Made by a program: the position numbers and the translations under genes. The notes beneath the pieces were generated by a model. It was not told where the DNA came from. It saw only the letters and a program-made list of their open reading frames with translations, and ran no database searches. Shown in pieces: positions 1 to 64,000 of a DNA stretch of 64,000 nucleotides (position 1 is the stretch's first letter; each line of letters opens with the position of its first letter). Origin of the DNA: Ruminococcus flavefaciens. Its GTDB lineage: Bacteria > Bacteroidota > Bacteroidia > Bacteroidales > P3. The DNA lies in contig JAMPAI010000004.1 of NCBI GenBank assembly GCA_023667315.1, positions 124,001 to 188,000 on the forward strand. The letters are read 5' to 3'.

Positions 1-60
1 CGTGACTAAGCGAACCAAAGCCTTTCGGCGAAGCAGATCGCCGCCCAAAACGTTTTTTCG

Positions 61-133
61 TGGAGCATATGGGACTCGAACCCACTACCTTTTGATTGCG
101 AACCAAACGCTCTACCAGATGAGCTAATGCCCC
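61..133 (-). tRNA. tRNA-Ala, anticodon CGC
   Basis: A complete 73-base cloverleaf can be folded on the minus strand: a 7-bp acceptor stem, D stem GCTC/GAGC, a 5-bp anticodon stem with loop TTCGCAA, a 5-base variable loop, and a T arm with loop TTCGAGT. The anticodon at positions 34-36 is CGC, reading the alanine codon GCG. The acceptor stem has the G3:U70 wobble pair that is the alanine identity element, and the discriminator base is A. The CCA end is not encoded. A TATCTTTG promoter box lies just upstream. Confidence 0.88.
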
Positions 134-144
134 CTAAATCGGTG

Positions 145-152
145 CAAAGATA
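145..152 (-). promoter_or_regulatory. -7 promoter box of the tRNA gene
   Basis: On the minus strand this reads TATCTTTG, an exact match to the Bacteroidota -7 consensus TAnnTTTG. It lies 11 bases upstream of the tRNA 5' end, a fitting distance for transcription to begin just before the mature tRNA. Confidence 0.7.
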
Positions 153-173
153 GAAAAATTTTTTCCCATTTCG

Positions 174-181
174 TATCTTCG
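174..181 (+). promoter_or_regulatory. candidate -7 box for the prenyltransferase operon
   Basis: TATCTTCG differs by one base from TAnnTTTG and sits 23 bases before the ATG at 205. TACTTTTT at 183-190 is an alternative. No clear -33 element was found. Confidence 0.4.
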
Positions 182-204
182 CGTACTTTTTCAAAAAACA
201 GACC

Positions 205-1212
205 ATGAGCAACAGAATAGCCTTTTGGTATCATAATGCGCGGCCCATTTCGCTGCCTCAGAGCCTTTTGCCCGCCATCACCGCCTTGGCGGCCGCTTCG
301 GGCATGGAAAGTTTTTCTTGGCTTCCCGCCGTGCTGGCGGTCGTGGGGGTGGGGCTGGCGCATTTGGGGATGAATCTGGCCGACGACTGGTTCGATTACC
401 GGGTTCATTTCGGGGAAGTGCGTCAGGAACTGGCCTCCGACGGCATCCGCGCCCGTATCGTAAAGTATCCCTATCTCACCTCCAGCGAGGCCACGCCCCG
501 GCAACTGCTGGCGGCCACGGCCGTGTTCCTGTTTCTGGCGGCCTGCATCGGGGCGGTGCTCACCTGGATGCGCGGCCTTACCATCGTTTATCTTACGCTG
601 GCGGCCTTCGTCATCGGTATTTCCTATTCGGGCAAGCCTTTCCGCCTCGGTTTCCGGGGCTGGGGCGAGGCGGTCATTTTCCTGATGTTCGGGCCGCTTT
701 GCATGGCCGGCGTGTTCTATGCCGCCACCGGCGTGTTTTCGGCCAAGATCGCCTGGATCTCGGTTTCGGTGGGGCTGCTGGTGGCCAATATCGTATATAC
801 CCACTCCATTATGGATGCCGCCCCCGACCGCCGTATGGGCAAGTTCACCATGGCGCACCTGATGGGTGGTCCGGCCGGGCAGCTCGTGCTTTCGGGCATC
901 TTCAACCTCGTGCCCTATGTCCTGATTACCGTGGGCGTGCTCCTCAAGCAGCTGCACCCCGCGTATCTGGCGGTATGGGTCGTGTTTCCGCTCTCGGTCT
1001 GGCTTATACGTTCGCTCTACGGCTTCTGCTACGGCAACAAGGACGAAAGCCTGCAGACCCGCTGGTGGGTGGCTCCCAAAAAGGATTTCGAGGCCTACCG
1101 CAGCGCCGGGGTCGAATGGTTCATGCTCCGCTGGCTCACCTCCCGCAACATCATCATGTTCTTTTGCTTTATCTTGATGGCGGTCAGCTTTATATTCCCT
1201 GAAACCTGGTAG
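205..1212 (+). CDS. UbiA-family membrane prenyltransferase (MenA-like)
   Basis: This 335-residue polytopic membrane protein belongs to the UbiA superfamily, which transfers isoprenoid chains from prenyl diphosphates to aromatic or other acceptors. Both aspartate-rich, magnesium-diphosphate-binding motifs are present: N57-x3-D61-x2-D64 after the second hydrophobic segment, and D204-x3-D208 in a later loop. Many hydrophobic helices separate them. The length fits the family. A MenA-type role in menaquinone synthesis is possible, but no other menaquinone gene is nearby. The next gene, a radical SAM enzyme, starts 2 bases after the stop, so the two almost certainly form an operon. The real acceptor is unknown. 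Confidence 0.8.
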   Translation: MSNRIAFWYHNARPISLPQSLLPAITALAAASGMESFSWLPAVLAVVGVGLAHLGMNLADDWFDYRVHFGEVRQELASDGIRARIVKYPYLTSSEATPRQLLAATAVFLFLAACIGAVLTWMRGLTIVYLTLAAFVIGISYSGKPFRLGFRGWGEAVIFLMFGPLCMAGVFYAATGVFSAKIAWISVSVGLLVANIVYTHSIMDAAPDRRMGKFTMAHLMGGPAGQLVLSGIFNLVPYVLITVGVLLKQLHPAYLAVWVVFPLSVWLIRSLYGFCYGNKDESLQTRWWVAPKKDFEAYRSAGVEWFMLRWLTSRNIIMFFCFILMAVSFIFPETW

Positions 1213-1214
1213 CG

Positions 1215-2105
1215 ATGAAAAAGATGCTCTATCTGGCGCAATGGTTTTTCCGCGCCCGTTTCCTGGGCCGCCGCGCCCCCCTGCAGACGGTGCTGTTTAT
1301 CGGCGACCGCTGCAACCTGCAGTGCAAGCATTGCAGCGTGTATCAAAAGGAGAACCCGCACGAAATGACCTACGAGCAGGTGCGCGGACACTTGGCCTAT
1401 TCCTACGCCCTCGGTTCCCGTTTCGTGGATTTCGAAGGCGGCGAGACCATGCTCTGGCGCGACGGGGAAAAGACCGTCAACGACCTGGTCGACCTGGCCA
1501 GGGAGATGGGCTTTTTCTCGGCCACGATTACCACCAACGCCCAGCTGCCTTTCGGCGGCTGTCATGCCGATTCCATCTGGGTGAGCCTGGACGGAACGGG
1601 CAAATACCACGAAGAGGTGCGCGGGCAGGGCACCTTCGCCCGTCTGGAGAAGAACATCGCCGCCGCCAACCATCCGCACCTTAGCGTGAACATGGTGGTG
1701 AACACCCTTAACTGGCAGGACGTGGACAACACGATCGAGTACGCCGAGAAGAACCCGCACATCGAATCGATCAGCATCAACTTCCACACACCCTTTCCCG
1801 GCACCGAATACCTCTGCCTCGACAAGGAACGCCGCAACCCGGTCATCGACAAGGTAATCGCCTACAAGAAAAAAGGATATCACATCATGAACTCGGTCTC
1901 GGGGCTCAAGAAGATGCGTTCGGGCAACTTCAAGCGCTGCTGCTGGGTCACCAACTTCATCTATCCCGACGGCAGCCGCGGCTTATGCATAGGCGACGGC
2001 ACCGATATCTGCAAGGATTGCGGCTTCTGCATGGCCGGGGAGATGGCCTGCGTGTTCGCGTTCAGGCCCGACACCATTTTCGCGGGGCTCAAGTTGCGGG
2101 TGTAG
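1215..2105 (+). CDS. radical SAM enzyme with C-terminal cysteine-rich (SPASM-like) region
   Basis: This 296-residue protein has the radical SAM signature C33-x3-C37-x2-C40, which holds the 4Fe-4S cluster that cleaves S-adenosylmethionine. A GGE motif at 75-77 is typical of the SAM-binding part of the barrel. The last 60 residues contain cysteines at 242, 243, 258, 266, 269, 272 and 279, suggesting an auxiliary cluster like that of SPASM or twitch domains. It is tightly coupled to the upstream prenyltransferase, so it may modify the same lipid or quinone-like molecule; that is inference. The substrate cannot be read from the sequence. Confidence 0.8.
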   Translation: MKKMLYLAQWFFRARFLGRRAPLQTVLFIGDRCNLQCKHCSVYQKENPHEMTYEQVRGHLAYSYALGSRFVDFEGGETMLWRDGEKTVNDLVDLAREMGFFSATITTNAQLPFGGCHADSIWVSLDGTGKYHEEVRGQGTFARLEKNIAAANHPHLSVNMVVNTLNWQDVDNTIEYAEKNPHIESISINFHTPFPGTEYLCLDKERRNPVIDKVIAYKKKGYHIMNSVSGLKKMRSGNFKRCCWVTNFIYPDGSRGLCIGDGTDICKDCGFCMAGEMACVFAFRPDTIFAGLKLRV

Positions 2106-2131
2106 GCGAGGTGCGTCTTAAAGATTTTTTG

Positions 2132-2139
2132 TACTTTCG
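2132..2139 (+). promoter_or_regulatory. candidate -7 box for the bamD-to-aroE gene run
   Basis: TACTTTCG is one base off TAnnTTTG and ends 4 bases before the ATG at 2144. Transcription would begin at or very near the start codon, giving a leaderless or nearly leaderless message. Confidence 0.45.
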
Positions 2140-2143
2140 CAAG

Positions 2144-2944
2144 ATGTTTTGTTCTAAATTAAGGTGTTTTGCGGCGCTTTGCGGTGTCGTTCTGCTTGCG
2201 GGTTGTGCGTATCAGAAAGAGTATAACCAGGTTAGCAAGAGCGGTACGGTAGAGGAGAAGTACAATTTCGCGCTGAAGGCCTACGACCGGCAGGACTACA
2301 AGAAATCGAGCGCGGTGTTCGAGGAACTCCTGCCTCTTTTCCGGGGCAAGGATGCCCTGGAAGGCCTGCTCTACAATCTGGCGTACTCGTACTTCTACGA
2401 CAAGGACTACTATATGGCGGCCTATTATTTCCGCACGCTCTCGCGCCAGTTTCCCAACGGCGGAAAGGTGGAGGAAGCCACCTATATGTCGGCCTATTGC
2501 AAGAGCCTGGAATCGCCCGACTACCGCCTGGACCAAAGCGCTACCAAGGAGGCTATCAAGCAGCTGCAGCTCTATATCAACTACTATCCCGACAGCCGCC
2601 GGGTGGAGGAAGCCAGCCGCCTGATCGTGGAAATGCGCAAGAAGCTGGCCATGAAGGCCTTCAATATCGCCGGCATGTATTACAAGCGGAGCCTTTACAA
2701 TGCGGCGGCCATTTCCTACAACAACTTCCTGCGCGATTACCCCGAGTCGCCCGACCGCGAGCAGGCCATGTTCCTGATGCTCAAGAGCCGTTTCCTGTAT
2801 GCCAAGAACAGTTTCAGGCATCTGCAGCCGGAGCGTTACCGCAAGGTGCTCGACATCTACGACCTGTTCCTGCGTTCCTATGCCGACTCGCGCTACCGCG
2901 AGGATGCCGACAGGTTCGTGCAGCAGGCCAGGGCGAAGCTGTAA
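2144..2944 (+). CDS. bamD: BamD-like outer membrane assembly lipoprotein
   Basis: This 266-residue protein starts with a lipoprotein signal peptide ending in the lipobox LLAGC, so it should be lipidated at the cysteine and anchored in the periplasm. The rest is made of helical TPR-like repeats rich in Tyr and Ala, as in BamD/YfiO, the essential partner of BamA in inserting outer-membrane beta-barrels. I chose the ATG at 2144 because it begins directly with the signal peptide; the reading frame stays open upstream, but those residues look like out-of-frame translation of the radical SAM gene. The downstream order omega-CoaBC-PorD-RecN is, from memory, the usual Bacteroidota arrangement and supports the call. 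Confidence 0.82.
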   Translation: MFCSKLRCFAALCGVVLLAGCAYQKEYNQVSKSGTVEEKYNFALKAYDRQDYKKSSAVFEELLPLFRGKDALEGLLYNLAYSYFYDKDYYMAAYYFRTLSRQFPNGGKVEEATYMSAYCKSLESPDYRLDQSATKEAIKQLQLYINYYPDSRRVEEASRLIVEMRKKLAMKAFNIAGMYYKRSLYNAAAISYNNFLRDYPESPDREQAMFLMLKSRFLYAKNSFRHLQPERYRKVLDIYDLFLRSYADSRYREDADRFVQQARAKL

Positions 2945-2984
2945 GGGAAGTAAGAGAGAATAATTGAAAAACAATAGATAAACG

Positions 2985-3332
2985 ATGGATTACAAGAAAA
3001 TCAAAGCGACACACGACGCCGTTACCCGCGACCTGACCAATTTCGACAAGGAAACGGGCAACATCTACGAAACGGTGGTGAACCTGTCCAAGCGGGCCAA
3101 CCAGATTTCGTCGGCCCTCCGTCAGGAACTGGTGAACAAGATCGCCGATTTCTCCGCGCAGAACACCGGCGGCGACGGTATCGACGAAATCTATGAGAAC
3201 CGCGAACAGATCGAGATCGCCCGCTACTACGAACAGCTTTCCAAGCCTACCTTGATCGCCACGCAGGAACTGCTGGACGGCACGCTCAAGTTCAGGCGCG
3301 CCAACGAGGCGGCCGAAAACACGGCGCTTTAA
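2985..3332 (+). CDS. rpoZ: RNA polymerase omega / Rpb6-family subunit
   Basis: This 115-residue soluble protein is the Bacteroidota form of the small RNA polymerase subunit (Rpb6/omega family), which helps assemble and stabilise the beta' subunit. Visible support is the N-terminal helical segment with a 'RANQISSALRQEL' core, typical of this lineage's omega proteins, and its position between bamD and coaBC. It is longer than many bacterial omegas. No enzymatic motif is present. It starts 40 bases after bamD and ends 9 bases before coaBC, so it is probably part of the same message. Confidence 0.75.
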   Translation: MDYKKIKATHDAVTRDLTNFDKETGNIYETVVNLSKRANQISSALRQELVNKIADFSAQNTGGDGIDEIYENREQIEIARYYEQLSKPTLIATQELLDGTLKFRRANEAAENTAL

Positions 3333-3341
3333 TAAGGAATC

Positions 3342-4556
3342 ATGTCGTTGCAGGGTAAAAGAATCATCGTAGGTATCAGCGGGGGCATCGCCGCCTACAA
3401 GACGCTTACCTTAGTGCGCCTGCTGGTAAAGGCCGGCGCGCAGGTGCGCTGTGTATGCACGCCCTCGGCCTTGGAGTTCGTTACGCCCCTGAGCCTCTCC
3501 ACGCTGTGCGGCTCGTCGGTGTATTCGGATATCTTTGCCCTGAACGAAGAAAAGACCACCAAGCACATTTCCTTTTCCGAATGGGGCGATTTGCTGGTGG
3601 TGGCGCCCGCCACCGCCAACACGCTGGCCAAATTCGCCAACGGCATCGCCGACAATGCGCTCAGTACGCTTTTCGTGGCTTTCGACAAGCCCGTGCTGGT
3701 GGCTCCGGCCATGAACACGCGTATGTACCGGCATCCCGCCACGCAGGAGAACCTGCAGAAGCTGCAGTCCTGGGGCGTGCATATCATGCAGGCGGCCTCG
3801 GGCGCGCTGGCCTGCGGAAGCGAGGGGGTGGGGCGTATGCCGGAGGCCGAAGATATTTTCGCGCGGGTGCAGGAACTGTTCGGGAGTGCATCCGGGAGCG
3901 TGTTCAAGGGAAAGAAGGTTCTTATCACGGCCGGTCCCACGGTGGAGGCCATTGACCCGGTGCGCTACATCAGCAACCATTCCACAGGACTGATGGGCTG
4001 CCGTATCGCCGACGAACTGACCGCCCGGGGTGCCGAGGTGTATCTGGTGCACGGCCCGATGCAGGCCTGCCCGAAACGGAATCCGCACAAAGACATTCCT
4101 GTAACCACCGCCGCGCAGATGTGCGAGGCCTCCACGGCCCTGTGGCCGGAGATGGACATGGCGGTGCTTTCGGCCGCCGTGGCCGACTACACGCCCGCCG
4201 AGCCGAGCGCGCAGAAGATAAAGAAACACGACGACAGCCTGCAGATAAGGCTTTCCAAGACGCAGGACATCCTGGCCACCTTGGGCAGGGAAAAGCGGCA
4301 AAACCAATTGTTGGTGGGCTTTGCCCTGGAAACGGAAAACGAACTGGCCAACGCGCGGGAGAAACTGCAAAGGAAAAACGCCGACCTGCTGGTGCTCAAC
4401 TCGCTCAACGACCGGGGAGCCGGTTTTGCGCAACCCACCAACCGCGTCACCTTTCTGGAGAAGGCGGGAACGGTGGTCCCCATGCCGCTTAAAGGCAAGG
4501 AGGAAGTGGCTTCCGACCTGGCCGACAGGATGGAGGAGGCTTACGGCAAACTTTAA
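3342..4556 (+). CDS. coaBC: bifunctional phosphopantothenoylcysteine decarboxylase / phosphopantothenate-cysteine ligase
   Basis: This 404-residue two-domain enzyme carries out two consecutive steps of coenzyme A synthesis. The N-terminal CoaC flavodoxin-like domain (about 1-180) has the catalytic histidine H75, the PAMN substrate motif ending at N125, and the reactive cysteine C158 in a flexible flap. The C-terminal CoaB domain (about 185-404) begins with the nucleotide-binding ITAGPT segment, followed by the SNHSTG loop and a KIKK lysine motif used for ligation. Length and domain order are normal. It is tightly packed between rpoZ and the PorD gene. Confidence 0.95.
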   Translation: MSLQGKRIIVGISGGIAAYKTLTLVRLLVKAGAQVRCVCTPSALEFVTPLSLSTLCGSSVYSDIFALNEEKTTKHISFSEWGDLLVVAPATANTLAKFANGIADNALSTLFVAFDKPVLVAPAMNTRMYRHPATQENLQKLQSWGVHIMQAASGALACGSEGVGRMPEAEDIFARVQELFGSASGSVFKGKKVLITAGPTVEAIDPVRYISNHSTGLMGCRIADELTARGAEVYLVHGPMQACPKRNPHKDIPVTTAAQMCEASTALWPEMDMAVLSAAVADYTPAEPSAQKIKKHDDSLQIRLSKTQDILATLGREKRQNQLLVGFALETENELANAREKLQRKNADLLVLNSLNDRGAGFAQPTNRVTFLEKAGTVVPMPLKGKEEVASDLADRMEEAYGKL

Positions 4557-4566
4557 TCGAAAATCC

Positions 4567-5499
4567 ATGAAAAAACGGTTCACCCAACTACTCCTGTTCG
4601 TTTGTTTCCTGTCGGGAATGGTTTCGCAAAAAGCCTCGGCGCAGGAGCTGGACTGCCGCCTTTCGGTGGTTTCCACCAAGATAACCTCCGGCGACAAGAC
4701 CGTTTTCGACGTGCTTTCCAAGGCGCTCAACCAGTTCGTGAACGGGCGCAAGTGGAGCAACATCCCCTTTCAGACACAGGAACGCATTCCCTGCTCGATG
4801 ACCATCGACATTCAGGAATACAACCAGGGCACGGGGCAGATGAAGGCCTATCTCTCGGTGCAGTTGCGCCGCCCCTGCTACAAATCCACCTACACGAGCA
4901 CGATGCTCAACATCATCGACAAGGATTTCTCGTTCCGCTACATGAAGAACGACCCGCTCGAATACAACGACAACAGCATAGGAACCAACCTCACCGCCAC
5001 GATAGCCTTCTACGCCTACATCATTCTGGGCAACTACATGGATTCGGGCTATCCGAGGGGCGGGGAAGTGTTCTTTGAACGCGCCAACAATATCGTGATG
5101 CAGGCGCAGTCGCTCAGCGAGCAGGGCTGGCGGGCCAGCGAGAAGAACGACCGCAACCGCTACTGGATCGCCGAGAACTACAACAACGGCAACTATCAGG
5201 CCATACACGAGGTGATTTACCGCTATTTCCGATTGGGCATGGACATGATGTACGACAATCCCGACCAGGCGAGGGTCAACATACTGCAGGCAATCACCCA
5301 GTTGAACGGCCTCAAGCGTATGCGCAGCAGCCTGGCCTGCGTGCAGCTGTTTCTGGAATCGCGTGCCGACGAGCTGGTGAATATCTTCCAGCCGGCACCG
5401 CAGGAAGAACGCCAGAAGGCGGTGGACCTGTTCGTGGAGGTGGATCCCTCCAATGTGACCCAGTACCGTAAAATCCTTTCGGGAGCCGCTTCCCGCTAA
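4567..5499 (+). CDS. porD: PorD / DUF4835 family exported protein (type IX secretion associated)
   Basis: This 310-residue protein has an N-terminal signal peptide (KKRF, hydrophobic core, then ASAQ) and the body of a DUF4835 protein, a family linked to type IX secretion and called PorD. Seen directly: the mature N-terminus rich in beta-type sequence, and the middle region with the conserved pattern GTNLTATIAFYAYIILG. I chose the ATG at 4567 because it begins the signal peptide; the frame is open further upstream only inside coaBC. Three predicted type IX cargo proteins elsewhere in the window fit this role. The exact part PorD plays in secretion is not known to me. Confidence 0.8.
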   Translation: MKKRFTQLLLFVCFLSGMVSQKASAQELDCRLSVVSTKITSGDKTVFDVLSKALNQFVNGRKWSNIPFQTQERIPCSMTIDIQEYNQGTGQMKAYLSVQLRRPCYKSTYTSTMLNIIDKDFSFRYMKNDPLEYNDNSIGTNLTATIAFYAYIILGNYMDSGYPRGGEVFFERANNIVMQAQSLSEQGWRASEKNDRNRYWIAENYNNGNYQAIHEVIYRYFRLGMDMMYDNPDQARVNILQAITQLNGLKRMRSSLACVQLFLESRADELVNIFQPAPQEERQKAVDLFVEVDPSNVTQYRKILSGAASR

Positions 5500-5520
5500 C
5501 CAACTTCCAATCCGTTTTCC

Positions 5521-7188
5521 ATGTTAAAGCACCTCCGCATAGAAAACTACGTCCTTATCCGCTCCTTGGATGTGGATATCGATTCGGGTTTCTGCGTGAT
5601 CACCGGCGAGACGGGCGCGGGAAAATCCATCCTGCTGGGCGCCCTGGGGCTGGTGCTGGGGCAGCGTGCCGACAGCGGCATTCTGGCGGATGCGGACAGG
5701 AAGTGCGTGATCGAGGCGCATTTCGATGTGGAGAACACAGACCTTTCGGATTTCTTTGCCAGGAACGATCTGGATTTCGACTCGGCGGATTCCTTGCTGA
5801 TACTGCGGCGCGAGGTGTTGCCTGGCGGCAAGTCGCGGGCGTTCGTGAACGACACCCCGGTGCTGCTGCCCGTTTTGCGCGAACTCTCTTTCCTGCTTAT
5901 CGACATCCATTCCCAGCACGAGACCCTTACCTTGGGGCGTGCCGGATTCCAGCTGCAACTGCTGGACAGCTATATGGACGACGCCTCCGGGCTGCTTCCG
6001 GAATATGCGGCCCTTTACCGCAAGTACAAGGCGCTGCACGAAGAGATAGAACGCCTTCGGGAAGAGCAGGCACAGAGCGCGCGGGAGCAGGACTACTGGC
6101 AGTTCCTTTTCGAGGAATTGGACCGGCTGAACCTGCAACCGGGCGAACAGAAGCAGATGGAAGACACGCTGGAACGCCTTTCCCATGCCGAGTTGCTGCA
6201 AGGCACGCTGGCTGCGGCCGTTGCCGAGACCGACGGAGAGGAGATGAGCCTGCGCTCGCGCTTAGACAACCTCTTGCGTTCCCTCAGGAAGATAGCCCCT
6301 TACCACAAGGGCGTGGAGGAATCCCTGCCGCGCTGGCAGTCGCTCCTGGCCGAACTCTCCGACCTGGGTGCCGACCTGAGCCGCTGGAGCGAGGAAGACC
6401 ATACAGACCCCGACATACGGAACAAATACGAGGAACGCCTTGATGCGCTCTACCGTCTGGAACGAAAGCACCATGTGGAGGACGAGGGCGGCCTGATCGC
6501 CTTGCGCGACGAACTGGCGCAGAAACTGAACCGGATCAGCGGATCGGACGAGGAAATAACGCGCAAGGAGTCTGAACTGGAAGCCTACGGCAATCAGCTT
6601 GCGCAGCTGGCCGAACGGCTGCATGCCCTGCGGGAAACGGCGGCACAGAGCCTGCAGGCGGCCATCGTGAACGCTTTGGCCGAACTGGGCATGGAACAGT
6701 CGCGTCTGGAAATCTGTCTGTCGGATACCGGACGGTTCACACCCGGCGGCCGCGACAAGGTGGAGTTCCTCTTTACCGCCAACCTGGGCGGCGAACCCAA
6801 GGAAATATCCAAGGTGGCTTCGGGCGGGGAACTGTCCCGACTGATGCTGGCCATCAAGTCGGTGATACACCGCCGCAACCTGATCGGCACGATTATTTTC
6901 GACGAGATAGATACCGGCGTTTCGGGCAAGATAGCCGGAAAGGTGGCCGCCATGATGCAGCGCATGAGCCGCTACATGCAGGTGATCGCCATCTCGCACC
7001 TGCCGCAGATCGCGGCCAAATCTACCGCGCACCTGTATGTCTATAAGGCCGAGGAAAACGGGCGCACCGTTTCGTGCATCCGCTCCCTGGAGGGCGAGGC
7101 GCACGTGGAGGCCATCGCTTCGATGCTGAGCAACGAGCAGGTTACCGGAGCGGCCATGGAGGCGGCGCGGGAATTGATAAAAGGATAG
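5521..7188 (+). CDS. recN: DNA repair ATPase RecN
   Basis: This 555-residue SMC-like protein takes part in recombinational repair of double-strand breaks. The N-terminal Walker A motif is GETGAGKS at residues 29-36, followed by long alpha-helical coiled-coil segments in the middle. The C-terminal half supplies the ABC signature (ASGGELSRLMLAIK) and the Walker B/D-loop (IIFDEIDTGVSG), and then a SHLPQIAA segment. Length matches the family. It sits 21 bases after porD and 11 bases before the TPR gene. Confidence 0.95.
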   Translation: MLKHLRIENYVLIRSLDVDIDSGFCVITGETGAGKSILLGALGLVLGQRADSGILADADRKCVIEAHFDVENTDLSDFFARNDLDFDSADSLLILRREVLPGGKSRAFVNDTPVLLPVLRELSFLLIDIHSQHETLTLGRAGFQLQLLDSYMDDASGLLPEYAALYRKYKALHEEIERLREEQAQSAREQDYWQFLFEELDRLNLQPGEQKQMEDTLERLSHAELLQGTLAAAVAETDGEEMSLRSRLDNLLRSLRKIAPYHKGVEESLPRWQSLLAELSDLGADLSRWSEEDHTDPDIRNKYEERLDALYRLERKHHVEDEGGLIALRDELAQKLNRISGSDEEITRKESELEAYGNQLAQLAERLHALRETAAQSLQAAIVNALAELGMEQSRLEICLSDTGRFTPGGRDKVEFLFTANLGGEPKEISKVASGGELSRLMLAIKSVIHRRNLIGTIIFDEIDTGVSGKIAGKVAAMMQRMSRYMQVIAISHLPQIAAKSTAHLYVYKAEENGRTVSCIRSLEGEAHVEAIASMLSNEQVTGAAMEAARELIKG

Positions 7189-7199
7189 GAGGCAGGGCA

Positions 7200-8714
7200 G
7201 TGGAAGATTCGTTGGAAGATTACATGGACGAGGAAACGTCCCGCCTTTTGGAACGTTACACGCAGGAATCGGTTTCCGGAAATCTCGGTTTTTACGATGT
7301 GGACGAATATGTGGCGCTCATAGACGCCTATATCTGGAACGGCGACCTCACCAAGGCCATGGAGGTGCTTTCCATAGCCAAGGGGCAGTATCCCGAGGCG
7401 GTGGAACTCAAGCTCAAGCATGCCGAGATCTGTCTGGAAATGGATTTTCTCGACCAGTCGCTGCAATTGCTGGCCGAGGTGGAGCGGGTGGAACCCTATC
7501 TGTACGACAGCTATATCGTAAAGGGACATACCCTGCTGTGCATGAAACGCTTGGATGAGGCGCGCGAAAGTTTCCTCACGGCCGGGGAGAAGGGGGCCGA
7601 GAAGGTGGATGTGGACATGGGGCTGGCGCAGGTGGAGATCGAGGCGGGAAATCCCGAAAAGGCCTGGGAACACATGCGGCGGATCATCGGTTACGAGAAC
7701 GACACGGTGGAAACCTGCAACCGCTTTATAGACTTGGCGCAGAAGGGCGGCAAGCTGCCCGAGGCCATGGAACTGTTGCGCAGACTGCTCAAGGAAAATC
7801 CCTATTCGCTGCTGTACTGGAAGACGTTGGTGGAACTGGCCGATGCCGCCGCCTGCTACGAACAGGCGCTGGAAGCCTGCGATTACGCGCTGGCCATCGC
7901 GCCCGACGATCTGGAGACGCTCAAGAACAAGTTCAACCTGTTCGAGAACGTGGATACCGAGGAAAGCCGGCTCGACTTCTACCTGCAGATGGAGAAGATC
8001 GCGGTGGAAAACGGAGACGAGACTTTTCTGGCGGCGGTGATGCTGCGCGTGGCGCAGGAATACGAGCTGGACTTCGCCTGGGAGAAGGCAGAGGTCTACT
8101 ATCACCGGCTGCTCGATGTGCCGGCGGTTCGCCAGTACGCCCTGTTCCGCCTGGGGGTGATCGCCGATTTCGGCCATTCCTACGCCTCCTCGCTGGCGTA
8201 CTTCAAGCAGGCCTTGGAGCTGGTGTCCGAAGACGGAAACGAAAAAGGCAACCGCGCCAAGATTTACCGTGCCATGGCGCGCACCTACCTGAATATGGGC
8301 AAGGACGAGGAAGGCTTGAAATACAGCCTGATGGCCGTGCAGGAAGACCCCGACGACCGTTTCCATCTGTACAACTATATCGCCGACGCGCTCGAAAGGG
8401 GCGGTTTCGCCGATGCCGAGGAATATCTTGAAAAAGCCTTCGCCGAGAAAATCACGGCCGAACGCATGCTGGCCAAGGCCGTTTTCTACTATTACACCGG
8501 GCGGGAGGAAGATTCCTACGGGCTGTTCACGCTGGCATTCCTGTCCGATACCCGTACCCTGCGCGACCTTTCGCTCGTGTTCCCCGAACTCGTTACCGAC
8601 AACCGGCATATCAAGGCGCTTTTCGAATCTTCGGCCGAAACGCTTAAGGACACCTCCTTCAACATAGATGACGAGGAACCCCAGTTTTATTATGGACCCG
8701 AAACCAACGAATGA
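7200..8714 (+). CDS. tetratricopeptide repeat protein of unknown role
   Basis: This 504-residue soluble protein is built almost entirely of TPR-like helical hairpins with repeated A-E-x-L and Y-P-E patterns, a fold that mediates protein-protein contacts. There is no signal peptide or membrane segment. I chose the GTG at 7200: it is preceded by AGGAGG at 7187-7192 with good spacing, and translation from any earlier start would run inside recN. The ATG at 7233 is an alternative. The end overlaps the start of aroE by 23 bases, suggesting translational coupling. TPR proteins next to recN are familiar in Bacteroidota, but I know no function. Confidence 0.75.
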   Translation: MEDSLEDYMDEETSRLLERYTQESVSGNLGFYDVDEYVALIDAYIWNGDLTKAMEVLSIAKGQYPEAVELKLKHAEICLEMDFLDQSLQLLAEVERVEPYLYDSYIVKGHTLLCMKRLDEARESFLTAGEKGAEKVDVDMGLAQVEIEAGNPEKAWEHMRRIIGYENDTVETCNRFIDLAQKGGKLPEAMELLRRLLKENPYSLLYWKTLVELADAAACYEQALEACDYALAIAPDDLETLKNKFNLFENVDTEESRLDFYLQMEKIAVENGDETFLAAVMLRVAQEYELDFAWEKAEVYYHRLLDVPAVRQYALFRLGVIADFGHSYASSLAYFKQALELVSEDGNEKGNRAKIYRAMARTYLNMGKDEEGLKYSLMAVQEDPDDRFHLYNYIADALERGGFADAEEYLEKAFAEKITAERMLAKAVFYYYTGREEDSYGLFTLAFLSDTRTLRDLSLVFPELVTDNRHIKALFESSAETLKDTSFNIDDEEPQFYYGPETNE

Positions 8715-9513
8715 GCTTACCGACATTTTCGGCCTGATTGGGCATCCGCTGGGCCATTCCTTCTCGGCGGCCTATTTCCGGCGGAAGTTCGAGAAGGAGG
8801 GCTTGCGTGGCTTCGCCTACCTCAATTTCGATTTGCCCGACCTGGCCTCCGGCATTCCCGCACTCAAGGCTGATGCCCGTTGCCGGGGCTTTAACGTCAC
8901 CATTCCGTACAAGCGCGGGATATTTCCGTTTTTAGATGCCGTCTCTCCCGACGCCCAGGCGATAGGGGCGGTAAACACCATAAGGGTGGAGGCCGACGGA
9001 CGTTGGACGGGCTACAATACCGACTATACCGGTTTTTATGAGAGCCTGAGCCGTTTTTTGCCGCAGGGCGAAACGCCTGTCGCCCTGGTGCTGGGCAACG
9101 GCGGGGCTTCGCAGGCGGTGCAATACGCGCTGTACAGCCACGGGATTCCGTATCTGTTGGTGTGCCGGCAGCCGCAGGCTGTAGAGCGGAAAGCCTTTGT
9201 TCCACGGCAGGTTCTCGGCTATGGGGAACTTACGCCCGAAACGGTGGAGCAATGCCGTTTACTTATCAATACCACCCGTCTTGGCATGTTTCCGGAGGTG
9301 GATTCCAGTCCCGATATTCCGTATGCGGCGGTAGGCGAAAGCCATTGCGCGTTCGACTTGGTGTATAATCCCGAGACCACCGCCTTCATGCGCCGTTGCG
9401 CCGAACGGGGTGCCAAGACCTGCAACGGATTGCAGATGCTGCACAATCAGGCCGAGGGGGCCTGGCGGATCTGGCGCGAGAATACCGCGGTAAGCGGCTT
9501 GTGGTCCGAATAA
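8692..9513 (+). CDS. aroE: shikimate dehydrogenase
   Basis: This 273-residue enzyme reduces 3-dehydroshikimate to shikimate with NADPH in aromatic amino acid synthesis. Visible landmarks are the substrate-binding GHPLGHSFS segment near residue 17-25, the catalytic lysine K74 in NVTIPYK, the paired D111 in YNTD, the nucleotide-binding GNGGAS at about 135, and the C-terminal NGLQMLHNQ. I chose the ATG at 8692 because an earlier in-frame ATG at 8668 lies inside the TPR gene and would add only unconserved residues. The 3' end overlaps the convergent exonuclease-phosphatase gene by 67 bases. Confidence 0.92.
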   Translation: MDPKPTNELTDIFGLIGHPLGHSFSAAYFRRKFEKEGLRGFAYLNFDLPDLASGIPALKADARCRGFNVTIPYKRGIFPFLDAVSPDAQAIGAVNTIRVEADGRWTGYNTDYTGFYESLSRFLPQGETPVALVLGNGGASQAVQYALYSHGIPYLLVCRQPQAVERKAFVPRQVLGYGELTPETVEQCRLLINTTRLGMFPEVDSSPDIPYAAVGESHCAFDLVYNPETTAFMRRCAERGAKTCNGLQMLHNQAEGAWRIWRENTAVSGLWSE

Positions 9514-10604
9514 TCCACGTTGCGCGTGTCGAAGTAGCGCACTTCCAGATTTCCCTTATAGAGCATATAGTCGATGCGGTAGGAGGGGTAATAGCCCCGG
9601 TAGGATTGGCCGAAACCGTTTCCGGCCTCGATAAAGGCGTCCCTGAACCCGTTGCGGCGCATGTATCCGTAGGCATAGGAGACCGGCTGGTCGTTCATGT
9701 CCCCGCAGATGAGGATGCGTGAGGGCGCGTGCGAGGTCTGGGCATGTACGGAAATCTGCCTTATCTGCTCGCTGCGCGTTACGGTGGCGCGTTTCATCTT
9801 GCCCAGCATGCGCTTGGAGCCGTCTATGTACTTGCGTTCCTTGGCGGGATTGGCCGAGGAGTTGCGCAGGCTTTCGAAAAAGGCCAGGTCGGACTTGTCG
9901 AAACGGTTCGACTCCAGATGGATGTTGTAGATGCGCAGCGTGTCTTTGGCGATCAGGATGTCGGCGAACACCACGTCGAAGGTGCTCATGCTCTCGATGC
10001 TGCCCTGGTTCAGGATAGGATACTTGCTGTAGATGATGTTGCCGTAGTAGAAGTTCTTGTTGGCGGCGGGGCGGGTGCGGTAGCGGTAGCCGGCGTCGGG
10101 CAGCGCGGAGCCTAACGAGAAGCTGGCGTTCTTGCTTTCGTAGTATTCCTGCATGCAGACGATATCGGCATCCTGGTCCTTGACGTAATCGAGCAGCTGG
10201 CTCTTGATCGAGCCCTTTTCGCCCGGAATCTCCCCGTAATAGTTGAACAGCCGCACGTTGTACGACATTACCTTGAATCGGTCGGGTGCCATCCATTCGC
10301 TCTTGAGCGGTTCGGGCGAACCCTTGCCGCGCAGCAGCGACACGGTGTTGGTGTAGTTGAGCAACACGCAGCCGGCAAATAGCAGGGCTTCCCAACGCAG
10401 AAAAAGCAGGTAGAGGATCGTGAGTCCGATGCCTAAAAGCAACAGCACCGGAAAAGCCAGGCCGAACAGGGAGGGGAAAAACAGGCTGGCCGGATTGATG
10501 TAGCGTACGGCAAAACAGAGAATCAGGCCTATCGCCACGATGGAAGCCGGCAAGAATACGAGTCTGTGCAACCAGCCGCCGCTTTTTTTCTTTTTGGCAC
10601 TCAT
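9447..10604 (-). CDS. membrane-anchored endonuclease/exonuclease/phosphatase family protein
   Basis: This 385-residue protein has about three hydrophobic segments in its first 100 residues, then an endonuclease/exonuclease/phosphatase (EEP) metal-dependent hydrolase domain. Visible EEP motifs are VMSYNVRLFN, the metal-binding glutamate in CMQEY, NIHLES, CGDMND, and SDHKPL near the end. Such domains cleave DNA, RNA or phosphoester lipids; the substrate here is unknown. The membrane anchor points to an envelope role. It lies 3 bases downstream of a small DUF6576-like gene. Its last 67 bases overlap the end of aroE on the other strand. Confidence 0.85.
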   Translation of the reverse strand: MSAKKKKSGGWLHRLVFLPASIVAIGLILCFAVRYINPASLFFPSLFGLAFPVLLLLGIGLTILYLLFLRWEALLFAGCVLLNYTNTVSLLRGKGSPEPLKSEWMAPDRFKVMSYNVRLFNYYGEIPGEKGSIKSQLLDYVKDQDADIVCMQEYYESKNASFSLGSALPDAGYRYRTRPAANKNFYYGNIIYSKYPILNQGSIESMSTFDVVFADILIAKDTLRIYNIHLESNRFDKSDLAFFESLRNSSANPAKERKYIDGSKRMLGKMKRATVTRSEQIRQISVHAQTSHAPSRILICGDMNDQPVSYAYGYMRRNGFRDAFIEAGNGFGQSYRGYYPSYRIDYMLYKGNLEVRYFDTRNVDYSDHKPLTAVFSRQIRQAPSA

Positions 10605-10607
10605 GGG

Positions 10608-10829
10608 TTAATTCAGGTAACTGCTTCGGCTGTAAGCTTCTAAAAACGCCCGTTCGTCTTTGTTCAGGCCTTCTTTTCCGTGTTCGCCCACTTTCTGCAG
10701 CAGCTGCATGGCATAGGCTTCCTGTTGCCGTTTAATGCGGTTGTATTCCGCGTCGCTTACGGCCTTTCCGCTCAAATCCACGAACGCCGTTTGGGGTTTC
10801 TTCCTGAAAATGTTTCCGAACCAAGACAT
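10608..10829 (-). CDS. small DUF6576-like protein (possible rhomboid C-terminal remnant)
   Basis: This 73-residue protein has no signal peptide or membrane helix. Its second half (LLQKVGEHGKEGLNKDERAF) resembles the short conserved tail, DUF6576, found at the C-terminus of Bacteroidota rhomboid proteases. A rhomboid gene often precedes this exonuclease-phosphatase gene in related genomes, to my recollection. Here only the tail-like piece remains, with its own ATG and a plausible promoter (TACCTTAG at about 10852-10859, minus strand). It may be an independent small gene or what is left after loss of the membrane domain. I am unsure which. Confidence 0.6.
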   Translation of the reverse strand: MSWFGNIFRKKPQTAFVDLSGKAVSDAEYNRIKRQQEAYAMQLLQKVGEHGKEGLNKDERAFLEAYSRSSYLN

Positions 10830-10878
10830 GTAGGGTAGGCTTCAAGACAACTAAGGTACGAAAAAAGCGGGAAATGCC

Positions 10879-10886
10879 TAAATTTG
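10879..10886 (+). promoter_or_regulatory. -7 promoter box of the LuxC-like gene
   Basis: TAAATTTG is an exact TAnnTTTG match, 24 bases before the ATG at 10911. It overlaps the earlier in-frame TTG at 10884, which therefore cannot be the start of the transcript's reading frame. Confidence 0.65.
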
Positions 10887-10910
10887 CCCCGTACGTACAA
10901 GCTTGGCATC

Positions 10911-11915
10911 ATGGAAAAGAGCGCATTGACAGAACGACGGCTGCAGGATTTCTGCGCATTGGGCAACTACCTCAGGGAGGCGGATTCCGACCCGCAATGG
11001 CGGAATGCGGTGGAGCGGGCGTGCGCGGCCAACGGCTTCTTTACGCCGCAGAATATCGGAAGGGCGGTGGCGCAATGGGCCGGGGTATTGAACGAAGCCG
11101 CCTTGCGTGCCTGGATGGCACCCTATATGGACCGGATTCCCGATAAGCCGAAAGACATCGCCCTCGTCATGGCGGGCAATATCCCCTTGGTGGGCTTTCA
11201 CGACTATCTGTGCGTGCTCTTGTGCGGTTATTCGGCGCAGGTGAAGCTCTCCTCGAAAGACGCCGTCCTGCTGCCTTTCCTGAACGCCAGGATGCCGTCC
11301 TGCGCCGAGGTTCGCTTTACGCAGGAGAGCGTGCGGGATTTCGACGCCATCATCGCCACCGGCAGCGGCAACACCTTCCGCTATTTCGACTATTATTTCG
11401 GCCGCTACCCGCACCTGTTGCGCAGGAACCGCACTTCCGTGGCTGTGTTGAACGGAAACGAAAGCCGCGCGGACTTGGAAAGACTGGCCGACGATATCTT
11501 CTCGTACTTCGGCCTGGGATGCCGCAACGTGTCGAAACTCTATCTGCCCAAGGGCTACGAGGTAAAGGAACTGGTACAGGCCATGGCACCCTACACGCAA
11601 GCGCTGGCGCTCAACAACGGTTATAAGAACAACTACGACTATTATAAGTCCGTGTATCTGGTAAACGGGCAGCCTCACCTCGATACCGGGGCGGCGCTCT
11701 TTACCAAGGCCGAGGGCATGGCGTCGCCCATGAGCGTGGTCTATTACGCGTATTACGAAAATCGGGAAAATTTAAAGAAATTCCTGGATGCGAACCAGGA
11801 ACAGATACAGTGTGTGGTGGGAGAAGGCGGGTTGCCGTTCGGGAGCGCCCAGCAACCCGGCCTCGACGATTGGGCGGACGGTGAGAATGTCTTGGACTTC
11901 CTCGTCTCGCTTTAG
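10911..11915 (+). CDS. LuxC-like acyl-CoA reductase family protein
   Basis: This 334-residue protein belongs to the acyl-CoA reductase (LuxC) group of the aldehyde dehydrogenase superfamily, which reduces acyl-CoA to aldehyde. Seen directly: the MAGNIPLVGFHD segment of the nucleotide-binding fold, a GSGNT loop, and the FGLGCRNVS segment whose cysteine is the best candidate nucleophile. LuxC of luminous bacteria is longer. Start chosen at 10911, downstream of a consensus promoter. No aldehyde-using partner gene is adjacent, so the physiological substrate is unclear. It converges with the next gene with only 3 bases between them. Confidence 0.75.
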   Translation: MEKSALTERRLQDFCALGNYLREADSDPQWRNAVERACAANGFFTPQNIGRAVAQWAGVLNEAALRAWMAPYMDRIPDKPKDIALVMAGNIPLVGFHDYLCVLLCGYSAQVKLSSKDAVLLPFLNARMPSCAEVRFTQESVRDFDAIIATGSGNTFRYFDYYFGRYPHLLRRNRTSVAVLNGNESRADLERLADDIFSYFGLGCRNVSKLYLPKGYEVKELVQAMAPYTQALALNNGYKNNYDYYKSVYLVNGQPHLDTGAALFTKAEGMASPMSVVYYAYYENRENLKKFLDANQEQIQCVVGEGGLPFGSAQQPGLDDWADGENVLDFLVSL

Positions 11916-11918
11916 CGT

Positions 11919-12518
11919 TTATTTTTCGGTGATTTCAAAATCCACGTCTTCGATCGTGTCGTTTACGATATGCTTGCCCGATTTCTTGAGCTGGGCGCGG
12001 ATCTGCAGCAGAAAGAGCAGGTTGGTGAGGCCGTAGAAAATGCAGCCGCATCCCACCAGAATCATCATGGCCTGTTCGGAGGCGATGGGGCGGAAGCAGA
12101 TAAAGATGCCCAGGAACAGCAGCACGGCTCCCAGTACATATTCGGCGGCGTTGGTCTTGACGCCCGACTTGCGGATGCCCATCAGCGAGGCCAGCTGGCT
12201 TATCCCGCATACGGCCAGGAAGATGCCCAGCAGGATCATGACGAACTTGACCCAGAATCCGGGGGCGATGATCAAGGCCAGGCCGACCACAAGGCTCAAT
12301 CCAAGATTGAAGTAGTTCATGCCGGCGGGCTTGCGGCTGTTCATGAAAAGGCTCAGGAAAGACACCGCCCCGATAAAGAGGATGATGCCGCCGGTAATCA
12401 CGACGAACAGGTTGGGGGTCAGGTTGGGGAAAAAGCAGAAGAACAGACCGGCCAGGATAAACAGGACGGAACGCGTGGTGCTTTTTTTCGCATCGAAAGC
12501 GGAAATGAAAAAGTTCAT
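11919..12518 (-). CDS. HdeD-like DUF308 membrane protein
   Basis: This 199-residue protein has six hydrophobic segments arranged as repeated pairs, the pattern of the DUF308/HdeD family. HdeD itself is linked to acid resistance at high cell density in Escherichia coli, but function in Bacteroidota is not known. The C-terminal 35 residues are charged and probably cytoplasmic. It starts 12 bases after the stop of the preceding minus-strand gene, so it is the last member of a three-gene run with the SIMPL protein and the unknown exported protein. Confidence 0.8.
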   Translation of the reverse strand: MNFFISAFDAKKSTTRSVLFILAGLFFCFFPNLTPNLFVVITGGIILFIGAVSFLSLFMNSRKPAGMNYFNLGLSLVVGLALIIAPGFWVKFVMILLGIFLAVCGISQLASLMGIRKSGVKTNAAEYVLGAVLLFLGIFICFRPIASEQAMMILVGCGCIFYGLTNLLFLLQIRAQLKKSGKHIVNDTIEDVDFEITEK

Positions 12519-12530
12519 GGTTTTATGGTT

Positions 12531-13502
12531 TTAATGGTTTGACGATGTGTGTTTTCTTCTTTTCTTGGGGTCGGGATTGCGGGCCACGATATCCTCGTGC
12601 AGCCGCCACTTGCCGTTTTCGAACACATAGGCCTGGTAGATGCCGCCTTCGGGTACATAATAGGCGTAGTCGTCGGCCATGGCGGTCTGTTGCGGCATCA
12701 GGCGGTCGAAGATAATCATGTTCGCCTTCTTCTCCGTCTTCTTGCCCTTGGCGTTCTTCTGCAGATAGGCCTGATAGTCGTAGCGCAGGATCATGCCCGT
12801 TTTCCGGCCGAAGCGGAACACGACCCGCTTCAGTTCCGAGTCCTTTCGGCTCCTGTCGGTCTTGGCGCTGCCCGGAACCTTGCCCTTATTCACGAAAAGG
12901 CTCGCGCCGAACTGCACCTGTCCGTCGGGTTTTATGTACATGGGTTCGATAACGCTCTGCTGGTAGAGTTCCTGCCCCGAATTCCAGCCCAGGAAGGTGT
13001 AGTAGGTGCGGTTCCCTACCTTTTGCGGTATGCAGTCGTAATAGAACGCTCCCCACCAGCTCTCCGCCGTTCCTGGAATCTGTTCGGGGAACGGCTGGTA
13101 GAGCGACATGTCGTTGAGGTCGTACAGCAGGTAATCGTTCTTGGTGGCGCGTCTTACCTGCAGCAGGGCCTTGTACGACACCGTGCCTTCCGCTTCGGGA
13201 ACGCCCCAGTTGAGCATGCGGAAACTCTGCTCCTCGCCCTTGTAGTAGTTCAGGTTCCTTACCTTCTCGAAAGGGAAGTCGCGGCCTTGATACCGTTCCA
13301 GAATCTCTTGGGCGAAAAGGCTGAAACTGTCGCTGGCGTTCCAGCGGTAATCGGCGGGGCAGGCGTAGATATTGGCGAACAGGCGGTTCAGTTCGGCCAG
13401 TTGAACGCTCACCGAATCGTCCGCGTTCTGGCAGAGGCCGCGCGCGGGCTGCAGGAACGCCAGCGCCCACAGGCAATACCGTAACAGCGCCGAAGGTTTC
13501 AT
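12531..13502 (-). CDS. exported protein of unknown function
   Basis: This 323-residue protein starts with a signal peptide (MKPSALLRYC, a hydrophobic stretch, cleavage near LCQN) and is otherwise soluble, with many aromatic residues and a lysine/arginine-rich tail. I do not recognise a catalytic motif. The ATG at 13502 overlaps the stop of the SIMPL gene by one base (TGATG), so translation is probably coupled. The segment WWGAFYYDCIP followed by a run of beta-type strands suggests a compact periplasmic domain. It looks like a Bacteroidota-specific conserved hypothetical protein. Confidence 0.65.
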   Translation of the reverse strand: MKPSALLRYCLWALAFLQPARGLCQNADDSVSVQLAELNRLFANIYACPADYRWNASDSFSLFAQEILERYQGRDFPFEKVRNLNYYKGEEQSFRMLNWGVPEAEGTVSYKALLQVRRATKNDYLLYDLNDMSLYQPFPEQIPGTAESWWGAFYYDCIPQKVGNRTYYTFLGWNSGQELYQQSVIEPMYIKPDGQVQFGASLFVNKGKVPGSAKTDRSRKDSELKRVVFRFGRKTGMILRYDYQAYLQKNAKGKKTEKKANMIIFDRLMPQQTAMADDYAYYVPEGGIYQAYVFENGKWRLHEDIVARNPDPKKRRKHTSSNH

Positions 13503-14200
13503 CAATCGATCAGGTAGGTGATGGTGGTCACCACGCGGATGTTCTTTACGTGGGGCGTGGTGGCGTCGCTGTCGGCAATGCTGAACGAACCCTGGCTGGC
13601 CGTCTTGATCTTGCCCACCTTGCTGTGGCTGTCTTTGGCGAATTTCTCGGCGGCTTCGCGCGCGTTTTTCGTGGCCTCGGCAATCATGTCGGGCTTGATG
13701 TCGTTCAGGGCCGTGTATTCATACACCTCGCCCCTCCAGTCCTGATTCTCGAGCACGATGCCCTGCGAGAGCAGCTTTTCCTGGCTGCTGATAAGCTTGC
13801 GCACGGCCTCCACGTCCGAAGAGGTTACGGTAATGATGCAGGTGGCGTAGAAACGCGACTGTCCCGCCTTGATCTCGTCGCTGTACATATTGGTCTTGCG
13901 GTCTTCCACCATCGGGGCCTTTACGGTGATCTCGCTTTCGGAAATGCCGCCCTTGTTCAGAAATTCCAATACCTTGGTGCGGGTCTTCTGTATGTCGGCG
14001 TAGAGTTGGCCGATATCGTTGCCGAAGGCCTTGAAGCAGATGGGCCAGGTAACCTTGTTGGCCTGCACCGTGCGTTCGGAAAGCCCGCGCACGGTAACGG
14101 TGCGGTCGTTGTCGCGGTGCTGTATGCCGTAGCCCACCAGCCATCCCAGGGCGATCAGGGCGATGCCCAGCACGATCGATTCGAGTCTGAAGTTCTTCAT
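13502..14200 (-). CDS. SIMPL-domain (DUF541/YggE-like) exported protein
   Basis: This 232-residue protein has one N-terminal hydrophobic anchor (about residues 8-26) and a SIMPL/DUF541 domain, recognised by the opening VTVRGLSERTVQANKVTW pattern and the later ATKNAREAAEKFAKD helix. YggE of Escherichia coli, in the same family, lowers oxidative stress, but the mechanism is not established. It heads a three-gene minus-strand run. A TATCTTTA box lies at 14230-14237, directly after the terminator of the upstream gene. Confidence 0.82.
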   Translation of the reverse strand: MKNFRLESIVLGIALIALGWLVGYGIQHRDNDRTVTVRGLSERTVQANKVTWPICFKAFGNDIGQLYADIQKTRTKVLEFLNKGGISESEITVKAPMVEDRKTNMYSDEIKAGQSRFYATCIITVTSSDVEAVRKLISSQEKLLSQGIVLENQDWRGEVYEYTALNDIKPDMIAEATKNAREAAEKFAKDSHSKVGKIKTASQGSFSIADSDATTPHVKNIRVVTTITYLID

Positions 14201-14229
14201 GTCTCAGGAATTTTATCGTTTTCGGAACG

Positions 14230-14237
14230 TAAAGATA
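14230..14237 (-). promoter_or_regulatory. -7 box of the SIMPL-gene operon
   Basis: Reads TATCTTTA on the minus strand, one base from TAnnTTTG, 29 bases upstream of the SIMPL start codon. It abuts the T-run of the terminator at 14242-14271. Confidence 0.5.
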
Positions 14238-14241
14238 AAAA

Positions 14242-14271
14242 AAAGCCGGGGAAATCGATTTCCCCGGCTTT
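14242..14271 (-). terminator. intrinsic terminator after the Omp28-like gene
   Basis: A perfect 30-base inverted repeat centred on ATCGAT has a GC-rich stem (AAAGCCGGGGAAA). On the minus strand it is followed by a run of T, and it lies 23 bases past the stop of the gene ending at 14295. Confidence 0.85.
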
Positions 14272-14294
14272 CATAGGCGCTCAAAAGAGCAGGC

Positions 14295-16208
14295 TTATTT
14301 TACGACAACCAGTTTGCGGTGGGCCGACTTGCCGTCTTTGGTAAGGCGTACCACATAGGTACCCTGGGCAAAGGCGGATGTGGCAATCTGCAGATCGCCG
14401 TTCACATGGTTGCTGAAGTAAACGCGACGGCCGGTAAGGTCGAAAATCTCAACATCGGCACCGTCGAGGTTCGTGATGTTCACGTTTTCGAAAGCTGGGT
14501 TGGGATATACGCGTACATCGCCCATCACTTCATTTTCGTTGGCCACGTTGCCGCCCTTTACGATAGAGGAGGACTGGAAGATATAACCGCTTTCGTGCTG
14601 CACGAAGCAGATAATCTGCAGGTCATGCGATTCTTCCATATGGGTGCGCCCCATGTTGGTCGAAGAGGTGAATGTTTCGGTCTTCCCGGTTTCAAAGTTT
14701 TTGGAAACTCCGCCGGCGGTGGGCAGAAACGCCATCGCTACATTGTGGAATTCCGTCTCTCCATTGGTACACTTATTTCCAGTAGTGGTTTTTTCCACAA
14801 CTACGGCAAATACCCTGCCGGTGATGGAAATGTTGGGGGTGACTTCAAACTTGAGCGACAGTTTTTTTGAATCGTCAATGGAGGCTTCCGTAATGTCGAT
14901 GTCGAAAGAAGCTTTGTGTGCATGGGCTGCGGTAGCCTTTTCTTTTAATTGACGCTGGAGATCCGTCCAGTATTGACCTTCCCATTGGGTAACCACTTCC
15001 ATTCCGTTATAAACGGGGAAAGGAACGCCCCAATAACCGCCTAATCCAAATACTTCGTCATAGAACTCCATACGCGTTTTGTTTCCTTCAATATAGTAGG
15101 GGTCGCCAGTTCCCGGGAAATACATCTGATATTTGATTACGTTGAGTGCTCCGGCATCTCTCAGTTCTGTCAAGACGGGATTGAGGTATCTGTTGGCCGA
15201 GGCGCAAGGACTGCAAGTGGAGGAAGTGAAACCTTCGAACAAAGGTACATACGGTTGATTGAGTTTGGATTCGTCCAAAGTGAAGAATTCGATTTCTGTA
15301 GCCGTAGGATTGGCATTCGTTTCTCCATTGATTTTAGTGGCCTGCATCTTTAAGGTATGCTTGCCGAAATCCAACCCTTTGAGTTCGATGCTGATTGAAC
15401 CGGTCACTATACCGGAAATGGGTTCCAATGCATCGTCTCCGGATCCCAAAGTAATGGGAAGCGTACCTGTTTGTTTCCCGTTGTCGATATCGAAGGTGTA
15501 TTCGATACTATTGACATCCAAGGCACCGATATTGGCTATCGTCAGGTTGAGGGGCAGTTCGTCCCAAGCCACGGGTGCCGCCTTCAGGGAGGTGGAAACT
15601 TCGGGCGTCTTGGCATACGCGGCAAACTTTACATTGTCCATCAAGAAATAAAATGCGCTGGCGTTATGAGTGGTAGAGAAGAACAATTCCATTTCCACTT
15701 TCTTCCCATTCCATTTGGAATCCAATACGGCAACGAATTTACCTTCCAGATAAGTTTTATTGAGGTTCAATATTTCTACGGTATCCCAGACCTCATCGTT
15801 TTCAAGCCTTACCCGTACTCCGAAGTTGCGAGTGGTGTTGATGCTGGTTACATTCCACATATAATCGAGCGAAACGATATTGAAGACGTCTTCTTCCATC
15901 TTGAAAGGAAAGGCTATGATTTCGTAAGTACCGTTGATGGTATCGTTGAATCCGCCGCCTTGAATCACCTGACCGTTCGGGTCACGCACCCAGCCGGCCC
16001 AAATGTCCGTTTGGCTGGTTTGCAAGAAATGTAACGGCCCTTCTGTTTCCGAGATATTGGTACATTCGTTTATATTCCAAAGGGTTTTTGTTAAGCCTTG
16101 TTGGAAATCTTCTTCCAAATAGGTCTTGATTTGCGCCTGCGAGGGCGAAACCATGAATGCGGCGGCCAAAAACGAGAGCGCACCGATCAGGAATTTCATT
16201 TTTTTCAT
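14295..16208 (-). CDS. secreted Omp28-like thioredoxin-fold protein with type IX sorting domain
   Basis: This 637-residue protein has a signal peptide (ending SQAQ), then a beta-rich N-terminal region of about 300 residues resembling a jelly-roll binding module. An Omp28-like thioredoxin-fold region follows, with a CSPC motif at C332-C335 preceded by EGFTSST. The last 75 residues (from about 560) form a type A sorting domain: VRVYPNP, then EIFDLTGRRVY, ending in KLVVVK. Such tails direct proteins through the type IX system to the surface. The CSPC pair suggests disulfide or metal chemistry at the cell surface. Its own terminator follows. Codon and base use in the middle are more AT-rich than in neighbours. 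Confidence 0.85.
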   Translation of the reverse strand: MKKMKFLIGALSFLAAAFMVSPSQAQIKTYLEEDFQQGLTKTLWNINECTNISETEGPLHFLQTSQTDIWAGWVRDPNGQVIQGGGFNDTINGTYEIIAFPFKMEEDVFNIVSLDYMWNVTSINTTRNFGVRVRLENDEVWDTVEILNLNKTYLEGKFVAVLDSKWNGKKVEMELFFSTTHNASAFYFLMDNVKFAAYAKTPEVSTSLKAAPVAWDELPLNLTIANIGALDVNSIEYTFDIDNGKQTGTLPITLGSGDDALEPISGIVTGSISIELKGLDFGKHTLKMQATKINGETNANPTATEIEFFTLDESKLNQPYVPLFEGFTSSTCSPCASANRYLNPVLTELRDAGALNVIKYQMYFPGTGDPYYIEGNKTRMEFYDEVFGLGGYWGVPFPVYNGMEVVTQWEGQYWTDLQRQLKEKATAAHAHKASFDIDITEASIDDSKKLSLKFEVTPNISITGRVFAVVVEKTTTGNKCTNGETEFHNVAMAFLPTAGGVSKNFETGKTETFTSSTNMGRTHMEESHDLQIICFVQHESGYIFQSSSIVKGGNVANENEVMGDVRVYPNPAFENVNITNLDGADVEIFDLTGRRVYFSNHVNGDLQIATSAFAQGTYVVRLTKDGKSAHRKLVVVK

Positions 16209-16296
16209 AATGAATTAATGTTAAGTGTTCTGTTTTTAATTTGGTTTTGGTTGGTTTTGAGCTGATAAACGGAGAACCCACCGTTCATTAGCGGCA

Positions 16297-16304
16297 TAAA
16301 TGTA
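16297..16304 (-). promoter_or_regulatory. candidate -7 box of the Omp28-like gene
   Basis: TACATTTA on the minus strand, one base from TAnnTTTG, giving a leader of about 80 bases. It is one of two divergent promoters in the 199-base gap before the phosphate butyryltransferase gene; I see no other feature in that gap. Confidence 0.4.
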
Positions 16305-16359
16305 CGATTTTTTTCTATAGTGCCAGGGGCCTTCATTATGTTTTTTTTTGCGTATGTAG

Positions 16360-16367
16360 TAAATTTG
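16360..16367 (+). promoter_or_regulatory. -7 promoter box of ptb
   Basis: TAAATTTG matches TAnnTTTG exactly and lies 40 bases before the ATG at 16408. A T-rich stretch precedes it. Confidence 0.6.
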
Positions 16368-16407
16368 TGCCCGTTTTCAATTGCTAAATTTTTAAAACAC
16401 ACGAAAT

Positions 16408-17316
16408 ATGGCTATTACAAAATTGGATGAACTTTTCGACATGGTGAAAGCCAAGGGGAAGAAACGTTTGGTTGCGGCTTATGCCGTGGATGACCACACG
16501 ATTTGCGCCGTGAGCAAGGCGGTGGATCTGGGTATCGTGGACGCTACCCTGGTGGGCGACGAAGCCACCATCAAGAAGGTCTGCGCCAGCGAGAAGATTG
16601 ATCCTTCCAAGTTCAAGATCGTTCAGGAAGACGTGGACACCAAGGCTGCCGCCACGGCCGTCAAGTTGATCAACGACGGCGAAGGCGACCTGCTGATGAA
16701 AGGTCTGGTGAGCACCGACAAATATATGCGCGCCATCCTCAACAAGGAAAAGGGCCTGATGCCCGGCCCCAAGGCCATGCTGACCCATATCGCCCTGCTG
16801 CAGAATCCGTTCTATCACAAGATTTTGGTGGTGAGCGACATGGCGATCATTCCCGCGCCCGACCTCAAACAGAAGACCGCCATCTGCGACTATCTGGTTT
16901 CCACCGCCAAGAAAGTGGGCATCGAAAAGCCCAAGGTGGCCGTGCTGGCCGCTACCGAACAGGTTTCCACCGGCATGCAGGCCTGCGTGGACGGCGCCTT
17001 GATTTCCAAGATGGCCGACCGCGGTCAGATCAAGGGCTGCTATGTGGACGGCCCCCTGGCCTTGGACGTGGCCATCGACAAGGAAGCCTGCGAGATCAAG
17101 GGTGTGGGCGGCCCCGTGGCCGGCGATGCCGACTGCCTCTTGTTCCCCAATATCGAGGCGGGCAACGTGTTCTACAAGGCGCACACCAAGTTCTGCAAGG
17201 GCGAAGTGGCCGCCATGGTGGTGGGTGCCCGTGTTCCCTGCGTGCTTTCCTCGCGCGGCGACAGCATCAACACCAAGCTGTACTCCATCGCGCTGGCCGC
17301 CCTTTCCTGCAAGTAA
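16408..17316 (+). CDS. ptb: phosphate butyryltransferase / phosphate acetyl-butyryl transferase family
   Basis: This 302-residue cytoplasmic enzyme belongs to the PTA/PTB family, which exchanges phosphate for CoA on short acyl groups (butyryl-CoA to butyryl phosphate). Visible family features are the DLLMKGLVST segment, a KPKVAVLAATE stretch, the GCYVDGPLALDVA substrate-site segment, and a C-terminal GDADCLLFPNIEAGN motif. The length of about 300 fits Ptb rather than the larger acetate enzyme. A butyrate kinase gene would normally follow, but the next gene is marC-like and a terminator separates them. Other short acyl-CoAs are possible substrates. Confidence 0.85.
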   Translation: MAITKLDELFDMVKAKGKKRLVAAYAVDDHTICAVSKAVDLGIVDATLVGDEATIKKVCASEKIDPSKFKIVQEDVDTKAAATAVKLINDGEGDLLMKGLVSTDKYMRAILNKEKGLMPGPKAMLTHIALLQNPFYHKILVVSDMAIIPAPDLKQKTAICDYLVSTAKKVGIEKPKVAVLAATEQVSTGMQACVDGALISKMADRGQIKGCYVDGPLALDVAIDKEACEIKGVGGPVAGDADCLLFPNIEAGNVFYKAHTKFCKGEVAAMVVGARVPCVLSSRGDSINTKLYSIALAALSCK

Positions 17317-17339
17317 AGGACCGCAAGGAATCAATGCTG

Positions 17340-17374
17340 AAAGCCGGGTCGAACCAAGAACCGATCCGGCTTTT
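17340..17374 (+). terminator. intrinsic terminator after ptb
   Basis: A 12-bp stem (AAAGCCGGGTCG with CGATCCGGCTTT, one G-T pair) closes a 10-base loop and is followed by TTTT. It lies 23 bases after the ptb stop. Confidence 0.82.
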
Positions 17375-17409
17375 ACTATACAAAAAGGTTCTTGACAGAC
17401 AATTGATAT

Positions 17410-18030
17410 ATGGAAAATATCGGCGTATTGGCGCTTTCGGTGTTCACCAGTCTGTTCGCCATCGTGAACCCGGTCGTGAACATTCCTATCTTTTTAGACC
17501 TGACTTCCTCGGCGGATGCCGCCACCAAGAAAAAGGTGGCGAAGATGTCTACGGTAACGGCCTTCTTTATCGTATTCGTATTCTTGATCTTGGGGAAGTC
17601 CATTTTCGATTTCCTGGGCATTACGATTCCCGCCTTCCGCATCACGGGGGGAATCCTGCTGTTCTATGTGGGCTTTGAATTGCTTTCCTCCAAGAAATCG
17701 AGCATCCAGAGCAATACGGGAAAACCCGTGGCCTTCGACGAAAGCGTGGCCATCTCGCCTTTGGCGATCCCCATGCTGGCAGGCCCCGGCACGATTGTGG
17801 CGGCCATGAACTACACCGCCAACCAAGACTACATCGGCATGGCGGTCATCGCCCTGATGCTGGCCTTGGTCATGTTCATCACCTATCTCGCCTTTATCTT
17901 CAGCGAGAGGATCTTCAAGGTATTGGGCAGCAACATCATTATGGTGCTGGGCAAGCTGATGGGGCTTATCGTGGCCATTATGGGTACCAATATGGTGCTG
18001 GACGGCATTAAAACGGCATTGTTGTCGTAG
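17410..18030 (+). CDS. MarC-family integral membrane protein
   Basis: This 206-residue protein has six hydrophobic helices in two groups of three and the MarC-family hallmarks: FAIVNPVVNIPIF near the N-terminus and AIPMLAGPGTI in the second half. MarC was once proposed as a drug exporter, but its transport role is not settled. It stands alone between the ptb terminator and the V-ATPase operon. The end is only about 15 bases from a promoter-like box for that operon. Confidence 0.85.
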   Translation: MENIGVLALSVFTSLFAIVNPVVNIPIFLDLTSSADAATKKKVAKMSTVTAFFIVFVFLILGKSIFDFLGITIPAFRITGGILLFYVGFELLSSKKSSIQSNTGKPVAFDESVAISPLAIPMLAGPGTIVAAMNYTANQDYIGMAVIALMLALVMFITYLAFIFSERIFKVLGSNIIMVLGKLMGLIVAIMGTNMVLDGIKTALLS

Positions 18031-18044
18031 TCGCCGATTTTAGT

Positions 18045-18052
18045 TAACTTTA
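18045..18052 (+). promoter_or_regulatory. candidate -7 box of the V-ATPase operon
   Basis: TAACTTTA is one base off TAnnTTTG, 30 bases before the ATG at 18082, with no other start signal between the marC-like stop and this operon. Confidence 0.45.
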
Positions 18053-18081
18053 CCCCGTTTTGTTTGCACAATATCCAAGCT

Positions 18082-18687
18082 ATGGAAAATAAAATACAGG
18101 CGCTTGCCGACAAACTGTATCAAGACGGTTTAGGCAAGGGCAAGGAAGAAGGCGAACGCTTGTTGGCGCAAGCTAAGGAACAGGCCCGCCAGCTGCAGGA
18201 CGAAGCCCGCCGCAAGGCCGACGAAATCGTGGAAAAGGCGCGTAAGGAAGCCGAAGACCTCAAGAACAACGCACTTACCGAAATCAAGATCACTTCCCGT
18301 CAGATGATTTCCACCTTGAAGAAAGAAGTGGAAGAGCAACTGATGGGCAAGGTGGTGGAACCGGGCGTGCGTTCGGCCATGGAGCAGAAGCAGTTCATGC
18401 AGGAACTGATCCTCAAGGCGGTTTCCGCCTTCGCTTCCGGCAGCCAGGCCCCCGACTTGCGGCTGATTCTTCCCGAATCCGACCAGGCGGCCTACGACGC
18501 TTTCTTAAAGGAGCTTACCGGAAACACCTTGAAAGAAGGGCTTTCGGTATCGTTCAGCGGCGACCTGCAGGGCGGCTTCAAGATCGAGAACCGTGCGGGC
18601 GGCTACCTGCTCAGCTTTACCGAAGAAGACTTTCTGGCGCTCTTTAAGGAATACGCCCGCCCCAAACTCAAACAACTCCTCTTTTAA
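18082..18687 (+). CDS. ntpE: V-type ATPase subunit E
   Basis: This 201-residue protein is the peripheral-stalk subunit E of an archaeal/bacterial V-type ATPase. The first half is a long charged coiled coil (repeating A-K-E-Q-A-R type heptads, about residues 15-90), and the second half is a globular domain with the family's RLILPESD and GGFKIENRAGG stretches. It links the A3B3 head to the membrane part as a stator. It is the first gene of the operon. I chose the ATG at 18082 over the upstream in-frame ATG at 18064, which adds only six residues and lies closer to the promoter box. Confidence 0.88.
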   Translation: MENKIQALADKLYQDGLGKGKEEGERLLAQAKEQARQLQDEARRKADEIVEKARKEAEDLKNNALTEIKITSRQMISTLKKEVEEQLMGKVVEPGVRSAMEQKQFMQELILKAVSAFASGSQAPDLRLILPESDQAAYDAFLKELTGNTLKEGLSVSFSGDLQGGFKIENRAGGYLLSFTEEDFLALFKEYARPKLKQLLF

Positions 18688-18696
18688 GTGTTTGCC

Positions 18697-19530
18697 ATGA
18701 GCGGCTACTATCCTTACCTTCTGTGCGGATTGCCGGAGCTGCATTTCGACATGGACCTGTCTGGGTTCTCCTACGAAGACATACTGGCGCAGGTGCGGGA
18801 ATTGCTCACGCCTGCGGACAACAAGACGCTGGATCTGTTCCTGGCCTTCGGTTCGCACGAGGAATCGGCCAAAGACTATCTTGCCCTTCAGGATGAGGAA
18901 CAAAAGGCGGAATATCTGCGGGAACACGACCTGCCGGCCTATCAGCGGAAGATCTTCGCCCAAAGCCTGTCGATGCTGATGTACGGCGAGGAAGACCTGA
19001 AGGTGGACGACACGCACGAAGACATCGAACGCGCCTTGGTGCGGGTGTTCGACAATGCCTTCTATGAGGCGGCGCTCAGGCACAGGAATCCTTTCCTGCG
19101 CAAATGGTTCGCCTTCGACGGCATCCTCAAGAACACCCTGGTGGCTTTTGCCGCCCGCAAGCAGGGGCGTTCCCCCGAAAACGAATTCGTGCAGGCGGCC
19201 TCCGCCCCCTTGATCGAATGGATCAAGGAAGACATGAACGAAGGCGATTTCGGGCTTAAGATGCGGCTTTCGTATGCCCAGGACCTGTTTGCCGCGCTGG
19301 ACCTGCCCGATGTGTTCGAGCGGGAACGCGCCATCGACCGTTTCCGCTGGCAGATGGCCTCGGAGATAGCCTCCGGAAAAGACTTCCAGTTAGACAAGGT
19401 GCTGTGTTATATGCTGCATGCGGGTATCCTGCGCCGCTGGCAGAAAATGGATCCCGAATCGGGCAGGGAATACCTGCGCGAGGCGGTGTCGGAAATGAGA
19501 AAAGTTAACCTGCAGGGAGAGAACGCCTAA
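18697..19530 (+). CDS. DUF2764 protein, V-ATPase-associated
   Basis: This 277-residue helical protein belongs to DUF2764, found next to V-type ATPase genes in Bacteroidota. Its position, between the E and A subunit genes, is where a C (d) subunit would be expected, so it may be the lineage's connector between the central stalk and the rotor ring; that is inference. It opens with SGYYPYLLCGLPEL, a family hallmark. I start it at the ATG 18697 rather than the GTG immediately after the ntpE stop at 18688. There is no signal peptide or membrane helix. Confidence 0.82.
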   Translation: MSGYYPYLLCGLPELHFDMDLSGFSYEDILAQVRELLTPADNKTLDLFLAFGSHEESAKDYLALQDEEQKAEYLREHDLPAYQRKIFAQSLSMLMYGEEDLKVDDTHEDIERALVRVFDNAFYEAALRHRNPFLRKWFAFDGILKNTLVAFAARKQGRSPENEFVQAASAPLIEWIKEDMNEGDFGLKMRLSYAQDLFAALDLPDVFERERAIDRFRWQMASEIASGKDFQLDKVLCYMLHAGILRRWQKMDPESGREYLREAVSEMRKVNLQGENA

Positions 19531-19557
19531 GGCGCGGCCTCCTTACAAACAAGCAAT

Positions 19558-21324
19558 ATGGAAAAGACAAAAGGCAAAGTAAGCGGTATCGTTTCGAACC
19601 TGGTGATGGTAAAGGTGCAAGGCCCCGTTGCCCAGAACGAGATCTGCTTTATCGAGTTGGATGGCGTGAGGCTGATGGCCGAAGTGATCAAGATTACCGG
19701 CGATACGGCTTACGTGCAGGTTTTTGAAAGCACCCGCGGCCTGAAGGTGGGGTGCGAGGTGGAATTCGAGGGACAGATGCTGGAGGCTACCTTAGGCCCC
19801 GGTTTGCTTTCGAGCAATTACGACGGGTTGCAGAACAACCTGGCCACGATGGAGGGTGTTTTCCTGCAGCGCGGCTGTTACACGGCGGCCCTGGACTCCA
19901 CCAGGAAATGGGATTTCAAGCCTTTGGTGGAAGCCGGCGCCAAGGTAAGGCCCGCCGACTGGATCGGCGAGGTGAAGGAAGGCTGGCTGCCCCACAAGAT
20001 TATGGTGCCCTTCAAGCTTAAAGGCGAATATACGGTTAAGAGAATCGTGCCGGCGGGCAGCTACACCATCGAAGACGAGATTGCCGTGCTGGTGGATGCC
20101 AAGGGCAGGGAAGAAACCGTGAAGATGGCGCAGAAATGGCCGGTAAAGGTGCCCGTCACGCATTACAAGGAAAAGCCCCGTCCGTTCCAGGCGCTGGAAA
20201 CGGGCGTGCGCGTCATCGATACCTTCAACCCCATAGCCGAGGGCGGTACCGGATTTATCCCGGGGCCTTTCGGTTCGGGCAAGACCGTGTTGCAGCACGC
20301 CATCTCCAAGCAGGCCAACGTGGATGTGATCCTGATGGCCGCCTGCGGGGAGCGCGCCAACGAGGTGGTGGAAATCTTCGCCGAGTTCCCGCTCTTGGAA
20401 GACCCGCGCACGGGCCGCAGCCTGATGGAACGCACCACCATTATCTGCAATACCTCCAACATGCCTGTGGCCGCCCGCGAGGCATCCGTCTATACGGCCA
20501 TGACCATCGGCGAATACTACCGCGCCATGGGCTTGCGGGTACTGCTCTTGGCCGACTCCACCTCGCGCTGGGCGCAGGCCTTGCGCGAAATGAGCAACCG
20601 CTTGGAAGAGCTTCCCGGCCAGGACGCGTTCCCGATGGACCTGCCGGCCATCATCTCCGGATTCTACGCCCGTGCCGGCTATGTATATCTCAACAACGGC
20701 GCAACCGGCTCCATCACCTTTATCGGAACCGTTTCGCCCGCCGGAGGTAACCTTAAGGAGCCCGTTACCGAAGGCACCAAGAAGGCCGCCCGCTGCTTCT
20801 ACGCCCTTTCGCAGGCGCGTGCCGACAGTAAGCGCTATCCGGCCATCGACCCCATCGACAGCTATTCCAAATACCTCGAATATCCCGAAATCATCGAATA
20901 CTTCGACCAGAAGATGGGCCCTGAGTGGGTGCCGCTGGTGAACGAGGGCAAGAACTTCGTGCTGCGGGGCAAGGAAGCCTACGAACAGATCAACATCCTG
21001 GGCGACGACGGCGTGCCCGTTTCCTACCACGACCGCTATTGGAAATCGGAGCTCATCGACTTCGTGATCCTGCAGCAGGACGCCTTCGACAAGACCGACA
21101 GCCTCTGCCCGATGGACCGTCAGAAGTATATGTTCGAGAAGGTGATGGACGTCTGCCACCGGGAGTTCGAGTTCGAGACCTTCGTGGATTGCGTGGACTT
21201 CTACAAGGGCATGATCAACGTGTTCCGTCAGATGAACTACACGCAGTTCCAAAGCGAGGAGTTCAAGGCGTACGAACGTCAGATAGAAGAAATGTTAAAC
21301 AGCCGCCCACAAAAAGCGCAATAA
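19558..21324 (+). CDS. ntpA: V-type ATPase catalytic subunit A
   Basis: This 588-residue subunit holds the catalytic nucleotide site of the V-type head. The P-loop is GPFGSGKT at residues 236-243, within a non-homologous-insert-containing chain typical of V-type A subunits. The later LLLADSTSRWAQALRE and GSITFIGTVSPAGGN segments are family hallmarks. The full length is normal. It lies 27 bases after the DUF2764 gene and 9 before subunit B. Depending on ion and energy conditions the complex could hydrolyse ATP to pump ions or make ATP. Confidence 0.96.
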   Translation: MEKTKGKVSGIVSNLVMVKVQGPVAQNEICFIELDGVRLMAEVIKITGDTAYVQVFESTRGLKVGCEVEFEGQMLEATLGPGLLSSNYDGLQNNLATMEGVFLQRGCYTAALDSTRKWDFKPLVEAGAKVRPADWIGEVKEGWLPHKIMVPFKLKGEYTVKRIVPAGSYTIEDEIAVLVDAKGREETVKMAQKWPVKVPVTHYKEKPRPFQALETGVRVIDTFNPIAEGGTGFIPGPFGSGKTVLQHAISKQANVDVILMAACGERANEVVEIFAEFPLLEDPRTGRSLMERTTIICNTSNMPVAAREASVYTAMTIGEYYRAMGLRVLLLADSTSRWAQALREMSNRLEELPGQDAFPMDLPAIISGFYARAGYVYLNNGATGSITFIGTVSPAGGNLKEPVTEGTKKAARCFYALSQARADSKRYPAIDPIDSYSKYLEYPEIIEYFDQKMGPEWVPLVNEGKNFVLRGKEAYEQINILGDDGVPVSYHDRYWKSELIDFVILQQDAFDKTDSLCPMDRQKYMFEKVMDVCHREFEFETFVDCVDFYKGMINVFRQMNYTQFQSEEFKAYERQIEEMLNSRPQKAQ

Positions 21325-21333
21325 CCCGAAACC

Positions 21334-22656
21334 ATGCAGAACAACAAAGCTTTTCAACGCATTTATACGCATCTGGAAGCCGTTACCAAGGCCACCGTTA
21401 CGGTAAAGGCCGAGGGTGTTTCCAACGACGAACTGGCCATGGTGGGCGACCGCTTGGCGCAGGTGGTGAAGATTGACGGACAGAAAGTAACCCTGCAGGT
21501 GTTTGCCGGCACCGAAGGCCTGGCCACCAACGCCGAGGTGGTGTTTACCGGGCGTGTACCCGGACTGAAAGTGGGTGAGGACCTGGCGGGGCGTTTCTTC
21601 AACGCATACGGCGAGCCCATCGACGGCGGCGCCGAGACCGAGGGCGAATGGCGCGAGATCGGCGGCCCTTCGGTGAACCCGATGAAGCGCAAGCAGCCTT
21701 CGCAGCTCATTCCCACCGGTATCGCGGGCATCGACCTGAACAACACCCTGGTTTCGGGGCAGAAGATTCCTTTCTTCGCCGATCCCGACCAGCCCTACAA
21801 TCAGGTGATGTGCATGGTGGCCTTGCGCGCCAAGGTGGACAAGATCATCCTGGGCGGCATGGGGCTTACCAACGACGACTACCTGTTCTTTAAGAAATCG
21901 TTCGAGAACGCGGGTGCGCTCGACAAGATCATCTGTTTCGTGAACACGACCGAACAGCCGCCCGTGGAACGCCTTCTGGTGCCCGACATGGCGCTTACCG
22001 CCGCCGAGTACTTCGCCGTGGACAAGAACGAGAAGGTGCTGGTGCTGCTTACCGACATGACCCTGTATGCGGACGCCCTCAGCATCGTGAGCAACCGTAT
22101 GGACCAGATTCCCTCGAAAGACAGCATGCCCGGCTCGCTCTATTCGGACCTGGCCAAGATTTACGAAAAGGCGGTGCAGCTGCCCGACGGCGGCTCCATC
22201 ACGATTCTGGCCGTCACCACCTTGAGCGGGGGCGACATCACCCACGCCATTCCCGACAACACGGGCTACATTACCGAAGGCCAGCTGTTCCTGCGCAACG
22301 ACAGCGACGTGAACAAGGTAATCGTGGATCCGTTCCGCTCCCTTTCGCGTCTTAAGCAGCTGGTTATCGGCAAGCAGACCCGCGAAGACCATCCGCAGGT
22401 GATGAACGCGGCCGTGCGTCTGTACGCCGATGCGGCCAACGCCAAGACCAAGCTCGAGAACGGTTTCGAACTGAGCGATTACGACGAACGCGCTTTGGCT
22501 TTCGCCAAGGACTATGCGGCCAACATCCTGGCTATCGACATCAATATCGACACCACCGAGATGCTGGACCGTATCTGGCGTATGTTCGCCAAATACTTCA
22601 CGCAGACCGAAGTGTCCATCAAGAAAGAGCTGATGGACCGCTACTGGAGCAACTAA
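21334..22656 (+). CDS. ntpB: V-type ATPase regulatory subunit B
   Basis: This 440-residue subunit pairs with A in the head and binds nucleotide without catalysing. As expected for B, it lacks a classic P-loop but keeps GRFFNAYGEPIDGG, VLVLLTDMTLYADALS and SGGDITHAIPDNTGYITEGQ. The length is in the usual range. It ends 12 bases before subunit D. Nothing unusual is seen. Confidence 0.95.
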   Translation: MQNNKAFQRIYTHLEAVTKATVTVKAEGVSNDELAMVGDRLAQVVKIDGQKVTLQVFAGTEGLATNAEVVFTGRVPGLKVGEDLAGRFFNAYGEPIDGGAETEGEWREIGGPSVNPMKRKQPSQLIPTGIAGIDLNNTLVSGQKIPFFADPDQPYNQVMCMVALRAKVDKIILGGMGLTNDDYLFFKKSFENAGALDKIICFVNTTEQPPVERLLVPDMALTAAEYFAVDKNEKVLVLLTDMTLYADALSIVSNRMDQIPSKDSMPGSLYSDLAKIYEKAVQLPDGGSITILAVTTLSGGDITHAIPDNTGYITEGQLFLRNDSDVNKVIVDPFRSLSRLKQLVIGKQTREDHPQVMNAAVRLYADAANAKTKLENGFELSDYDERALAFAKDYAANILAIDINIDTTEMLDRIWRMFAKYFTQTEVSIKKELMDRYWSN

Positions 22657-22668
22657 CAAGGCGCGGAC

Positions 22669-23264
22669 ATGGCGATAAAGTTTCAATACAACAAGACCGC
22701 GCTCAACGAGTTGTACAAGAAACTCAAGGCGCGTACGCGGGCGCTGCCCACCATCAAGAACAAGGAGTCTGCCTTGCGGCTTGAGGTGAAGCGCGCCAAG
22801 GCCGATGCCGAGGGCAAGGATCGGGAACTGGCCGAGAAACTGCGGCAGATGGACGGTTTCGCCCGCCTCTTTACCGAGTTCCGCCCCGACCTGATCCGCG
22901 TGGAAGACGTGCAGCTGGAGTTCTACAAGATTGCCGGCGTGCGGATTCCCCGCCTCAAGAACATTGAATTTTCGGAACGGCAATACCCGCTGTTCGGTGC
23001 GCCGCTGTGGTTCGCCGACGGCCTGGGCTTGCTCAAGGACTTGGTTCAGATAGGCATCGAAAGCGAGATCTTCTCCTACAAGATGCAGCTTCTGGACACG
23101 GCGCGCAAGAAGACCACCCAGAAGGTGAACCTGTACGAAAAGGTGCAGATTCCCGGCTATAACGAGGCGATCCGCAAGATAAAGCGCTTTATCGAAGACG
23201 AGGAGAACCTGGCCAAGTCGGCGCAGAAAATAGTGAAGAACCGTCATGCGGAGGAGGTAGAGCC

Positions 23265-23268
<4 letters not shown>
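22669..23268 (+). CDS. ntpD: V-type ATPase central-shaft subunit D
   Basis: This 199-residue protein is the rotor axle. It opens with NKTALNELYKKLKARTRALP and continues as two long helices that form an antiparallel coiled coil, with a short middle domain. The last helix is rich in Lys and Glu, as usual. Its stop overlaps the start of subunit I by 4 bases, so the two are translated together. No subunit F gene is found next to it, although F normally binds D. Confidence 0.9.
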
Positions 23269-25633
<2,365 letters not shown>

Positions 25634-25651
25634 GAGAAGGCGTTGCCGTAA

Positions 25652-25691
25652 AATAAAAGCCTCTTTCGGTATTCCGGAAGAGGCTTTTATT
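25652..25691. terminator. bidirectional terminator between the V-ATPase and lpxD-like genes
   Basis: An inverted repeat with arms AATAAAAGCCTCTT and AAGAGGCTTTTATT (plus TCGG/CCGG inside) has T-runs on both strands. It lies between convergent genes and can serve both. Confidence 0.85.
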
Positions 25692-25725
25692 ATGCCCGTT
25701 ATACGGGTGAGAGTTGTGCGTATCG

Positions 25726-26679
25726 CTATTTTTCGGCCATGAGCTTGCGCATCTGCTCCATCATGTCGGGCAGGGCGCGGATGGCGGCCATTTCCTTCCA
25801 CTTGGCGCGAACTTCCGTTACAGGGGAACCGAAGTAGGTCTTGCCGCCTTCGAGCGATTTATCTACGGCCGAGGTGGCCAGGATAACCGCCCCTTTGCCG
25901 ATAACGAGGTCTTTGTTCACCATGACCGAAGCCCAGATGGATACGTAGTCTTCGATTACCGTAACCCCGGCGATGGCCGAGTGGGCGCCGATAAGTACAT
26001 GTTTACCGATATGGGTGTCGTGGCCGATCTGGATAAAGTTGTCCATCTTGGTGCCGTCGCCCACGATCGTGTCGCCCGAAACACCCCGGTCAACGGCAGT
26101 CAGTGCACCGATTTCCACATCGTTGCCGATAATCACGCGGCCGCTGGATTCGAACTTGCGGAACGAACCGTCTTTGGTACGCTGAAAATAGCAGGCATCC
26201 CCGCCGATCACCGCACCGCTCTGTATGATGGTGTTGTTGCCGATGGTGGTGTAATCGTTGACGGTTACGTTGGCGTGGATGATGCAGTTTTCGCCGATCT
26301 CCACATGATTCCCGATAAAGACACCGGGCTGGATCACCGTACCCTTGCCGATTTTGGCGGTGGGACTCACCATGGCGGAGGCGGGAACGAACGGACGGAA
26401 ATGGCGTGTCAGCTTGTTGAAATTGCCCATAGGGTCGGGCGTGATCATCAAGCATTTGCCCGCGGGGCATTCCACTTCCTTGTCGATCAATATCACGCTG
26501 GCCTTTGAAGAGAGCGCCTTGTCGTAGTATTTGTCCAGATCGACAAAGGTGATGTCGCCTTCTTCCACCATATGGATCTCGTTCATTCCGGCAACGGGAA
26601 AGTCGGGAGAACCCACAATGCGCACATCGGTTAAAAGATCCGCCAATTGCTTGACGGTCTGCGGTCTGTCGAATTTCAT
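25726..26679 (-). CDS. lpxD: LpxD-like UDP-acylglucosamine N-acyltransferase
   Basis: This 317-residue protein has an N-terminal uridine-binding-like region and then a long left-handed beta helix of hexapeptide repeats (I-G-x-x-x-x with V/I at turns, about residues 100-260). That is the fold of LpxD, which adds an N-linked hydroxyacyl chain in lipid A synthesis. The histidine in QIGHDTHIG fits the catalytic base of the family. Bacteroidota often have a second LpxD-like gene, so the exact acyl substrate, or a role in another lipid, is uncertain. It lies 29 bases after the EF-P gene. Confidence 0.75.
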   Translation of the reverse strand: MKFDRPQTVKQLADLLTDVRIVGSPDFPVAGMNEIHMVEEGDITFVDLDKYYDKALSSKASVILIDKEVECPAGKCLMITPDPMGNFNKLTRHFRPFVPASAMVSPTAKIGKGTVIQPGVFIGNHVEIGENCIIHANVTVNDYTTIGNNTIIQSGAVIGGDACYFQRTKDGSFRKFESSGRVIIGNDVEIGALTAVDRGVSGDTIVGDGTKMDNFIQIGHDTHIGKHVLIGAHSAIAGVTVIEDYVSIWASVMVNKDLVIGKGAVILATSAVDKSLEGGKTYFGSPVTEVRAKWKEMAAIRALPDMMEQMRKLMAEK

Positions 26680-26708
26680 CAGCAGAGGGAGTTAAGAGCC
26701 TGGTAAAA

Positions 26709-27269
26709 TTAAACGCGTTGCGAATATTCGCCCGTGCGGGTATCCACCTTTACCTTGTCGCCCGTGTTCACGAACAAAGGCACGCGGATGGTGGCGCCGG
26801 TGTCGATGGTGGCGTCTTTCATCGCGTTGGTGGCCGTGTTTCCCTTTTCGCCCGGCTCGGTATAGGTGATTTCGAAATCCATGTATGCCGGAAGGTCGCA
26901 CGAAAGTGGCTCTTCGGTTTCGGCATGCACCAGGATTTCAACCACGCAGCCTTCCTTGAGGAACTGGGGGTTGGTGATCAGGAATTCGGGAATGTTGATC
27001 TGGTCGTAGGTTTCGGAATTCATGAAGTTGTAGCCGGAGTCGTCTTTGTAGAGGAACTGGTAGGGACGACGTTCCACACGGGCGGTGTCGATCTTTACGC
27101 CGGCGGGGAAGGTGTTGGCCAACACGCGGCCGTTCTTGAGGTTCTTGAGGCGGGTGCGGACGAAGGCGTTGCCTTTTCCAGGTTTTACGTGTTGGAACTC
27201 AACGATTTGCCAAAGTTCGTTGTTGAAGTTGATGCACAAACCGTTTTTAAAGTCTGCAGTTGTTGCCAT
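26709..27269 (-). CDS. efp: elongation factor P
   Basis: This 186-residue three-domain protein relieves ribosome stalling at proline runs. The tip of domain I has the PGKG loop with K32, the residue usually modified. Domains II and III are normal, ending with the conserved VKVDTRTGEY. The length is typical. It is driven by a textbook promoter (27367-27398) and followed by the lpxD-like gene, so both may share a message. Confidence 0.95.
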   Translation of the reverse strand: MATTADFKNGLCINFNNELWQIVEFQHVKPGKGNAFVRTRLKNLKNGRVLANTFPAGVKIDTARVERRPYQFLYKDDSGYNFMNSETYDQINIPEFLITNPQFLKEGCVVEILVHAETEEPLSCDLPAYMDFEITYTEPGEKGNTATNAMKDATIDTGATIRVPLFVNTGDKVKVDTRTGEYSQRV

Positions 27270-27366
27270 TATGCTGTACTGTTTGGTATTTGCAAAACAA
27301 ATCTTGTGCGGGAAGACGTAAGCGTTTAAGAACGAAAATGTTCCGGTACTCCGCGCACAAAGTGGG

Positions 27367-27398
27367 CAAAGTTACTAAAATTGAGGGGTTAATGCAAA
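27367..27398 (-). promoter_or_regulatory. consensus Bacteroidota promoter of efp
   Basis: On the minus strand, TTTG at 27398-27395 is followed after exactly 20 bases by TAACTTTG at 27374-27367. This matches the -33/-7 consensus (TTTG, about 19-21 bases, TAnnTTTG). The efp start codon is about 98 bases downstream. Confidence 0.8.
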
Positions 27399-27427
27399 TT
27401 CAAAATTTTTTGAAGTGAGGATAAACA

Positions 27428-27461
27428 AAAAAGGCGTCGAACTTTTCGTTGACGCCTTTTT
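27428..27461 (-). terminator. intrinsic terminator ending the rnf-arc run
   Basis: The stem AAAAGGCGTC/GACGCCTTTT has flanking A and T runs and lies 20 bases beyond the arcB stop. On the minus strand it ends in a run of T. It could also stop opposite transcription. Confidence 0.85.
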
Positions 27462-27481
27462 GCAAGAATCCGTGCGGAAAA

Positions 27482-28480
27482 CTATCCGAGGGTAGCCACC
27501 ATCACGGCCTTGATCGTGTGCAGACGGTTTTCGGCTTCGTCGAAAACAATGCTGTACTTGGATTCGAACACGTCTTCGGTTACTTCGAGGCCGTTCATCT
27601 TGTATTTTTCGAACACGTCCTGACCCACCGTGGTTTCCAGGTTGTGGAAAGCCGGCAGGCAGTGCAGGAACTTCACGTTGGGGTTCTTGGTGGCCTTGAT
27701 CACGTTCATGTTGATCTGGTAGCCCTTCAGGTCCTTGATACGCTTGCCCCAGGCTTCCATCGGTTCGCCCATCGAAACCCATACGTCGGTGTAGAGGAAG
27801 TCAACGCCCTTCACGCCTTCGGCCACGCTTTCGGTCAGGGTGATCTTGGCGCCCGTTTCCTTGGCGATCTTCTGGCATTCGGCCACCAGTTTCTTGTCTG
27901 GCCAGTAGGCCTTGGGAGCCACGGCGCGGAAATCCATACCCATCTTGGCGGCACCCACCATAAGCGAGTTGCCCATGTTGTAGCGGGCGTCTCCGAGGTA
28001 GGCGAAGCTCATCTGGTGGAGCGGTTTGTCGCAGTGTTCCATCATGGTGAGGAAGTCGGCCAGGATCTGGGTGGGGTGGAATTCGTTGGTGAGGCCGTTC
28101 CAAACGGGAACGCCGGCGTATTCGGCCAGGGTTTCCACCGTGGTCTGGGCGAAGCCGCGGTATTCGATGCCGTCGTAGATGCGGCCCAACACGCGGGCGG
28201 TGTCTTTCATGGATTCCTTCTTGCCCATCTGCGAACCGGAAGGTCCGAGGTAGGTTACGTGCGCGCCTTGGTCGTGGGCGGCCGTTTCGAAGGAGCAGCG
28301 GGTACGGGTGGAGTCTTTCTCGAACAAGAGCACGATGTTCTTGCCCTTGAGCTTCTGTTCTTCCGTGCCGGCGTATTTGGCGGCCTTAAGCTGGGCGGCC
28401 AAGTCCAACATGTATTTGATTTCTTTCGGGGTAAAATCCAGCAACTTCAGGAAGCTGCGGTTCTTTAGGTTAAATGCCAT
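27482..28480 (-). CDS. arcB: ornithine carbamoyltransferase, catabolic (ArcB-like)
   Basis: This 332-residue enzyme interconverts citrulline plus phosphate with ornithine plus carbamoyl phosphate. It has the carbamoyl-phosphate motif STRTR at 57-61, the HPTQ motif near 135 and the HCLPAFH motif near 271. Its length and the Q-rich N-terminal segment match the larger, catabolic-type OTCs. It sits 27 bases after the carbamate kinase gene, whose ATP-yielding step would use its carbamoyl phosphate. No arginine deiminase gene is seen here. Biosynthetic use cannot be ruled out. Confidence 0.9.
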
Positions 28481-28507
28481 GGTTTTAGGTATTAAATGAT
28501 TAGTTTT

Positions 28508-29446
28508 TTATTCGTTTACGATACGGGTTCCGGCATCCGCCTTGCCTAGTTCGGAAGCCTGCGTGATCACGCATTCCTTGCCGCCGTGTTCCAGAAAGAA
28601 AATGGCCGCGCGCACCTTGGGCGCCATCGAGCCTTCGGCAAACTCACCGTCCGCCAGATATTGCTTGGCCTGCGCCACGGTGATCCTTTCCAGACGCTGT
28701 TCGTCGGGCTTGCGGAAACGGATATACACGTTCGACACGTCGGTGAGGATAAACAGGTTGTCGGCACCGATCTTGGCCGCCAGCAGGGCCGAGGCCAGAT
28801 CCTTGTCGATGACCGCCTCCACGCCTTTGTACATTCCGTTTTCCTCAATCACGGGAATGCCGCCGCCGCCCACGGTGATCACCACGTTGCCCTTGGCCAC
28901 GGCATCCTTCACGATGTTCACGTGATCGATGTCGATCGGGGTGGGCGAGGGAACCACCTTGCGCCAGCCGTTGCCCTTGGGGTCTTCCTTGAACTGGGCA
29001 CCGGTCTCGGCGGCGAAACGCTCGGCTTCCTCTTTCTTATAATACGGGCCTACCGGTTTGGTGGGCTTCTGGAAGGCCGGGTCGTTCTTGTCCACCTTAA
29101 CCTGGGTCAGCAAGGTCATGACCGACTTGTCGATGCCCGCCTCGCGCAAGCGGTTCTGCAGGCATATCTCGATCATGTATCCGATGGAGCCCTGGGTCTC
29201 GGCCACGCAGAAATCCATCGGCATGGCCGGCAGGCCGAATGTCTTGTTGCCCGCTTCGTGCTGCAACATCACGTTGCCCACCTGGGGGCCGTTTCCGTGT
29301 CCCACGCAGATCGTGTAGCCCTGTTTCATCAAGGCCACCAAGGCGCGGCAGGTTTCATCCACGTTTTGGGTCTGTTCGGCAAAAGTTCCTTTTTGCCCGC
29401 TGCGCAAGAGGGCGTTTCCGCCCAGGGCGACAACCGCAGTTTTCAT
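28508..29446 (-). CDS. arcC: carbamate kinase
   Basis: This 312-residue enzyme makes ATP from carbamoyl phosphate and ADP. Visible features are the ALGGNALL start, the GHGNGPQVG substrate loop, the VVPSPTPIDI segment, the GGGGIPVI glycine loop and the SMAPKVRAAI C-terminal motif. The length is standard. It lies 20 bases after the last rnf gene and 27 bases before arcB, so it could be read from the same message as rnf. That would place a substrate-level ATP step next to a respiratory ion pump. Confidence 0.93.
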   Translation of the reverse strand: MKTAVVALGGNALLRSGQKGTFAEQTQNVDETCRALVALMKQGYTICVGHGNGPQVGNVMLQHEAGNKTFGLPAMPMDFCVAETQGSIGYMIEICLQNRLREAGIDKSVMTLLTQVKVDKNDPAFQKPTKPVGPYYKKEEAERFAAETGAQFKEDPKGNGWRKVVPSPTPIDIDHVNIVKDAVAKGNVVITVGGGGIPVIEENGMYKGVEAVIDKDLASALLAAKIGADNLFILTDVSNVYIRFRKPDEQRLERITVAQAKQYLADGEFAEGSMAPKVRAAIFFLEHGGKECVITQASELGKADAGTRIVNE

Positions 29447-29466
29447 AGAAATCGACTGTTAAGTGT

Positions 29467-30039
29467 TTAGACCAAATTGGCGAATCCCATAAAGGCCAGG
29501 GCCAGGATGCCGGCGGTTACCAGCGTGATGGGGCTGCCTTTCATGCCCTTGGGAACGGAGGCCAGTTCCATCTGTTCGCGGATTCCGGCCATGATCACCA
29601 GAGCCAGGCCGAAGCCCACCGCGGTGGCGAAACCGTAGACCACGCTCTGGGCCAGGTTGAATTCTTTCTGAATTACCGAGATGGCAACCCCCAGCACGGC
29701 GCAGTTGGTCGTGATAAGGGGCAGGAAGATACCCAGAGCCGAGTAGAGCGAGGGGCTTACCTTCTTCAGGATGATTTCCACCATCTGCACCAGGGCGGCG
29801 ATCACCAGGATGTAGGCCAAGGTCTGCAGGAAGCCAAGGTCGAGGGGCACCAGCACGTATTGGTTAATCAAGAAGGTAACCAAGGTGGCGATGGTGATGA
29901 CGAACACCACGGCCGCACCCATCCCGACCGAAGAGGAAATCTTGCTCGACACGCCCAGGAACGGGCAGATGCCGAGGGTTTGCGCGAATACGATGTTGTT
30001 GACCAATATCGCGCTTATAATCAAAATGATATATTCCAT
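29467..30039 (-). CDS. rnfA: Rnf complex membrane subunit RnfA
   Basis: This 190-residue integral membrane protein has six helices, with the conserved start YIILIISAILVNN. RnfA and RnfE are homologous and form the membrane core that carries electrons and couples them to ion transport. The Rnf-specific LGICPFLGVS segment with its cysteine is present. It is the last gene of the rnfBCDGEA cluster and lies 25 bases after rnfE. Confidence 0.94.
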   Translation of the reverse strand: MEYIILIISAILVNNIVFAQTLGICPFLGVSSKISSSVGMGAAVVFVITIATLVTFLINQYVLVPLDLGFLQTLAYILVIAALVQMVEIILKKVSPSLYSALGIFLPLITTNCAVLGVAISVIQKEFNLAQSVVYGFATAVGFGLALVIMAGIREQMELASVPKGMKGSPITLVTAGILALAFMGFANLV

Positions 30040-30064
30040 GATAAGTGTTTTTACAGGTTAAGGC

Positions 30065-30664
30065 TTAGTTTTTCTTGCTCAATTGGCGAACCAAGGCCAC
30101 CAGGAAGCCCAATACGATGAACGCACCGGGGGCCAGCACAAAGGCGATGATGCCGTCTGAGCCACCGATAAAGCTGGTTCCGAAGAATTTGCCGGCGCCC
30201 AAGGCTTCACGCAAGATACCCAGCAGGGTAAGGGCCAGCGTAAAGCCCAAGCCCATGCCCACACCGTCTAAGAGCGAGGCGAAAACGCCGTTCTTGGAGG
30301 CGAAGGCTTCGGCACGTCCCAGCACGATGCAGTTCACCACAATCAAGGGAATGAACATACCCAGGCTTTCGGCCAGCGAGGGCACGAAACCCTGGATCAA
30401 CAGATCGACGATGGTAACGAAGGCGGCGATCACCACGATAAAGCACGGTATGCGCACCTTGTCGGGAATCAGCGACTTCAGGGAAGAGATGAGCATATTG
30501 GAGAGGAGAAGCACGAAGGTGGTGGCCAAGCCCATACCCAGGCCGTTGATGGCCGAGGAGGTGACCCCGAGGGTGGGGCACATACCCAACATCAGCACCA
30601 AGGCGGGGTTCTCTTTGATGATCCCCTTGCTGAAAACTTTCCAGTAATTGATATTCGAACTCAT
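30065..30664 (-). CDS. rnfE: Rnf complex membrane subunit RnfE
   Basis: This 199-residue membrane protein is homologous to RnfA, with six helices and the paired GMCPTLGVT cysteine segment. I start it at the ATG 30664 (SSNINYWKVF). The TTG nine bases upstream is in frame but less likely. The start is 12 bases after the rnfG stop. Length and sequence match Rnf/Nqr-type E subunits of anaerobes. Confidence 0.92.
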   Translation of the reverse strand: MSSNINYWKVFSKGIIKENPALVLMLGMCPTLGVTSSAINGLGMGLATTFVLLLSNMLISSLKSLIPDKVRIPCFIVVIAAFVTIVDLLIQGFVPSLAESLGMFIPLIVVNCIVLGRAEAFASKNGVFASLLDGVGMGLGFTLALTLLGILREALGAGKFFGTSFIGGSDGIIAFVLAPGAFIVLGFLVALVRQLSKKN

Positions 30665-30676
30665 TTTTTTCAAATT

Positions 30677-31315
30677 TTAAAGGTTGGTGGATTGGGTTTG
30701 CGTGGCACCGCTTTCGGCATCGGTTCCTTCAGGGGCGGGTTCCTGGGCTGCGGTAAGCTGCTCAAAAACCTTGAACGCGCGGTCGAGCGCGTCGCAATAG
30801 GCCCGCGAGGAAATGGTGGCGGCGGTAATGGCATCCACATCGCCCCCGTCTTTCTTTACGATAAAGCGGAACGAGGAAGGATGCTTGCCTTCGAACTGCG
30901 CGTAGAACGAGGATTCGGTCATTTTCGCGCCCAAGCCCGGGGTTTCGCCCTGTTTGAGCACCGACACCTTGTTGAGCGTGCCGTCGGGCAGGATGCCCGC
31001 CATCAGGTTGAATTCGCCGTTGAAGCCTTTTTTGGTATAGGTGCTTACAGCCACGCCCACGAGTTCTCCGCCCTGATAGGCCATGTAGTAATCCATGGCG
31101 CGGTCGGGTTCCCCTTGCAGGGCAAGTTTACCTTCTTCCAGGGTTTCGTAGGCGGGAAGCACTTCCTTGAGCGCGGCTTCCTTTTTCTGCTGCGCGGCGG
31201 CTTCGATCTTGTCTTTTGTAAGCGTATAGACCCCGCCCAGGCAGAGTCCGCAGACCCCGGCGATAAGCGCCAGGCTCAAAAGCATATTGGGTAAGGTGGA
31301 TTGTAATTTCTTCAT
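30677..31315 (-). CDS. rnfG: Rnf complex flavoprotein subunit RnfG
   Basis: This 212-residue protein has one N-terminal membrane helix and a periplasmic FMN-binding domain. The covalent flavin site is the DAITAATISS motif near residue 160; flavin is expected to attach to its second threonine. I start it at the ATG 31315 because the upstream in-frame start at 31360 lies inside rnfD. The alanine- and glutamate-rich tail of about 20 residues is variable in the family. Confidence 0.92.
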   Translation of the reverse strand: MKKLQSTLPNMLLSLALIAGVCGLCLGGVYTLTKDKIEAAAQQKKEAALKEVLPAYETLEEGKLALQGEPDRAMDYYMAYQGGELVGVAVSTYTKKGFNGEFNLMAGILPDGTLNKVSVLKQGETPGLGAKMTESSFYAQFEGKHPSSFRFIVKKDGGDVDAITAATISSRAYCDALDRAFKVFEQLTAAQEPAPEGTDAESGATQTQSTNL

Positions 31316-31322
31316 GGCTGTG

Positions 31323-32327
31323 TTATTTGGAGGTGGCGAAACGTTTGGGCGTGGAGCCACGGTTGATAAGGGGCACGAAAGCGTTCATGATCAGGATGGC
31401 AAACGAAACGCCTTCGGGATAGGCGCCGAAGGTACGGATAAGCACCGTGAGCACCCCGCATCCGATACCGAAGATGATCTTGCCCTTGGCCGTCATGGGA
31501 GAGGTGACCATATCGGTGCCCATGAACACGGCTCCCAGCATGATGCCGCCGGTAAGCAGGTGGAACACGGGATCCATGAACTTGTCGGGGGCGCACAGCC
31601 AAAGGATGCCGCTGAAGATGAAGGCACTGCCCAGGAAGGTTACCGGAATGTGCCACGAAATGATCTTGCGGCAGAGCATATAGATACCGCCGATCAGGAT
31701 GGCGATGGCCGAAATCTCACCCATGGAGCCGGCCATCTGTCCGAAGAACAAGTCGGAGTAGGCGGGCAGGGAACTCATTACGTCGCTCACGCTTTGTCCG
31801 GCAGCCAAACCTTCTTTGGCGATGCCCAGCGGGGTGGGGCCGGTTACGGCGTCGGCCAGGAATCCGCCCTTGCACAAGGCGTGGGGAAGTTTCCATGTGG
31901 TCATGGCGGCCGGGAACGAGATCAACAGGAACACACGGCCCACCAGCGCGGGGTTGAAGGGGTTCTGCCCCAGACCGCCGTACGCCCATTTGGCGATGCC
32001 AATGGCCACCAGCGAACCCACGATGGCCATCCACAAGGGAAGGCCGGCGGGCAGGTTCAAGGCCAGCAGGATACCGGTGATCATGGCCGAGCCGTCGCCC
32101 AGACAGCAGGGCCTCTTAAAGAAGAACCGGTTGATAAGGTATTCGAACACCAGGCAGCTGAGAACGGTAACCACCGTAAGCAGCAGGGCCTGCATGCCGA
32201 AGAAATAGACACTCACTAAAAAGGACGGGATCAGCGCGATTACCACGCCCCACATGATTTTGGTAACGGATTCGGGTCCGTGTACGTGCGGGGCTCCCGA
32301 TATTACCCATTTTGTATTTTCAGCCAT
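31323..32327 (-). CDS. rnfD: Rnf complex membrane subunit RnfD
   Basis: This 334-residue integral membrane protein has about nine or ten helices and is related to NqrB. The covalent FMN region is the DMVTSPMTAKGK segment late in the chain, where flavin is expected to attach to a threonine. It lies between rnfC and rnfG with short gaps. The length is normal. Confidence 0.92.
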   Translation of the reverse strand: MAENTKWVISGAPHVHGPESVTKIMWGVVIALIPSFLVSVYFFGMQALLLTVVTVLSCLVFEYLINRFFFKRPCCLGDGSAMITGILLALNLPAGLPLWMAIVGSLVAIGIAKWAYGGLGQNPFNPALVGRVFLLISFPAAMTTWKLPHALCKGGFLADAVTGPTPLGIAKEGLAAGQSVSDVMSSLPAYSDLFFGQMAGSMGEISAIAILIGGIYMLCRKIISWHIPVTFLGSAFIFSGILWLCAPDKFMDPVFHLLTGGIMLGAVFMGTDMVTSPMTAKGKIIFGIGCGVLTVLIRTFGAYPEGVSFAILIMNAFVPLINRGSTPKRFATSK

Positions 32328-32354
32328 ATCGCTAATTCTTAAATGGTTTCTGAA

Positions 32355-33686
32355 TTATTTTGCGTTTCTTGCACGAATTATCTTGCCCACCGTGGCCTTG
32401 CCGAGCTTGACGTTGTCGAGCAGGGAACGGTTGGAGGGGCAGGTAAACTGGCAGCATCCGCATTCGATGCAGTCCATGACCCGTGCCTTTTCGGTCTTGT
32501 CGAAATCCTTGGCGGCCGTGGAGGCGGCAATCAGGTAGGGTTCCAGACCCATGGGGCAGGCATCCACGCATTTGCCGCAGCGGATACAGGGATATACGTT
32601 GTTGCGATGCGCCTGCTTTTCGGGCAGCACCAGGATACCCGACATCCCCTTTACCGAGGTTGCTTCGGCACTCATGAGGGACTTGCCCATCATCGGGCCG
32701 CCGGAAATCACCTTGCCGGTGTCTTCGGGAACGCCGCCCACCGCTTCGAGGAAAGCCGATACGGGCGTGCCGAAACGGGCCAGAAAGTTGGTGGGTTCAG
32801 GAACCGAAGGGCCGGTAACGGTAACGGTGCGCTGTACAAGCGGCATATTCTTCTGCACGGCCTGGTACACGGCGTAGCAGGTGGCCACGTTATCGACCAC
32901 GCAACCCACGTTGATAGGCAGTTTGCCGGAGGGAACGGCACGGCCGGTCAAGGCCTTGATAAGCTGTTTTTCGGCGCCCTGCGGGTATTTCATCTTCAAG
33001 GCCTGAACGCTGATGCCGGGGAAAGACTTGGCTACCTCGGTCATGTGTTCGATGGCTTTGGGCTTGTTGGCCTCGATACCCACGATGGCCTGTTTTACGT
33101 CCAGGGCTTTCATCAGTATGCTGGCGCCGATCATGATTTCTTCGGCATGGTCGAGCATCAGGCGGTAGTCGCAGGTAAGGTAGGGTTCACATTCCACCCC
33201 GTTGAGCAACAGGAACTCGGCCTTGGCATCCTTGGGAGGCATCAGCTTTACATGGGTCGGGAAGCAGGCGCCGCCCATCCCCACGATCCCCATTTCCTTT
33301 ACCTTCTGGATAATGGCGGGGCCGTCCAGTTCGATTTCGCGCTTGATGTCGAGGCTGCGGTCGATGCTTTCCTCCCATTCATCGCCTTCCACATCGATAA
33401 AGATGGCCGGCTTGGGATAGTTGGAGGCATCGGGAATGTCGGCGATCTTGTTTACCGTTCCGCTGACGGGCGAGTGAACCACCGCGCCCAGAAAAGCGTC
33501 GTTCTGTGTCAGCACGGTACCCACCTTAACCTTGTCGCCTTTCTTGACGATGGGCTGGGAGGGTGCGCCCAGGTGCTGGCTTACCATCACGCAAACCTGT
33601 TTGGGAATCGGCAATTCCTTAACGGGGGCTTCCGTGTTCAGTTTGCTGTCGTGGGGGTGAACCCCGCCTATATTGAATGTTTTCAT
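32355..33686 (-). CDS. rnfC: Rnf complex NADH-binding subunit RnfC
   Basis: This 443-residue peripheral subunit carries the nucleotide/FMN fold and two 4Fe-4S clusters. Visible parts are the GGVHPHDSK start, the GMGGACFPTHVK segment of the 51-kDa-like flavin region, and two cluster motifs, CIRCGKCVDACP and CIECGCCQFTCP, in the last third. It connects the ferredoxin side to NAD. It starts 22 bases after rnfB. The sequence appears complete. Confidence 0.95.
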   Translation of the reverse strand: MKTFNIGGVHPHDSKLNTEAPVKELPIPKQVCVMVSQHLGAPSQPIVKKGDKVKVGTVLTQNDAFLGAVVHSPVSGTVNKIADIPDASNYPKPAIFIDVEGDEWEESIDRSLDIKREIELDGPAIIQKVKEMGIVGMGGACFPTHVKLMPPKDAKAEFLLLNGVECEPYLTCDYRLMLDHAEEIMIGASILMKALDVKQAIVGIEANKPKAIEHMTEVAKSFPGISVQALKMKYPQGAEKQLIKALTGRAVPSGKLPINVGCVVDNVATCYAVYQAVQKNMPLVQRTVTVTGPSVPEPTNFLARFGTPVSAFLEAVGGVPEDTGKVISGGPMMGKSLMSAEATSVKGMSGILVLPEKQAHRNNVYPCIRCGKCVDACPMGLEPYLIAASTAAKDFDKTEKARVMDCIECGCCQFTCPSNRSLLDNVKLGKATVGKIIRARNAK

Positions 33687-33708
33687 ATCGCTTCTGAAAC
33701 TTTCGTGA

Positions 33709-34566
33709 TTAAATGGTTTGGGCGGCCGGTTCGGCTTCCACCTTGACTTTCTTCTTGTCCAAGGGCATGATGGTCATCGCGTGGGTCGGGCAGGCATCCA
33801 CGCAGGCCTGGCAGGAAATGCACAGGGCGTCGTTCACATAGGCCAGATTGTTTTCCAGGGTGATAGCGTTCTGCGGGCAGGTCTTAACGCACTTGCCGCA
33901 GCCGATGCAGGATACCTTGCACACCTTGGCCGAATAAACGCCTTTCTGCTTGTTCATGCAGCCCACATACACCCGGCCTTCTTCGTCGCGGCGCTTGCGG
34001 ATCTCGATGATGCCGCGCGGACAGGCCTTGGCGCAGGCACCGCAGGCCGTACATTTTTCGGGGTCGGCTTCGGGCAAGCCTGTCTCGGGGTTGATATGCA
34101 GGGCGTCGAACGCGCACACGGCCGTACAATCGCCGAATCCAAGGCAGCCGAAAGGACATCCCCCCTCGGTCGGCATCACGCCGGCGGCGTAACTGCAACT
34201 CTGCAGGCCTTCGAAATGAGCCTTGGCCTCGGTATTGATTTTGCCGCCCTTGCAGCGTACAACGGCGATCATGGGATCTTTCTTTTCGGGAACGCGACCT
34301 AGAATTTCGGCGATGCGCGCCACATTCTCTTCGTTGCAGACCGGACAGCCCGTGTAGGCGGGGTCTTTAACGATCTGCACGGCCATGTCGCGGCAACCGG
34401 CCTTTCCGCAGGCACCGCAGTTGGCTCCCGGCAAGGCATCGGCCACCAAATCAATCCGGGGGTCTTCTTCTACTTTGAATTTTTGCGCCACGAAATACAG
34501 GATCAGTGCCAGCACTAAACCCAACGCGGCCAAAAGCCAAATGGAATTGATGATTGTCAAGTTCAC
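33709..34566 (-). CDS. rnfB: Rnf complex ferredoxin-like subunit RnfB
   Basis: This 285-residue protein takes electrons from ferredoxin. It has one N-terminal membrane anchor, a cysteine cluster region (CGACGKAGC) and several ferredoxin-type motifs: CTACGACAKACP, CIGCGKCVKTCP and CISCQACVDACP. The start codon is a GTG at 34566. It lies 11 bases after purN, so it is probably co-transcribed with the upstream kor-purN genes, and I see no promoter box of its own. Confidence 0.94.
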   Translation of the reverse strand: MNLTIINSIWLLAALGLVLALILYFVAQKFKVEEDPRIDLVADALPGANCGACGKAGCRDMAVQIVKDPAYTGCPVCNEENVARIAEILGRVPEKKDPMIAVVRCKGGKINTEAKAHFEGLQSCSYAAGVMPTEGGCPFGCLGFGDCTAVCAFDALHINPETGLPEADPEKCTACGACAKACPRGIIEIRKRRDEEGRVYVGCMNKQKGVYSAKVCKVSCIGCGKCVKTCPQNAITLENNLAYVNDALCISCQACVDACPTHAMTIMPLDKKKVKVEAEPAAQTI

Positions 34567-34577
34567 GGTAAATGAGT

Positions 34578-35186
34578 TTATAAGGTTTGTGTAATTGTTT
34601 GCGGATCTTTTCCGGAGAGCGTGTAGTCGAGCACTGCCGGAAAATAGGTTTGTTCCAGGAGGTGTATCTTCTGCGCCACCGCCTCGGCGTCATCGCCCGG
34701 CTCCACCTTGCAGTGCGCCTGAAAGAGGATACGGCCCCGGTCGTAGTCTTCGTTGACCACGTGCACGGTGATTCCGCTTTCTTTCTCGCCGGAGGCCACC
34801 ACCGCCTCATGTACGTGCATGCCGTACATACCCTTGCCGCCGAACTTGGGCAGCAGGGCGGGGTGGATGTTATAGATGCGTTCGGGATATTCCTTTATAA
34901 GGTAAGGCGGAACCAAGGCCAAGAAACCGGCCAGCACCAGGTGGGAAACGCCGTGTTCCCGCAACAGCGGAAGCATGAAGGCGGGATCGGCCAATTGCCT
35001 CTTGTTGATGACCGCCGCCGGTATGCCCAGCGTTTTGGCGCGTTCAAGCACGAAGGCTTTGGGGTTGTTGCACACCACCAACACCGGACGTATGCGGTCG
35101 TTTCCTTGGAAATACCCGCATATCCGCTGTACGTTCGTTCCGTTTCCGGAGGCGAAAAGCGCGATGTTAAGTTTTGTGTCGCCCAT
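34578..35186 (-). CDS. purN: phosphoribosylglycinamide formyltransferase
   Basis: This 202-residue enzyme transfers a formyl group from formyl-tetrahydrofolate to GAR in purine synthesis. The N-terminal ASGNGTN motif binds the nucleotide, and the NIHPALLPKFGGKGMYG segment with its His and the later SGITVHVVNEDYDRG complete the catalytic set. The length is normal. It is a purine gene lying between the ferredoxin-enzyme genes and the rnf cluster; a partly matching promoter-like sequence sits just upstream. purH lies elsewhere in the window. Confidence 0.93.
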   Translation of the reverse strand: MGDTKLNIALFASGNGTNVQRICGYFQGNDRIRPVLVVCNNPKAFVLERAKTLGIPAAVINKRQLADPAFMLPLLREHGVSHLVLAGFLALVPPYLIKEYPERIYNIHPALLPKFGGKGMYGMHVHEAVVASGEKESGITVHVVNEDYDRGRILFQAHCKVEPGDDAEAVAQKIHLLEQTYFPAVLDYTLSGKDPQTITQTL

Positions 35187-35216
35187 TGCTTAGCCAAATG
35201 GAAGCCTCGAAAATTT

Positions 35217-36245
35217 TTAGATTTCCCAGGTGTCGCCGCTGTTCAGAAGATCATCCATACATTTGATTTTGGATTCCTTCTGTGCCTTTTCGATCTGGTC
35301 TTCCATCAGCTGGTTGAAGGTGGGCGAAGGCGTGTCGCGGATAACGCCCATGGCCACCGGGAATTTGGGCAGCTGCATTTTGGCCAGCATCAGGTGGATG
35401 CCAGGGTCTTCAGCGTAGGCGTCGTGAACGAGCAGGTCTTTTTCGGTAATGCCGTCCTTGCCCAGTTCCACCACTTCCAGTTTGCCCTTGTTCAGGCGGA
35501 TACCCTTGTTGCGTTCCTTGCCGAAAATCATCGGCTTGCCGTGTTCGAGGATAAGCTGCGCGTCGTCGCGTACGTCTTTGCCGGTAATGGCGGCGTGCGC
35601 CTTGTCATTAAAGATAACGCAGTTGTCGAGCACCTCGATGACCGAGCAACCGTCGTGCTTGGCGGCTTCCAGCATCACGGAAGTCATGAGTTTCACGTTG
35701 TTGTCGGGCACGCGGGCAAAGAAAGAGCCTTGCGAGCCGATAACCAGTTCGCCGGGGTTGAACGGGTGTTCGATCGTACCCATGGGCGAGGTCTTGGTGA
35801 TGGCTCCCATGGGCGAGGTGGGCGAGTACTGCCCCTTGGTGAGGCCGTAGATCTGGTTGTTGAACAGAACGATGTTCACGTCCATGTTGCGGCGCACGAT
35901 ATGGATGAAGTGGTTGCCGCCGATGGCCAGCGAGTCGCCGTCACCGGTGCTGATCCATACGCTCAGGCCGGGATTGGCCAGCTTCACGCCGGCGGCGATG
36001 GCGTTGGCGCGGCCGTGGATGCCGTGCAGGCCGAAAGTGTTCATATAATAAGGAAAGCGCGAGGAACAGCCGATACCGGAAATGTTCACGAAGTTTTCCT
36101 TCTTATAGCCGATTTCGGGAAATACGTTTTCCATCGCGGCCAGGATGGAGTGCGAGCCGCAGCCCGGACACCACTTGACCATCTGGTCGCTGGCAAAATC
36201 CTGTTTGGTCAGCTTTTCTTTCGATTTTTCTATGGCGATTTTCAT
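35217..36245 (-). CDS. korB: 2-oxoglutarate:ferredoxin oxidoreductase beta subunit
   Basis: This 342-residue subunit binds thiamine diphosphate. It opens with MVKWCPGCGSHSI, whose cysteines hold a 4Fe-4S cluster, and has the thiamine motif STGDGDSLAIGGNHFIH ending with NIVLFNN. Together with KorA it oxidises 2-oxoglutarate to succinyl-CoA and reduces ferredoxin. It starts 18 bases after korA. It could act on other 2-oxoacids, but the sequence is of the KGOR beta type. Confidence 0.93.
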   Translation of the reverse strand: MKIAIEKSKEKLTKQDFASDQMVKWCPGCGSHSILAAMENVFPEIGYKKENFVNISGIGCSSRFPYYMNTFGLHGIHGRANAIAAGVKLANPGLSVWISTGDGDSLAIGGNHFIHIVRRNMDVNIVLFNNQIYGLTKGQYSPTSPMGAITKTSPMGTIEHPFNPGELVIGSQGSFFARVPDNNVKLMTSVMLEAAKHDGCSVIEVLDNCVIFNDKAHAAITGKDVRDDAQLILEHGKPMIFGKERNKGIRLNKGKLEVVELGKDGITEKDLLVHDAYAEDPGIHLMLAKMQLPKFPVAMGVIRDTPSPTFNQLMEDQIEKAQKESKIKCMDDLLNSGDTWEI

Positions 36246-36263
36246 GAGCTTTTCTTTTTAAGG

Positions 36264-38108
36264 TTATTTTGCCAACAATTGGTTGAAATGGTCGGCCAGT
36301 TCGGTAACGGTAAAGGGCAGACCCTGTATCTTGTTGTACTGCTTCATGCTCAGGTGGTCGAATCTGGCGCGCAGGTAGTTTACAAACTGGCCTTCGTTCA
36401 ATTCGCATACCACGATCTGTTTGTGGCCTTCCAGAATTTCCTTGGTATTCTTGGGCAGCGGCATGATATAGTTGAAATGGGCATGGGCAATGCTCTTGCC
36501 TTGTTCCTGCAGGGCTTTTACGGCGGTGTTCACCACGCCTTCGGTACCGCCCCAGCTAACCACGAGCAGGTCGGCATTGGCCTCGCCGTCGAGTTTCTGC
36601 AAGGGAATGTCGTTGGCCACCCGTTCCACCTTTTCGCGTCTGAGGCGCGTCATTTCGGCGTGGTTGAGCGGGTCGGTGGACACGTTGCCGGTAATGCTTT
36701 CCTTTTCCAGGCCGCCCACACGGTGGCGCAGGCCTTCGGTGCCGGGCAACGCCCAGCCGCGTGCCAGCGTCTTTTCGTTGCGCACATAGGGTTTGAAATT
36801 CTTATCGTTGGCAGCCACGATCGGCGGAGTGATCTTGGGCATGTCCGCCATCTTGGGAATACGGAACAGCTGGGAGCCGTTGCCGAGCGAACCTTCGGAA
36901 AGCAGGATACAGGGGGTCATGTGTTCCATGGCCAGCCGGGCGGCTTCAAAAGCGAAGTTGAAGCAGTTGGCGGGCGTGGAGGAGGCGATCACGATAAGCG
37001 GAGCCTCGCCGTTGCGGCCGTACAGAGCCTGGTTCAGGTCGGACTGTTCGGACTTGGTGGGAAGGCCGGTGGCCGGACCGCCGCGTTGAACGTCCACCAC
37101 CACGAGGGGAAGTTCGGTAATCACCGCAAGACCCAGTGCCTCGCTCATCAGCGAAAGGCCGGGGCCGGAAGTGGAGGTGCAGGCCAGTGAACCGGCGAAG
37201 CTGGCGCCGATGGCCGAGCAGATGCCGGCGATTTCGTCTTCGGCCTGGAAGGCTTTCGCGCCCAAGTCGCGGTGCTTGATGATTTCGATCATGATGTCGG
37301 TGGCCGGCGTAATGGGGTAGGAACCCAGGAAGAGGGGACGGCCCGATTTCTCGGCGGCCGCCATCAGACCCCATGCGGTGGCCGTGTTGCCGGTAATGTT
37401 GCGGTAACGGCCTTTTTCCATCTTGGCGGGAGCCACATGGATCACCGATTCCACGATTTCGGCGGCTTCGGCATAGTGATGGCCCGCTTCGAGCACCTTC
37501 TTGTTGATGGCGATCATCTGCGGCTTCTTGGCGAACTTGGTCTCGAAGAAGTGGTAGGTGGTTTCCATGCTGCGGTCGAAGATGAAGTAAATCATCCCCA
37601 AGGCGAACATGTTGCGGGTCTTGTCGATGGTCTTGTTGTCCAGTCCGTCGCTTTCCAGGGCTTTGCGCGAGAGGGAAGTGATGGGCGCGGGCACGAGGTT
37701 GTAGGAAGACAGGCTGTTGTCTGTCAATGGATTGGATTCGTAATTGGCTTTCTGCAGGGCTTCGGGGGTAAAGGTGTCGGCATCCACAATCACGGTGGCG
37801 CCCTTCTTGGCCCATTTCAAATTCGCCTTGAGCGAGGCGGGGTTCATGGCCACCAGCACATCGCACTGGTCGCCGGAAGTGCGCACTTGGGTCGCGCCTA
37901 CATGCACCTGAAACCCCGAAACACCGGCCACGGTATTGTGCGGCGCCCTGATTTCGGCAGGATAATCGGGAAATGTCGACAGGTCGTTGCCCGCCAAGGC
38001 GGCCGAATTGGAGAAAAGGGTGCCGATAAGCTGCATCCCGTCTCCCGAATCGCCCACAAACTTGACCACCACGGCCTGTTTGTCCACGTGAGGAATTTGT
38101 TTAGCCAT
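36264..38108 (-). CDS. korA: 2-oxoglutarate:ferredoxin oxidoreductase, fused gamma-alpha subunit
   Basis: This 614-residue chain joins the gamma domain (about 1-190, with KFVGDSGDGMQLIG) to the alpha domain (from about 225, with GSYPITPATDIM and the EDEIAGICSAIGAS segment). Gamma-alpha fusions are common in Bacteroidota KGORs. It starts at the ATG 38108 (AKQIPHVDKQ); upstream in-frame residues lie beyond a plausible start and would overlap the promoter. It heads the minus-strand run that continues to arcB. The product, reduced ferredoxin, is the substrate of Rnf downstream. Confidence 0.93.
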   Translation of the reverse strand: MAKQIPHVDKQAVVVKFVGDSGDGMQLIGTLFSNSAALAGNDLSTFPDYPAEIRAPHNTVAGVSGFQVHVGATQVRTSGDQCDVLVAMNPASLKANLKWAKKGATVIVDADTFTPEALQKANYESNPLTDNSLSSYNLVPAPITSLSRKALESDGLDNKTIDKTRNMFALGMIYFIFDRSMETTYHFFETKFAKKPQMIAINKKVLEAGHHYAEAAEIVESVIHVAPAKMEKGRYRNITGNTATAWGLMAAAEKSGRPLFLGSYPITPATDIMIEIIKHRDLGAKAFQAEDEIAGICSAIGASFAGSLACTSTSGPGLSLMSEALGLAVITELPLVVVDVQRGGPATGLPTKSEQSDLNQALYGRNGEAPLIVIASSTPANCFNFAFEAARLAMEHMTPCILLSEGSLGNGSQLFRIPKMADMPKITPPIVAANDKNFKPYVRNEKTLARGWALPGTEGLRHRVGGLEKESITGNVSTDPLNHAEMTRLRREKVERVANDIPLQKLDGEANADLLVVSWGGTEGVVNTAVKALQEQGKSIAHAHFNYIMPLPKNTKEILEGHKQIVVCELNEGQFVNYLRARFDHLSMKQYNKIQGLPFTVTELADHFNQLLAK

Positions 38109-38162
38109 ATCTTGTATTGTTTTATGCGGTTTTACGTGCCGTACCGAAACGGCATACGGGCG

Positions 38163-38170
38163 CAAAGATA
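38163..38170 (-). promoter_or_regulatory. -7 promoter box of korA
   Basis: TATCTTTG on the minus strand is an exact TAnnTTTG match, 54 bases upstream of the korA ATG. No well-spaced -33 TTTG was found. Confidence 0.65.
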
Positions 38171-38228
38171 GCCAAATTGTTTGATTTACGACAGGGCAAA
38201 AATCGGCGGCGGCCCCGTCCGGTCCGTT

Positions 38229-38260
38229 TTTGCGCCTTTGAATTTCTGTTTGTATCTTTG
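38229..38260 (+). promoter_or_regulatory. consensus promoter of the giant secreted protein gene
   Basis: TTTG at 38229-38232 and TATCTTTG at 38253-38260 are separated by exactly 20 bases, matching the Bacteroidota -33/-7 consensus. The ATG at 38294 follows 33 bases later. Confidence 0.8.
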
Positions 38261-38293
38261 CCGATTGTGCAATAATCTTTTAACCACACGAAT

Positions 38294-41200
38294 ATGAAAA
38301 GGTTTTGTGGCTTCTTGATTCTCGTTACATTATTGGCGGCAGCCATGCCGGGCTCGCTCCGCGCGCAAGCGTTCATAGTAAAAAACCGAACCATTTGCCG
38401 GGGGGCATCCATCCCTCATGACGGGGGGCTTTATGAAAAAACTTCCGATTGCAAGATCGTTTCCATCAAGGCGGGGGGCACAGGGGCGGAACTTAAAGAT
38501 GAGGAATATTTAAAACCGACCGCTACAACCGTATATCACATTACATACGAAGATGCCACGGGTCTTCATGGGCCTGAAATGGCAACAGTTACGGTTTCTC
38601 AGCCCCCTACATTGACCGTTGCCTTGGTGCAACCGACGTCGATGCCGGCAGGAGGTTTTTGTCCGGGTGTAGAGGTGAGTTTGGTGGCAAAGCAGCATAG
38701 CGGAGATGTTTATTGGACTATTTCAACGGAAGGAGAAGCGCAGAAAAAAGAAAGCGTAAGTTATAAACTTACAGAAAATTGTTGGGTTAGGGCGCAATCG
38801 TACAATTCTTGTGGTTTTGTGGATACATCCATTTACTTCATGGTAAGGACGGTTCCCGATTTGCAAAATGTGCAACTGGAGTTAGATACGGTGATAAAAG
38901 ATAAGGTTTGTTTTGAATGTGGCTTTTATCCAGAAGTGAACAGCATAGTTAAGGGGGTGAAAGATGGTCAGGGACAGATAAAAAGTGCCTCTATTACCTG
39001 GGGCGATGGTTCAACCGCTGAAGCAACCGTCAATACGGCAGCCTTCGAAAAGAAGGTGAATATAACGGCCATTGTGGAATCGGCAGATGCAACCTGCGGC
39101 GCTTCGTCTGCAACCAAACAAGAAAAGATTGAGCTTAGGGGAATTACGCTGAAAATACCGGGAGTGGACTGTACGCCGCAAATACAGGATGTGGTTACGC
39201 TTAAACCTTGTGTGGATCGAGGTGTTTATTTGAGAAACGTATATACCCCCGATTGCAAGATACAAGGAGACCCGGTATTAGAGGCCGCCGGCGGTTCAAA
39301 AATAAACATTACGAAAGACAACCCCTTTTTACAGACGGAATCTTCCGAGGCGGGAAGATATCAATGGAAGGCAGTGTATGAAAATTATTCCAAGACAGAT
39401 CCCGCCCAGGTATTACACGTAAAGGCTTCCTATCAGCAGGCTTGCCACTATAGCAAGCAAACGGCGCAGACAAAGACTGTCGATAAGGAAATAAGGGTGC
39501 AGATAGATACTTCCTACCTTACGTTCGATTACAAGTATTGCCCCGATCCGGTTGGGCCGGCAGATTTGGAGATCAAGGGTGAAAATGGCATAGTTACTAT
39601 AGAAGACGTTCAGTTGACCAGACCTTCGGGTGGATTGTCCAACTTTTTTAATCTGTCCCAGAGTGAGTCATATTTCCGAATCTATACATCGAAAGAGAAT
39701 GTAACGGATAACAATCTTTCCACTTACCAGCCGATACGCGTTAATGTACGGTTTAAGGTGGATAAAGGATCCTGCCATTTCGAGGTGCAAGTCTCGATTA
39801 CGAGGTTGAAACAGCGTACCGATTGCAAGATGAAATTGAATCTGATTACAAGATCTCCGTGTATCGGAGCGGAACGAACCTTAGCCTTGACTCCCGCAGA
39901 GGGAGCAGTTATCGATTATATCGAATTGGAACCTAACGACAGATTTGTTTTTGACATAATTCCCGGAAAGCCGAGTTTCAAACCATATTATGCAGGGGCC
40001 CCGGCAAAAGAAAACGAGACAGGAGATATAACGGCAACGGCTTATTTTCATATGCCAAATTCATCTGAGATTATAGCCATGACGGAAACGTTTAAGGATG
40101 TGGTGGTTGAGTCTTGTACTGCCAGTTTGGCATCCATTCAGGTCAATAGGTCGGCATGCCTTATGTGTCCGGGAGCGGAAATGAGGGGCACGATTACCTT
40201 TACTAATCCAACTACGGAAGAAAACCGCGTAAGGGTGGAGGTGTATCCACAGGAGACCAATAAAAGGGGATCGGCCGAGAAGTATAGCGCGCGTAACAAC
40301 ACGTACACTTTGCATCGTTACCTCTTTGGCGATATGCAGGATTATCGTGTGGTGGTAACCTATAACGAGGGCTATTCTGCCTATACGAAACCCATGACGT
40401 TTAATGTGACTGCAAACGGAGAAAAAGGATATGGTGAGGAAATAACGGCAACATCCATCAAGATGGCCGATATATGTTCCATGGTAAAGGATGTGGCGCC
40501 GGACAGTGTTTGCGAGGATGAGACGGTCGATTTGTACGTCTATAGCCAGAATTTTGCATATGACACCCTTAAAAAAATCGTTTGGAATGATCCTGCGGTA
40601 AAGGCGGTGGGATCTGGTATTGAGGATTGGAATGATTATCAATACATAGACAATAAGGGAACTGTAAAAACGCAAAAGATAAAACGTTTCCACTATCAGG
40701 TGGTGGCCAAGGGAAATGGCGTTTATCCGTATGAAGTTCACACAAAAATAAGGGATTCCATTTATGTTCGTTTAGATACAATCCGTGTAGCAGTCTTGAA
40801 AACGCCCCGGATCTTTATACAGGATACGATTTTTGCCTGCGACGGACAGCCGCTCGATCTCCGTCCGTATGTGAATGCCAGTGTGGTGGATATGTCGTCG
40901 TTTGCGGTCAACGAATTGACCATACCGGGTGAGAGTGTCGCCACCGGGCCATGTACGCTTACCGGCACATTGAAATACAAGTGTAGTAGGTTTCCCAACA
41001 ATAAAAAGTCGGAAACGGTTCAGCTTTTGGCAGAATACCCCGTTTATAATGCGTGGATACCGGATAGCGCTTATTGTCCTGGAGAAATAATTAAATTGCA
41101 GCAATCGGGTACAAACGGACGTCTAACGTGGACTAGAAGGGTTCAATTGGCAGGAGGGGGATTTTCTCAACCGGATACCTTGTTGGTGAATGGAAAAAGT

Positions 41201-43540
41201 AGCGAGGTATTGCCTGATGAAATGAGTGAGTCGGATCATTTATATACGGTAACGGCCCAAACGGCATGCCCCACGGTGCCTCCTATTTCCGTGCAGTTTA
41301 TGGTTATATCCAAGGATGTTCCCGAAGTTAACATTATCGACAACTCCGCCTGTAGCCCGGCACCATTATTATTGGAAACCGCTCCTTGGACTCAGGGAGA
41401 AATCCGTGAAGTGAAATGGTTCGTGAACAATCAGGAGTGGCCCTCAACCTCGGTGAATCCCACCTCCGAAAGCGTGGAGGTTCGGTGTGACGTGACCGCA
41501 ACGAATGGTTGCTTCAATTCGAATACGGCAACGCTGTATTCTTATCCGGCTCCGCAAATCACGATAACCGTGGATAACGGCCCGATTACAGGCGGCATCT
41601 ATTGCGCGCAGGCGGGTGAGACGGTTCTTTTTACAGGAACGGGTGCAGAAAGTTATGAATGGAGCAGACCATCGGAAACGAATGTAAAGACAGGCAGTTC
41701 CTATTCATTGCAAATAAATAAGGATGATATACTTTCCGTAGAAGGCACGGAATCGGCGCACAATTGCTCGACGAAGGTGGATTTGCCCATTTATTTGGCT
41801 CCCGCCGCCAAAATCGTTTCGGAAGTTACGGAATGTCAAGGAGCAAGCTTTGCTGTGTCGGTTGAATCGGAAGCCTTTAACGATGTGGGCTATCTTTGGT
41901 ATGATCCGAACGGAGATATCGTTTGTCCGTGCGATAAACTTGGTATTACAGATTATGATGAAGGTAAGGTCGGTGTATATGAGCTTGTTGTAGAACGAAA
42001 GGGGTGCAGGGTGGAACGGTCTGTGGAACTGAAGATGTATCCCGTTCCGAAATTCGATTTTGCCGACAGCGAATTTTGCGAGGGTGAACCTTTGAAGTTG
42101 AGTGTGGAAACGGGCTTGGATGCCTCTATGCAAAGCAAGAGCCAATTTACATGGTATGATAAGGACGGCAATGAACTCCCCGACCAGATGGGGTCAAATT
42201 CATATACGGGGAAGGCCTTGTCGTTGGCGGATGGCGGAGACTATCGCCTGCATATCAAGGTGGACAACCAATGCGACTATGACGGAACGGTTACGGTAAA
42301 GGTGGATCCCCATTCGCATCCGAATTTTGCGGTGGATCCGTTCTACTGCGAGGGCGCGGATTTCGTTACCAAGGCAGAAGACCAAGGTGACGGTGCAACC
42401 TACGGATGGTATTCCTCCAACCGGCCTTTCCTCACTACGCCCACGCCGGAAACCTTGCTCGAACTGGGCGGTTTGATGATGGAAGACAGCGCCTATCTTA
42501 CGTTGACCGTATATCGCGGCGCCTGCGTGGACGATACCTCCATCTTTATCCATGTACGTTCCATGCCCAAGCCCGAAATCGAGCTGGTGGGCGCCCTGCA
42601 GGACGAGAAAGGGGCGTACTATTGCGAAGGCTCGCCCATACGTCTGGATGTTCCCGATGCCCGGGTGGGCGACACGATAAGCTGGTACTTTAACGGCAAC
42701 CTGATTCCAGGCGCAGCTTCGGGCAGTTACGGGGTGGCTGCCGCCACACTCGAGGATAACGGTAAATACGGCTACGAGGTAAGGCGCAACGGCTGCAATG
42801 GCGAGACCTCGCTCTATGTGGATGTGCGTGCGCTGCCGGTGCCCTTGGTGCAGGATACCTTTATGTGTTCGGGCAAGACCTTTGTCATGGATGCCTACAA
42901 TGCCCAGTATCCGGACGCCACCTTCAGCTGGTCGACGGGGAGCACGGGGCGTCTGCTGGAAATCAACGCGGGCGGCACCTATTCGGTGGTGATGAGTTAC
43001 GCGGGTTGCGACGGAAATAAATCGTTCACGGTGGAAGAAAGGCCCTCGCCGTATATCGGATTCCCCGAAGACACGGTGATGTGCCAGCGGGATTCGATCC
43101 TGTTGACGGCTCCCGGCGGCATGGACACCTACCGCTGGCAGGACGGTTCAAGCGGTCAGACCTATCTGGTGACCTCCGAAGGCGCTTATACGCTCTTTGT
43201 AGAGCTGACGGGATGTACCGACTACAACGAAATCTTCGTGCACGAGGATTTCTGCTCCAACCTGTACTTCCCCTCGGCCTTCTCGCCTAACGGCGATGCC
43301 ATCAACGACCGTTTCGGCCCTATCACCACGGCTGAAGACGACCAGGTGGTGTATTCCCTGTATATCTACAACCGCAACGGCGAGAAAGTGTTCGAAAGCC
43401 ACAGCCTGACCGAAAGCTGGGACGGAACCTATAAGGGCGAGAAATGCCCCGGCGGCGTGTATATCTACCGTTGCATCGCCCACGCCAGGCAGAACGGGCG
43501 CAAGCTTTCGGCCGACGGCACGGTAACGCTTCTGCGGTAG
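38294..43540 (+). CDS. giant secreted surface protein with gliding-type C-terminal domain
   Basis: This 1748-residue protein has a signal peptide (ending LRAQA) and a very long beta-rich region with repeated short modules. Many modules contain paired cysteines and openings such as C-E-G or C-Q-R, consistent with PKD/immunoglobulin-like adhesive repeats. The last 95 residues form a gliding motility-associated C-terminal domain (YFPSAFSPNGDAINDRF, then YNRNGEKVF and GGVYIYRC), used as a type B signal by the type IX system. It is probably exported and retained at the surface; the ligand is unknown. Most of the gene is AT-rich compared with its neighbours, but from about 42.3 kb onward it returns to the GC-rich local style. 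Confidence 0.85.
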   Translation: MKRFCGFLILVTLLAAAMPGSLRAQAFIVKNRTICRGASIPHDGGLYEKTSDCKIVSIKAGGTGAELKDEEYLKPTATTVYHITYEDATGLHGPEMATVTVSQPPTLTVALVQPTSMPAGGFCPGVEVSLVAKQHSGDVYWTISTEGEAQKKESVSYKLTENCWVRAQSYNSCGFVDTSIYFMVRTVPDLQNVQLELDTVIKDKVCFECGFYPEVNSIVKGVKDGQGQIKSASITWGDGSTAEATVNTAAFEKKVNITAIVESADATCGASSATKQEKIELRGITLKIPGVDCTPQIQDVVTLKPCVDRGVYLRNVYTPDCKIQGDPVLEAAGGSKINITKDNPFLQTESSEAGRYQWKAVYENYSKTDPAQVLHVKASYQQACHYSKQTAQTKTVDKEIRVQIDTSYLTFDYKYCPDPVGPADLEIKGENGIVTIEDVQLTRPSGGLSNFFNLSQSESYFRIYTSKENVTDNNLSTYQPIRVNVRFKVDKGSCHFEVQVSITRLKQRTDCKMKLNLITRSPCIGAERTLALTPAEGAVIDYIELEPNDRFVFDIIPGKPSFKPYYAGAPAKENETGDITATAYFHMPNSSEIIAMTETFKDVVVESCTASLASIQVNRSACLMCPGAEMRGTITFTNPTTEENRVRVEVYPQETNKRGSAEKYSARNNTYTLHRYLFGDMQDYRVVVTYNEGYSAYTKPMTFNVTANGEKGYGEEITATSIKMADICSMVKDVAPDSVCEDETVDLYVYSQNFAYDTLKKIVWNDPAVKAVGSGIEDWNDYQYIDNKGTVKTQKIKRFHYQVVAKGNGVYPYEVHTKIRDSIYVRLDTIRVAVLKTPRIFIQDTIFACDGQPLDLRPYVNASVVDMSSFAVNELTIPGESVATGPCTLTGTLKYKCSRFPNNKKSETVQLLAEYPVYNAWIPDSAYCPGEIIKLQQSGTNGRLTWTRRVQLAGGGFSQPDTLLVNGKSSEVLPDEMSESDHLYTVTAQTACPTVPPISVQFMVISKDVPEVNIIDNSACSPAPLLLETAPWTQGEIREVKWFVNNQEWPSTSVNPTSESVEVRCDVTATNGCFNSNTATLYSYPAPQITITVDNGPITGGIYCAQAGETVLFTGTGAESYEWSRPSETNVKTGSSYSLQINKDDILSVEGTESAHNCSTKVDLPIYLAPAAKIVSEVTECQGASFAVSVESEAFNDVGYLWYDPNGDIVCPCDKLGITDYDEGKVGVYELVVERKGCRVERSVELKMYPVPKFDFADSEFCEGEPLKLSVETGLDASMQSKSQFTWYDKDGNELPDQMGSNSYTGKALSLADGGDYRLHIKVDNQCDYDGTVTVKVDPHSHPNFAVDPFYCEGADFVTKAEDQGDGATYGWYSSNRPFLTTPTPETLLELGGLMMEDSAYLTLTVYRGACVDDTSIFIHVRSMPKPEIELVGALQDEKGAYYCEGSPIRLDVPDARVGDTISWYFNGNLIPGAASGSYGVAAATLEDNGKYGYEVRRNGCNGETSLYVDVRALPVPLVQDTFMCSGKTFVMDAYNAQYPDATFSWSTGSTGRLLEINAGGTYSVVMSYAGCDGNKSFTVEERPSPYIGFPEDTVMCQRDSILLTAPGGMDTYRWQDGSSGQTYLVTSEGAYTLFVELTGCTDYNEIFVHEDFCSNLYFPSAFSPNGDAINDRFGPITTAEDDQVVYSLYIYNRNGEKVFESHSLTESWDGTYKGEKCPGGVYIYRCIAHARQNGRKLSADGTVTLLR

Positions 43541-43547
43541 GGAAGGG

Positions 43548-43573
43548 CTTCCGAAATAAAATCGGAAGTTTTT
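43548..43573 (+). terminator. intrinsic terminator after the giant protein gene
   Basis: A 7-bp stem CTTCCGA/TCGGAAG with a 7-base A-rich loop is followed by five T. It lies 8 bases past the stop. Confidence 0.7.
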
Positions 43574-43585
43574 CTAAAAAAGTAT

Positions 43586-43593
43586 TACCTTTG
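43586..43593 (+). promoter_or_regulatory. -7 promoter box of the yceD-rpmF-plsX-fabH operon
   Basis: TACCTTTG matches TAnnTTTG exactly and is 23 bases before the ATG at 43616, directly after a terminator. Confidence 0.7.
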
Positions 43594-43615
43594 CGGGCTT
43601 TAATTTAGCCTGCAT

Positions 43616-44152
43616 ATGTCGAAACAGGGAGGCGGATTCCGCTTGGCGTTCGCCGGTTTGAAAGAGGGCAAGCATACGTTTGCGTACGTTCTGGATCAGG
43701 AGTTTATGGAACTGTATCCCGAAACGGACGTGTTCTGCGAGCCTCAGGTGCGGGTTGAGTTGGAAATGGAAAAGCAGGAACGCATGATGTTGCTGTCTTT
43801 CCGTTTCAGCGGCACGGCGGGTACGGCCTGCGACCGATGCCTCAGGCCCTTGCGCTTCGGGGTGGAGGTGCAGGAGGAAATCATCGTCAAGACGGCCTCG
43901 GCCGGCGAAGGTGACGCGCAAGACGAAGAAAACCTTTGGTGGATCAGCGAAAAGGATACCGCCATCGATTTGGCTCCGTACTTCTACGAAACCATCGCCT
44001 TGAACCGTCCCCTGCAGGTTTTCTGCCCGGAAGACGAAAACGGGGCACCCACCTGCGACCCCGCGATGCTGCACCTGTACAAACAGCCGTCCGTGCAGCT
44101 GGAGCCGGAGACCGACCCCCGCTGGGATGCGCTGAAAAAGCTGAAGAAATAA
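43616..44152 (+). CDS. YceD-like DUF177 protein
   Basis: This 178-residue soluble protein is a DUF177 (YceD) family member. It has the family's cysteine pair in TACDRCLRPL near residue 65-70, which may bind metal, and a second pair near the C-terminus. It precedes rpmF, plsX and fabH, the conserved context of this family across bacteria, and in plants a relative is needed for 23S rRNA maturation. A ribosome-related role is likely but not proven here. Confidence 0.85.
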   Translation: MSKQGGGFRLAFAGLKEGKHTFAYVLDQEFMELYPETDVFCEPQVRVELEMEKQERMMLLSFRFSGTAGTACDRCLRPLRFGVEVQEEIIVKTASAGEGDAQDEENLWWISEKDTAIDLAPYFYETIALNRPLQVFCPEDENGAPTCDPAMLHLYKQPSVQLEPETDPRWDALKKLKK

Positions 44153-44181
44153 GAGTATAAACGTTTTAAACAAAATAAGTC

Positions 44182-44367
44182 ATGCCTAATCCTAAATGGA
44201 GGTTCTCCAAGACCAGAACCAGAAAAAGAAGAACCCACGACAAATTGGATATGCCTCAATTGGCAACCTGCAGCAACTGCGGTTCGCCCGTTCTGTACCA
44301 CCATGTTTGCCCCGAATGCGGTTACTACCGTGGCAAACAGGTGATGGAAGTCAAGACCAACGCGTAG
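44182..44367 (+). CDS. rpmF: ribosomal protein L32
   Basis: This 61-residue basic protein of the large ribosomal subunit starts with PNPKWRFSKTRTRKRR and carries a four-cysteine zinc motif (CSNCGSP and CPECGYY). The length and motif are standard. It lies 29 bases after the DUF177 gene in the conserved rpmF-plsX order. Confidence 0.96.
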   Translation: MPNPKWRFSKTRTRKRRTHDKLDMPQLATCSNCGSPVLYHHVCPECGYYRGKQVMEVKTNA

Positions 44368-44403
44368 TGTTGCAGTGGCTTAACCGCCACGTAAATTTCC
44401 GTA

Positions 44404-45357
44404 ATGAGATTCGGATTGGACATAATGGGGGGCGATTTCGCTCCCGCCGCCACCATAGACGGAGCGGTTTCCGCATTGGATGAGATCGGGTCGGGCAATG
44501 TAATCGCCTTGCTCGGCGATGAGACGCTTATCCGTGAGGAACTGCGCCGCAGGGGTGTGGGCGAGGACAGGTTCGATATCGTGCACTGTCCCGAAAACAT
44601 CTCGATGGAAGAAAAGCCGCTCAAGGCTTTGTCCGAAAAGCCGGGTTCCGGTATCGCCACGGGGTTCAGAATGTTGGCGCAGGAAGGCTTGGACGCCTTT
44701 GCCAGCGCCGGCAATTCGGGAGCCATGCTGGCGGGTGCCGTCATGAGCCTCAAGTGCATTCCCGGTGTATTGCGCCCCTGTACCTGCACTATGGTTCCCC
44801 AGGAAGACGGAACCTATAACCTTTTGCTCGACATCGGTACCACGCCCGACGCCAAGCCGGAAGTGATGGTGCAGTTCGCCATTATCGGCAGCATATACTC
44901 GCGCTATGTGCTGGGCGTATCCGAACCCAAGGTGGGGCTTCTGAACGTGGGCACCGAGGACGGCAAGGGAAACCTGCAGTGTCAGGCGGTGTTCCCGCTC
45001 CTGAAGGAATGCCCGCACCTGAACTTTACGGGAAACATGGAACCGCGCGACTTGTTCAAGAACCGTGCCGACGTAATGCTGGCCGATGGTTTTGTGGGCA
45101 ATATCGTATTGAAGGAAATCGAAACATTTTACAGACTTATCCAAAAGCGGGGCATTTCCGATCCGCTTTTCGACAGGTTAAATTACGAGATTTACGGTGG
45201 AAGTCCCATCCTGGGCGTGAACGCGCCCGTGGTACTGGGACATGGCATTTCCAGTCCGCTGGCCATCAAGAATATGCTCTTGCAGTCCAAACGCATGAGC
45301 GAGCAAGGCTTGATCGATGCCCTCCGCCGGCTGTTTGCCGCCTATACCGGCGAATAA
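44404..45357 (+). CDS. plsX: phosphate acyltransferase PlsX
   Basis: This 317-residue enzyme makes acyl phosphate from acyl-ACP in the first step of phospholipid synthesis via the PlsX/PlsY route. It has the start RFGLDIMGGDFAP, the ASAGNSGAML segment and the MLADGFVGNIVLKE segment of the family. The length is slightly short but in range. It starts 36 bases after rpmF and precedes fabH. Confidence 0.93.
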   Translation: MRFGLDIMGGDFAPAATIDGAVSALDEIGSGNVIALLGDETLIREELRRRGVGEDRFDIVHCPENISMEEKPLKALSEKPGSGIATGFRMLAQEGLDAFASAGNSGAMLAGAVMSLKCIPGVLRPCTCTMVPQEDGTYNLLLDIGTTPDAKPEVMVQFAIIGSIYSRYVLGVSEPKVGLLNVGTEDGKGNLQCQAVFPLLKECPHLNFTGNMEPRDLFKNRADVMLADGFVGNIVLKEIETFYRLIQKRGISDPLFDRLNYEIYGGSPILGVNAPVVLGHGISSPLAIKNMLLQSKRMSEQGLIDALRRLFAAYTGE

Positions 45358-45379
45358 CGGCACGTAAAGAAATGGCTTT

Positions 45380-46375
45380 ATGGAAAAAATAAATGCCGCC
45401 ATAACGGGAGTGGGTTGTTATCTTCCCGATTATGTGCTTACCAACGACGAACTGAGCCGTATGGTGGATACTTCCGACGAATGGATCATGACCCGTATCG
45501 GCATCAAGGAACGCCGTATCCAGAAGGAAGAAGGCAAGGCTACCTCCGATATGGCGGCGGCTGCCATCAACGACCTGTTGCGCAAGACCGGCACCAAGCC
45601 CGAGGAAATCGACATGGTGCTCTGCGCCACGGTGACGCCCGATATGCGTTTTCCTGCTACGGCCTGTCTGATCGCCGACAAGGTGGGCGCCAAGAACGCC
45701 TTCGCGTTCGATATCAATTCGGGTTGTTCCGGCTTTGTTTTCTCGCTTTCCACGGCGGCGCACTTCGTGGAATCGGGGCGTTATAAGAAAGTGGTGCTGG
45801 TAGGCGCCGAAAAAATGTCTTCGATGGTGGATTACACCGACCGTTCCACCTGTCCCATCTTCGGCGACGGTGCGGCGGCGGTGCTGATCGAACCCACCAC
45901 CGAAAAACTCGGCGTATTGGACGAAGAGCTCTATTCCGACGGCTCGGGCTGGACACACCTGCACATGAAGGCCGGCGGCTCGTTGATTCCCCCTTCGCAC
46001 GAAACCGTCGATAAACGTTGGCACTACATCTACCAGGAAGGTCAGCCCGTGTTCAAGTGGGCGGTGTCCAAGATGGCCGACGTGGCCGAAAACATCGTGA
46101 AACGCAACGGCCTGGATGCCGACAAGGTATGGGTTGCACCCCATCAGGCGAACCTGCGTATCATCGATGCCGTGCAAAGACGGCTCGGCGTTCCCCACGA
46201 ACACGTGATGATCAATATCGAGAAATACGGCAACACCACTTCGGCCACCATTCCCCTTCTGTTCTGCGAATGGGAAAAGAAGTTCAAGAAAGGCGACGAC
46301 ATCGTGCTCTGCGCCTTCGGTGCCGGATTCTCCTGGGGCGGTATATGGCTCAAATGGGCCTACGACGCCAAGTAG
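45380..46375 (+). CDS. fabH: 3-oxoacyl-ACP synthase III
   Basis: This 331-residue condensing enzyme starts fatty-acid chains. The catalytic triad is visible: C116 in INSGCSGF, H255 in VAPHQANLRI, and the asparagine in KYGNTTSATIP near residue 285. Its length is typical. It is the last gene of the yceD-rpmF-plsX-fabH run and is followed by a bidirectional terminator. Primer choice (straight or branched) cannot be read from the sequence. Confidence 0.94.
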   Translation: MEKINAAITGVGCYLPDYVLTNDELSRMVDTSDEWIMTRIGIKERRIQKEEGKATSDMAAAAINDLLRKTGTKPEEIDMVLCATVTPDMRFPATACLIADKVGAKNAFAFDINSGCSGFVFSLSTAAHFVESGRYKKVVLVGAEKMSSMVDYTDRSTCPIFGDGAAAVLIEPTTEKLGVLDEELYSDGSGWTHLHMKAGGSLIPPSHETVDKRWHYIYQEGQPVFKWAVSKMADVAENIVKRNGLDADKVWVAPHQANLRIIDAVQRRLGVPHEHVMINIEKYGNTTSATIPLLFCEWEKKFKKGDDIVLCAFGAGFSWGGIWLKWAYDAK

Positions 46376-46391
46376 GATTTCTTCGATAGAC

Positions 46392-46422
46392 AAAAAGGCG
46401 GTTCAGAGGAACCGCCTTTTTT
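46392..46422. terminator. bidirectional terminator between fabH and the trmH gene
   Basis: Arms AAAAAGGCGGTTC and GAACCGCCTTTTT form a 13-bp stem with a 4-base loop, with A and T runs on both sides. It lies between the two convergent genes. Confidence 0.88.
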
Positions 46423-46431
46423 TGTTTAGGA

Positions 46432-47238
46432 CTATTCGTTCCGCCGTATCTCTGAGCAGAGGATGGCGGCGGCGATGGCCGCGTTCAGCGATTCGGCACC
46501 CGTGGCCTCGTGTTTGGGCGAGGTGGGAATCGTGAGGCGGTGATGCACGGCCTTTTCGAAATCGGGCGCGATGCCGTGCGCCTCGTTGCCTATGATATAC
46601 CAGGCTTTTTCCGTGTGTAAATCTGTCTTGTAGATGTTTTCGCCCTGCATGAACGTGCCGTAAACCGACACGGGCGCGGGCTTCTTCCGCATGATTTCGA
46701 GAAAGCTTTCCCTCGACGCCTGATATACCGGCACCAGTGCCACCGAGCCCATCGACGACTGCACGCACTTGGGCTGGAAAGCATCGGCGCAGCCTTCGGT
46801 GCAGAGGATACGGTCTATGCCGAACCAATCGGCCATACGGATGATGGTGCCCATATTGCCCGGATCGCGCAGTTCGTCCAACAGCAGGCTCACGCCCGTA
46901 CAAAGGCTTTGGGCATCGGGCAGGGTGGTGTCGGGTTGGCGGCAGAGCATCCATACTTCCTGCGGGCATTCCAGTCCGCTGATGCGTTCCAGTTCCTTGG
47001 CCGACACCTCTATCTTCTCGGTCTGTATTCCGCTCCGGCTTTCCCATTGCAGCAGCAGGTGCTGGTTGGCGTCCTTGTTCCACCAGGCTTCCACTGCCAG
47101 GATCTTTTCGATGCGCAGGCCCGATTGCAGCAACACCTCCGCCACCTTGGGCGTTTCGGCCACGAACACGCCCTCTTGACGGCGGAACTTTTTCTGTTGG
47201 TAATTCTTGAACTGCTTGATTTGTGCGGCAGAAATCAT
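46432..47238 (-). CDS. TrmH/SpoU-family RNA methyltransferase
   Basis: This 268-residue protein is a SpoU-class 2'-O-methyltransferase with the three knot motifs: RDPGNMGTIIR, IGNEAHGI and ESLNAAIAAAI. An N-terminal substrate-binding domain of about 100 residues precedes them, as in rRNA-modifying members such as the 23S rRNA enzymes. Which nucleotide is modified cannot be told. It lies between converging terminators and next to ribosomal protein genes. Confidence 0.88.
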   Translation of the reverse strand: MISAAQIKQFKNYQQKKFRRQEGVFVAETPKVAEVLLQSGLRIEKILAVEAWWNKDANQHLLLQWESRSGIQTEKIEVSAKELERISGLECPQEVWMLCRQPDTTLPDAQSLCTGVSLLLDELRDPGNMGTIIRMADWFGIDRILCTEGCADAFQPKCVQSSMGSVALVPVYQASRESFLEIMRKKPAPVSVYGTFMQGENIYKTDLHTEKAWYIIGNEAHGIAPDFEKAVHHRLTIPTSPKHEATGAESLNAAIAAAILCSEIRRNE

Positions 47239-47269
47239 GGCTTGAAAATTAGGGTGTCAAGATACGAAA

Positions 47270-47297
47270 AAAGCCGCTTCGTTCGGGAAGCGGCTTT
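47270..47297 (-). terminator. terminator of the rpsF-rpsR-rplI operon
   Basis: The stem AAAGCCGCTTC/GAAGCGGCTTT with a 6-base loop is followed by T-run TTTTTT on the minus strand. It lies 19 bases past the rplI stop. Confidence 0.85.
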
Positions 47298-47315
47298 CCT
47301 TTGCAGGCAAAAAAC

Positions 47316-47765
47316 TTATTCGGCGTAAACGTCCAGTTCGATTTCGGCCTTTACTTCACGGTGCAGGTCAATCTTGGCCTTGTGCTGGCCGATTTCCTTG
47401 ATGGCTTCACCGGGAATGGTGATTTTCTTGCGGTCGATGTCGAAACTGTGCTGTTCTTTCAAGGCATCGGAGATCTGAATCGTGTTCACCGAACCGAAAA
47501 TCTTGCCGGAAGTACCCGCCTTGGCGGCGATCTTTACGACAAGGCCATTCAATTTGGCTGCCAAGGCTTCGGCATCCGCCTTGATCTTTTCTTCCTTGAA
47601 GGCGCGTTGCTTGATGTTTTCGGCACGCATTTTCTTCATGCCCGGAGTAGCCAATACGGCATAACCTTGGGGAATCAGAAAATTGTTGGCGTAACCGTTC
47701 TTTACCGTAACGATATCGTCTTTGTAGCCCAATTTGGCCACGTCTTTGGTCAAAATAATTTCCAT
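47316..47765 (-). CDS. rplI: ribosomal protein L9
   Basis: This 149-residue protein has the two-domain L9 layout: an N-terminal domain (MEIILTKDVAKLGYKDD, GYANNFLIPQGYA) that binds 23S rRNA, a connecting helix and a C-terminal domain. The length is normal. It is the third gene of the rpsF-rpsR-rplI operon, 13 bases after rpsR. Confidence 0.96.
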   Translation of the reverse strand: MEIILTKDVAKLGYKDDIVTVKNGYANNFLIPQGYAVLATPGMKKMRAENIKQRAFKEEKIKADAEALAAKLNGLVVKIAAKAGTSGKIFGSVNTIQISDALKEQHSFDIDRKKITIPGEAIKEIGQHKAKIDLHREVKAEIELDVYAE

Positions 47766-47778
47766 TCTCTTATCCTCC

Positions 47779-48045
47779 TTACTTTAACAAGTCGCCTACA
47801 TAAGGCATAAGGGCCAAATGACGGGCGCGTTTAATGGCTTGCGCTACTTTCTTCTGATATTTCTGCGAGGTACCGGTAATGCGGCGGGGCAGAATCTTGC
47901 CTTGTTCGTTCACGAACTTCAAAAGGAAGTCGGCATCCTTGTAATCGATATACTTGATACCGCTCTTCTTGAAACGGCACCATTTCTTCTTCTTGGTATC
48001 TACCGCAATCGGGGTAAGATATTTAATGTCGTTATCTACAGCCAT
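47779..48045 (-). CDS. rpsR: ribosomal protein S18
   Basis: This 88-residue small-subunit protein has the conserved [24 protein letters not shown] core and the C-terminal [12 protein letters not shown] segment. It pairs with S6 on the ribosome. It starts only 4 bases after rpsF. There is no single-strand-binding-protein gene between S6 and S18, unlike in many bacteria outside this group. Confidence 0.96.
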
Positions 48046-48049
48046 CGCT

Positions 48050-48406
48050 TTACTTGTTTTCGGGGTTTACACTAGCTTCTTTCTTGGCGGCATGCTTCTT
48101 TTCGTTGTAGGCGATCGCATGCTTGTCCAGCTTGGTGGTGAGGAAACGCAACATCTTTTCGTCGCGGCGGAAAGCGGTTTCCAACACGTCGATGGCTTTT
48201 CCTTCGGCCTTGAATTCTATCAGGTAATAGAATCCGGTGGCTTTCTTCTGGATGGGATACGCCAGTTTCTTCAATCCCCAATCGTCTTCGAAGACGATTT
48301 CGGCACCTTGCTCAACGAGCAGGTTCCGGTACTTCTTTACCGCTTCCTTCATCTGTTCTTCAGACAAAACGGGAGTCATAATGAAAACGGTTTCGTACTG
48401 ATTCAT
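48050..48406 (-). CDS. rpsF: ribosomal protein S6
   Basis: This 118-residue small-subunit protein begins with the [14 protein letters not shown] beta-strand start of S6 and contains [12 protein letters not shown] and the [11 protein letters not shown] strand. The charged tail is normal. It heads the rpsF-rpsR-rplI operon behind a TATCTTTG box (48467-48474). In many bacteria the S6:S18 pair represses this operon by binding its own leader; I did not identify such a leader element here. Confidence 0.96.
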
Positions 48407-48466
48407 CGTTTTACTTTGTTAAAGGTTAGTAATCAATAAGCTTCCCGGCTTTCGCCAAAAAGCCCG

Positions 48467-48474
48467 CAAAGATA
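48467..48474 (-). promoter_or_regulatory. -7 promoter box of the rpsF operon
   Basis: TATCTTTG on the minus strand matches TAnnTTTG exactly, 60 bases upstream of the rpsF ATG. It lies back to back with the candidate purH promoter at 48497-48504. Confidence 0.7.
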
Positions 48475-48496
48475 GTGAAAAATTTTGGAAAAGCAG

Positions 48497-48504
48497 TATC
48501 TTTA
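48497..48504 (+). promoter_or_regulatory. candidate -7 box of purH
   Basis: TATCTTTA is one base from TAnnTTTG and is 21 bases before the ATG at 48526. It is on the opposite strand to, and 22 bases from, the rpsF box. Confidence 0.5.
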
Positions 48505-48525
48505 CTGCCCTAAATTGCTACAATC

Positions 48526-50085
48526 ATGGAAAAAGTTATAAAATCCGCATTGATTTCCGTCTTTCATAAAGAGGGACTGGACGAACTTTTAAATGTGCTG
48601 AAGGCGCACGGAGTAAAGGTCTATTCCACAGGAGGGACCTACGACTTCCTGAAAGCCAGGGGCTTGGATGTGGAGACCGTGGAATCGCTTACCGGATATC
48701 CCTCCATCCTGGGCGGACGGGTCAAGACCCTGCATCCGGGCGTGATGGGCGGCATCTTAGGGCGTAGGGAAGTGGCCGACGACCTTGACACGATGAAGAA
48801 ATACAGGATTCCCGAAATCGACATGGTGGTGGTGGACCTCTATCCGTTTGAGGAAACCCTTGCCTCGGGCGCCTCCGATGCCGACATTATCGAGAAGATA
48901 GATATCGGCGGCATTTCGCTGATCCGCGCCGGGGCCAAGAACTTCAAGGACGTGCTGATCGTGCCCTCTAAGGAACACTATGCCGAAGCCGCCCAAATAT
49001 TGGCTAAAAACGCGGCCACCACGCTCGACGCCCGCCGCCGTTTCGCCGCCTACGCCTTTAGGAAAAGCTCCGCCTACGACAAGGCCATCGGCAGCTATTT
49101 TAGCATGACCGTGCCCGGCCTCAAGATGGAGGAACCCGCCGAAACCTCGGCTTCCAAACCGAGTCTGGGGGGGCTTCCGGCCGAAAACAAGGCCTTGCGC
49201 TACGGCGAGAACCCGCACCAGAAAGGCGCGTTCTACGGTTCACTCGAAAGTTGCTTTACCCAGCTGCACGGCAAGGAAATATCCTATAACAACCTGCTGG
49301 ACATCGATTCGGCGATGGCCTTGATGAAAGACTTCGGCCAGCAGCCCACCTTTGCCATCCTGAAGCATAACAACGCCTGCGGGCTGGCGGTACGCCCCAC
49401 GATATCGGAGGCCTACAGGGACGCCTTGGCGGGCGACCCAGTGTCGGCATTCGGCGGCGTGCTGGTGTCGAACACCAGGATAGATCTGGCCACGGCTCAG
49501 GAAATCGACAAGATATTCATGGAGGTGCTCTTGGCGCCCGGCTACGACGAAGACGCCTTGCAAGCACTCAAGAGCAAGAAAAACCGTGTACTCCTGCAAT
49601 TCAAGGACTTCAAGATGGGGAACCCCTTGATCCGTTCCTGCCTGAACGGGGTGCTGGTGCAGGATCGCGACACGGTGGTGGAAGATCCTTCCATGCTGAA
49701 GCCCGTTACCCAAAAAACGGCCACCGATGCGGAAATCGCCGACATGCTGTTTGCCAACCGCATCGTGAAGCACAGCAAGTCGAACGCGATCGTCATCGCC
49801 AAGGGCGGGCAGCTGCTGGCTTCGGGCGTGGGGCAGACCTCGCGTGTGGACGCGCTGCAGCAGGCCATCGCCAAGGCGCGTCATTTCGGCTTCGACCTGA
49901 AGGGGGCGGTGGTGGCTTCCGATGCTTTCTTTCCCTTTGCCGACTGCGTGGAAATCGCGCACAAGGCCGGCATCACGGCCTTTATCCAGCCCGGCGGCTC
50001 GGTACGCGACCAGGAATCCATTGACTACTGCAACAAAAACGGACTGGCGATGGTCTTTACGGGCGTGCGCCATTTCCGCCACTAA
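48526..50085 (+). CDS. purH: bifunctional AICAR formyltransferase / IMP cyclohydrolase
   Basis: This 519-residue enzyme performs the last two steps of purine synthesis. The N-terminal cyclohydrolase domain (to about residue 190) has the STGGTYDFL start, [11 protein letters not shown] and VVVDLYPFE. The C-terminal transformylase domain includes RYGENPHQ, a KHNNACG segment and the final FTGVRHFRH. The length is normal. purN lies elsewhere in this window, so purine genes are scattered. It starts 39 bases after the operon break. Confidence 0.96.
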
Positions 50086-50104
50086 TTAACATGCTGACAG
50101 CGTC

Positions 50105-51403
50105 ATGTTGCTCAAATATATGATAAGCCTCATTTCCCGCTTCGGGCAGATGCTTTCCGAGGCAGGATGGAATATCGGGCTGGTGCGTGTAACGACCACA
50201 CTGGCCGTTATCGTATGTGTGGGATTGTTTTGCTGGGGGCTCTACTGGCTGGTGCGCCTGATTTTGTCACGGGTCGTGCGTTTCTTTTCCAAATCCAGGC
50301 ACCATATCGGCGAAATGCTGCTCAAACGCCATGTAATCCGCTACACATCCTATCTGATATTGGGCGTTCTGCTCCATGCCTCGGTGCCCACCATTTTCGA
50401 AAGCATCCCTTCCTGGATCCCGTTCATGCAGAAACTCATGAATATCTGCGTGCTGTGGTTCACCCTGCGCATCATTACGGGAAGCCTCTGGTGCATTGTT
50501 GACTATCAGGCGGCCTATCAGCGGAACCGGCAGAAATCGTACAAGGGGGCGGTGCAGTTCGCAGCCATCGCCGTGTATTTCGTGGGGGCCATCGTGCTGC
50601 TTTCCATTCTGCTGAACAAATCGCCGCTCGTGTTTATCGGTGGCTTGGGCGCGGCCTCGGCGGTGCTGATGCTGATCTTCAAGGACAGCATTCTGGGGTT
50701 GGTGGCCGGGGCGCAGCTCTCGTACAACGATATCGTGCGTATCGGCGACTGGATCACGATGAGCAAGTTCGGCGCCGACGGCACGGTAATCGACATCACG
50801 CTCACCACGGTAAAGGTGCAGAACTTCGACCTTACCGTAACCACGATACCCGCCTATAACCTGATATCGGATTCTGTGCAGAACTGGCGCAGCATGTCCG
50901 ATTCCAAACACCGCCGCATCCAGCGTTCGTTCAACATCGACATTACGGGCATACGTTTCTGCGAGCCCGACTTTATCACGCATCTGGCCGGGCAGGAACC
51001 GGTTTCCGAATTCATGAAGCCCTATGTCAAGACTTTGGCGAAAGATACGGAAGCCAAGGCCGATGAAAACCGGCCTTACGGGGGTATCACCAATGTATTC
51101 TTATTCCGCCGCTATATCGAGTTTTACCTGCGGCATCACCCCAATATCGAGAATGCGCCTGGCTACACGCTTATGGTGCGTCAGCTGGCCATCAGCGATT
51201 ACGGGCTGCCCATCCAGATCTACTGCTTTACCCGCACTTCCGACTGGATTGCCTACGAGTCGATACAGTCCGACGTGTTCGACCACTTGCTGGCCATGGC
51301 ACCCGTGTTCGGACTTTCGGTGTTCGAACGCACCTCGCAAGTGGATGCCCGGATAAAGGAATCGGGCCTGCCCACGATAGGCAAGCCCGAAACAGGGGAT
51401 TAG
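50105..51403 (+). CDS. MscS-family mechanosensitive channel
   Basis: This 432-residue membrane protein has four to five hydrophobic helices, ending with the pore helix region GGLGAASAVLMLIFKDSILGLVAG, which is the MscS signature, followed by the beta domain with DWITMSKFGADGTV. The length and N-terminal helices resemble the YbdG-like miniconductance branch more than the short MscS. It starts 19 bases after purH on the same strand. It would release small solutes on hypo-osmotic shock. Confidence 0.88.
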   Translation: MLLKYMISLISRFGQMLSEAGWNIGLVRVTTTLAVIVCVGLFCWGLYWLVRLILSRVVRFFSKSRHHIGEMLLKRHVIRYTSYLILGVLLHASVPTIFESIPSWIPFMQKLMNICVLWFTLRIITGSLWCIVDYQAAYQRNRQKSYKGAVQFAAIAVYFVGAIVLLSILLNKSPLVFIGGLGAASAVLMLIFKDSILGLVAGAQLSYNDIVRIGDWITMSKFGADGTVIDITLTTVKVQNFDLTVTTIPAYNLISDSVQNWRSMSDSKHRRIQRSFNIDITGIRFCEPDFITHLAGQEPVSEFMKPYVKTLAKDTEAKADENRPYGGITNVFLFRRYIEFYLRHHPNIENAPGYTLMVRQLAISDYGLPIQIYCFTRTSDWIAYESIQSDVFDHLLAMAPVFGLSVFERTSQVDARIKESGLPTIGKPETGD

Positions 51404-51418
51404 CAAGAGAATCGCTTT

Positions 51419-52408
51419 TTACTTGCGACGTTCAATCAGTTTGCATACGATCTGCACCGCGTTGGTGGCGGCGCCCTTGCGGATGTTGTCGGAAACGATC
51501 CAGAGGTTCATGCCGTTTTCCACCGAGTTGTCGCGGCGGATACGCCCCACAAACACCTCGTTCTTGTCATAGGCGTAGAGCGGCATCGGGTAGAGGTTGC
51601 GGCTCGGGTCATCGACCACGATAACCCCCGGCATCTGCGAAAGCAGGCGGCGCACTTCCTCCAGTTCGAACGGCTTTTCCGTTTCCACGTTCACCGCTTC
51701 CGAGTGCCCGCCCGAAACGGGAACGCGCACCACGGTAGCCGTAATCTTGATATTGGGGTCGCGCAGTATCTTGCGGGTCTCGTTCACGAGCTTGGTTTCT
51801 TCGGTGGTGTAGCCATGGTCGTCGAAATCGCCCCCGTGCGGAATCACGTTGTGGTGGATGGGGTAGTTGTAGGCCATTACCGGGCTTTCGAGGCCCTTTT
51901 CTTCGTTTTCCATCTGTTGCAGGCCCTTCATTCCCGAACCGCTCACCGACTGATAGGTGGAGATGACCAGACGCTTGATGCCGAAGGCCTTGTGAATGGG
52001 CGCCAGGGCCATCACCATCTGGATCGTGCTGCAGTTGGGGTTGGCGATAATGCGGTCGATGTCCTTTACGGCATCGATATTGATTTCGGGCACCACCAAG
52101 GGCACGTTGTCGTACATGCGCCAGGCCGAGGAATTGTCCACCACCGTGCAGCCCTTTTTGGCAAAGAGGGGTGCGTATTTGAGCGAGGTGGAACCGCCCG
52201 CCGAAAAAATGGCGTAGTCGGGCGCGGCGGCAATGGCGTCGGGCACTGAAACCACCTTGTGCTTCTTGCCGGCAAATTCCACTTCCTTGCCCACCGAGCG
52301 TGCGGAGGCAGCGGGCAAGAGTTCTATATCGGTCAAACCATATTCTTCCATAAGGCGGAGCATTTTGGAACCGACCAATCCGGTAGCTCCCACAACGGCA
52401 ATTTTCAT
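51419..52408 (-). CDS. asd: aspartate-semialdehyde dehydrogenase
   Basis: This 329-residue enzyme makes aspartate semialdehyde for lysine, threonine and methionine. The N-terminal GATGLVGSK loop binds NADP, the catalytic C126 is in NPNCSTIQ, and the later RVPVSGGHSEAV contains the second catalytic residue, a histidine. The length is normal. The upstream gap of about 125 bases to the divergent secreted-protein gene holds a possible TATATTTG box (minus, 52513-52520), which would leave a leader of about 105 bases. Confidence 0.95.
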   Translation of the reverse strand: MKIAVVGATGLVGSKMLRLMEEYGLTDIELLPAASARSVGKEVEFAGKKHKVVSVPDAIAAAPDYAIFSAGGSTSLKYAPLFAKKGCTVVDNSSAWRMYDNVPLVVPEINIDAVKDIDRIIANPNCSTIQMVMALAPIHKAFGIKRLVISTYQSVSGSGMKGLQQMENEEKGLESPVMAYNYPIHHNVIPHGGDFDDHGYTTEETKLVNETRKILRDPNIKITATVVRVPVSGGHSEAVNVETEKPFELEEVRRLLSQMPGVIVVDDPSRNLYPMPLYAYDKNEVFVGRIRRDNSVENGMNLWIVSDNIRKGAATNAVQIVCKLIERRK

Positions 52409-52533
52409 CTTGTTGATAAGTTTTTATTTATTGATAGACAGATGTATGCAGGTGGCTTACACCACAAGGGCTTCGATAAAATTCCAATCCGCGCATTCTA
52501 TCTATACACGTACAAATATAGACAGGAATACAA

Positions 52534-54240
52534 ATGAAAGGAAAAATATCTTTACGGAACTTATTAACGCTGCCCGGTTTATTGATGTGTATGCCGCTTT
52601 GGGCGCAATGGCAGGATTCGTTCGACAAGGATTTGGAAGCCTGGCAGGGCACCAAGGAATACTTTCGTCTGGACAGCGGCCGCCTGCATTCCTGCGGCCC
52701 CGAAAAGAAGTCGGTGCTGTATCTGAGCCGGGCGTTTCATGCGGAGGAAAACGAGGCCGATATTCCCTTTGTGCGGGGCGTGATAAAGGGCGATTCCGCG
52801 CTGGCTTTCGAATTCGGCCTCGACCTGCAGTTTGTGCCCTCCACCACCAACAGCCTGCGGCTGTACCTGTTCAGCCGGACTCCGGTGTTGGACGATACGG
52901 CGGAAGCCCTTTACCTGCACTTGGGACAGAAAGGCGGGGAGAACCGCTGGCAGCTCTTTTACAACAGCCCCGACACCAATTATATGCTCTGGCAGGGCAA
53001 GACGGTGTTCAGCAAGCAGAAACAGATGAAGTTCGGCCTGCGGGCGGTGTATCAGCCCAACGCCTATATGCGTTTCTATGTGGATGATGGAAGTTCGGGA
53101 AAGCCCGTTTGGAGACCGGAGGGCGACAGCCTGCGCATGGACTTCCTCCGGCCTGTATTCCTGCCGGACACGGTTTCGGAGGAGGCTCCGCTTTTCTACA
53201 GCGGCTTGATGGCGGCCTATCAGACGGCCTCGCGCGCCGACAAATATCTATTCGACCATGCGCTGGCCGGGCGTTTGCCCGTGGAGGAACAGGAGGGGAA
53301 CACCGGTATCGTGCACCGCCCCTTCGATACGGTCTGGGAGGCGGAAGCTGCCGACAGGCTCTGCCTCTGCCATATTCCGCAGGTGGGTTCGCTGGCCGTC
53401 AACGAGATCCTGTTCAACCCGCGTTCGGGCGAGAGCCGCTTCGTGGAGATCCGCAACCTGTCGGATACCGTGTTCTGCCTGTACGATTTGGCCTTGGGCG
53501 TGCCCAACGGCAACGGCTGGAAATACAGCCGCGTGTTCAAGGATTATCTGTTGATGTTGAAGCCCAACGCCCATATCGCCTTTGCCAAGGATGCGCAGGG
53601 AATCTCGTCCCTGTACCGCGCAGAACCCGCCAACATCTATACGGCGGTTGCCTTTCCGAGCCTGAACGACAAGGCGGGGAGTCTGCGGCTGATGTGGCTG
53701 CCCAAGGCCGGCGACAGCCTGCAGGATACGGTGGTGATCGACGAGGTCTTTTACAGCGAGGAATTCCACCACTGGCTGCTGCCCGATGCCGAAGGTGTGT
53801 CGCTGGAACGAATCGATGCGTATGAACCGGCCATAAATGCCGGCAACTGGGCTTCGGCGGCCGAAACGGCGGGTTACGCCACGCCCGGCTGCGAGAATTC
53901 CCACCAGCGCCATTCCGGAGGGGAAACGGAAGCGAAATATTTTACCTTGGATCCGCCCCTGGTAACGCCGGACAACGACGGACGGAACGATTTCACCTAT
54001 ATACGCTGGAATGATAGATTGTCGGGATTCGTGTGCAGCATGACGGTTTACGACGAGCACGGGCGCAAGATAAAGACCCTCTGCCAGCAGACACTCTTGG
54101 GCGCGGGCGGGGAAATCCGCTATGATGCCACCGATGCCCAGGGCCGCATTCTGCGCCCCGGCATCTATGTGCTGTATATCGACCTGATACGCCCCGACAG
54201 GCGTCACAAACGCCTGCGCTACGCCCTGGCGGTAGGATAG
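52534..54240 (+). CDS. secreted lamin-tail-domain protein with type IX C-terminal domain
   Basis: This 568-residue protein has a signal peptide (ending PLWAQ), a beta-rich N-terminal region to about residue 270, and a lamin-tail-like (LTD) domain recognised by VNEILFNP with SRFVEIRNLSD shortly after. The tail, VTPDNDGRNDF, VYDEHGRKIKTL and LRPGIYVLYID, is a gliding-type sorting domain for type IX export. LTD proteins often bind nucleic acid or mineral surfaces, but the role here is unknown. It ends 3 bases before the convergent U32 peptidase gene. Confidence 0.78.
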   Translation: MKGKISLRNLLTLPGLLMCMPLWAQWQDSFDKDLEAWQGTKEYFRLDSGRLHSCGPEKKSVLYLSRAFHAEENEADIPFVRGVIKGDSALAFEFGLDLQFVPSTTNSLRLYLFSRTPVLDDTAEALYLHLGQKGGENRWQLFYNSPDTNYMLWQGKTVFSKQKQMKFGLRAVYQPNAYMRFYVDDGSSGKPVWRPEGDSLRMDFLRPVFLPDTVSEEAPLFYSGLMAAYQTASRADKYLFDHALAGRLPVEEQEGNTGIVHRPFDTVWEAEAADRLCLCHIPQVGSLAVNEILFNPRSGESRFVEIRNLSDTVFCLYDLALGVPNGNGWKYSRVFKDYLLMLKPNAHIAFAKDAQGISSLYRAEPANIYTAVAFPSLNDKAGSLRLMWLPKAGDSLQDTVVIDEVFYSEEFHHWLLPDAEGVSLERIDAYEPAINAGNWASAAETAGYATPGCENSHQRHSGGETEAKYFTLDPPLVTPDNDGRNDFTYIRWNDRLSGFVCSMTVYDEHGRKIKTLCQQTLLGAGGEIRYDATDAQGRILRPGIYVLYIDLIRPDRRHKRLRYALAVG

Positions 54241-54243
54241 GGC

Positions 54244-55512
54244 TCAGCCCCGCTTTACGGAATCGACCCGGTAGAGCTTGTCGCCCCGGTGCAGTTCGCG
54301 CGTGCTCTTGAACGAACAATAGGTGCCCTGCACGGTTTCCTGTATCGGTCGGTCATCCATGCGGATCTCGGTGGCCACGGCCTCATACACGCCCGTGGTG
54401 TTGCCGATTACCACGAAGTTGTCGCCTATCTTGAGGTTGGAGGCCTCCACCTTGAGTTCGGCCACGCTCGGCCGGTCGAAGAAATTGGTGATCTTGCCCA
54501 CGTAGGTCTTCTGTGTCGTGGCGCTCGAACCGTATTTGGGCGTCCATTCGCCCATTTTCTTGCCTAAATAATATCCGCTCCAGAAACCCCGGTTATAGAC
54601 GGTAAGCAGCCGTTCGTTCCATTTCTCGATGTTCTCACGGGTGTAGGTGCCGTTCTTCCATGCCTTCACCGCCTCCTTATACACGGCGGTAACGGTCTTT
54701 ACGTAGTCCGCGCTCCGTCCGCGCCCCTCTATCTTGAGCACGCTGACCCCGGCATCCAGAATCTTGTCGAGGAAATCCACGGTGCAGAGATCTTTGGGCG
54801 AGAGCAGGTATTCGTGGTCCACGGCGATTTCCACGTCTTGTTCGCCGTCGGTCTGGCTCAGTTTGTAGGGACGGCGGCACAGTTGCAGGCAGGAACCCCG
54901 GTTGGCCGAGGAGTTGTAGTAGTCGAGGCTCAGGTAGCATTTGCCCGAAACGGCCATACACAACGCCCCGTGCGCAAAAATCTCGATCTGCACCAAGTTT
55001 CCCGACGGGCCGCAGATGTTTTCGGCCTTGATTTGCCGCACGATCTGTGCCACCTGTTCGAGGCTCAGCTCGCGCGCGGCCACCATCACGTCGGCATACT
55101 GCGCGTAAAAGCGCACGGCCTCGATATTGGTGACGTTGCACTGGGTGGAGATATGCACCTCCATGCCGATCTGGCGCGCGTAGGTGATGACCGCCCAGTC
55201 GGAAGAGATCACGGCACAGATGCCGGCCTCTTTTGCCAAGTCCAGCACGCGGCGGCTTTCGGGCAGCTCGCCGTCGTAGATCACCGTGTTGAGCGTAAGG
55301 TAGGTGCGCACTCCCTGTTCGCGGCATATCCGGGCGATCTCGCCCAGGTCTTCGGGCATAAAGTTCACCGCCGCCCGCGCCCGCATATTGAGTTGTCCCA
55401 CACCGAAATAAACGGCATCCGCCCCAGCTTGCAGGGCTGCCTGCAGTGCGGGGAACGAGCCCACGGGGGCCATGATTTCAATCGGATTTTCCGGCTTTCT
55501 TGCAGTTTCCAT
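54244..55512 (-). CDS. U32-family peptidase-like protein
   Basis: This 422-residue protein belongs to family U32, with the opening EIMAPVGSFPALQAALQAGADAVYFG, then a conserved CNVTN and a four-cysteine zone (GKCYLSLDYYN, GSCLQLCRRPY) expected to hold an iron-sulfur centre. Relatives such as TrhP/YegQ are linked to hydroxylation of tRNA rather than to proteolysis. I start it at the ATG 55512, because the upstream in-frame ATG overlaps the promoter box. No partner gene is adjacent. The annotation as a peptidase rests on the family name. Confidence 0.82.
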   Translation of the reverse strand: METARKPENPIEIMAPVGSFPALQAALQAGADAVYFGVGQLNMRARAAVNFMPEDLGEIARICREQGVRTYLTLNTVIYDGELPESRRVLDLAKEAGICAVISSDWAVITYARQIGMEVHISTQCNVTNIEAVRFYAQYADVMVAARELSLEQVAQIVRQIKAENICGPSGNLVQIEIFAHGALCMAVSGKCYLSLDYYNSSANRGSCLQLCRRPYKLSQTDGEQDVEIAVDHEYLLSPKDLCTVDFLDKILDAGVSVLKIEGRGRSADYVKTVTAVYKEAVKAWKNGTYTRENIEKWNERLLTVYNRGFWSGYYLGKKMGEWTPKYGSSATTQKTYVGKITNFFDRPSVAELKVEASNLKIGDNFVVIGNTTGVYEAVATEIRMDDRPIQETVQGTYCSFKSTRELHRGDKLYRVDSVKRG

Positions 55513-55518
55513 AATCTG

Positions 55519-55526
55519 CAAAAGTA
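55519..55526 (-). promoter_or_regulatory. -7 promoter box of the U32 gene
   Basis: TACTTTTG on the minus strand fits TAnnTTTG exactly, with the ATG at 55512 only 6 bases away, so the message would be leaderless or nearly so. Confidence 0.65.
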
Positions 55527-55528
55527 CG

Positions 55529-55536
55529 TACATTTG
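55529..55536 (+). promoter_or_regulatory. -7 promoter box of the XerC/D gene
   Basis: TACATTTG fits TAnnTTTG exactly and lies 7 bases before the ATG at 55544. It is two bases away from the opposite-strand box of the U32 gene, so the two promoters must overlap. Confidence 0.65.
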
Positions 55537-55543
55537 CCTTGAA

Positions 55544-56425
55544 ATGGATTCACAGACGGCATTTATTCAATATATCGAGGCGGAAAAACGCTACTCGCCC
55601 TGCACGGTAAAGGCCTATTCGTCTGATTTGGCCGAATTTGCCCGCTATCTCGACGAACACTACAAGACCGCCCTGCCGGATGCCGACCAGATGCAGATAC
55701 GCTCGTATGTGGTGGACTTGGTGGATCAGAAATTCTCGCCGGGCAGCATCCACCGCAAGATGTCCACGCTTAAATCCTATTACAAATACCTGCAGAAGAA
55801 CGGCAGGGTGCAGGTGAATCCGGCCTTGAAAGTGCCGCTGCCCAAGATTCCCAAGCGCCTGCCGGTGTTCGTGGAGGAAAGCCGCATGGAGCGGATCGAG
55901 GCCGAAGCGGTAAACGGCGAGGACTTTACGGCCTACCGCAACTACCTGATAGTCGAGATGTTCTACGGAACGGGCGTGCGTCTGGCCGAACTATTAGGCA
56001 TGGCCGACGAGGATTTAGACACGGCCAACAAACGGGTCAAGGTGTTGGGCAAGCGCAATAAGGAACGCATCATTCCATTGACAGACAATCTGATAAGCGA
56101 AATCGAACACTACCGTACCCTGCGCGCGCCCAAGGCGGAGCCGGGACAGCCTGCGTTCTTCATTACCGAGAAAGGCCTGCCGATGCCGCGCTCCCAGGTG
56201 TATCGCATCGTGAAGGAATGCCTGCACCTTTACACCGACCTGGCCAAGTGCAGCCCGCACGTGCTGCGCCACACCTTCGCCACCCACCTGCTCAACCAGG
56301 GGGCGGACCTGAACGCGGTAAAGGAACTGCTGGGACACAGCTCGCTGGCATCGACCCAGGTCTATACGCACAACACCATCGAGAAGCTCAAGAAGGATTA
56401 TGCGGCGGCTCATCCGCGCCAATAG
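55544..56425 (+). CDS. xerC: XerC/XerD-type tyrosine recombinase
   Basis: This 293-residue recombinase has a SAM-like N-terminal core-binding domain (1-100) and a catalytic domain with all conserved residues: R146 in GTGVRLAEL, K170 in GKRNKER, H239-x-x-R242 in SPHVLRHTF, H265 in LLGHSS and nucleophile Y274 in VYTH. It is of Xer size and resembles the enzymes that resolve chromosome dimers; it could also serve an element. The order xerC-hpf is common in Bacteroidota, which supports a housekeeping role. It starts at the ATG 55544; an in-frame upstream ATG at 55472 lies before the promoter box. Confidence 0.88.
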   Translation: MDSQTAFIQYIEAEKRYSPCTVKAYSSDLAEFARYLDEHYKTALPDADQMQIRSYVVDLVDQKFSPGSIHRKMSTLKSYYKYLQKNGRVQVNPALKVPLPKIPKRLPVFVEESRMERIEAEAVNGEDFTAYRNYLIVEMFYGTGVRLAELLGMADEDLDTANKRVKVLGKRNKERIIPLTDNLISEIEHYRTLRAPKAEPGQPAFFITEKGLPMPRSQVYRIVKECLHLYTDLAKCSPHVLRHTFATHLLNQGADLNAVKELLGHSSLASTQVYTHNTIEKLKKDYAAAHPRQ

Positions 56426-56463
56426 TGCCGCTTTCGCGAAAAAATCGTAACTTAGAGGCGGAC

Positions 56464-56547
56464 TTCCGGATACTCCGGAGCCCGGGAGAACTTCTCCCGA
56501 ATACTAACCGGTTTCTTCGAGGCACCTGTTGGGTTCAATCGAAGAAA
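56464..56547 (+). promoter_or_regulatory. structured leader of hpf: three adjacent stem-loops
   Basis: Three hairpins lie between xerC and hpf. Stem 1 is 56464-56470/56474-56480 and stem 2 is 56483-56489/56493-56499, each 7 bp with a 3-base loop. Stem 3 is 56512-56520/56539-56547, a 9-bp stem (TTTCTTCGA/TCGAAGAAA) with an 18-base loop, 17 bases before the hpf ATG. A near-consensus box TAACTTAG lies at 56448-56455. None has a T-run, so these are not simple terminators. They may control translation or stability of the hpf message; this is inference. Confidence 0.5.
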
Positions 56548-56564
56548 CATAAAATCAAAACATT

Positions 56565-56861
56565 ATGGAAGTAACGGTGAATGCGGTAAAATTCAAAGCC
56601 TCCGCAGCTTTGTTGGAATTTATCGATAAGAAAGCGAAGAAAGTGGAAACCCTTCTGCCGCAGGCTTCCAAGGTGGAAGTGAGCCTGAAGGTGGACAAAG
56701 ACCACGATGTATGCAATAAAGTGGCGGATATCCGCATTCTTGTAACGGGCGAGGATCTGTTCGCCTCCAAGCAGTGCGATACCTTCGAGGAAGCCATCGA
56801 CAACTGTCTGGATGCGCTCAAGCGCCAGATCGAAAAGTTAAAGGAAAAGTGGCACAAGTAG
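56565..56861 (+). CDS. hpf: ribosome hibernation-promoting factor, short form
   Basis: This 98-residue protein is a short HPF/RaiA-family protein that binds the 30S subunit in slow growth and keeps ribosomes inactive. It shows the alternating beta-alpha-beta pattern with KASAALLEFIDKKAKKVE and ends in a basic helix. The C-terminal dimerisation domain of long HPF is absent. It follows xerC, and mnmE begins 2 bases after its stop. Confidence 0.88.
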   Translation: MEVTVNAVKFKASAALLEFIDKKAKKVETLLPQASKVEVSLKVDKDHDVCNKVADIRILVTGEDLFASKQCDTFEEAIDNCLDALKRQIEKLKEKWHK

Positions 56862-56863
56862 GC

Positions 56864-58270
56864 ATGAACGCTCCGGGTCAGGACGACACCATCTGCGCTC
56901 CTGCCACGCCCAACGGTACGGGAGGGGTATCGATGGTGAGGGTCAGCGGCCCCAAGGCATTGCAGACGGCAGTGGCCATAGGTGGGAAGCGGTTGGAAGA
57001 CATCGCTTCCCACTCTTTGCGTTTGGCCACTTTGCGCGATAAGGACGGAATCATCGACCAAGGGGTCGTGAGTTTCTACGCCGCCCCGAACTCCTATACG
57101 GGGCAGGAGGTGGTTGAATACGCCTTGCACGGCTCGCCCTATATCGTGGGGCGTCTGTTGCAGGCCTTGACGGCGCAGGGGGTGCGTATGGCCGAACCGG
57201 GCGAGTTCACTCGCCGCGCGTTCCTCAATGGCAAGATGGATCTGAGCCAGGCCGAGGCCGTGGCCGACCTGATTGCGGGCGAGAACAAGGCGATGCACGA
57301 TTTGGCGATGCGGCAGCTGCGGGGCGGCTTCTCGAACGAAATCGAGGTGCTGCGCAGCAAGTTGTTGGACTTCGTGGCCTTGGTGGAACTGGAACTGGAT
57401 TTTGGCGAAGAGGACGTGGAGTTTGCCGACCATACCAAATTGCAGGCTCTGTTGGACGAGATAGAGCGGAAGGTAACGGCTCTGCGGGCGTCGTTCAAGG
57501 CGGGCAACGCGATTAAGGCGGGCATCCCCGTGGCCATCGTGGGCAAGCCCAATGCGGGCAAGAGCACGCTGATGAACGCACTCCTGCACGAGGAACGCGC
57601 CTTGGTGAGCGATATTCCGGGCACCACGCGCGACACCATCGAGGAGGTGTGGCATATCGACGGGCTCAAGTTCCGTTTTATCGACACGGCGGGTCTGCGC
57701 CAGAGCGGGGACGTGGTGGAGAAGATGGGCATTGAGCGCACCATGGACAAGATGCGGCAGGCACAAATCTGGCTCTATCTGTTCGATGCCGAAAACGGCT
57801 CGTTGGTGGAGGCGCGGGAAGAGGTGGAGGCGTGGAAGCGGCGTCTGTGGCCGGAGGATGCCGGCGGGAGCGGGGATGAGGCGGAGAAGATACCGGTCTT
57901 GAAGGTGATTTTTGTGGCCAATAAGGTGGATGCCGTGGGGCGTGAAGCGGGTAGGGAAGGCGATACCGTATATCTGTCGGCGCGGGAGCGTCAGGGTATG
58001 GACGCCTTAGAGGATGCCTTGCGGGAAATGATACCGGAAATGCCGTCGGCGGACGCGGTGGTGCTGATCAATGCGCGCCATTACGAGGCCTTGGGCCTGG
58101 TGCGGGCCGACTTGCAGAAAATCCGCTCCGGTTTGCAGGCTTCGATTCCCGGCGATTTACTGGCCATGGATATCTGGAGCGCCATTGAACACCTGGGCGC
58201 GATTACGGGCAAGATTTTGGCCGATGACGTGCTGGGTGCTGTGTTCTCGCGCTTCTGCATCGGGAAGTAG
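56864..58270 (+). CDS. mnmE: tRNA modification GTPase MnmE
   Basis: This 468-residue enzyme works with MnmG to modify uridine 34 of certain tRNAs. The N-terminal domain binds tetrahydrofolate, the G domain begins with GKPNAGKS at 227-234, followed by GTTRD, DTAGLRQ and NKVD, and the protein ends with the catalytic FCIGK. The length is normal. I start it at the ATG 56864, 2 bases after the hpf stop; a GTG at 56850 would overlap hpf. Confidence 0.95.
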   Translation: MNAPGQDDTICAPATPNGTGGVSMVRVSGPKALQTAVAIGGKRLEDIASHSLRLATLRDKDGIIDQGVVSFYAAPNSYTGQEVVEYALHGSPYIVGRLLQALTAQGVRMAEPGEFTRRAFLNGKMDLSQAEAVADLIAGENKAMHDLAMRQLRGGFSNEIEVLRSKLLDFVALVELELDFGEEDVEFADHTKLQALLDEIERKVTALRASFKAGNAIKAGIPVAIVGKPNAGKSTLMNALLHEERALVSDIPGTTRDTIEEVWHIDGLKFRFIDTAGLRQSGDVVEKMGIERTMDKMRQAQIWLYLFDAENGSLVEAREEVEAWKRRLWPEDAGGSGDEAEKIPVLKVIFVANKVDAVGREAGREGDTVYLSARERQGMDALEDALREMIPEMPSADAVVLINARHYEALGLVRADLQKIRSGLQASIPGDLLAMDIWSAIEHLGAITGKILADDVLGAVFSRFCIGK

Positions 58271-58351
58271 GAAAGGGGTGAGGATTCCAAAGACTTTTGC
58301 CCGGTGTAGTGAACAGTTTGTGTATTTGTTTAATGCAAAAATCACTTTATT

Positions 58352-58588
58352 ATGTCATTAAAGGACTTTTTAGGTTGGGCCGTTGTATGGAATTGGCTGT
58401 TTGGTAAAAAGGAGCGCCGTGCAGAACAACGACGGAGCCTGCTTGATCAGTTAGATGAGTTTGACCAAGACACTATCGATTCGGTTGAGCAAGACTATTG
58501 TTCCTATACCCGAGGAACTATGGGCTATAAGCCTCGGGAGTACGTGGATGATATGGAGGACGAAATCGAGATGTTTGAGGAGTTTTGA
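58352..58588 (+). CDS. small acidic protein of unknown function
   Basis: This 78-residue protein begins with a hydrophobic patch (WAVVWNWLFG), then a basic KKERRAEQRR stretch, and ends strongly acidic (DDMEDEIEMFEEF). No motif is recognised. An ATG start with only weak signals is preceded by an 80-base gap after mnmE. It could be a small cytoplasmic or membrane-peripheral protein, or a spurious reading frame. Base composition is lower in GC than the surrounding core genes. Confidence 0.4.
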   Translation: MSLKDFLGWAVVWNWLFGKKERRAEQRRSLLDQLDEFDQDTIDSVEQDYCSYTRGTMGYKPREYVDDMEDEIEMFEEF

Positions 58589-58604
58589 GGGGGCTTTACC
58601 TGTA

Positions 58605-59642
58605 TTAACTCATCTCCACCGCCACCTTTATCACGCCGTCCCGTTTTTCCTCAAAGAGCCGATAGGCTTCATCGATGCGGGAGAGGGGGTAACGGTGAGT
58701 GATGAGGGGCATCGTGTCGAGGCGGCCTTCCTCAATCAGGCGCAGGATTTCCGCGCAGTCGCAACCGTCCACACCGCCGGTCTTGAACGTGAGGTTCTTG
58801 CCGTACATATCGGGCAGGGGCAACACCTGCGGACGGTCGTATAAGGCGACGACCGTAACGATAGCATTCGGACGGGCGCACTCCCATGCGAGTCTAAATG
58901 TTTCTTCGGCGCCGGCCACTTCAAGAACGGCATCCGCCCCGCCGTACTCGCTGTGTTGCGCCACAAAGTCCCGGCAGTTTTCGGGCGAAGTCACCATCAC
59001 TTCAGGATAATGCGTCTTGACAAATTCCCGCCGTGCTTCATCCTGCTCACATACGATAATGCGTCTGGGGTTTTTGAGACGGGCGCACAGCAAGGTGCAG
59101 AGGCCCGTGGGGCCGGCGCCGATGATAAGCACGGTGTCGTCGGGTGTGATTCCCGAAATCCGGGCGGCCCAATAACCGGTGGCGAGGATGTCGCCCACAA
59201 ACAAGGCCTGTTCGTCGCTTACCGTGTCGGGAATGCGGTTCAACCCCTGATTGGCCAGGGGAACGCGCACATATCCGGCCTGTCCGCCGTCGATGCGGCA
59301 CCCCAAGGCCCAGCCGCCGTGGGGCGAAGTGCAGTTGTTCACATAGCCGTGGCGGCAGAAGAAGCATTCACCGCAGAAGGTCTCCACATTCACCGTCACG
59401 CGGTCGCCGGGCTTGACAGCGTTTACCTCCGGCCCGACCGCTTCCACCACGCCCACCATCTCGTGACCGACGGTAATGCCCGGCACGGCGCGCGGCACAC
59501 TCCCATGCTTGATATGCAGGTCGCTCGAACAGATGCTGGCGAGCCTAACGCGTATAATGACATCCTGCGCGTCTTCTATAACGGGCTTAGGCTTCTCTAC
59601 CAGTGCGAATTTTCCTTTTGTTGCGTAGGTGTATGCTTGCAT
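58605..59642 (-). CDS. zinc-dependent alcohol dehydrogenase (medium-chain)
   Basis: This 345-residue enzyme is a medium-chain dehydrogenase/reductase. It has a catalytic-zinc site (ICSSDLH and GHEMVG), the four-cysteine structural zinc loop (CGECFFCRHGYVNNC), and the nucleotide-binding IIGAGPTGL motif. The length fits alcohol/polyol dehydrogenases such as sorbitol or threonine dehydrogenase; the true substrate is not clear. It is the last clearly core-like GC-rich gene before composition changes. Confidence 0.85.
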   Translation of the reverse strand: MQAYTYATKGKFALVEKPKPVIEDAQDVIIRVRLASICSSDLHIKHGSVPRAVPGITVGHEMVGVVEAVGPEVNAVKPGDRVTVNVETFCGECFFCRHGYVNNCTSPHGGWALGCRIDGGQAGYVRVPLANQGLNRIPDTVSDEQALFVGDILATGYWAARISGITPDDTVLIIGAGPTGLCTLLCARLKNPRRIIVCEQDEARREFVKTHYPEVMVTSPENCRDFVAQHSEYGGADAVLEVAGAEETFRLAWECARPNAIVTVVALYDRPQVLPLPDMYGKNLTFKTGGVDGCDCAEILRLIEEGRLDTMPLITHRYPLSRIDEAYRLFEEKRDGVIKVAVEMS

Positions 59643-59682
59643 GGGTTATGGAGTCGGTGCAAGGAAAGACCTGTTTCCGTGT

Positions 59683-59991
59683 TTAAATTGTTTCCACTAT
59701 GAGGTTGAAACTTGTATCTAACCGGATGATTATATTTTTCCCTTGGGCGACTTTTTGAAATTCAACACTCTCATCGAGAACCTTTTTCAGATCTCTCGCA
59801 ACAGCAGAGCCTGTTTTTTTAGGAATAATACCATCTGATATATTTAAGCGAAAAGAGTATCCTGATTTCTGTCTGTTTCCTACTTCTTTGAAACGTGAAG
59901 AATCTAAAGAAACCGTCCCTTGCTCCTTCCTGATTATCTCCAAAAGATCATTCAAGTGATTGTTCCAAATGTTGATATACAGCCCGTTCAT
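59683..59991 (-). CDS. short AT-rich protein of unknown function
   Basis: This 102-residue soluble protein has no recognised motif. It consists of a helical start (MNGLYINIWNNHLNDLL), a central basic segment (GNRQKSGYSFRLN) and a final beta-rich piece ending in LIVETI. Its codon use and AT content are unlike the alcohol dehydrogenase next door and resemble the defence genes to the right. It may be the left edge of the transferred region, or a small regulator of it. It reads away from brxP. Confidence 0.5.
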   Translation of the reverse strand: MNGLYINIWNNHLNDLLEIIRKEQGTVSLDSSRFKEVGNRQKSGYSFRLNISDGIIPKKTGSAVARDLKKVLDESVEFQKVAQGKNIIIRLDTSFNLIVETI

Positions 59992-60137
59992 GAAAGAATG
60001 ATTTATATGTGTTAATTACGCGAATTTAGGCGTTTACGGCAACAAAGCAAAGCATTGCGAATTGGCGAAGGGGGAATCCTCTTCGGGAGGGGGAAGACAC
60101 GGGGGCATTGAAATGTGATTGGATTAGGGATTTTTCG

Positions 60138-60145
60138 TAAATTTG
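60138..60145 (+). promoter_or_regulatory. possible upstream promoter box
   Basis: TAAATTTG fits TAnnTTTG exactly but is 180 bases before the next gene, so it is a weaker candidate than the box at 60234. Confidence 0.35.
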
Positions 60146-60233
60146 GGGCGCGTTTGGAGGGAGGCAAGGTGTTTTGGTGGCGTTTTTAGGACACTCCAAC
60201 GAAAAGAACAAAGATGAAATCGGAGGTTGTTGC

Positions 60234-60241
60234 TATGTTTG
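60234..60241 (+). promoter_or_regulatory. candidate -7 promoter box of the defence operon
   Basis: TATGTTTG fits TAnnTTTG exactly and lies 84 bases upstream of the ATG at 60326. No clear -33 TTTG at the right distance was seen. Confidence 0.45.
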
Positions 60242-60325
60242 AACTGATGTCCATGCGGGGAGTTTGCTCTCGTGTGTGGTGTTATAGTGTTGCGACCATC
60301 TTCTTAAGAAAATACCGCCTAAGTA

Positions 60326-62830
60326 ATGTTCAAGATTTCATGGGATAATAAGACCGGAGGTGTGGCGTTATCAAACAAGATTATGCCAGATTCACTAGGC
60401 GTTTCCCCGCGTCCTGTATTCTTTGAGGAGTTGGATTTATTGGGATTGAATAAGAAAGGGTATAAGTATCCACATTGTCAAGAACCCCTTATGTGGGCTT
60501 GTAATAAGCAATATTTCTACAGGGGCGAACTGATGTTTGAGGCTAAGGGTGCCAATGTGTATGATTCCGCTCAAATAGTGTTTCAAGAAGGGAAGCAAAA
60601 GGCATCATTAAAACCTGTGGACGTGAAAAGTATGCTGGCTCGTTGCAGGGATGAGATGTTCTTGTTAGAAACAGAAGCAATAGAGTTTATTCGCGATATC
60701 TATCTGCAATATGTTGATGCAGCTAAAAAGGTAGCGGCTATTAAGTCCAATCAGTTAGATTTTGAAGTATTGGCGCAAAAGGTTGCGAAAGTAGCCAAAA
60801 AGAAAATGGCCATTGTGAAGCAAGACTGTGATAGTTTTGATATTATGCCATTGGAAACGGCGAAAGAACAGGGAAAGCGTACCTATGCTACGACGAAAAT
60901 CGATGTTTTTCTTGCTTCATTTTCAGGCGGCAAGGATAGCCAAGTGGTGCTTGACCTTTGCACGCGCGCGATTCCTCCACAGGCTTTTGAAGTGATCTAT
61001 AGTGATACCGGCTATGAACTTCCTTCTTCGTTGGAACTATATGAAGAAGTAAGAAAGCATTACCAAAAGCTTTATCCGGAACTTTCGTTCCGCATAGCAA
61101 GAAACCATGAGAATGTGCTGAATTATTGGGATAAGATTGGAACTCCTAGCGATACACATCGTTGGTGCTGTTCCGTGATGAAGACGGCTCCACTCTATAG
61201 AATGTTAAAGGTTAATGGTGGCAATAAACAGGCGAGAGTTTTGGCTTTTGAAGGGACAAGGGGCGAGGAAAGTAGTCGTCGCTTTGGTTATGAACGAATA
61301 GGAAAAGGCGTAAAACATTCGAATGTCATAAACGCTAGACCTATCCACTATTGGAATACAACAGAGGTCTTTCTCTATTTGCTTAAATACAATATCCCTT
61401 TCAATCAGGTTTATCGAATAGGAAAGCCAAGAGTTGGATGTCTGATTTGCCCATTTTCGTCTGAGTGGGATGATATGATTGTTAATACGATTTATCCTAA
61501 ACAACTTAATCCCTTCTTAAAAAGAATTGAGGATTGGGCTAAATCTCGCGACATTCCAAACATGGAGGAGTATATCAAAAATCATAAGTGGAAGATTCGG
61601 GCAAGCGGTAAAAACATGGATATAGTCAAAAGTGTTTCTTTTGTTCAAGATAAGATGCAGCTAAAGGGTAAATCCTCCAATGCTTCTTACCCCATCGAAA
61701 CATGGTTTCCCGTACTTGGTGCTTGTGTGATAGATAAAAAGAGTAAAAAAACATACAAAGGTGAATTAAACATCAAAAACAATATATATCCGTTTGAAAT
61801 AGAGGAAAAGGACAAGAATCTTTGCGAATTTACCATTAATGGCATCGCAGATCCGATCTTAATAGGACTGTTGAAAAGAACTATTTATAAGTCGGTCTAT
61901 TGCATACAATGCGAAGCCTGTGAAGTGGAATGCCCTACAGGGGCTTTAAGTGTCTATCCTAGGATAGACATCGATTCCGCAAAGTGTATTCATTGCCACA
62001 AGTGCCTTGATTTTCACACACGGGGATGTATCGTTGCAGACTCATTAAGCATGTCAGAAAATTCTAATCTCAAATTGGCCAACATTAGTGGCTATGGCAC
62101 ATTCGGCCTCCGTGACGAATGGCTGTCAGAGTTATTTTCAACCAAAGAGGAGTTTTGGGGGAACAATTCCTTGGGGAAAAAGCAAATACCTTCATTTAAA
62201 GCATGGTTGAGAGACGCTGGAATAATAGATCCAAAAGGAAATTTTACAAAATTGGGAAATTTCCTGGCCAGTGTGTACATAGATGTTCCTGTCTTGGTCT
62301 ATGAAATAATTTGGATTAACCTTGCCTATGATTCAACATTGCTAAAGTGGTTCATTGAAAATGTTGAAAACGGTGCAACTTATTCAAAACAAACACTTCA
62401 AGCTGTCTATGAATCTCAATATCATGAGGGGTTTACTACGTTTGAATATGCACTGGGCGCCTTATTTAATTTCTTCGCCACAACACCAATCGGAATAGAA
62501 TTTAATCAGCAAGTTGAAAGCGGGAAAAACGAATATAAAAGAGAGGCCTATCAAGACCTATCACGGATAGCCGTAGCCTATTCGTTGTACAAATACGGAG
62601 AAGAAAATGGAATTAAGACTTTTAGAGTGAATGATCTTTATCGGCCTGAATGCAAGGGGGGTGTATATCGAGAATTTGGTATTGGCAAATCGCAGTTGGA
62701 AAAGCAATTGCGCTCGTTGAATTCAGAGAGCAATCCAGTTCTCACGGCTGAATTAAATATGGGATTAGACCATATTTCATTGCGCGATGACTTGAACGCA
62801 GAAAAAGCGTTGGAAATATTGTTAAATTAG
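60326..62830 (+). CDS. brxP: BrxP-like PAPS-reductase/ferredoxin/DUF4007 fusion (type 4 BREX)
   Basis: This 834-residue cytoplasmic protein has three parts. Residues about 170-440 form a PAPS-reductase-type ATP pyrophosphatase domain with PP-loop SGGKDS at 200-205 and cysteines at 281, 282, 372 and 375 that could hold a cluster. Around 515-570 is a ferredoxin-like region with CIQCEACEVEC (526, 529, 532, 536) followed by a second, oddly spaced set CIHCHKC plus C568. From about 590 to the end is a DUF4007-like helical region. Type 4 BREX systems use a PAPS-reductase gene (brxP) in place of the usual methylase, and the next gene fits BrxC. A sulfur-based DNA or nucleotide modification is plausible but unproven. 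Closely related domains occur in DndC. Confidence 0.7.
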   Translation: MFKISWDNKTGGVALSNKIMPDSLGVSPRPVFFEELDLLGLNKKGYKYPHCQEPLMWACNKQYFYRGELMFEAKGANVYDSAQIVFQEGKQKASLKPVDVKSMLARCRDEMFLLETEAIEFIRDIYLQYVDAAKKVAAIKSNQLDFEVLAQKVAKVAKKKMAIVKQDCDSFDIMPLETAKEQGKRTYATTKIDVFLASFSGGKDSQVVLDLCTRAIPPQAFEVIYSDTGYELPSSLELYEEVRKHYQKLYPELSFRIARNHENVLNYWDKIGTPSDTHRWCCSVMKTAPLYRMLKVNGGNKQARVLAFEGTRGEESSRRFGYERIGKGVKHSNVINARPIHYWNTTEVFLYLLKYNIPFNQVYRIGKPRVGCLICPFSSEWDDMIVNTIYPKQLNPFLKRIEDWAKSRDIPNMEEYIKNHKWKIRASGKNMDIVKSVSFVQDKMQLKGKSSNASYPIETWFPVLGACVIDKKSKKTYKGELNIKNNIYPFEIEEKDKNLCEFTINGIADPILIGLLKRTIYKSVYCIQCEACEVECPTGALSVYPRIDIDSAKCIHCHKCLDFHTRGCIVADSLSMSENSNLKLANISGYGTFGLRDEWLSELFSTKEEFWGNNSLGKKQIPSFKAWLRDAGIIDPKGNFTKLGNFLASVYIDVPVLVYEIIWINLAYDSTLLKWFIENVENGATYSKQTLQAVYESQYHEGFTTFEYALGALFNFFATTPIGIEFNQQVESGKNEYKREAYQDLSRIAVAYSLYKYGEENGIKTFRVNDLYRPECKGGVYREFGIGKSQLEKQLRSLNSESNPVLTAELNMGLDHISLRDDLNAEKALEILLN

Positions 62831-62849
62831 CTAAGAATACTTGACAACC

Positions 62850-64000
62850 ATGGCTGAAAAATATTCAGATATAATTACTATTCGTGGTGGTAAAATCGCC
62901 TACAATATACAAGACGAGGAGCAAGAGGCCTGGAAGGATTTTATTGCCAACGATCAGTTTAATGGCATCCTAAAGACTGTCATCAAGTCAGTCAGTGCAA
63001 AAAATATAGATGACCATAAATCTTTCTGGATTGAGGGTACATATGGTACGGGAAAAAGCCATGCCGGAGCCGTTATAAAACACCTTCTCTGCGATGAGAT
63101 TGCCCAAATCAAGGATTATGTGGAGGAAGAATATAAGGATGAGCGATTTAAGGAATTAAAGAGTCAGATTTGGGGATTGCGAGAAAAGGATAAGAAACGC
63201 CTATTCCCTGTGATGCTTTATGGACAAGCCAATATTGCACGAAAAGAAGACCTCTCCCTGCAATTGCAGCGAGCAATTAGTGATGCATTGCGAAAAGCGG
63301 GAATACATATTACGGTCAAAACAGACTTTGAAAATCTCTGTGACCATATCGACGCTCAACCGGAAATGTGGAATCTTTTGATAATGAAAAGTCCGCAATT
63401 GAAGTCGGTGGCTCCAACCGTGGAGAAATTAAAAAGCAAACTTCTGCAGAATGAGTTGGGAACCTATGGTAAAGTAATGGATGCGCAACGAAATGCCGGA
63501 ATTGATGTGCGCATGGAAAGTTCACGCCTGAAGGATTGGTTCTTCGAGGTACAAGACGAATTGGCCAGATCCAAGGATAAATACGGCTATGATGGCTTGC
63601 TGGTTATCTGGGACGAGTTCACTGAAGTTATGACTTCGGAATTGGGCGCCAGCCTTTTGGTTAGCCTTCAAGAGATAGATGAAAATGTGATGAATTTGAA
63701 AAACAATTCTTATTTCTTATATATCTCTCATCCTTCAGCCCTGAACACTCTCTCTGCAGAAGAAAGAGACAAAACAAAGGGGCGTTACCACTATATGCGT
63801 TACCAAATGGAGTCCATTTCGGCTTTTAAGATTATGAGCCGGAAATTTAAATTAGTGAATGGTGCTTCGGAAGAAGATCAGTTAAATTTGGCCAGTCAAT
63901 TTTATAAGAAAAGTTCCAATTTGTTAGACATATATTCGTCGGCATCAGCGAATCCTGAGGAAACCAAACAGGATTTGAAAAAACTTTTTCCATTGCACCC
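62850..64000 (+). CDS. brxC: BrxC-like P-loop ATPase, truncated by window end
   Basis: The reading frame begins at the ATG 62850, 19 bases after the previous stop, and is open for 383 residues to the window edge. It has a Walker A motif GTYGTGKS at residues 63-70 and a Walker B-like LLVIWDEF with D255-E256. The layout and sequence style (KSFWIEGTYGTGKSH) match the large BrxC/PglY ATPases of BREX defence, which are over 1000 residues. It is AT-rich like brxP, and the short gap suggests one operon. The rest of the gene, and probably pglZ and brxL, lie outside the window. Confidence 0.72.
   Translation, partial: MAEKYSDIITIRGGKIAYNIQDEEQEAWKDFIANDQFNGILKTVIKSVSAKNIDDHKSFWIEGTYGTGKSHAGAVIKHLLCDEIAQIKDYVEEEYKDERFKELKSQIWGLREKDKKRLFPVMLYGQANIARKEDLSLQLQRAISDALRKAGIHITVKTDFENLCDHIDAQPEMWNLLIMKSPQLKSVAPTVEKLKSKLLQNELGTYGKVMDAQRNAGIDVRMESSRLKDWFFEVQDELARSKDKYGYDGLLVIWDEFTEVMTSELGASLLVSLQEIDENVMNLKNNSYFLYISHPSALNTLSAEERDKTKGRYHYMRYQMESISAFKIMSRKFKLVNGASEEDQLNLASQFYKKSSNLLDIYSSASANPEETKQDLKKLFPLH

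Follow-up and report, generated by a model that had tools for sequence, protein, structure and literature searches.

Four genes at the right end of the window

The window, a stretch of 64,000 nt (G000:C44:124001-188000), lies within a 209,817-bp contig, and its right end falls inside a complete four-gene anti-phage operon, a type 4 BREX system. By the ORF listing of the window and the contig continuation, brxP, brxC, pglZ and brxL are all present in full and on one strand, from window position 60326 to C44:194222 (Table 1). A preceding sequence-only reading had described a PAPS-reductase-domain gene followed after 19 bases by a BrxC-like ATPase and had placed half of the locus outside the window. 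Both statements held: once the contig was extended to the right, pglZ and brxL were found directly downstream, in the expected order. Two start codons are possible for brxC, TTG 62841 and ATG 62850; with the latter, the gap to brxP is exactly 19 bases. Counted from the TTG, the window holds the first 386 of the 1177 codons. The tight spacing of the four genes suggests that they form a single transcript.

Table 1. Features of the brxPCZL locus. Coordinates refer to the window unless prefixed with C44 (contig) or L002.
Feature	Position	Strand	Remarks
102-aa ORF, left neighbour of brxP	59683..59991	-	77% DNA identity to G004; no family match (PADLOC, Pfam, NCBIfam)
brxP	60326..62830	+	834 aa; PADLOC BrxP E 5e-272 over residues 1-832; Pfam PF01507 E 3.6e-30
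PP-loop SGGKDS, BrxP residues 200-205, PAPS-reductase domain	60923..60940	+	at least 97% conserved, 52 BrxP
WCC, BrxP residues 280-282, reductase domain Cys pair 1	61163..61171	+	at least 97% conserved, 52 BrxP
GCxxC, BrxP residues 371-375, reductase domain Cys pair 2	61436..61450	+	at least 97% conserved, 52 BrxP
Ferredoxin-type eight-Cys region (C526, C529, C532, C536, C554, C557, C560, C568)	61901..62029	+	all at least 97% conserved; Pfam Fer4 models
BrxP C-terminal region, residues 589-771	62090..62638	+	short PADLOC BrxP model PDLC02511, E 9.2e-17
brxC	62841..64000 in the window, to C44:190374 (= L002:8375)	+	1177 aa; PADLOC BrxC E 0, 1200 bits
BrxC Walker A, residues 66-73	63036..63059	+	G66, T67, G69, G71, K72, S73 at least 97% conserved, 46 BrxC
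BrxC Walker B, D258-E259	63612..63617	+	at least 97% conserved, 46 BrxC
pglZ	C44:190358-192778	+	806 aa; overlaps brxC
brxL	C44:192789-194222	+	477 aa

All four core genes were present in 43 of 56 related loci, and their order was identical in each of the 43. The remaining 13 were interrupted by contig ends, apart from L032 and L033, in which a gene other than brxC lies next to brxP and the contig ends ∼1.1 kb further on; this lack of direct brxP-brxC adjacency was counted against the brxPCZL explanation. Since the 56 loci were chosen by peptide patterns taken from the window's own BrxP, these frequencies are valid for its relatives and not for all BREX-4 systems.

The best PADLOC matches of all four proteins were BREX models (BrxP, 903 bits with PDLC02510; BrxC, 1200 bits with PDLC02490; PglZ, 702 bits; BrxL, 704 bits), in agreement with the earlier assignment to type 4. 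Similarly, PglZ scored 677 bits with NCBIfam NF033445 (BREX_PglZ_4; cut-off 140) and BrxL 437 bits with TIGR02688 (cut-off 329). Pfam placed PAPS_reduct (PF01507) at BrxP residues 197–376, together with weak ferredoxin models, and recognized both BrxL domains; BrxC had a single match, the sub-cut-off DUF6079. Among solved structures, BrxL resembled 8emc (E 1.4e-44) and 8emh (E 3.7e-44), and the BrxP profile matched PAPS reductases and ferredoxins, the ferredoxin chains at residues 521–578. No solved relatives of BrxC or PglZ were found by single-sequence search at E 0.1, and PglZ had zero Pfam matches at 1e-3; these blanks, too, were counted against the brxPCZL explanation. At 477 aa, BrxL ends without the C-terminal Lon-protease extension, as expected for type 4, for which passages in PMC12839542 describe a short form. 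Furthermore, none of the four contiguous core ORFs matched a methylase in PADLOC, Pfam or NCBIfam, so that PglX is absent from the operon, as had been anticipated. With BrxP, a BrxC/PglY ATPase, a type-4 PglZ and BrxL present and no PglX in the operon, brxPCZL is, as judged from its sequence, standard BREX-4, with a core that appears to differ in nothing from the known type.

Dnd and Ssp phosphorothioation (PT) systems have homologous parts in common with BREX-4 (passages in PMC12839542), and the genes could instead belong to one of these. Indeed, BrxP matched SspD (49 bits) and DndC (32 bits), and BrxC matched SspC (62 bits; 61.6 unrounded), the best Dnd/Ssp scores in PADLOC. The BREX models scored far above these for both proteins, and the profile search of the protein starting at 62850 thus places it outside the Dnd/Ssp ATPase group. 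The presence of pglZ, with its high BREX-4 score, and of brxL within the operon speaks against such a system as well, as does the failure to find DndB in the strain's own genome. We therefore regard the Dnd/Ssp classification as refuted, with virtually no chance of being correct.

In alignments of 52 BrxP, 46 BrxC, 42 PglZ and 45 BrxL sequences, which include the window and exclude shorter fragments, the recognized catalytic residues of the window copy agreed with the consensus (at least 97%) in all four proteins. In addition to the motifs in Table 1, this holds for D526, T562, D584, H588, S624-D625-H626, H647 and H693 of PglZ and for Walker A (residues 229–232) and Walker B (D276-E277) of BrxL. 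Near-invariant columns were changed by two Trp-to-Tyr exchanges in BrxP, one Glu-to-Asp exchange in BrxC and one Pro-to-Ser exchange in PglZ (none in BrxL), and BrxC and PglZ each carry three inserted residues relative to such columns. A type I PglZ from E. fergusonii is described in passages of PMC12205998 as a nuclease that cuts DNA in vitro, for which T538 is needed and to which H741 contributes; T562 and H693 of the window's PglZ may be the equivalents of these catalytic residues, a tentative pairing that was also counted against the brxPCZL explanation. The C-terminal region of BrxP that matches PDLC02511 is likely the DUF4007/SspB-like part of the protein, consistent with the fusion of DUF4007 to BrxP described in PMC12839542.

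Genomic site and distribution

The operon has a GC content of 0.397 vs 0.557 in window positions 1–59642. G004, a genome of the same genus, shares the flanks of the site and carries a different restriction/modification set between them. On the left, the shared flank passes through mnmE to a dehydrogenase gene (90% DNA identity) and includes the 102-aa ORF (77%); on the right, vsr (85%) and a macro-domain gene (83%) are shared, as are 4.5 kb lying beyond them (95%). In place of brxPCZL, G004 encodes GmrSD_N, HEPN (RiboL-PSP), two ICEA proteins, a C-5 cytosine methylase and an N6/N4 methylase, followed by vsr (Pfam). Since another gene set lies between common flanks, the site exchanges whole defence sets and is a chromosomal defence hotspot, where, in two genomes from a single genus, one such set stands in for another inside identical surroundings of neighbouring genes. 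The deviating GC content and the different set in G004 also support horizontal acquisition of the operon. The 102-aa ORF to the left of brxP was considered as a BREX regulator and rejected: because a homologue is present at the same site in this BREX-less relative, we do not assign the ORF to the operon.

Downstream of brxL lie vsr, on the other strand and ending 160 bp away, and genes for AbiH, a macro-domain protein and T5orf172/PDC-S57 (PADLOC, Pfam). Their position directly behind the operon, and the inclusion of Vsr and AbiH in the PADLOC defence library, could point to additional BREX subunits, an explanation that we consider very improbable given their poor conservation. AbiH, macro and T5orf172 genes occurred in none of the 56 loci and vsr in one, L017 (tblastn 1e-5; flanks of at most 10 kb, often shorter), and the G004 site has both vsr and the macro gene without BREX, there beside methylase genes. 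The four genes were therefore rejected as subunits; AbiH, macro and T5orf172/PDC-S57 constitute a general defence neighbourhood. In the window strain, no 5mC methylase adjoins vsr, and PF00145 methylases are encoded elsewhere in the genome.

Full-length BrxP was detected in 1 of 13 genomes of the genus, namely the window strain's own; the other matches to the BrxP profile in the genus covered the reductase or the ferredoxin part only. In an order-wide sample of 393 genomes, 6 had a BrxP match at E 1e-60 or better, of which one was partial. The brxP-brxC junction is visible in four of the five other genomes, and the gap contains a sulfur-binding-domain (SBD) gene in one, G118.

A sulfur-binding-domain gene in related operons

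Among the relatives, a stand-alone SBD gene lies between brxP and brxC in 23 of 51 scored junctions and is missing from 28. One of the 23, L100 (from G118), was found through its SBD, and the count without it is 22 of 50; L021 has an SBD match and a contig that ends before brxC, and was kept in the tree and excluded from the 51. Two loci, L024 and L027, carry the gene broken across two frames, and in the former a second SBD match lies upstream on the opposite strand. The encoded proteins (∼145 aa) were assigned to the SBD fold. We compared their cavity residues with H116, R117 (or Lys) and P165 of ScoMcrA, pairing the positions tentatively via the 8h0l alignment and motif context rather than an explicit ScoMcrA alignment. 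K29 and P79 are invariant in 20 of 20 sequences, and most sequences have Ala at the H116-type position, which is His in ScoMcrA. SprMcrA likewise has no His at this position (Y31/Q32). The small family is not recognized by Pfam; two members matched Ribosomal_L19e weakly (best E 0.00096), which was taken as chance.

The 52-row BrxP tree relates the gene to the history of the operon. On the branch that includes the window, 23 of 36 rows have the SBD gene, compared with 0 of 14 scored rows on the sister branch (L032 and L033 being unscored). The window itself falls into a six-row subclade (100/99) lacking the gene and nested among SBD-bearing lineages. The SBD label changes eight times over the tree, at least six of them on well-supported branches. 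With midpoint rooting, the simplest reading is a gain on a single branch, followed by repeated loss.

Seven loci, all SBD-positive, carry a gene pair 3′ of brxL that encodes a 177-aa family and DndB (PF14072 E 2.8e-35, one member scanned). Where at least 700 bp follow brxL, the pair occurred in 7 of 20 SBD-positive and 0 of 23 SBD-negative loci (Fisher p 0.0024, with no correction for relatedness). Motif inspection alone marks the 177-aa family as putatively GIY-YIG-like; there was no significant PDB profile match (best E 0.88) and no Pfam match (one member scanned).

We lean towards the view that, in a large Bacteroidales branch of BREX-4, the SBD protein is a fifth component that would read the PT mark of its own operon and couple recognition to BrxC, PglZ and BrxL, in some loci together with the GIY-YIG-like protein and DndB, and that the window's operon represents a four-gene form that lost this reader. 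If true, reader-plus and reader-minus systems would form pairs with which to ask whether BREX-4 needs direct PT reading. Because the gene is present in some operons and not in their close relatives, discrimination between marked and unmarked DNA becomes testable through one small gene.

This raises the question of whether BREX-4 in the window strain needs a PT reader encoded elsewhere, or whether reader loss has left a modifier without working restriction. The SBD-positive junctions include relatives near the window's clade, and a profile search without a positive control of its own found no SBD match anywhere in the strain's genome, although the same profile did match the BREX-4 SBD of G118. 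Against both possibilities, the 28 loci without the gene, among them every one of the 14 scored in the sister clade, imply that the reader is optional, and neither PglZ nor BrxL has lost its core residues in the window copy. We thus consider it doubtful in the extreme that the missing reader disables the system, or that one is required from elsewhere in the genome.

The SBD gene may not have been described as a BREX-4 component before, since no such description was found in the main texts covered. The terms 'SBD' and 'sulfur-binding' are absent from the main text of PMC12839542, passages of which describe wHTH-SRA-HNH fusions close to BREX loci; PMC10853773, an earlier study cited there, treats the SBD as a wHTH in the relevant passage. 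Of the papers covered, PMC9646914 alone brings BREX, SBD and phosphorothio- together, and the text in question concerns SspE.

Proposed mechanism and comparison with known systems

How type 4 BREX marks self DNA had been called unclear in the sequence-only reading, a statement now superseded. Passages in PMC12839542 and PMC11931770 describe brxPCZL as a phosphorothioation system, with PT modification of DNA in place of a methylase, and PT synthesis by BREX type 4 (brxPCZL) is reported to have been found by Yuan et al. (Nat Commun 2026;17:1717). PMC12839542 gives SspC, SspD and SspB as the homologues of BrxC, BrxP and DUF4007, respectively. Based on this homology and the BREX-4 PT reports, we take BrxP-BrxC as the probable PT writer and PglZ-BrxL as the probable restricting arm.

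We are highly confident that the locus is a complete and probably functional brxPCZL system, horizontally acquired into a chromosomal hotspot, in which BrxP and BrxC would set a PT self-mark and PglZ and BrxL would attack unmarked phage DNA. Gene content, gene order, family membership and intact motifs were observed directly; that the system makes PT, what it targets in phages and how its proteins divide the work is drawn from the literature on relatives. The operon probably marks the DNA of its host cell with sulfur. A housekeeping cysteine desulfurase would supply the sulfur to BrxP; cysteine-desulfurase-like genes are present elsewhere in the genome, on C63 and C11 (below the curated NifS cut-off and above that of Aminotran_5), and a cysteine desulfurase was found in 56% of taxa according to passages in PMC12839542 and PMC11931770. 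BrxP, the BrxC ATPase and the DUF4007-like DNA-binding region of BrxP would then act together at a short motif on the host chromosome, where a non-bridging oxygen would be replaced by sulfur. Phage DNA entering without this mark would be attacked by PglZ, whose type I BREX counterpart is a metal-dependent nuclease, and by BrxL, presumably a ring-shaped AAA+ DNA motor. Restriction may or may not amount to cleavage, because BREX-4 is described in PMC11931770 as antiviral without restriction-endonuclease activity, whereas DNA cutting in vitro is described for the type I PglZ. As the window's subclade lacks a stand-alone SBD, mark sensing, if there is any, must here fall to the four core proteins.

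Compared with BREX type 4 as represented by the PADLOC and NCBIfam models, the locus has the same four genes in the same order, with intact catalytic motifs; genes for a cysteine desulfurase, an SBD protein or DndB are absent from the operon itself. The extra gene of its relatives was compared with the SBDs of Hga, ScoMcrA and SprMcrA (PDB 8h0l, 5zmo and 7ccj) and differs from them in that it stands alone within a predicted PT-writing BREX operon and is not fused to an HNH nuclease. The SspABCD-SspE and SspFGH systems have a relative of BrxP in SspD and one of BrxC in SspC, whereas PglZ and BrxL replace SspE or SspFGH, and the counterpart of SspB is apparently fused to BrxP in BREX-4.

Genes between brxP and brxC

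In 23 related type 4 BREX (BREX-4) loci, a stand-alone sulfur-binding domain (SBD) gene lies between brxP and brxC, and its product would be phosphorothioate reader-like. Among the BrxP tree rows scored for this junction, the gene was absent from the BREX-4 operons of the window's clade. The slot is occupied in loci L031 and L008 by a Schlafen/AlbA_2-type gene, apparently split in L008. In L032 and L033, brxP is followed by an unrelated ORF, and no brxC was seen 3′ of brxP before the contigs end ∼1.1 kb further on. Stand-alone SBD genes also occur outside BREX, in L101 and L102, each preceding a ∼390-aa gene of unassigned function.

Features compared across loci
Feature	Location	Strand	Remark
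SBD gene	L013:12514-12963		also in 22 more loci, none in the window
Schlafen/AlbA_2-type gene	L031:12503-13900		Pfam match
Schlafen/AlbA_2-type gene	L008:12512-13908		Pfam assignment made on L031 member
Orphan SBD gene	L101:2740-3186		outside BREX
Orphan SBD gene	L102:7487-7933		outside BREX
177-aa gene with GIY-YIG-like motifs, then DndB gene	L010:10713-12522		3′ of brxL
∼258-aa protein gene	L008:9222-9998		directly 5′ of brxP
G004 gene set between the shared flanks	L080:2402-9126		compared with window 60052 onward
vsr gene	L002:12384-12980	(-)	cytosine methylase not adjacent

Genes at the operon ends

The 177-aa and DndB genes, also paired 3′ of brxL in L011, L013, L014, L025, L030 and L048, never occurred separately and, among related BREX-4 loci, were confined to those with the SBD gene at the junction. 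The ∼258-aa protein gene likewise directly precedes brxP in L031, L032, L034, L047 and L059; a Pfam scan of one member gave no match. A gene 3′ of brxL in L043, L046 and L052 clusters with this family, apparently owing to a C-terminal domain common to the L059 member.

A shared defence hotspot

The same flanking genes enclose GmrSD_N, HEPN, ICEA and methylase genes in the same-genus genome G004, and the site shared by both genomes is a defence hotspot. The vsr gene on the contig continuation (L002) is probably a leftover of the gene set that G004 retains.
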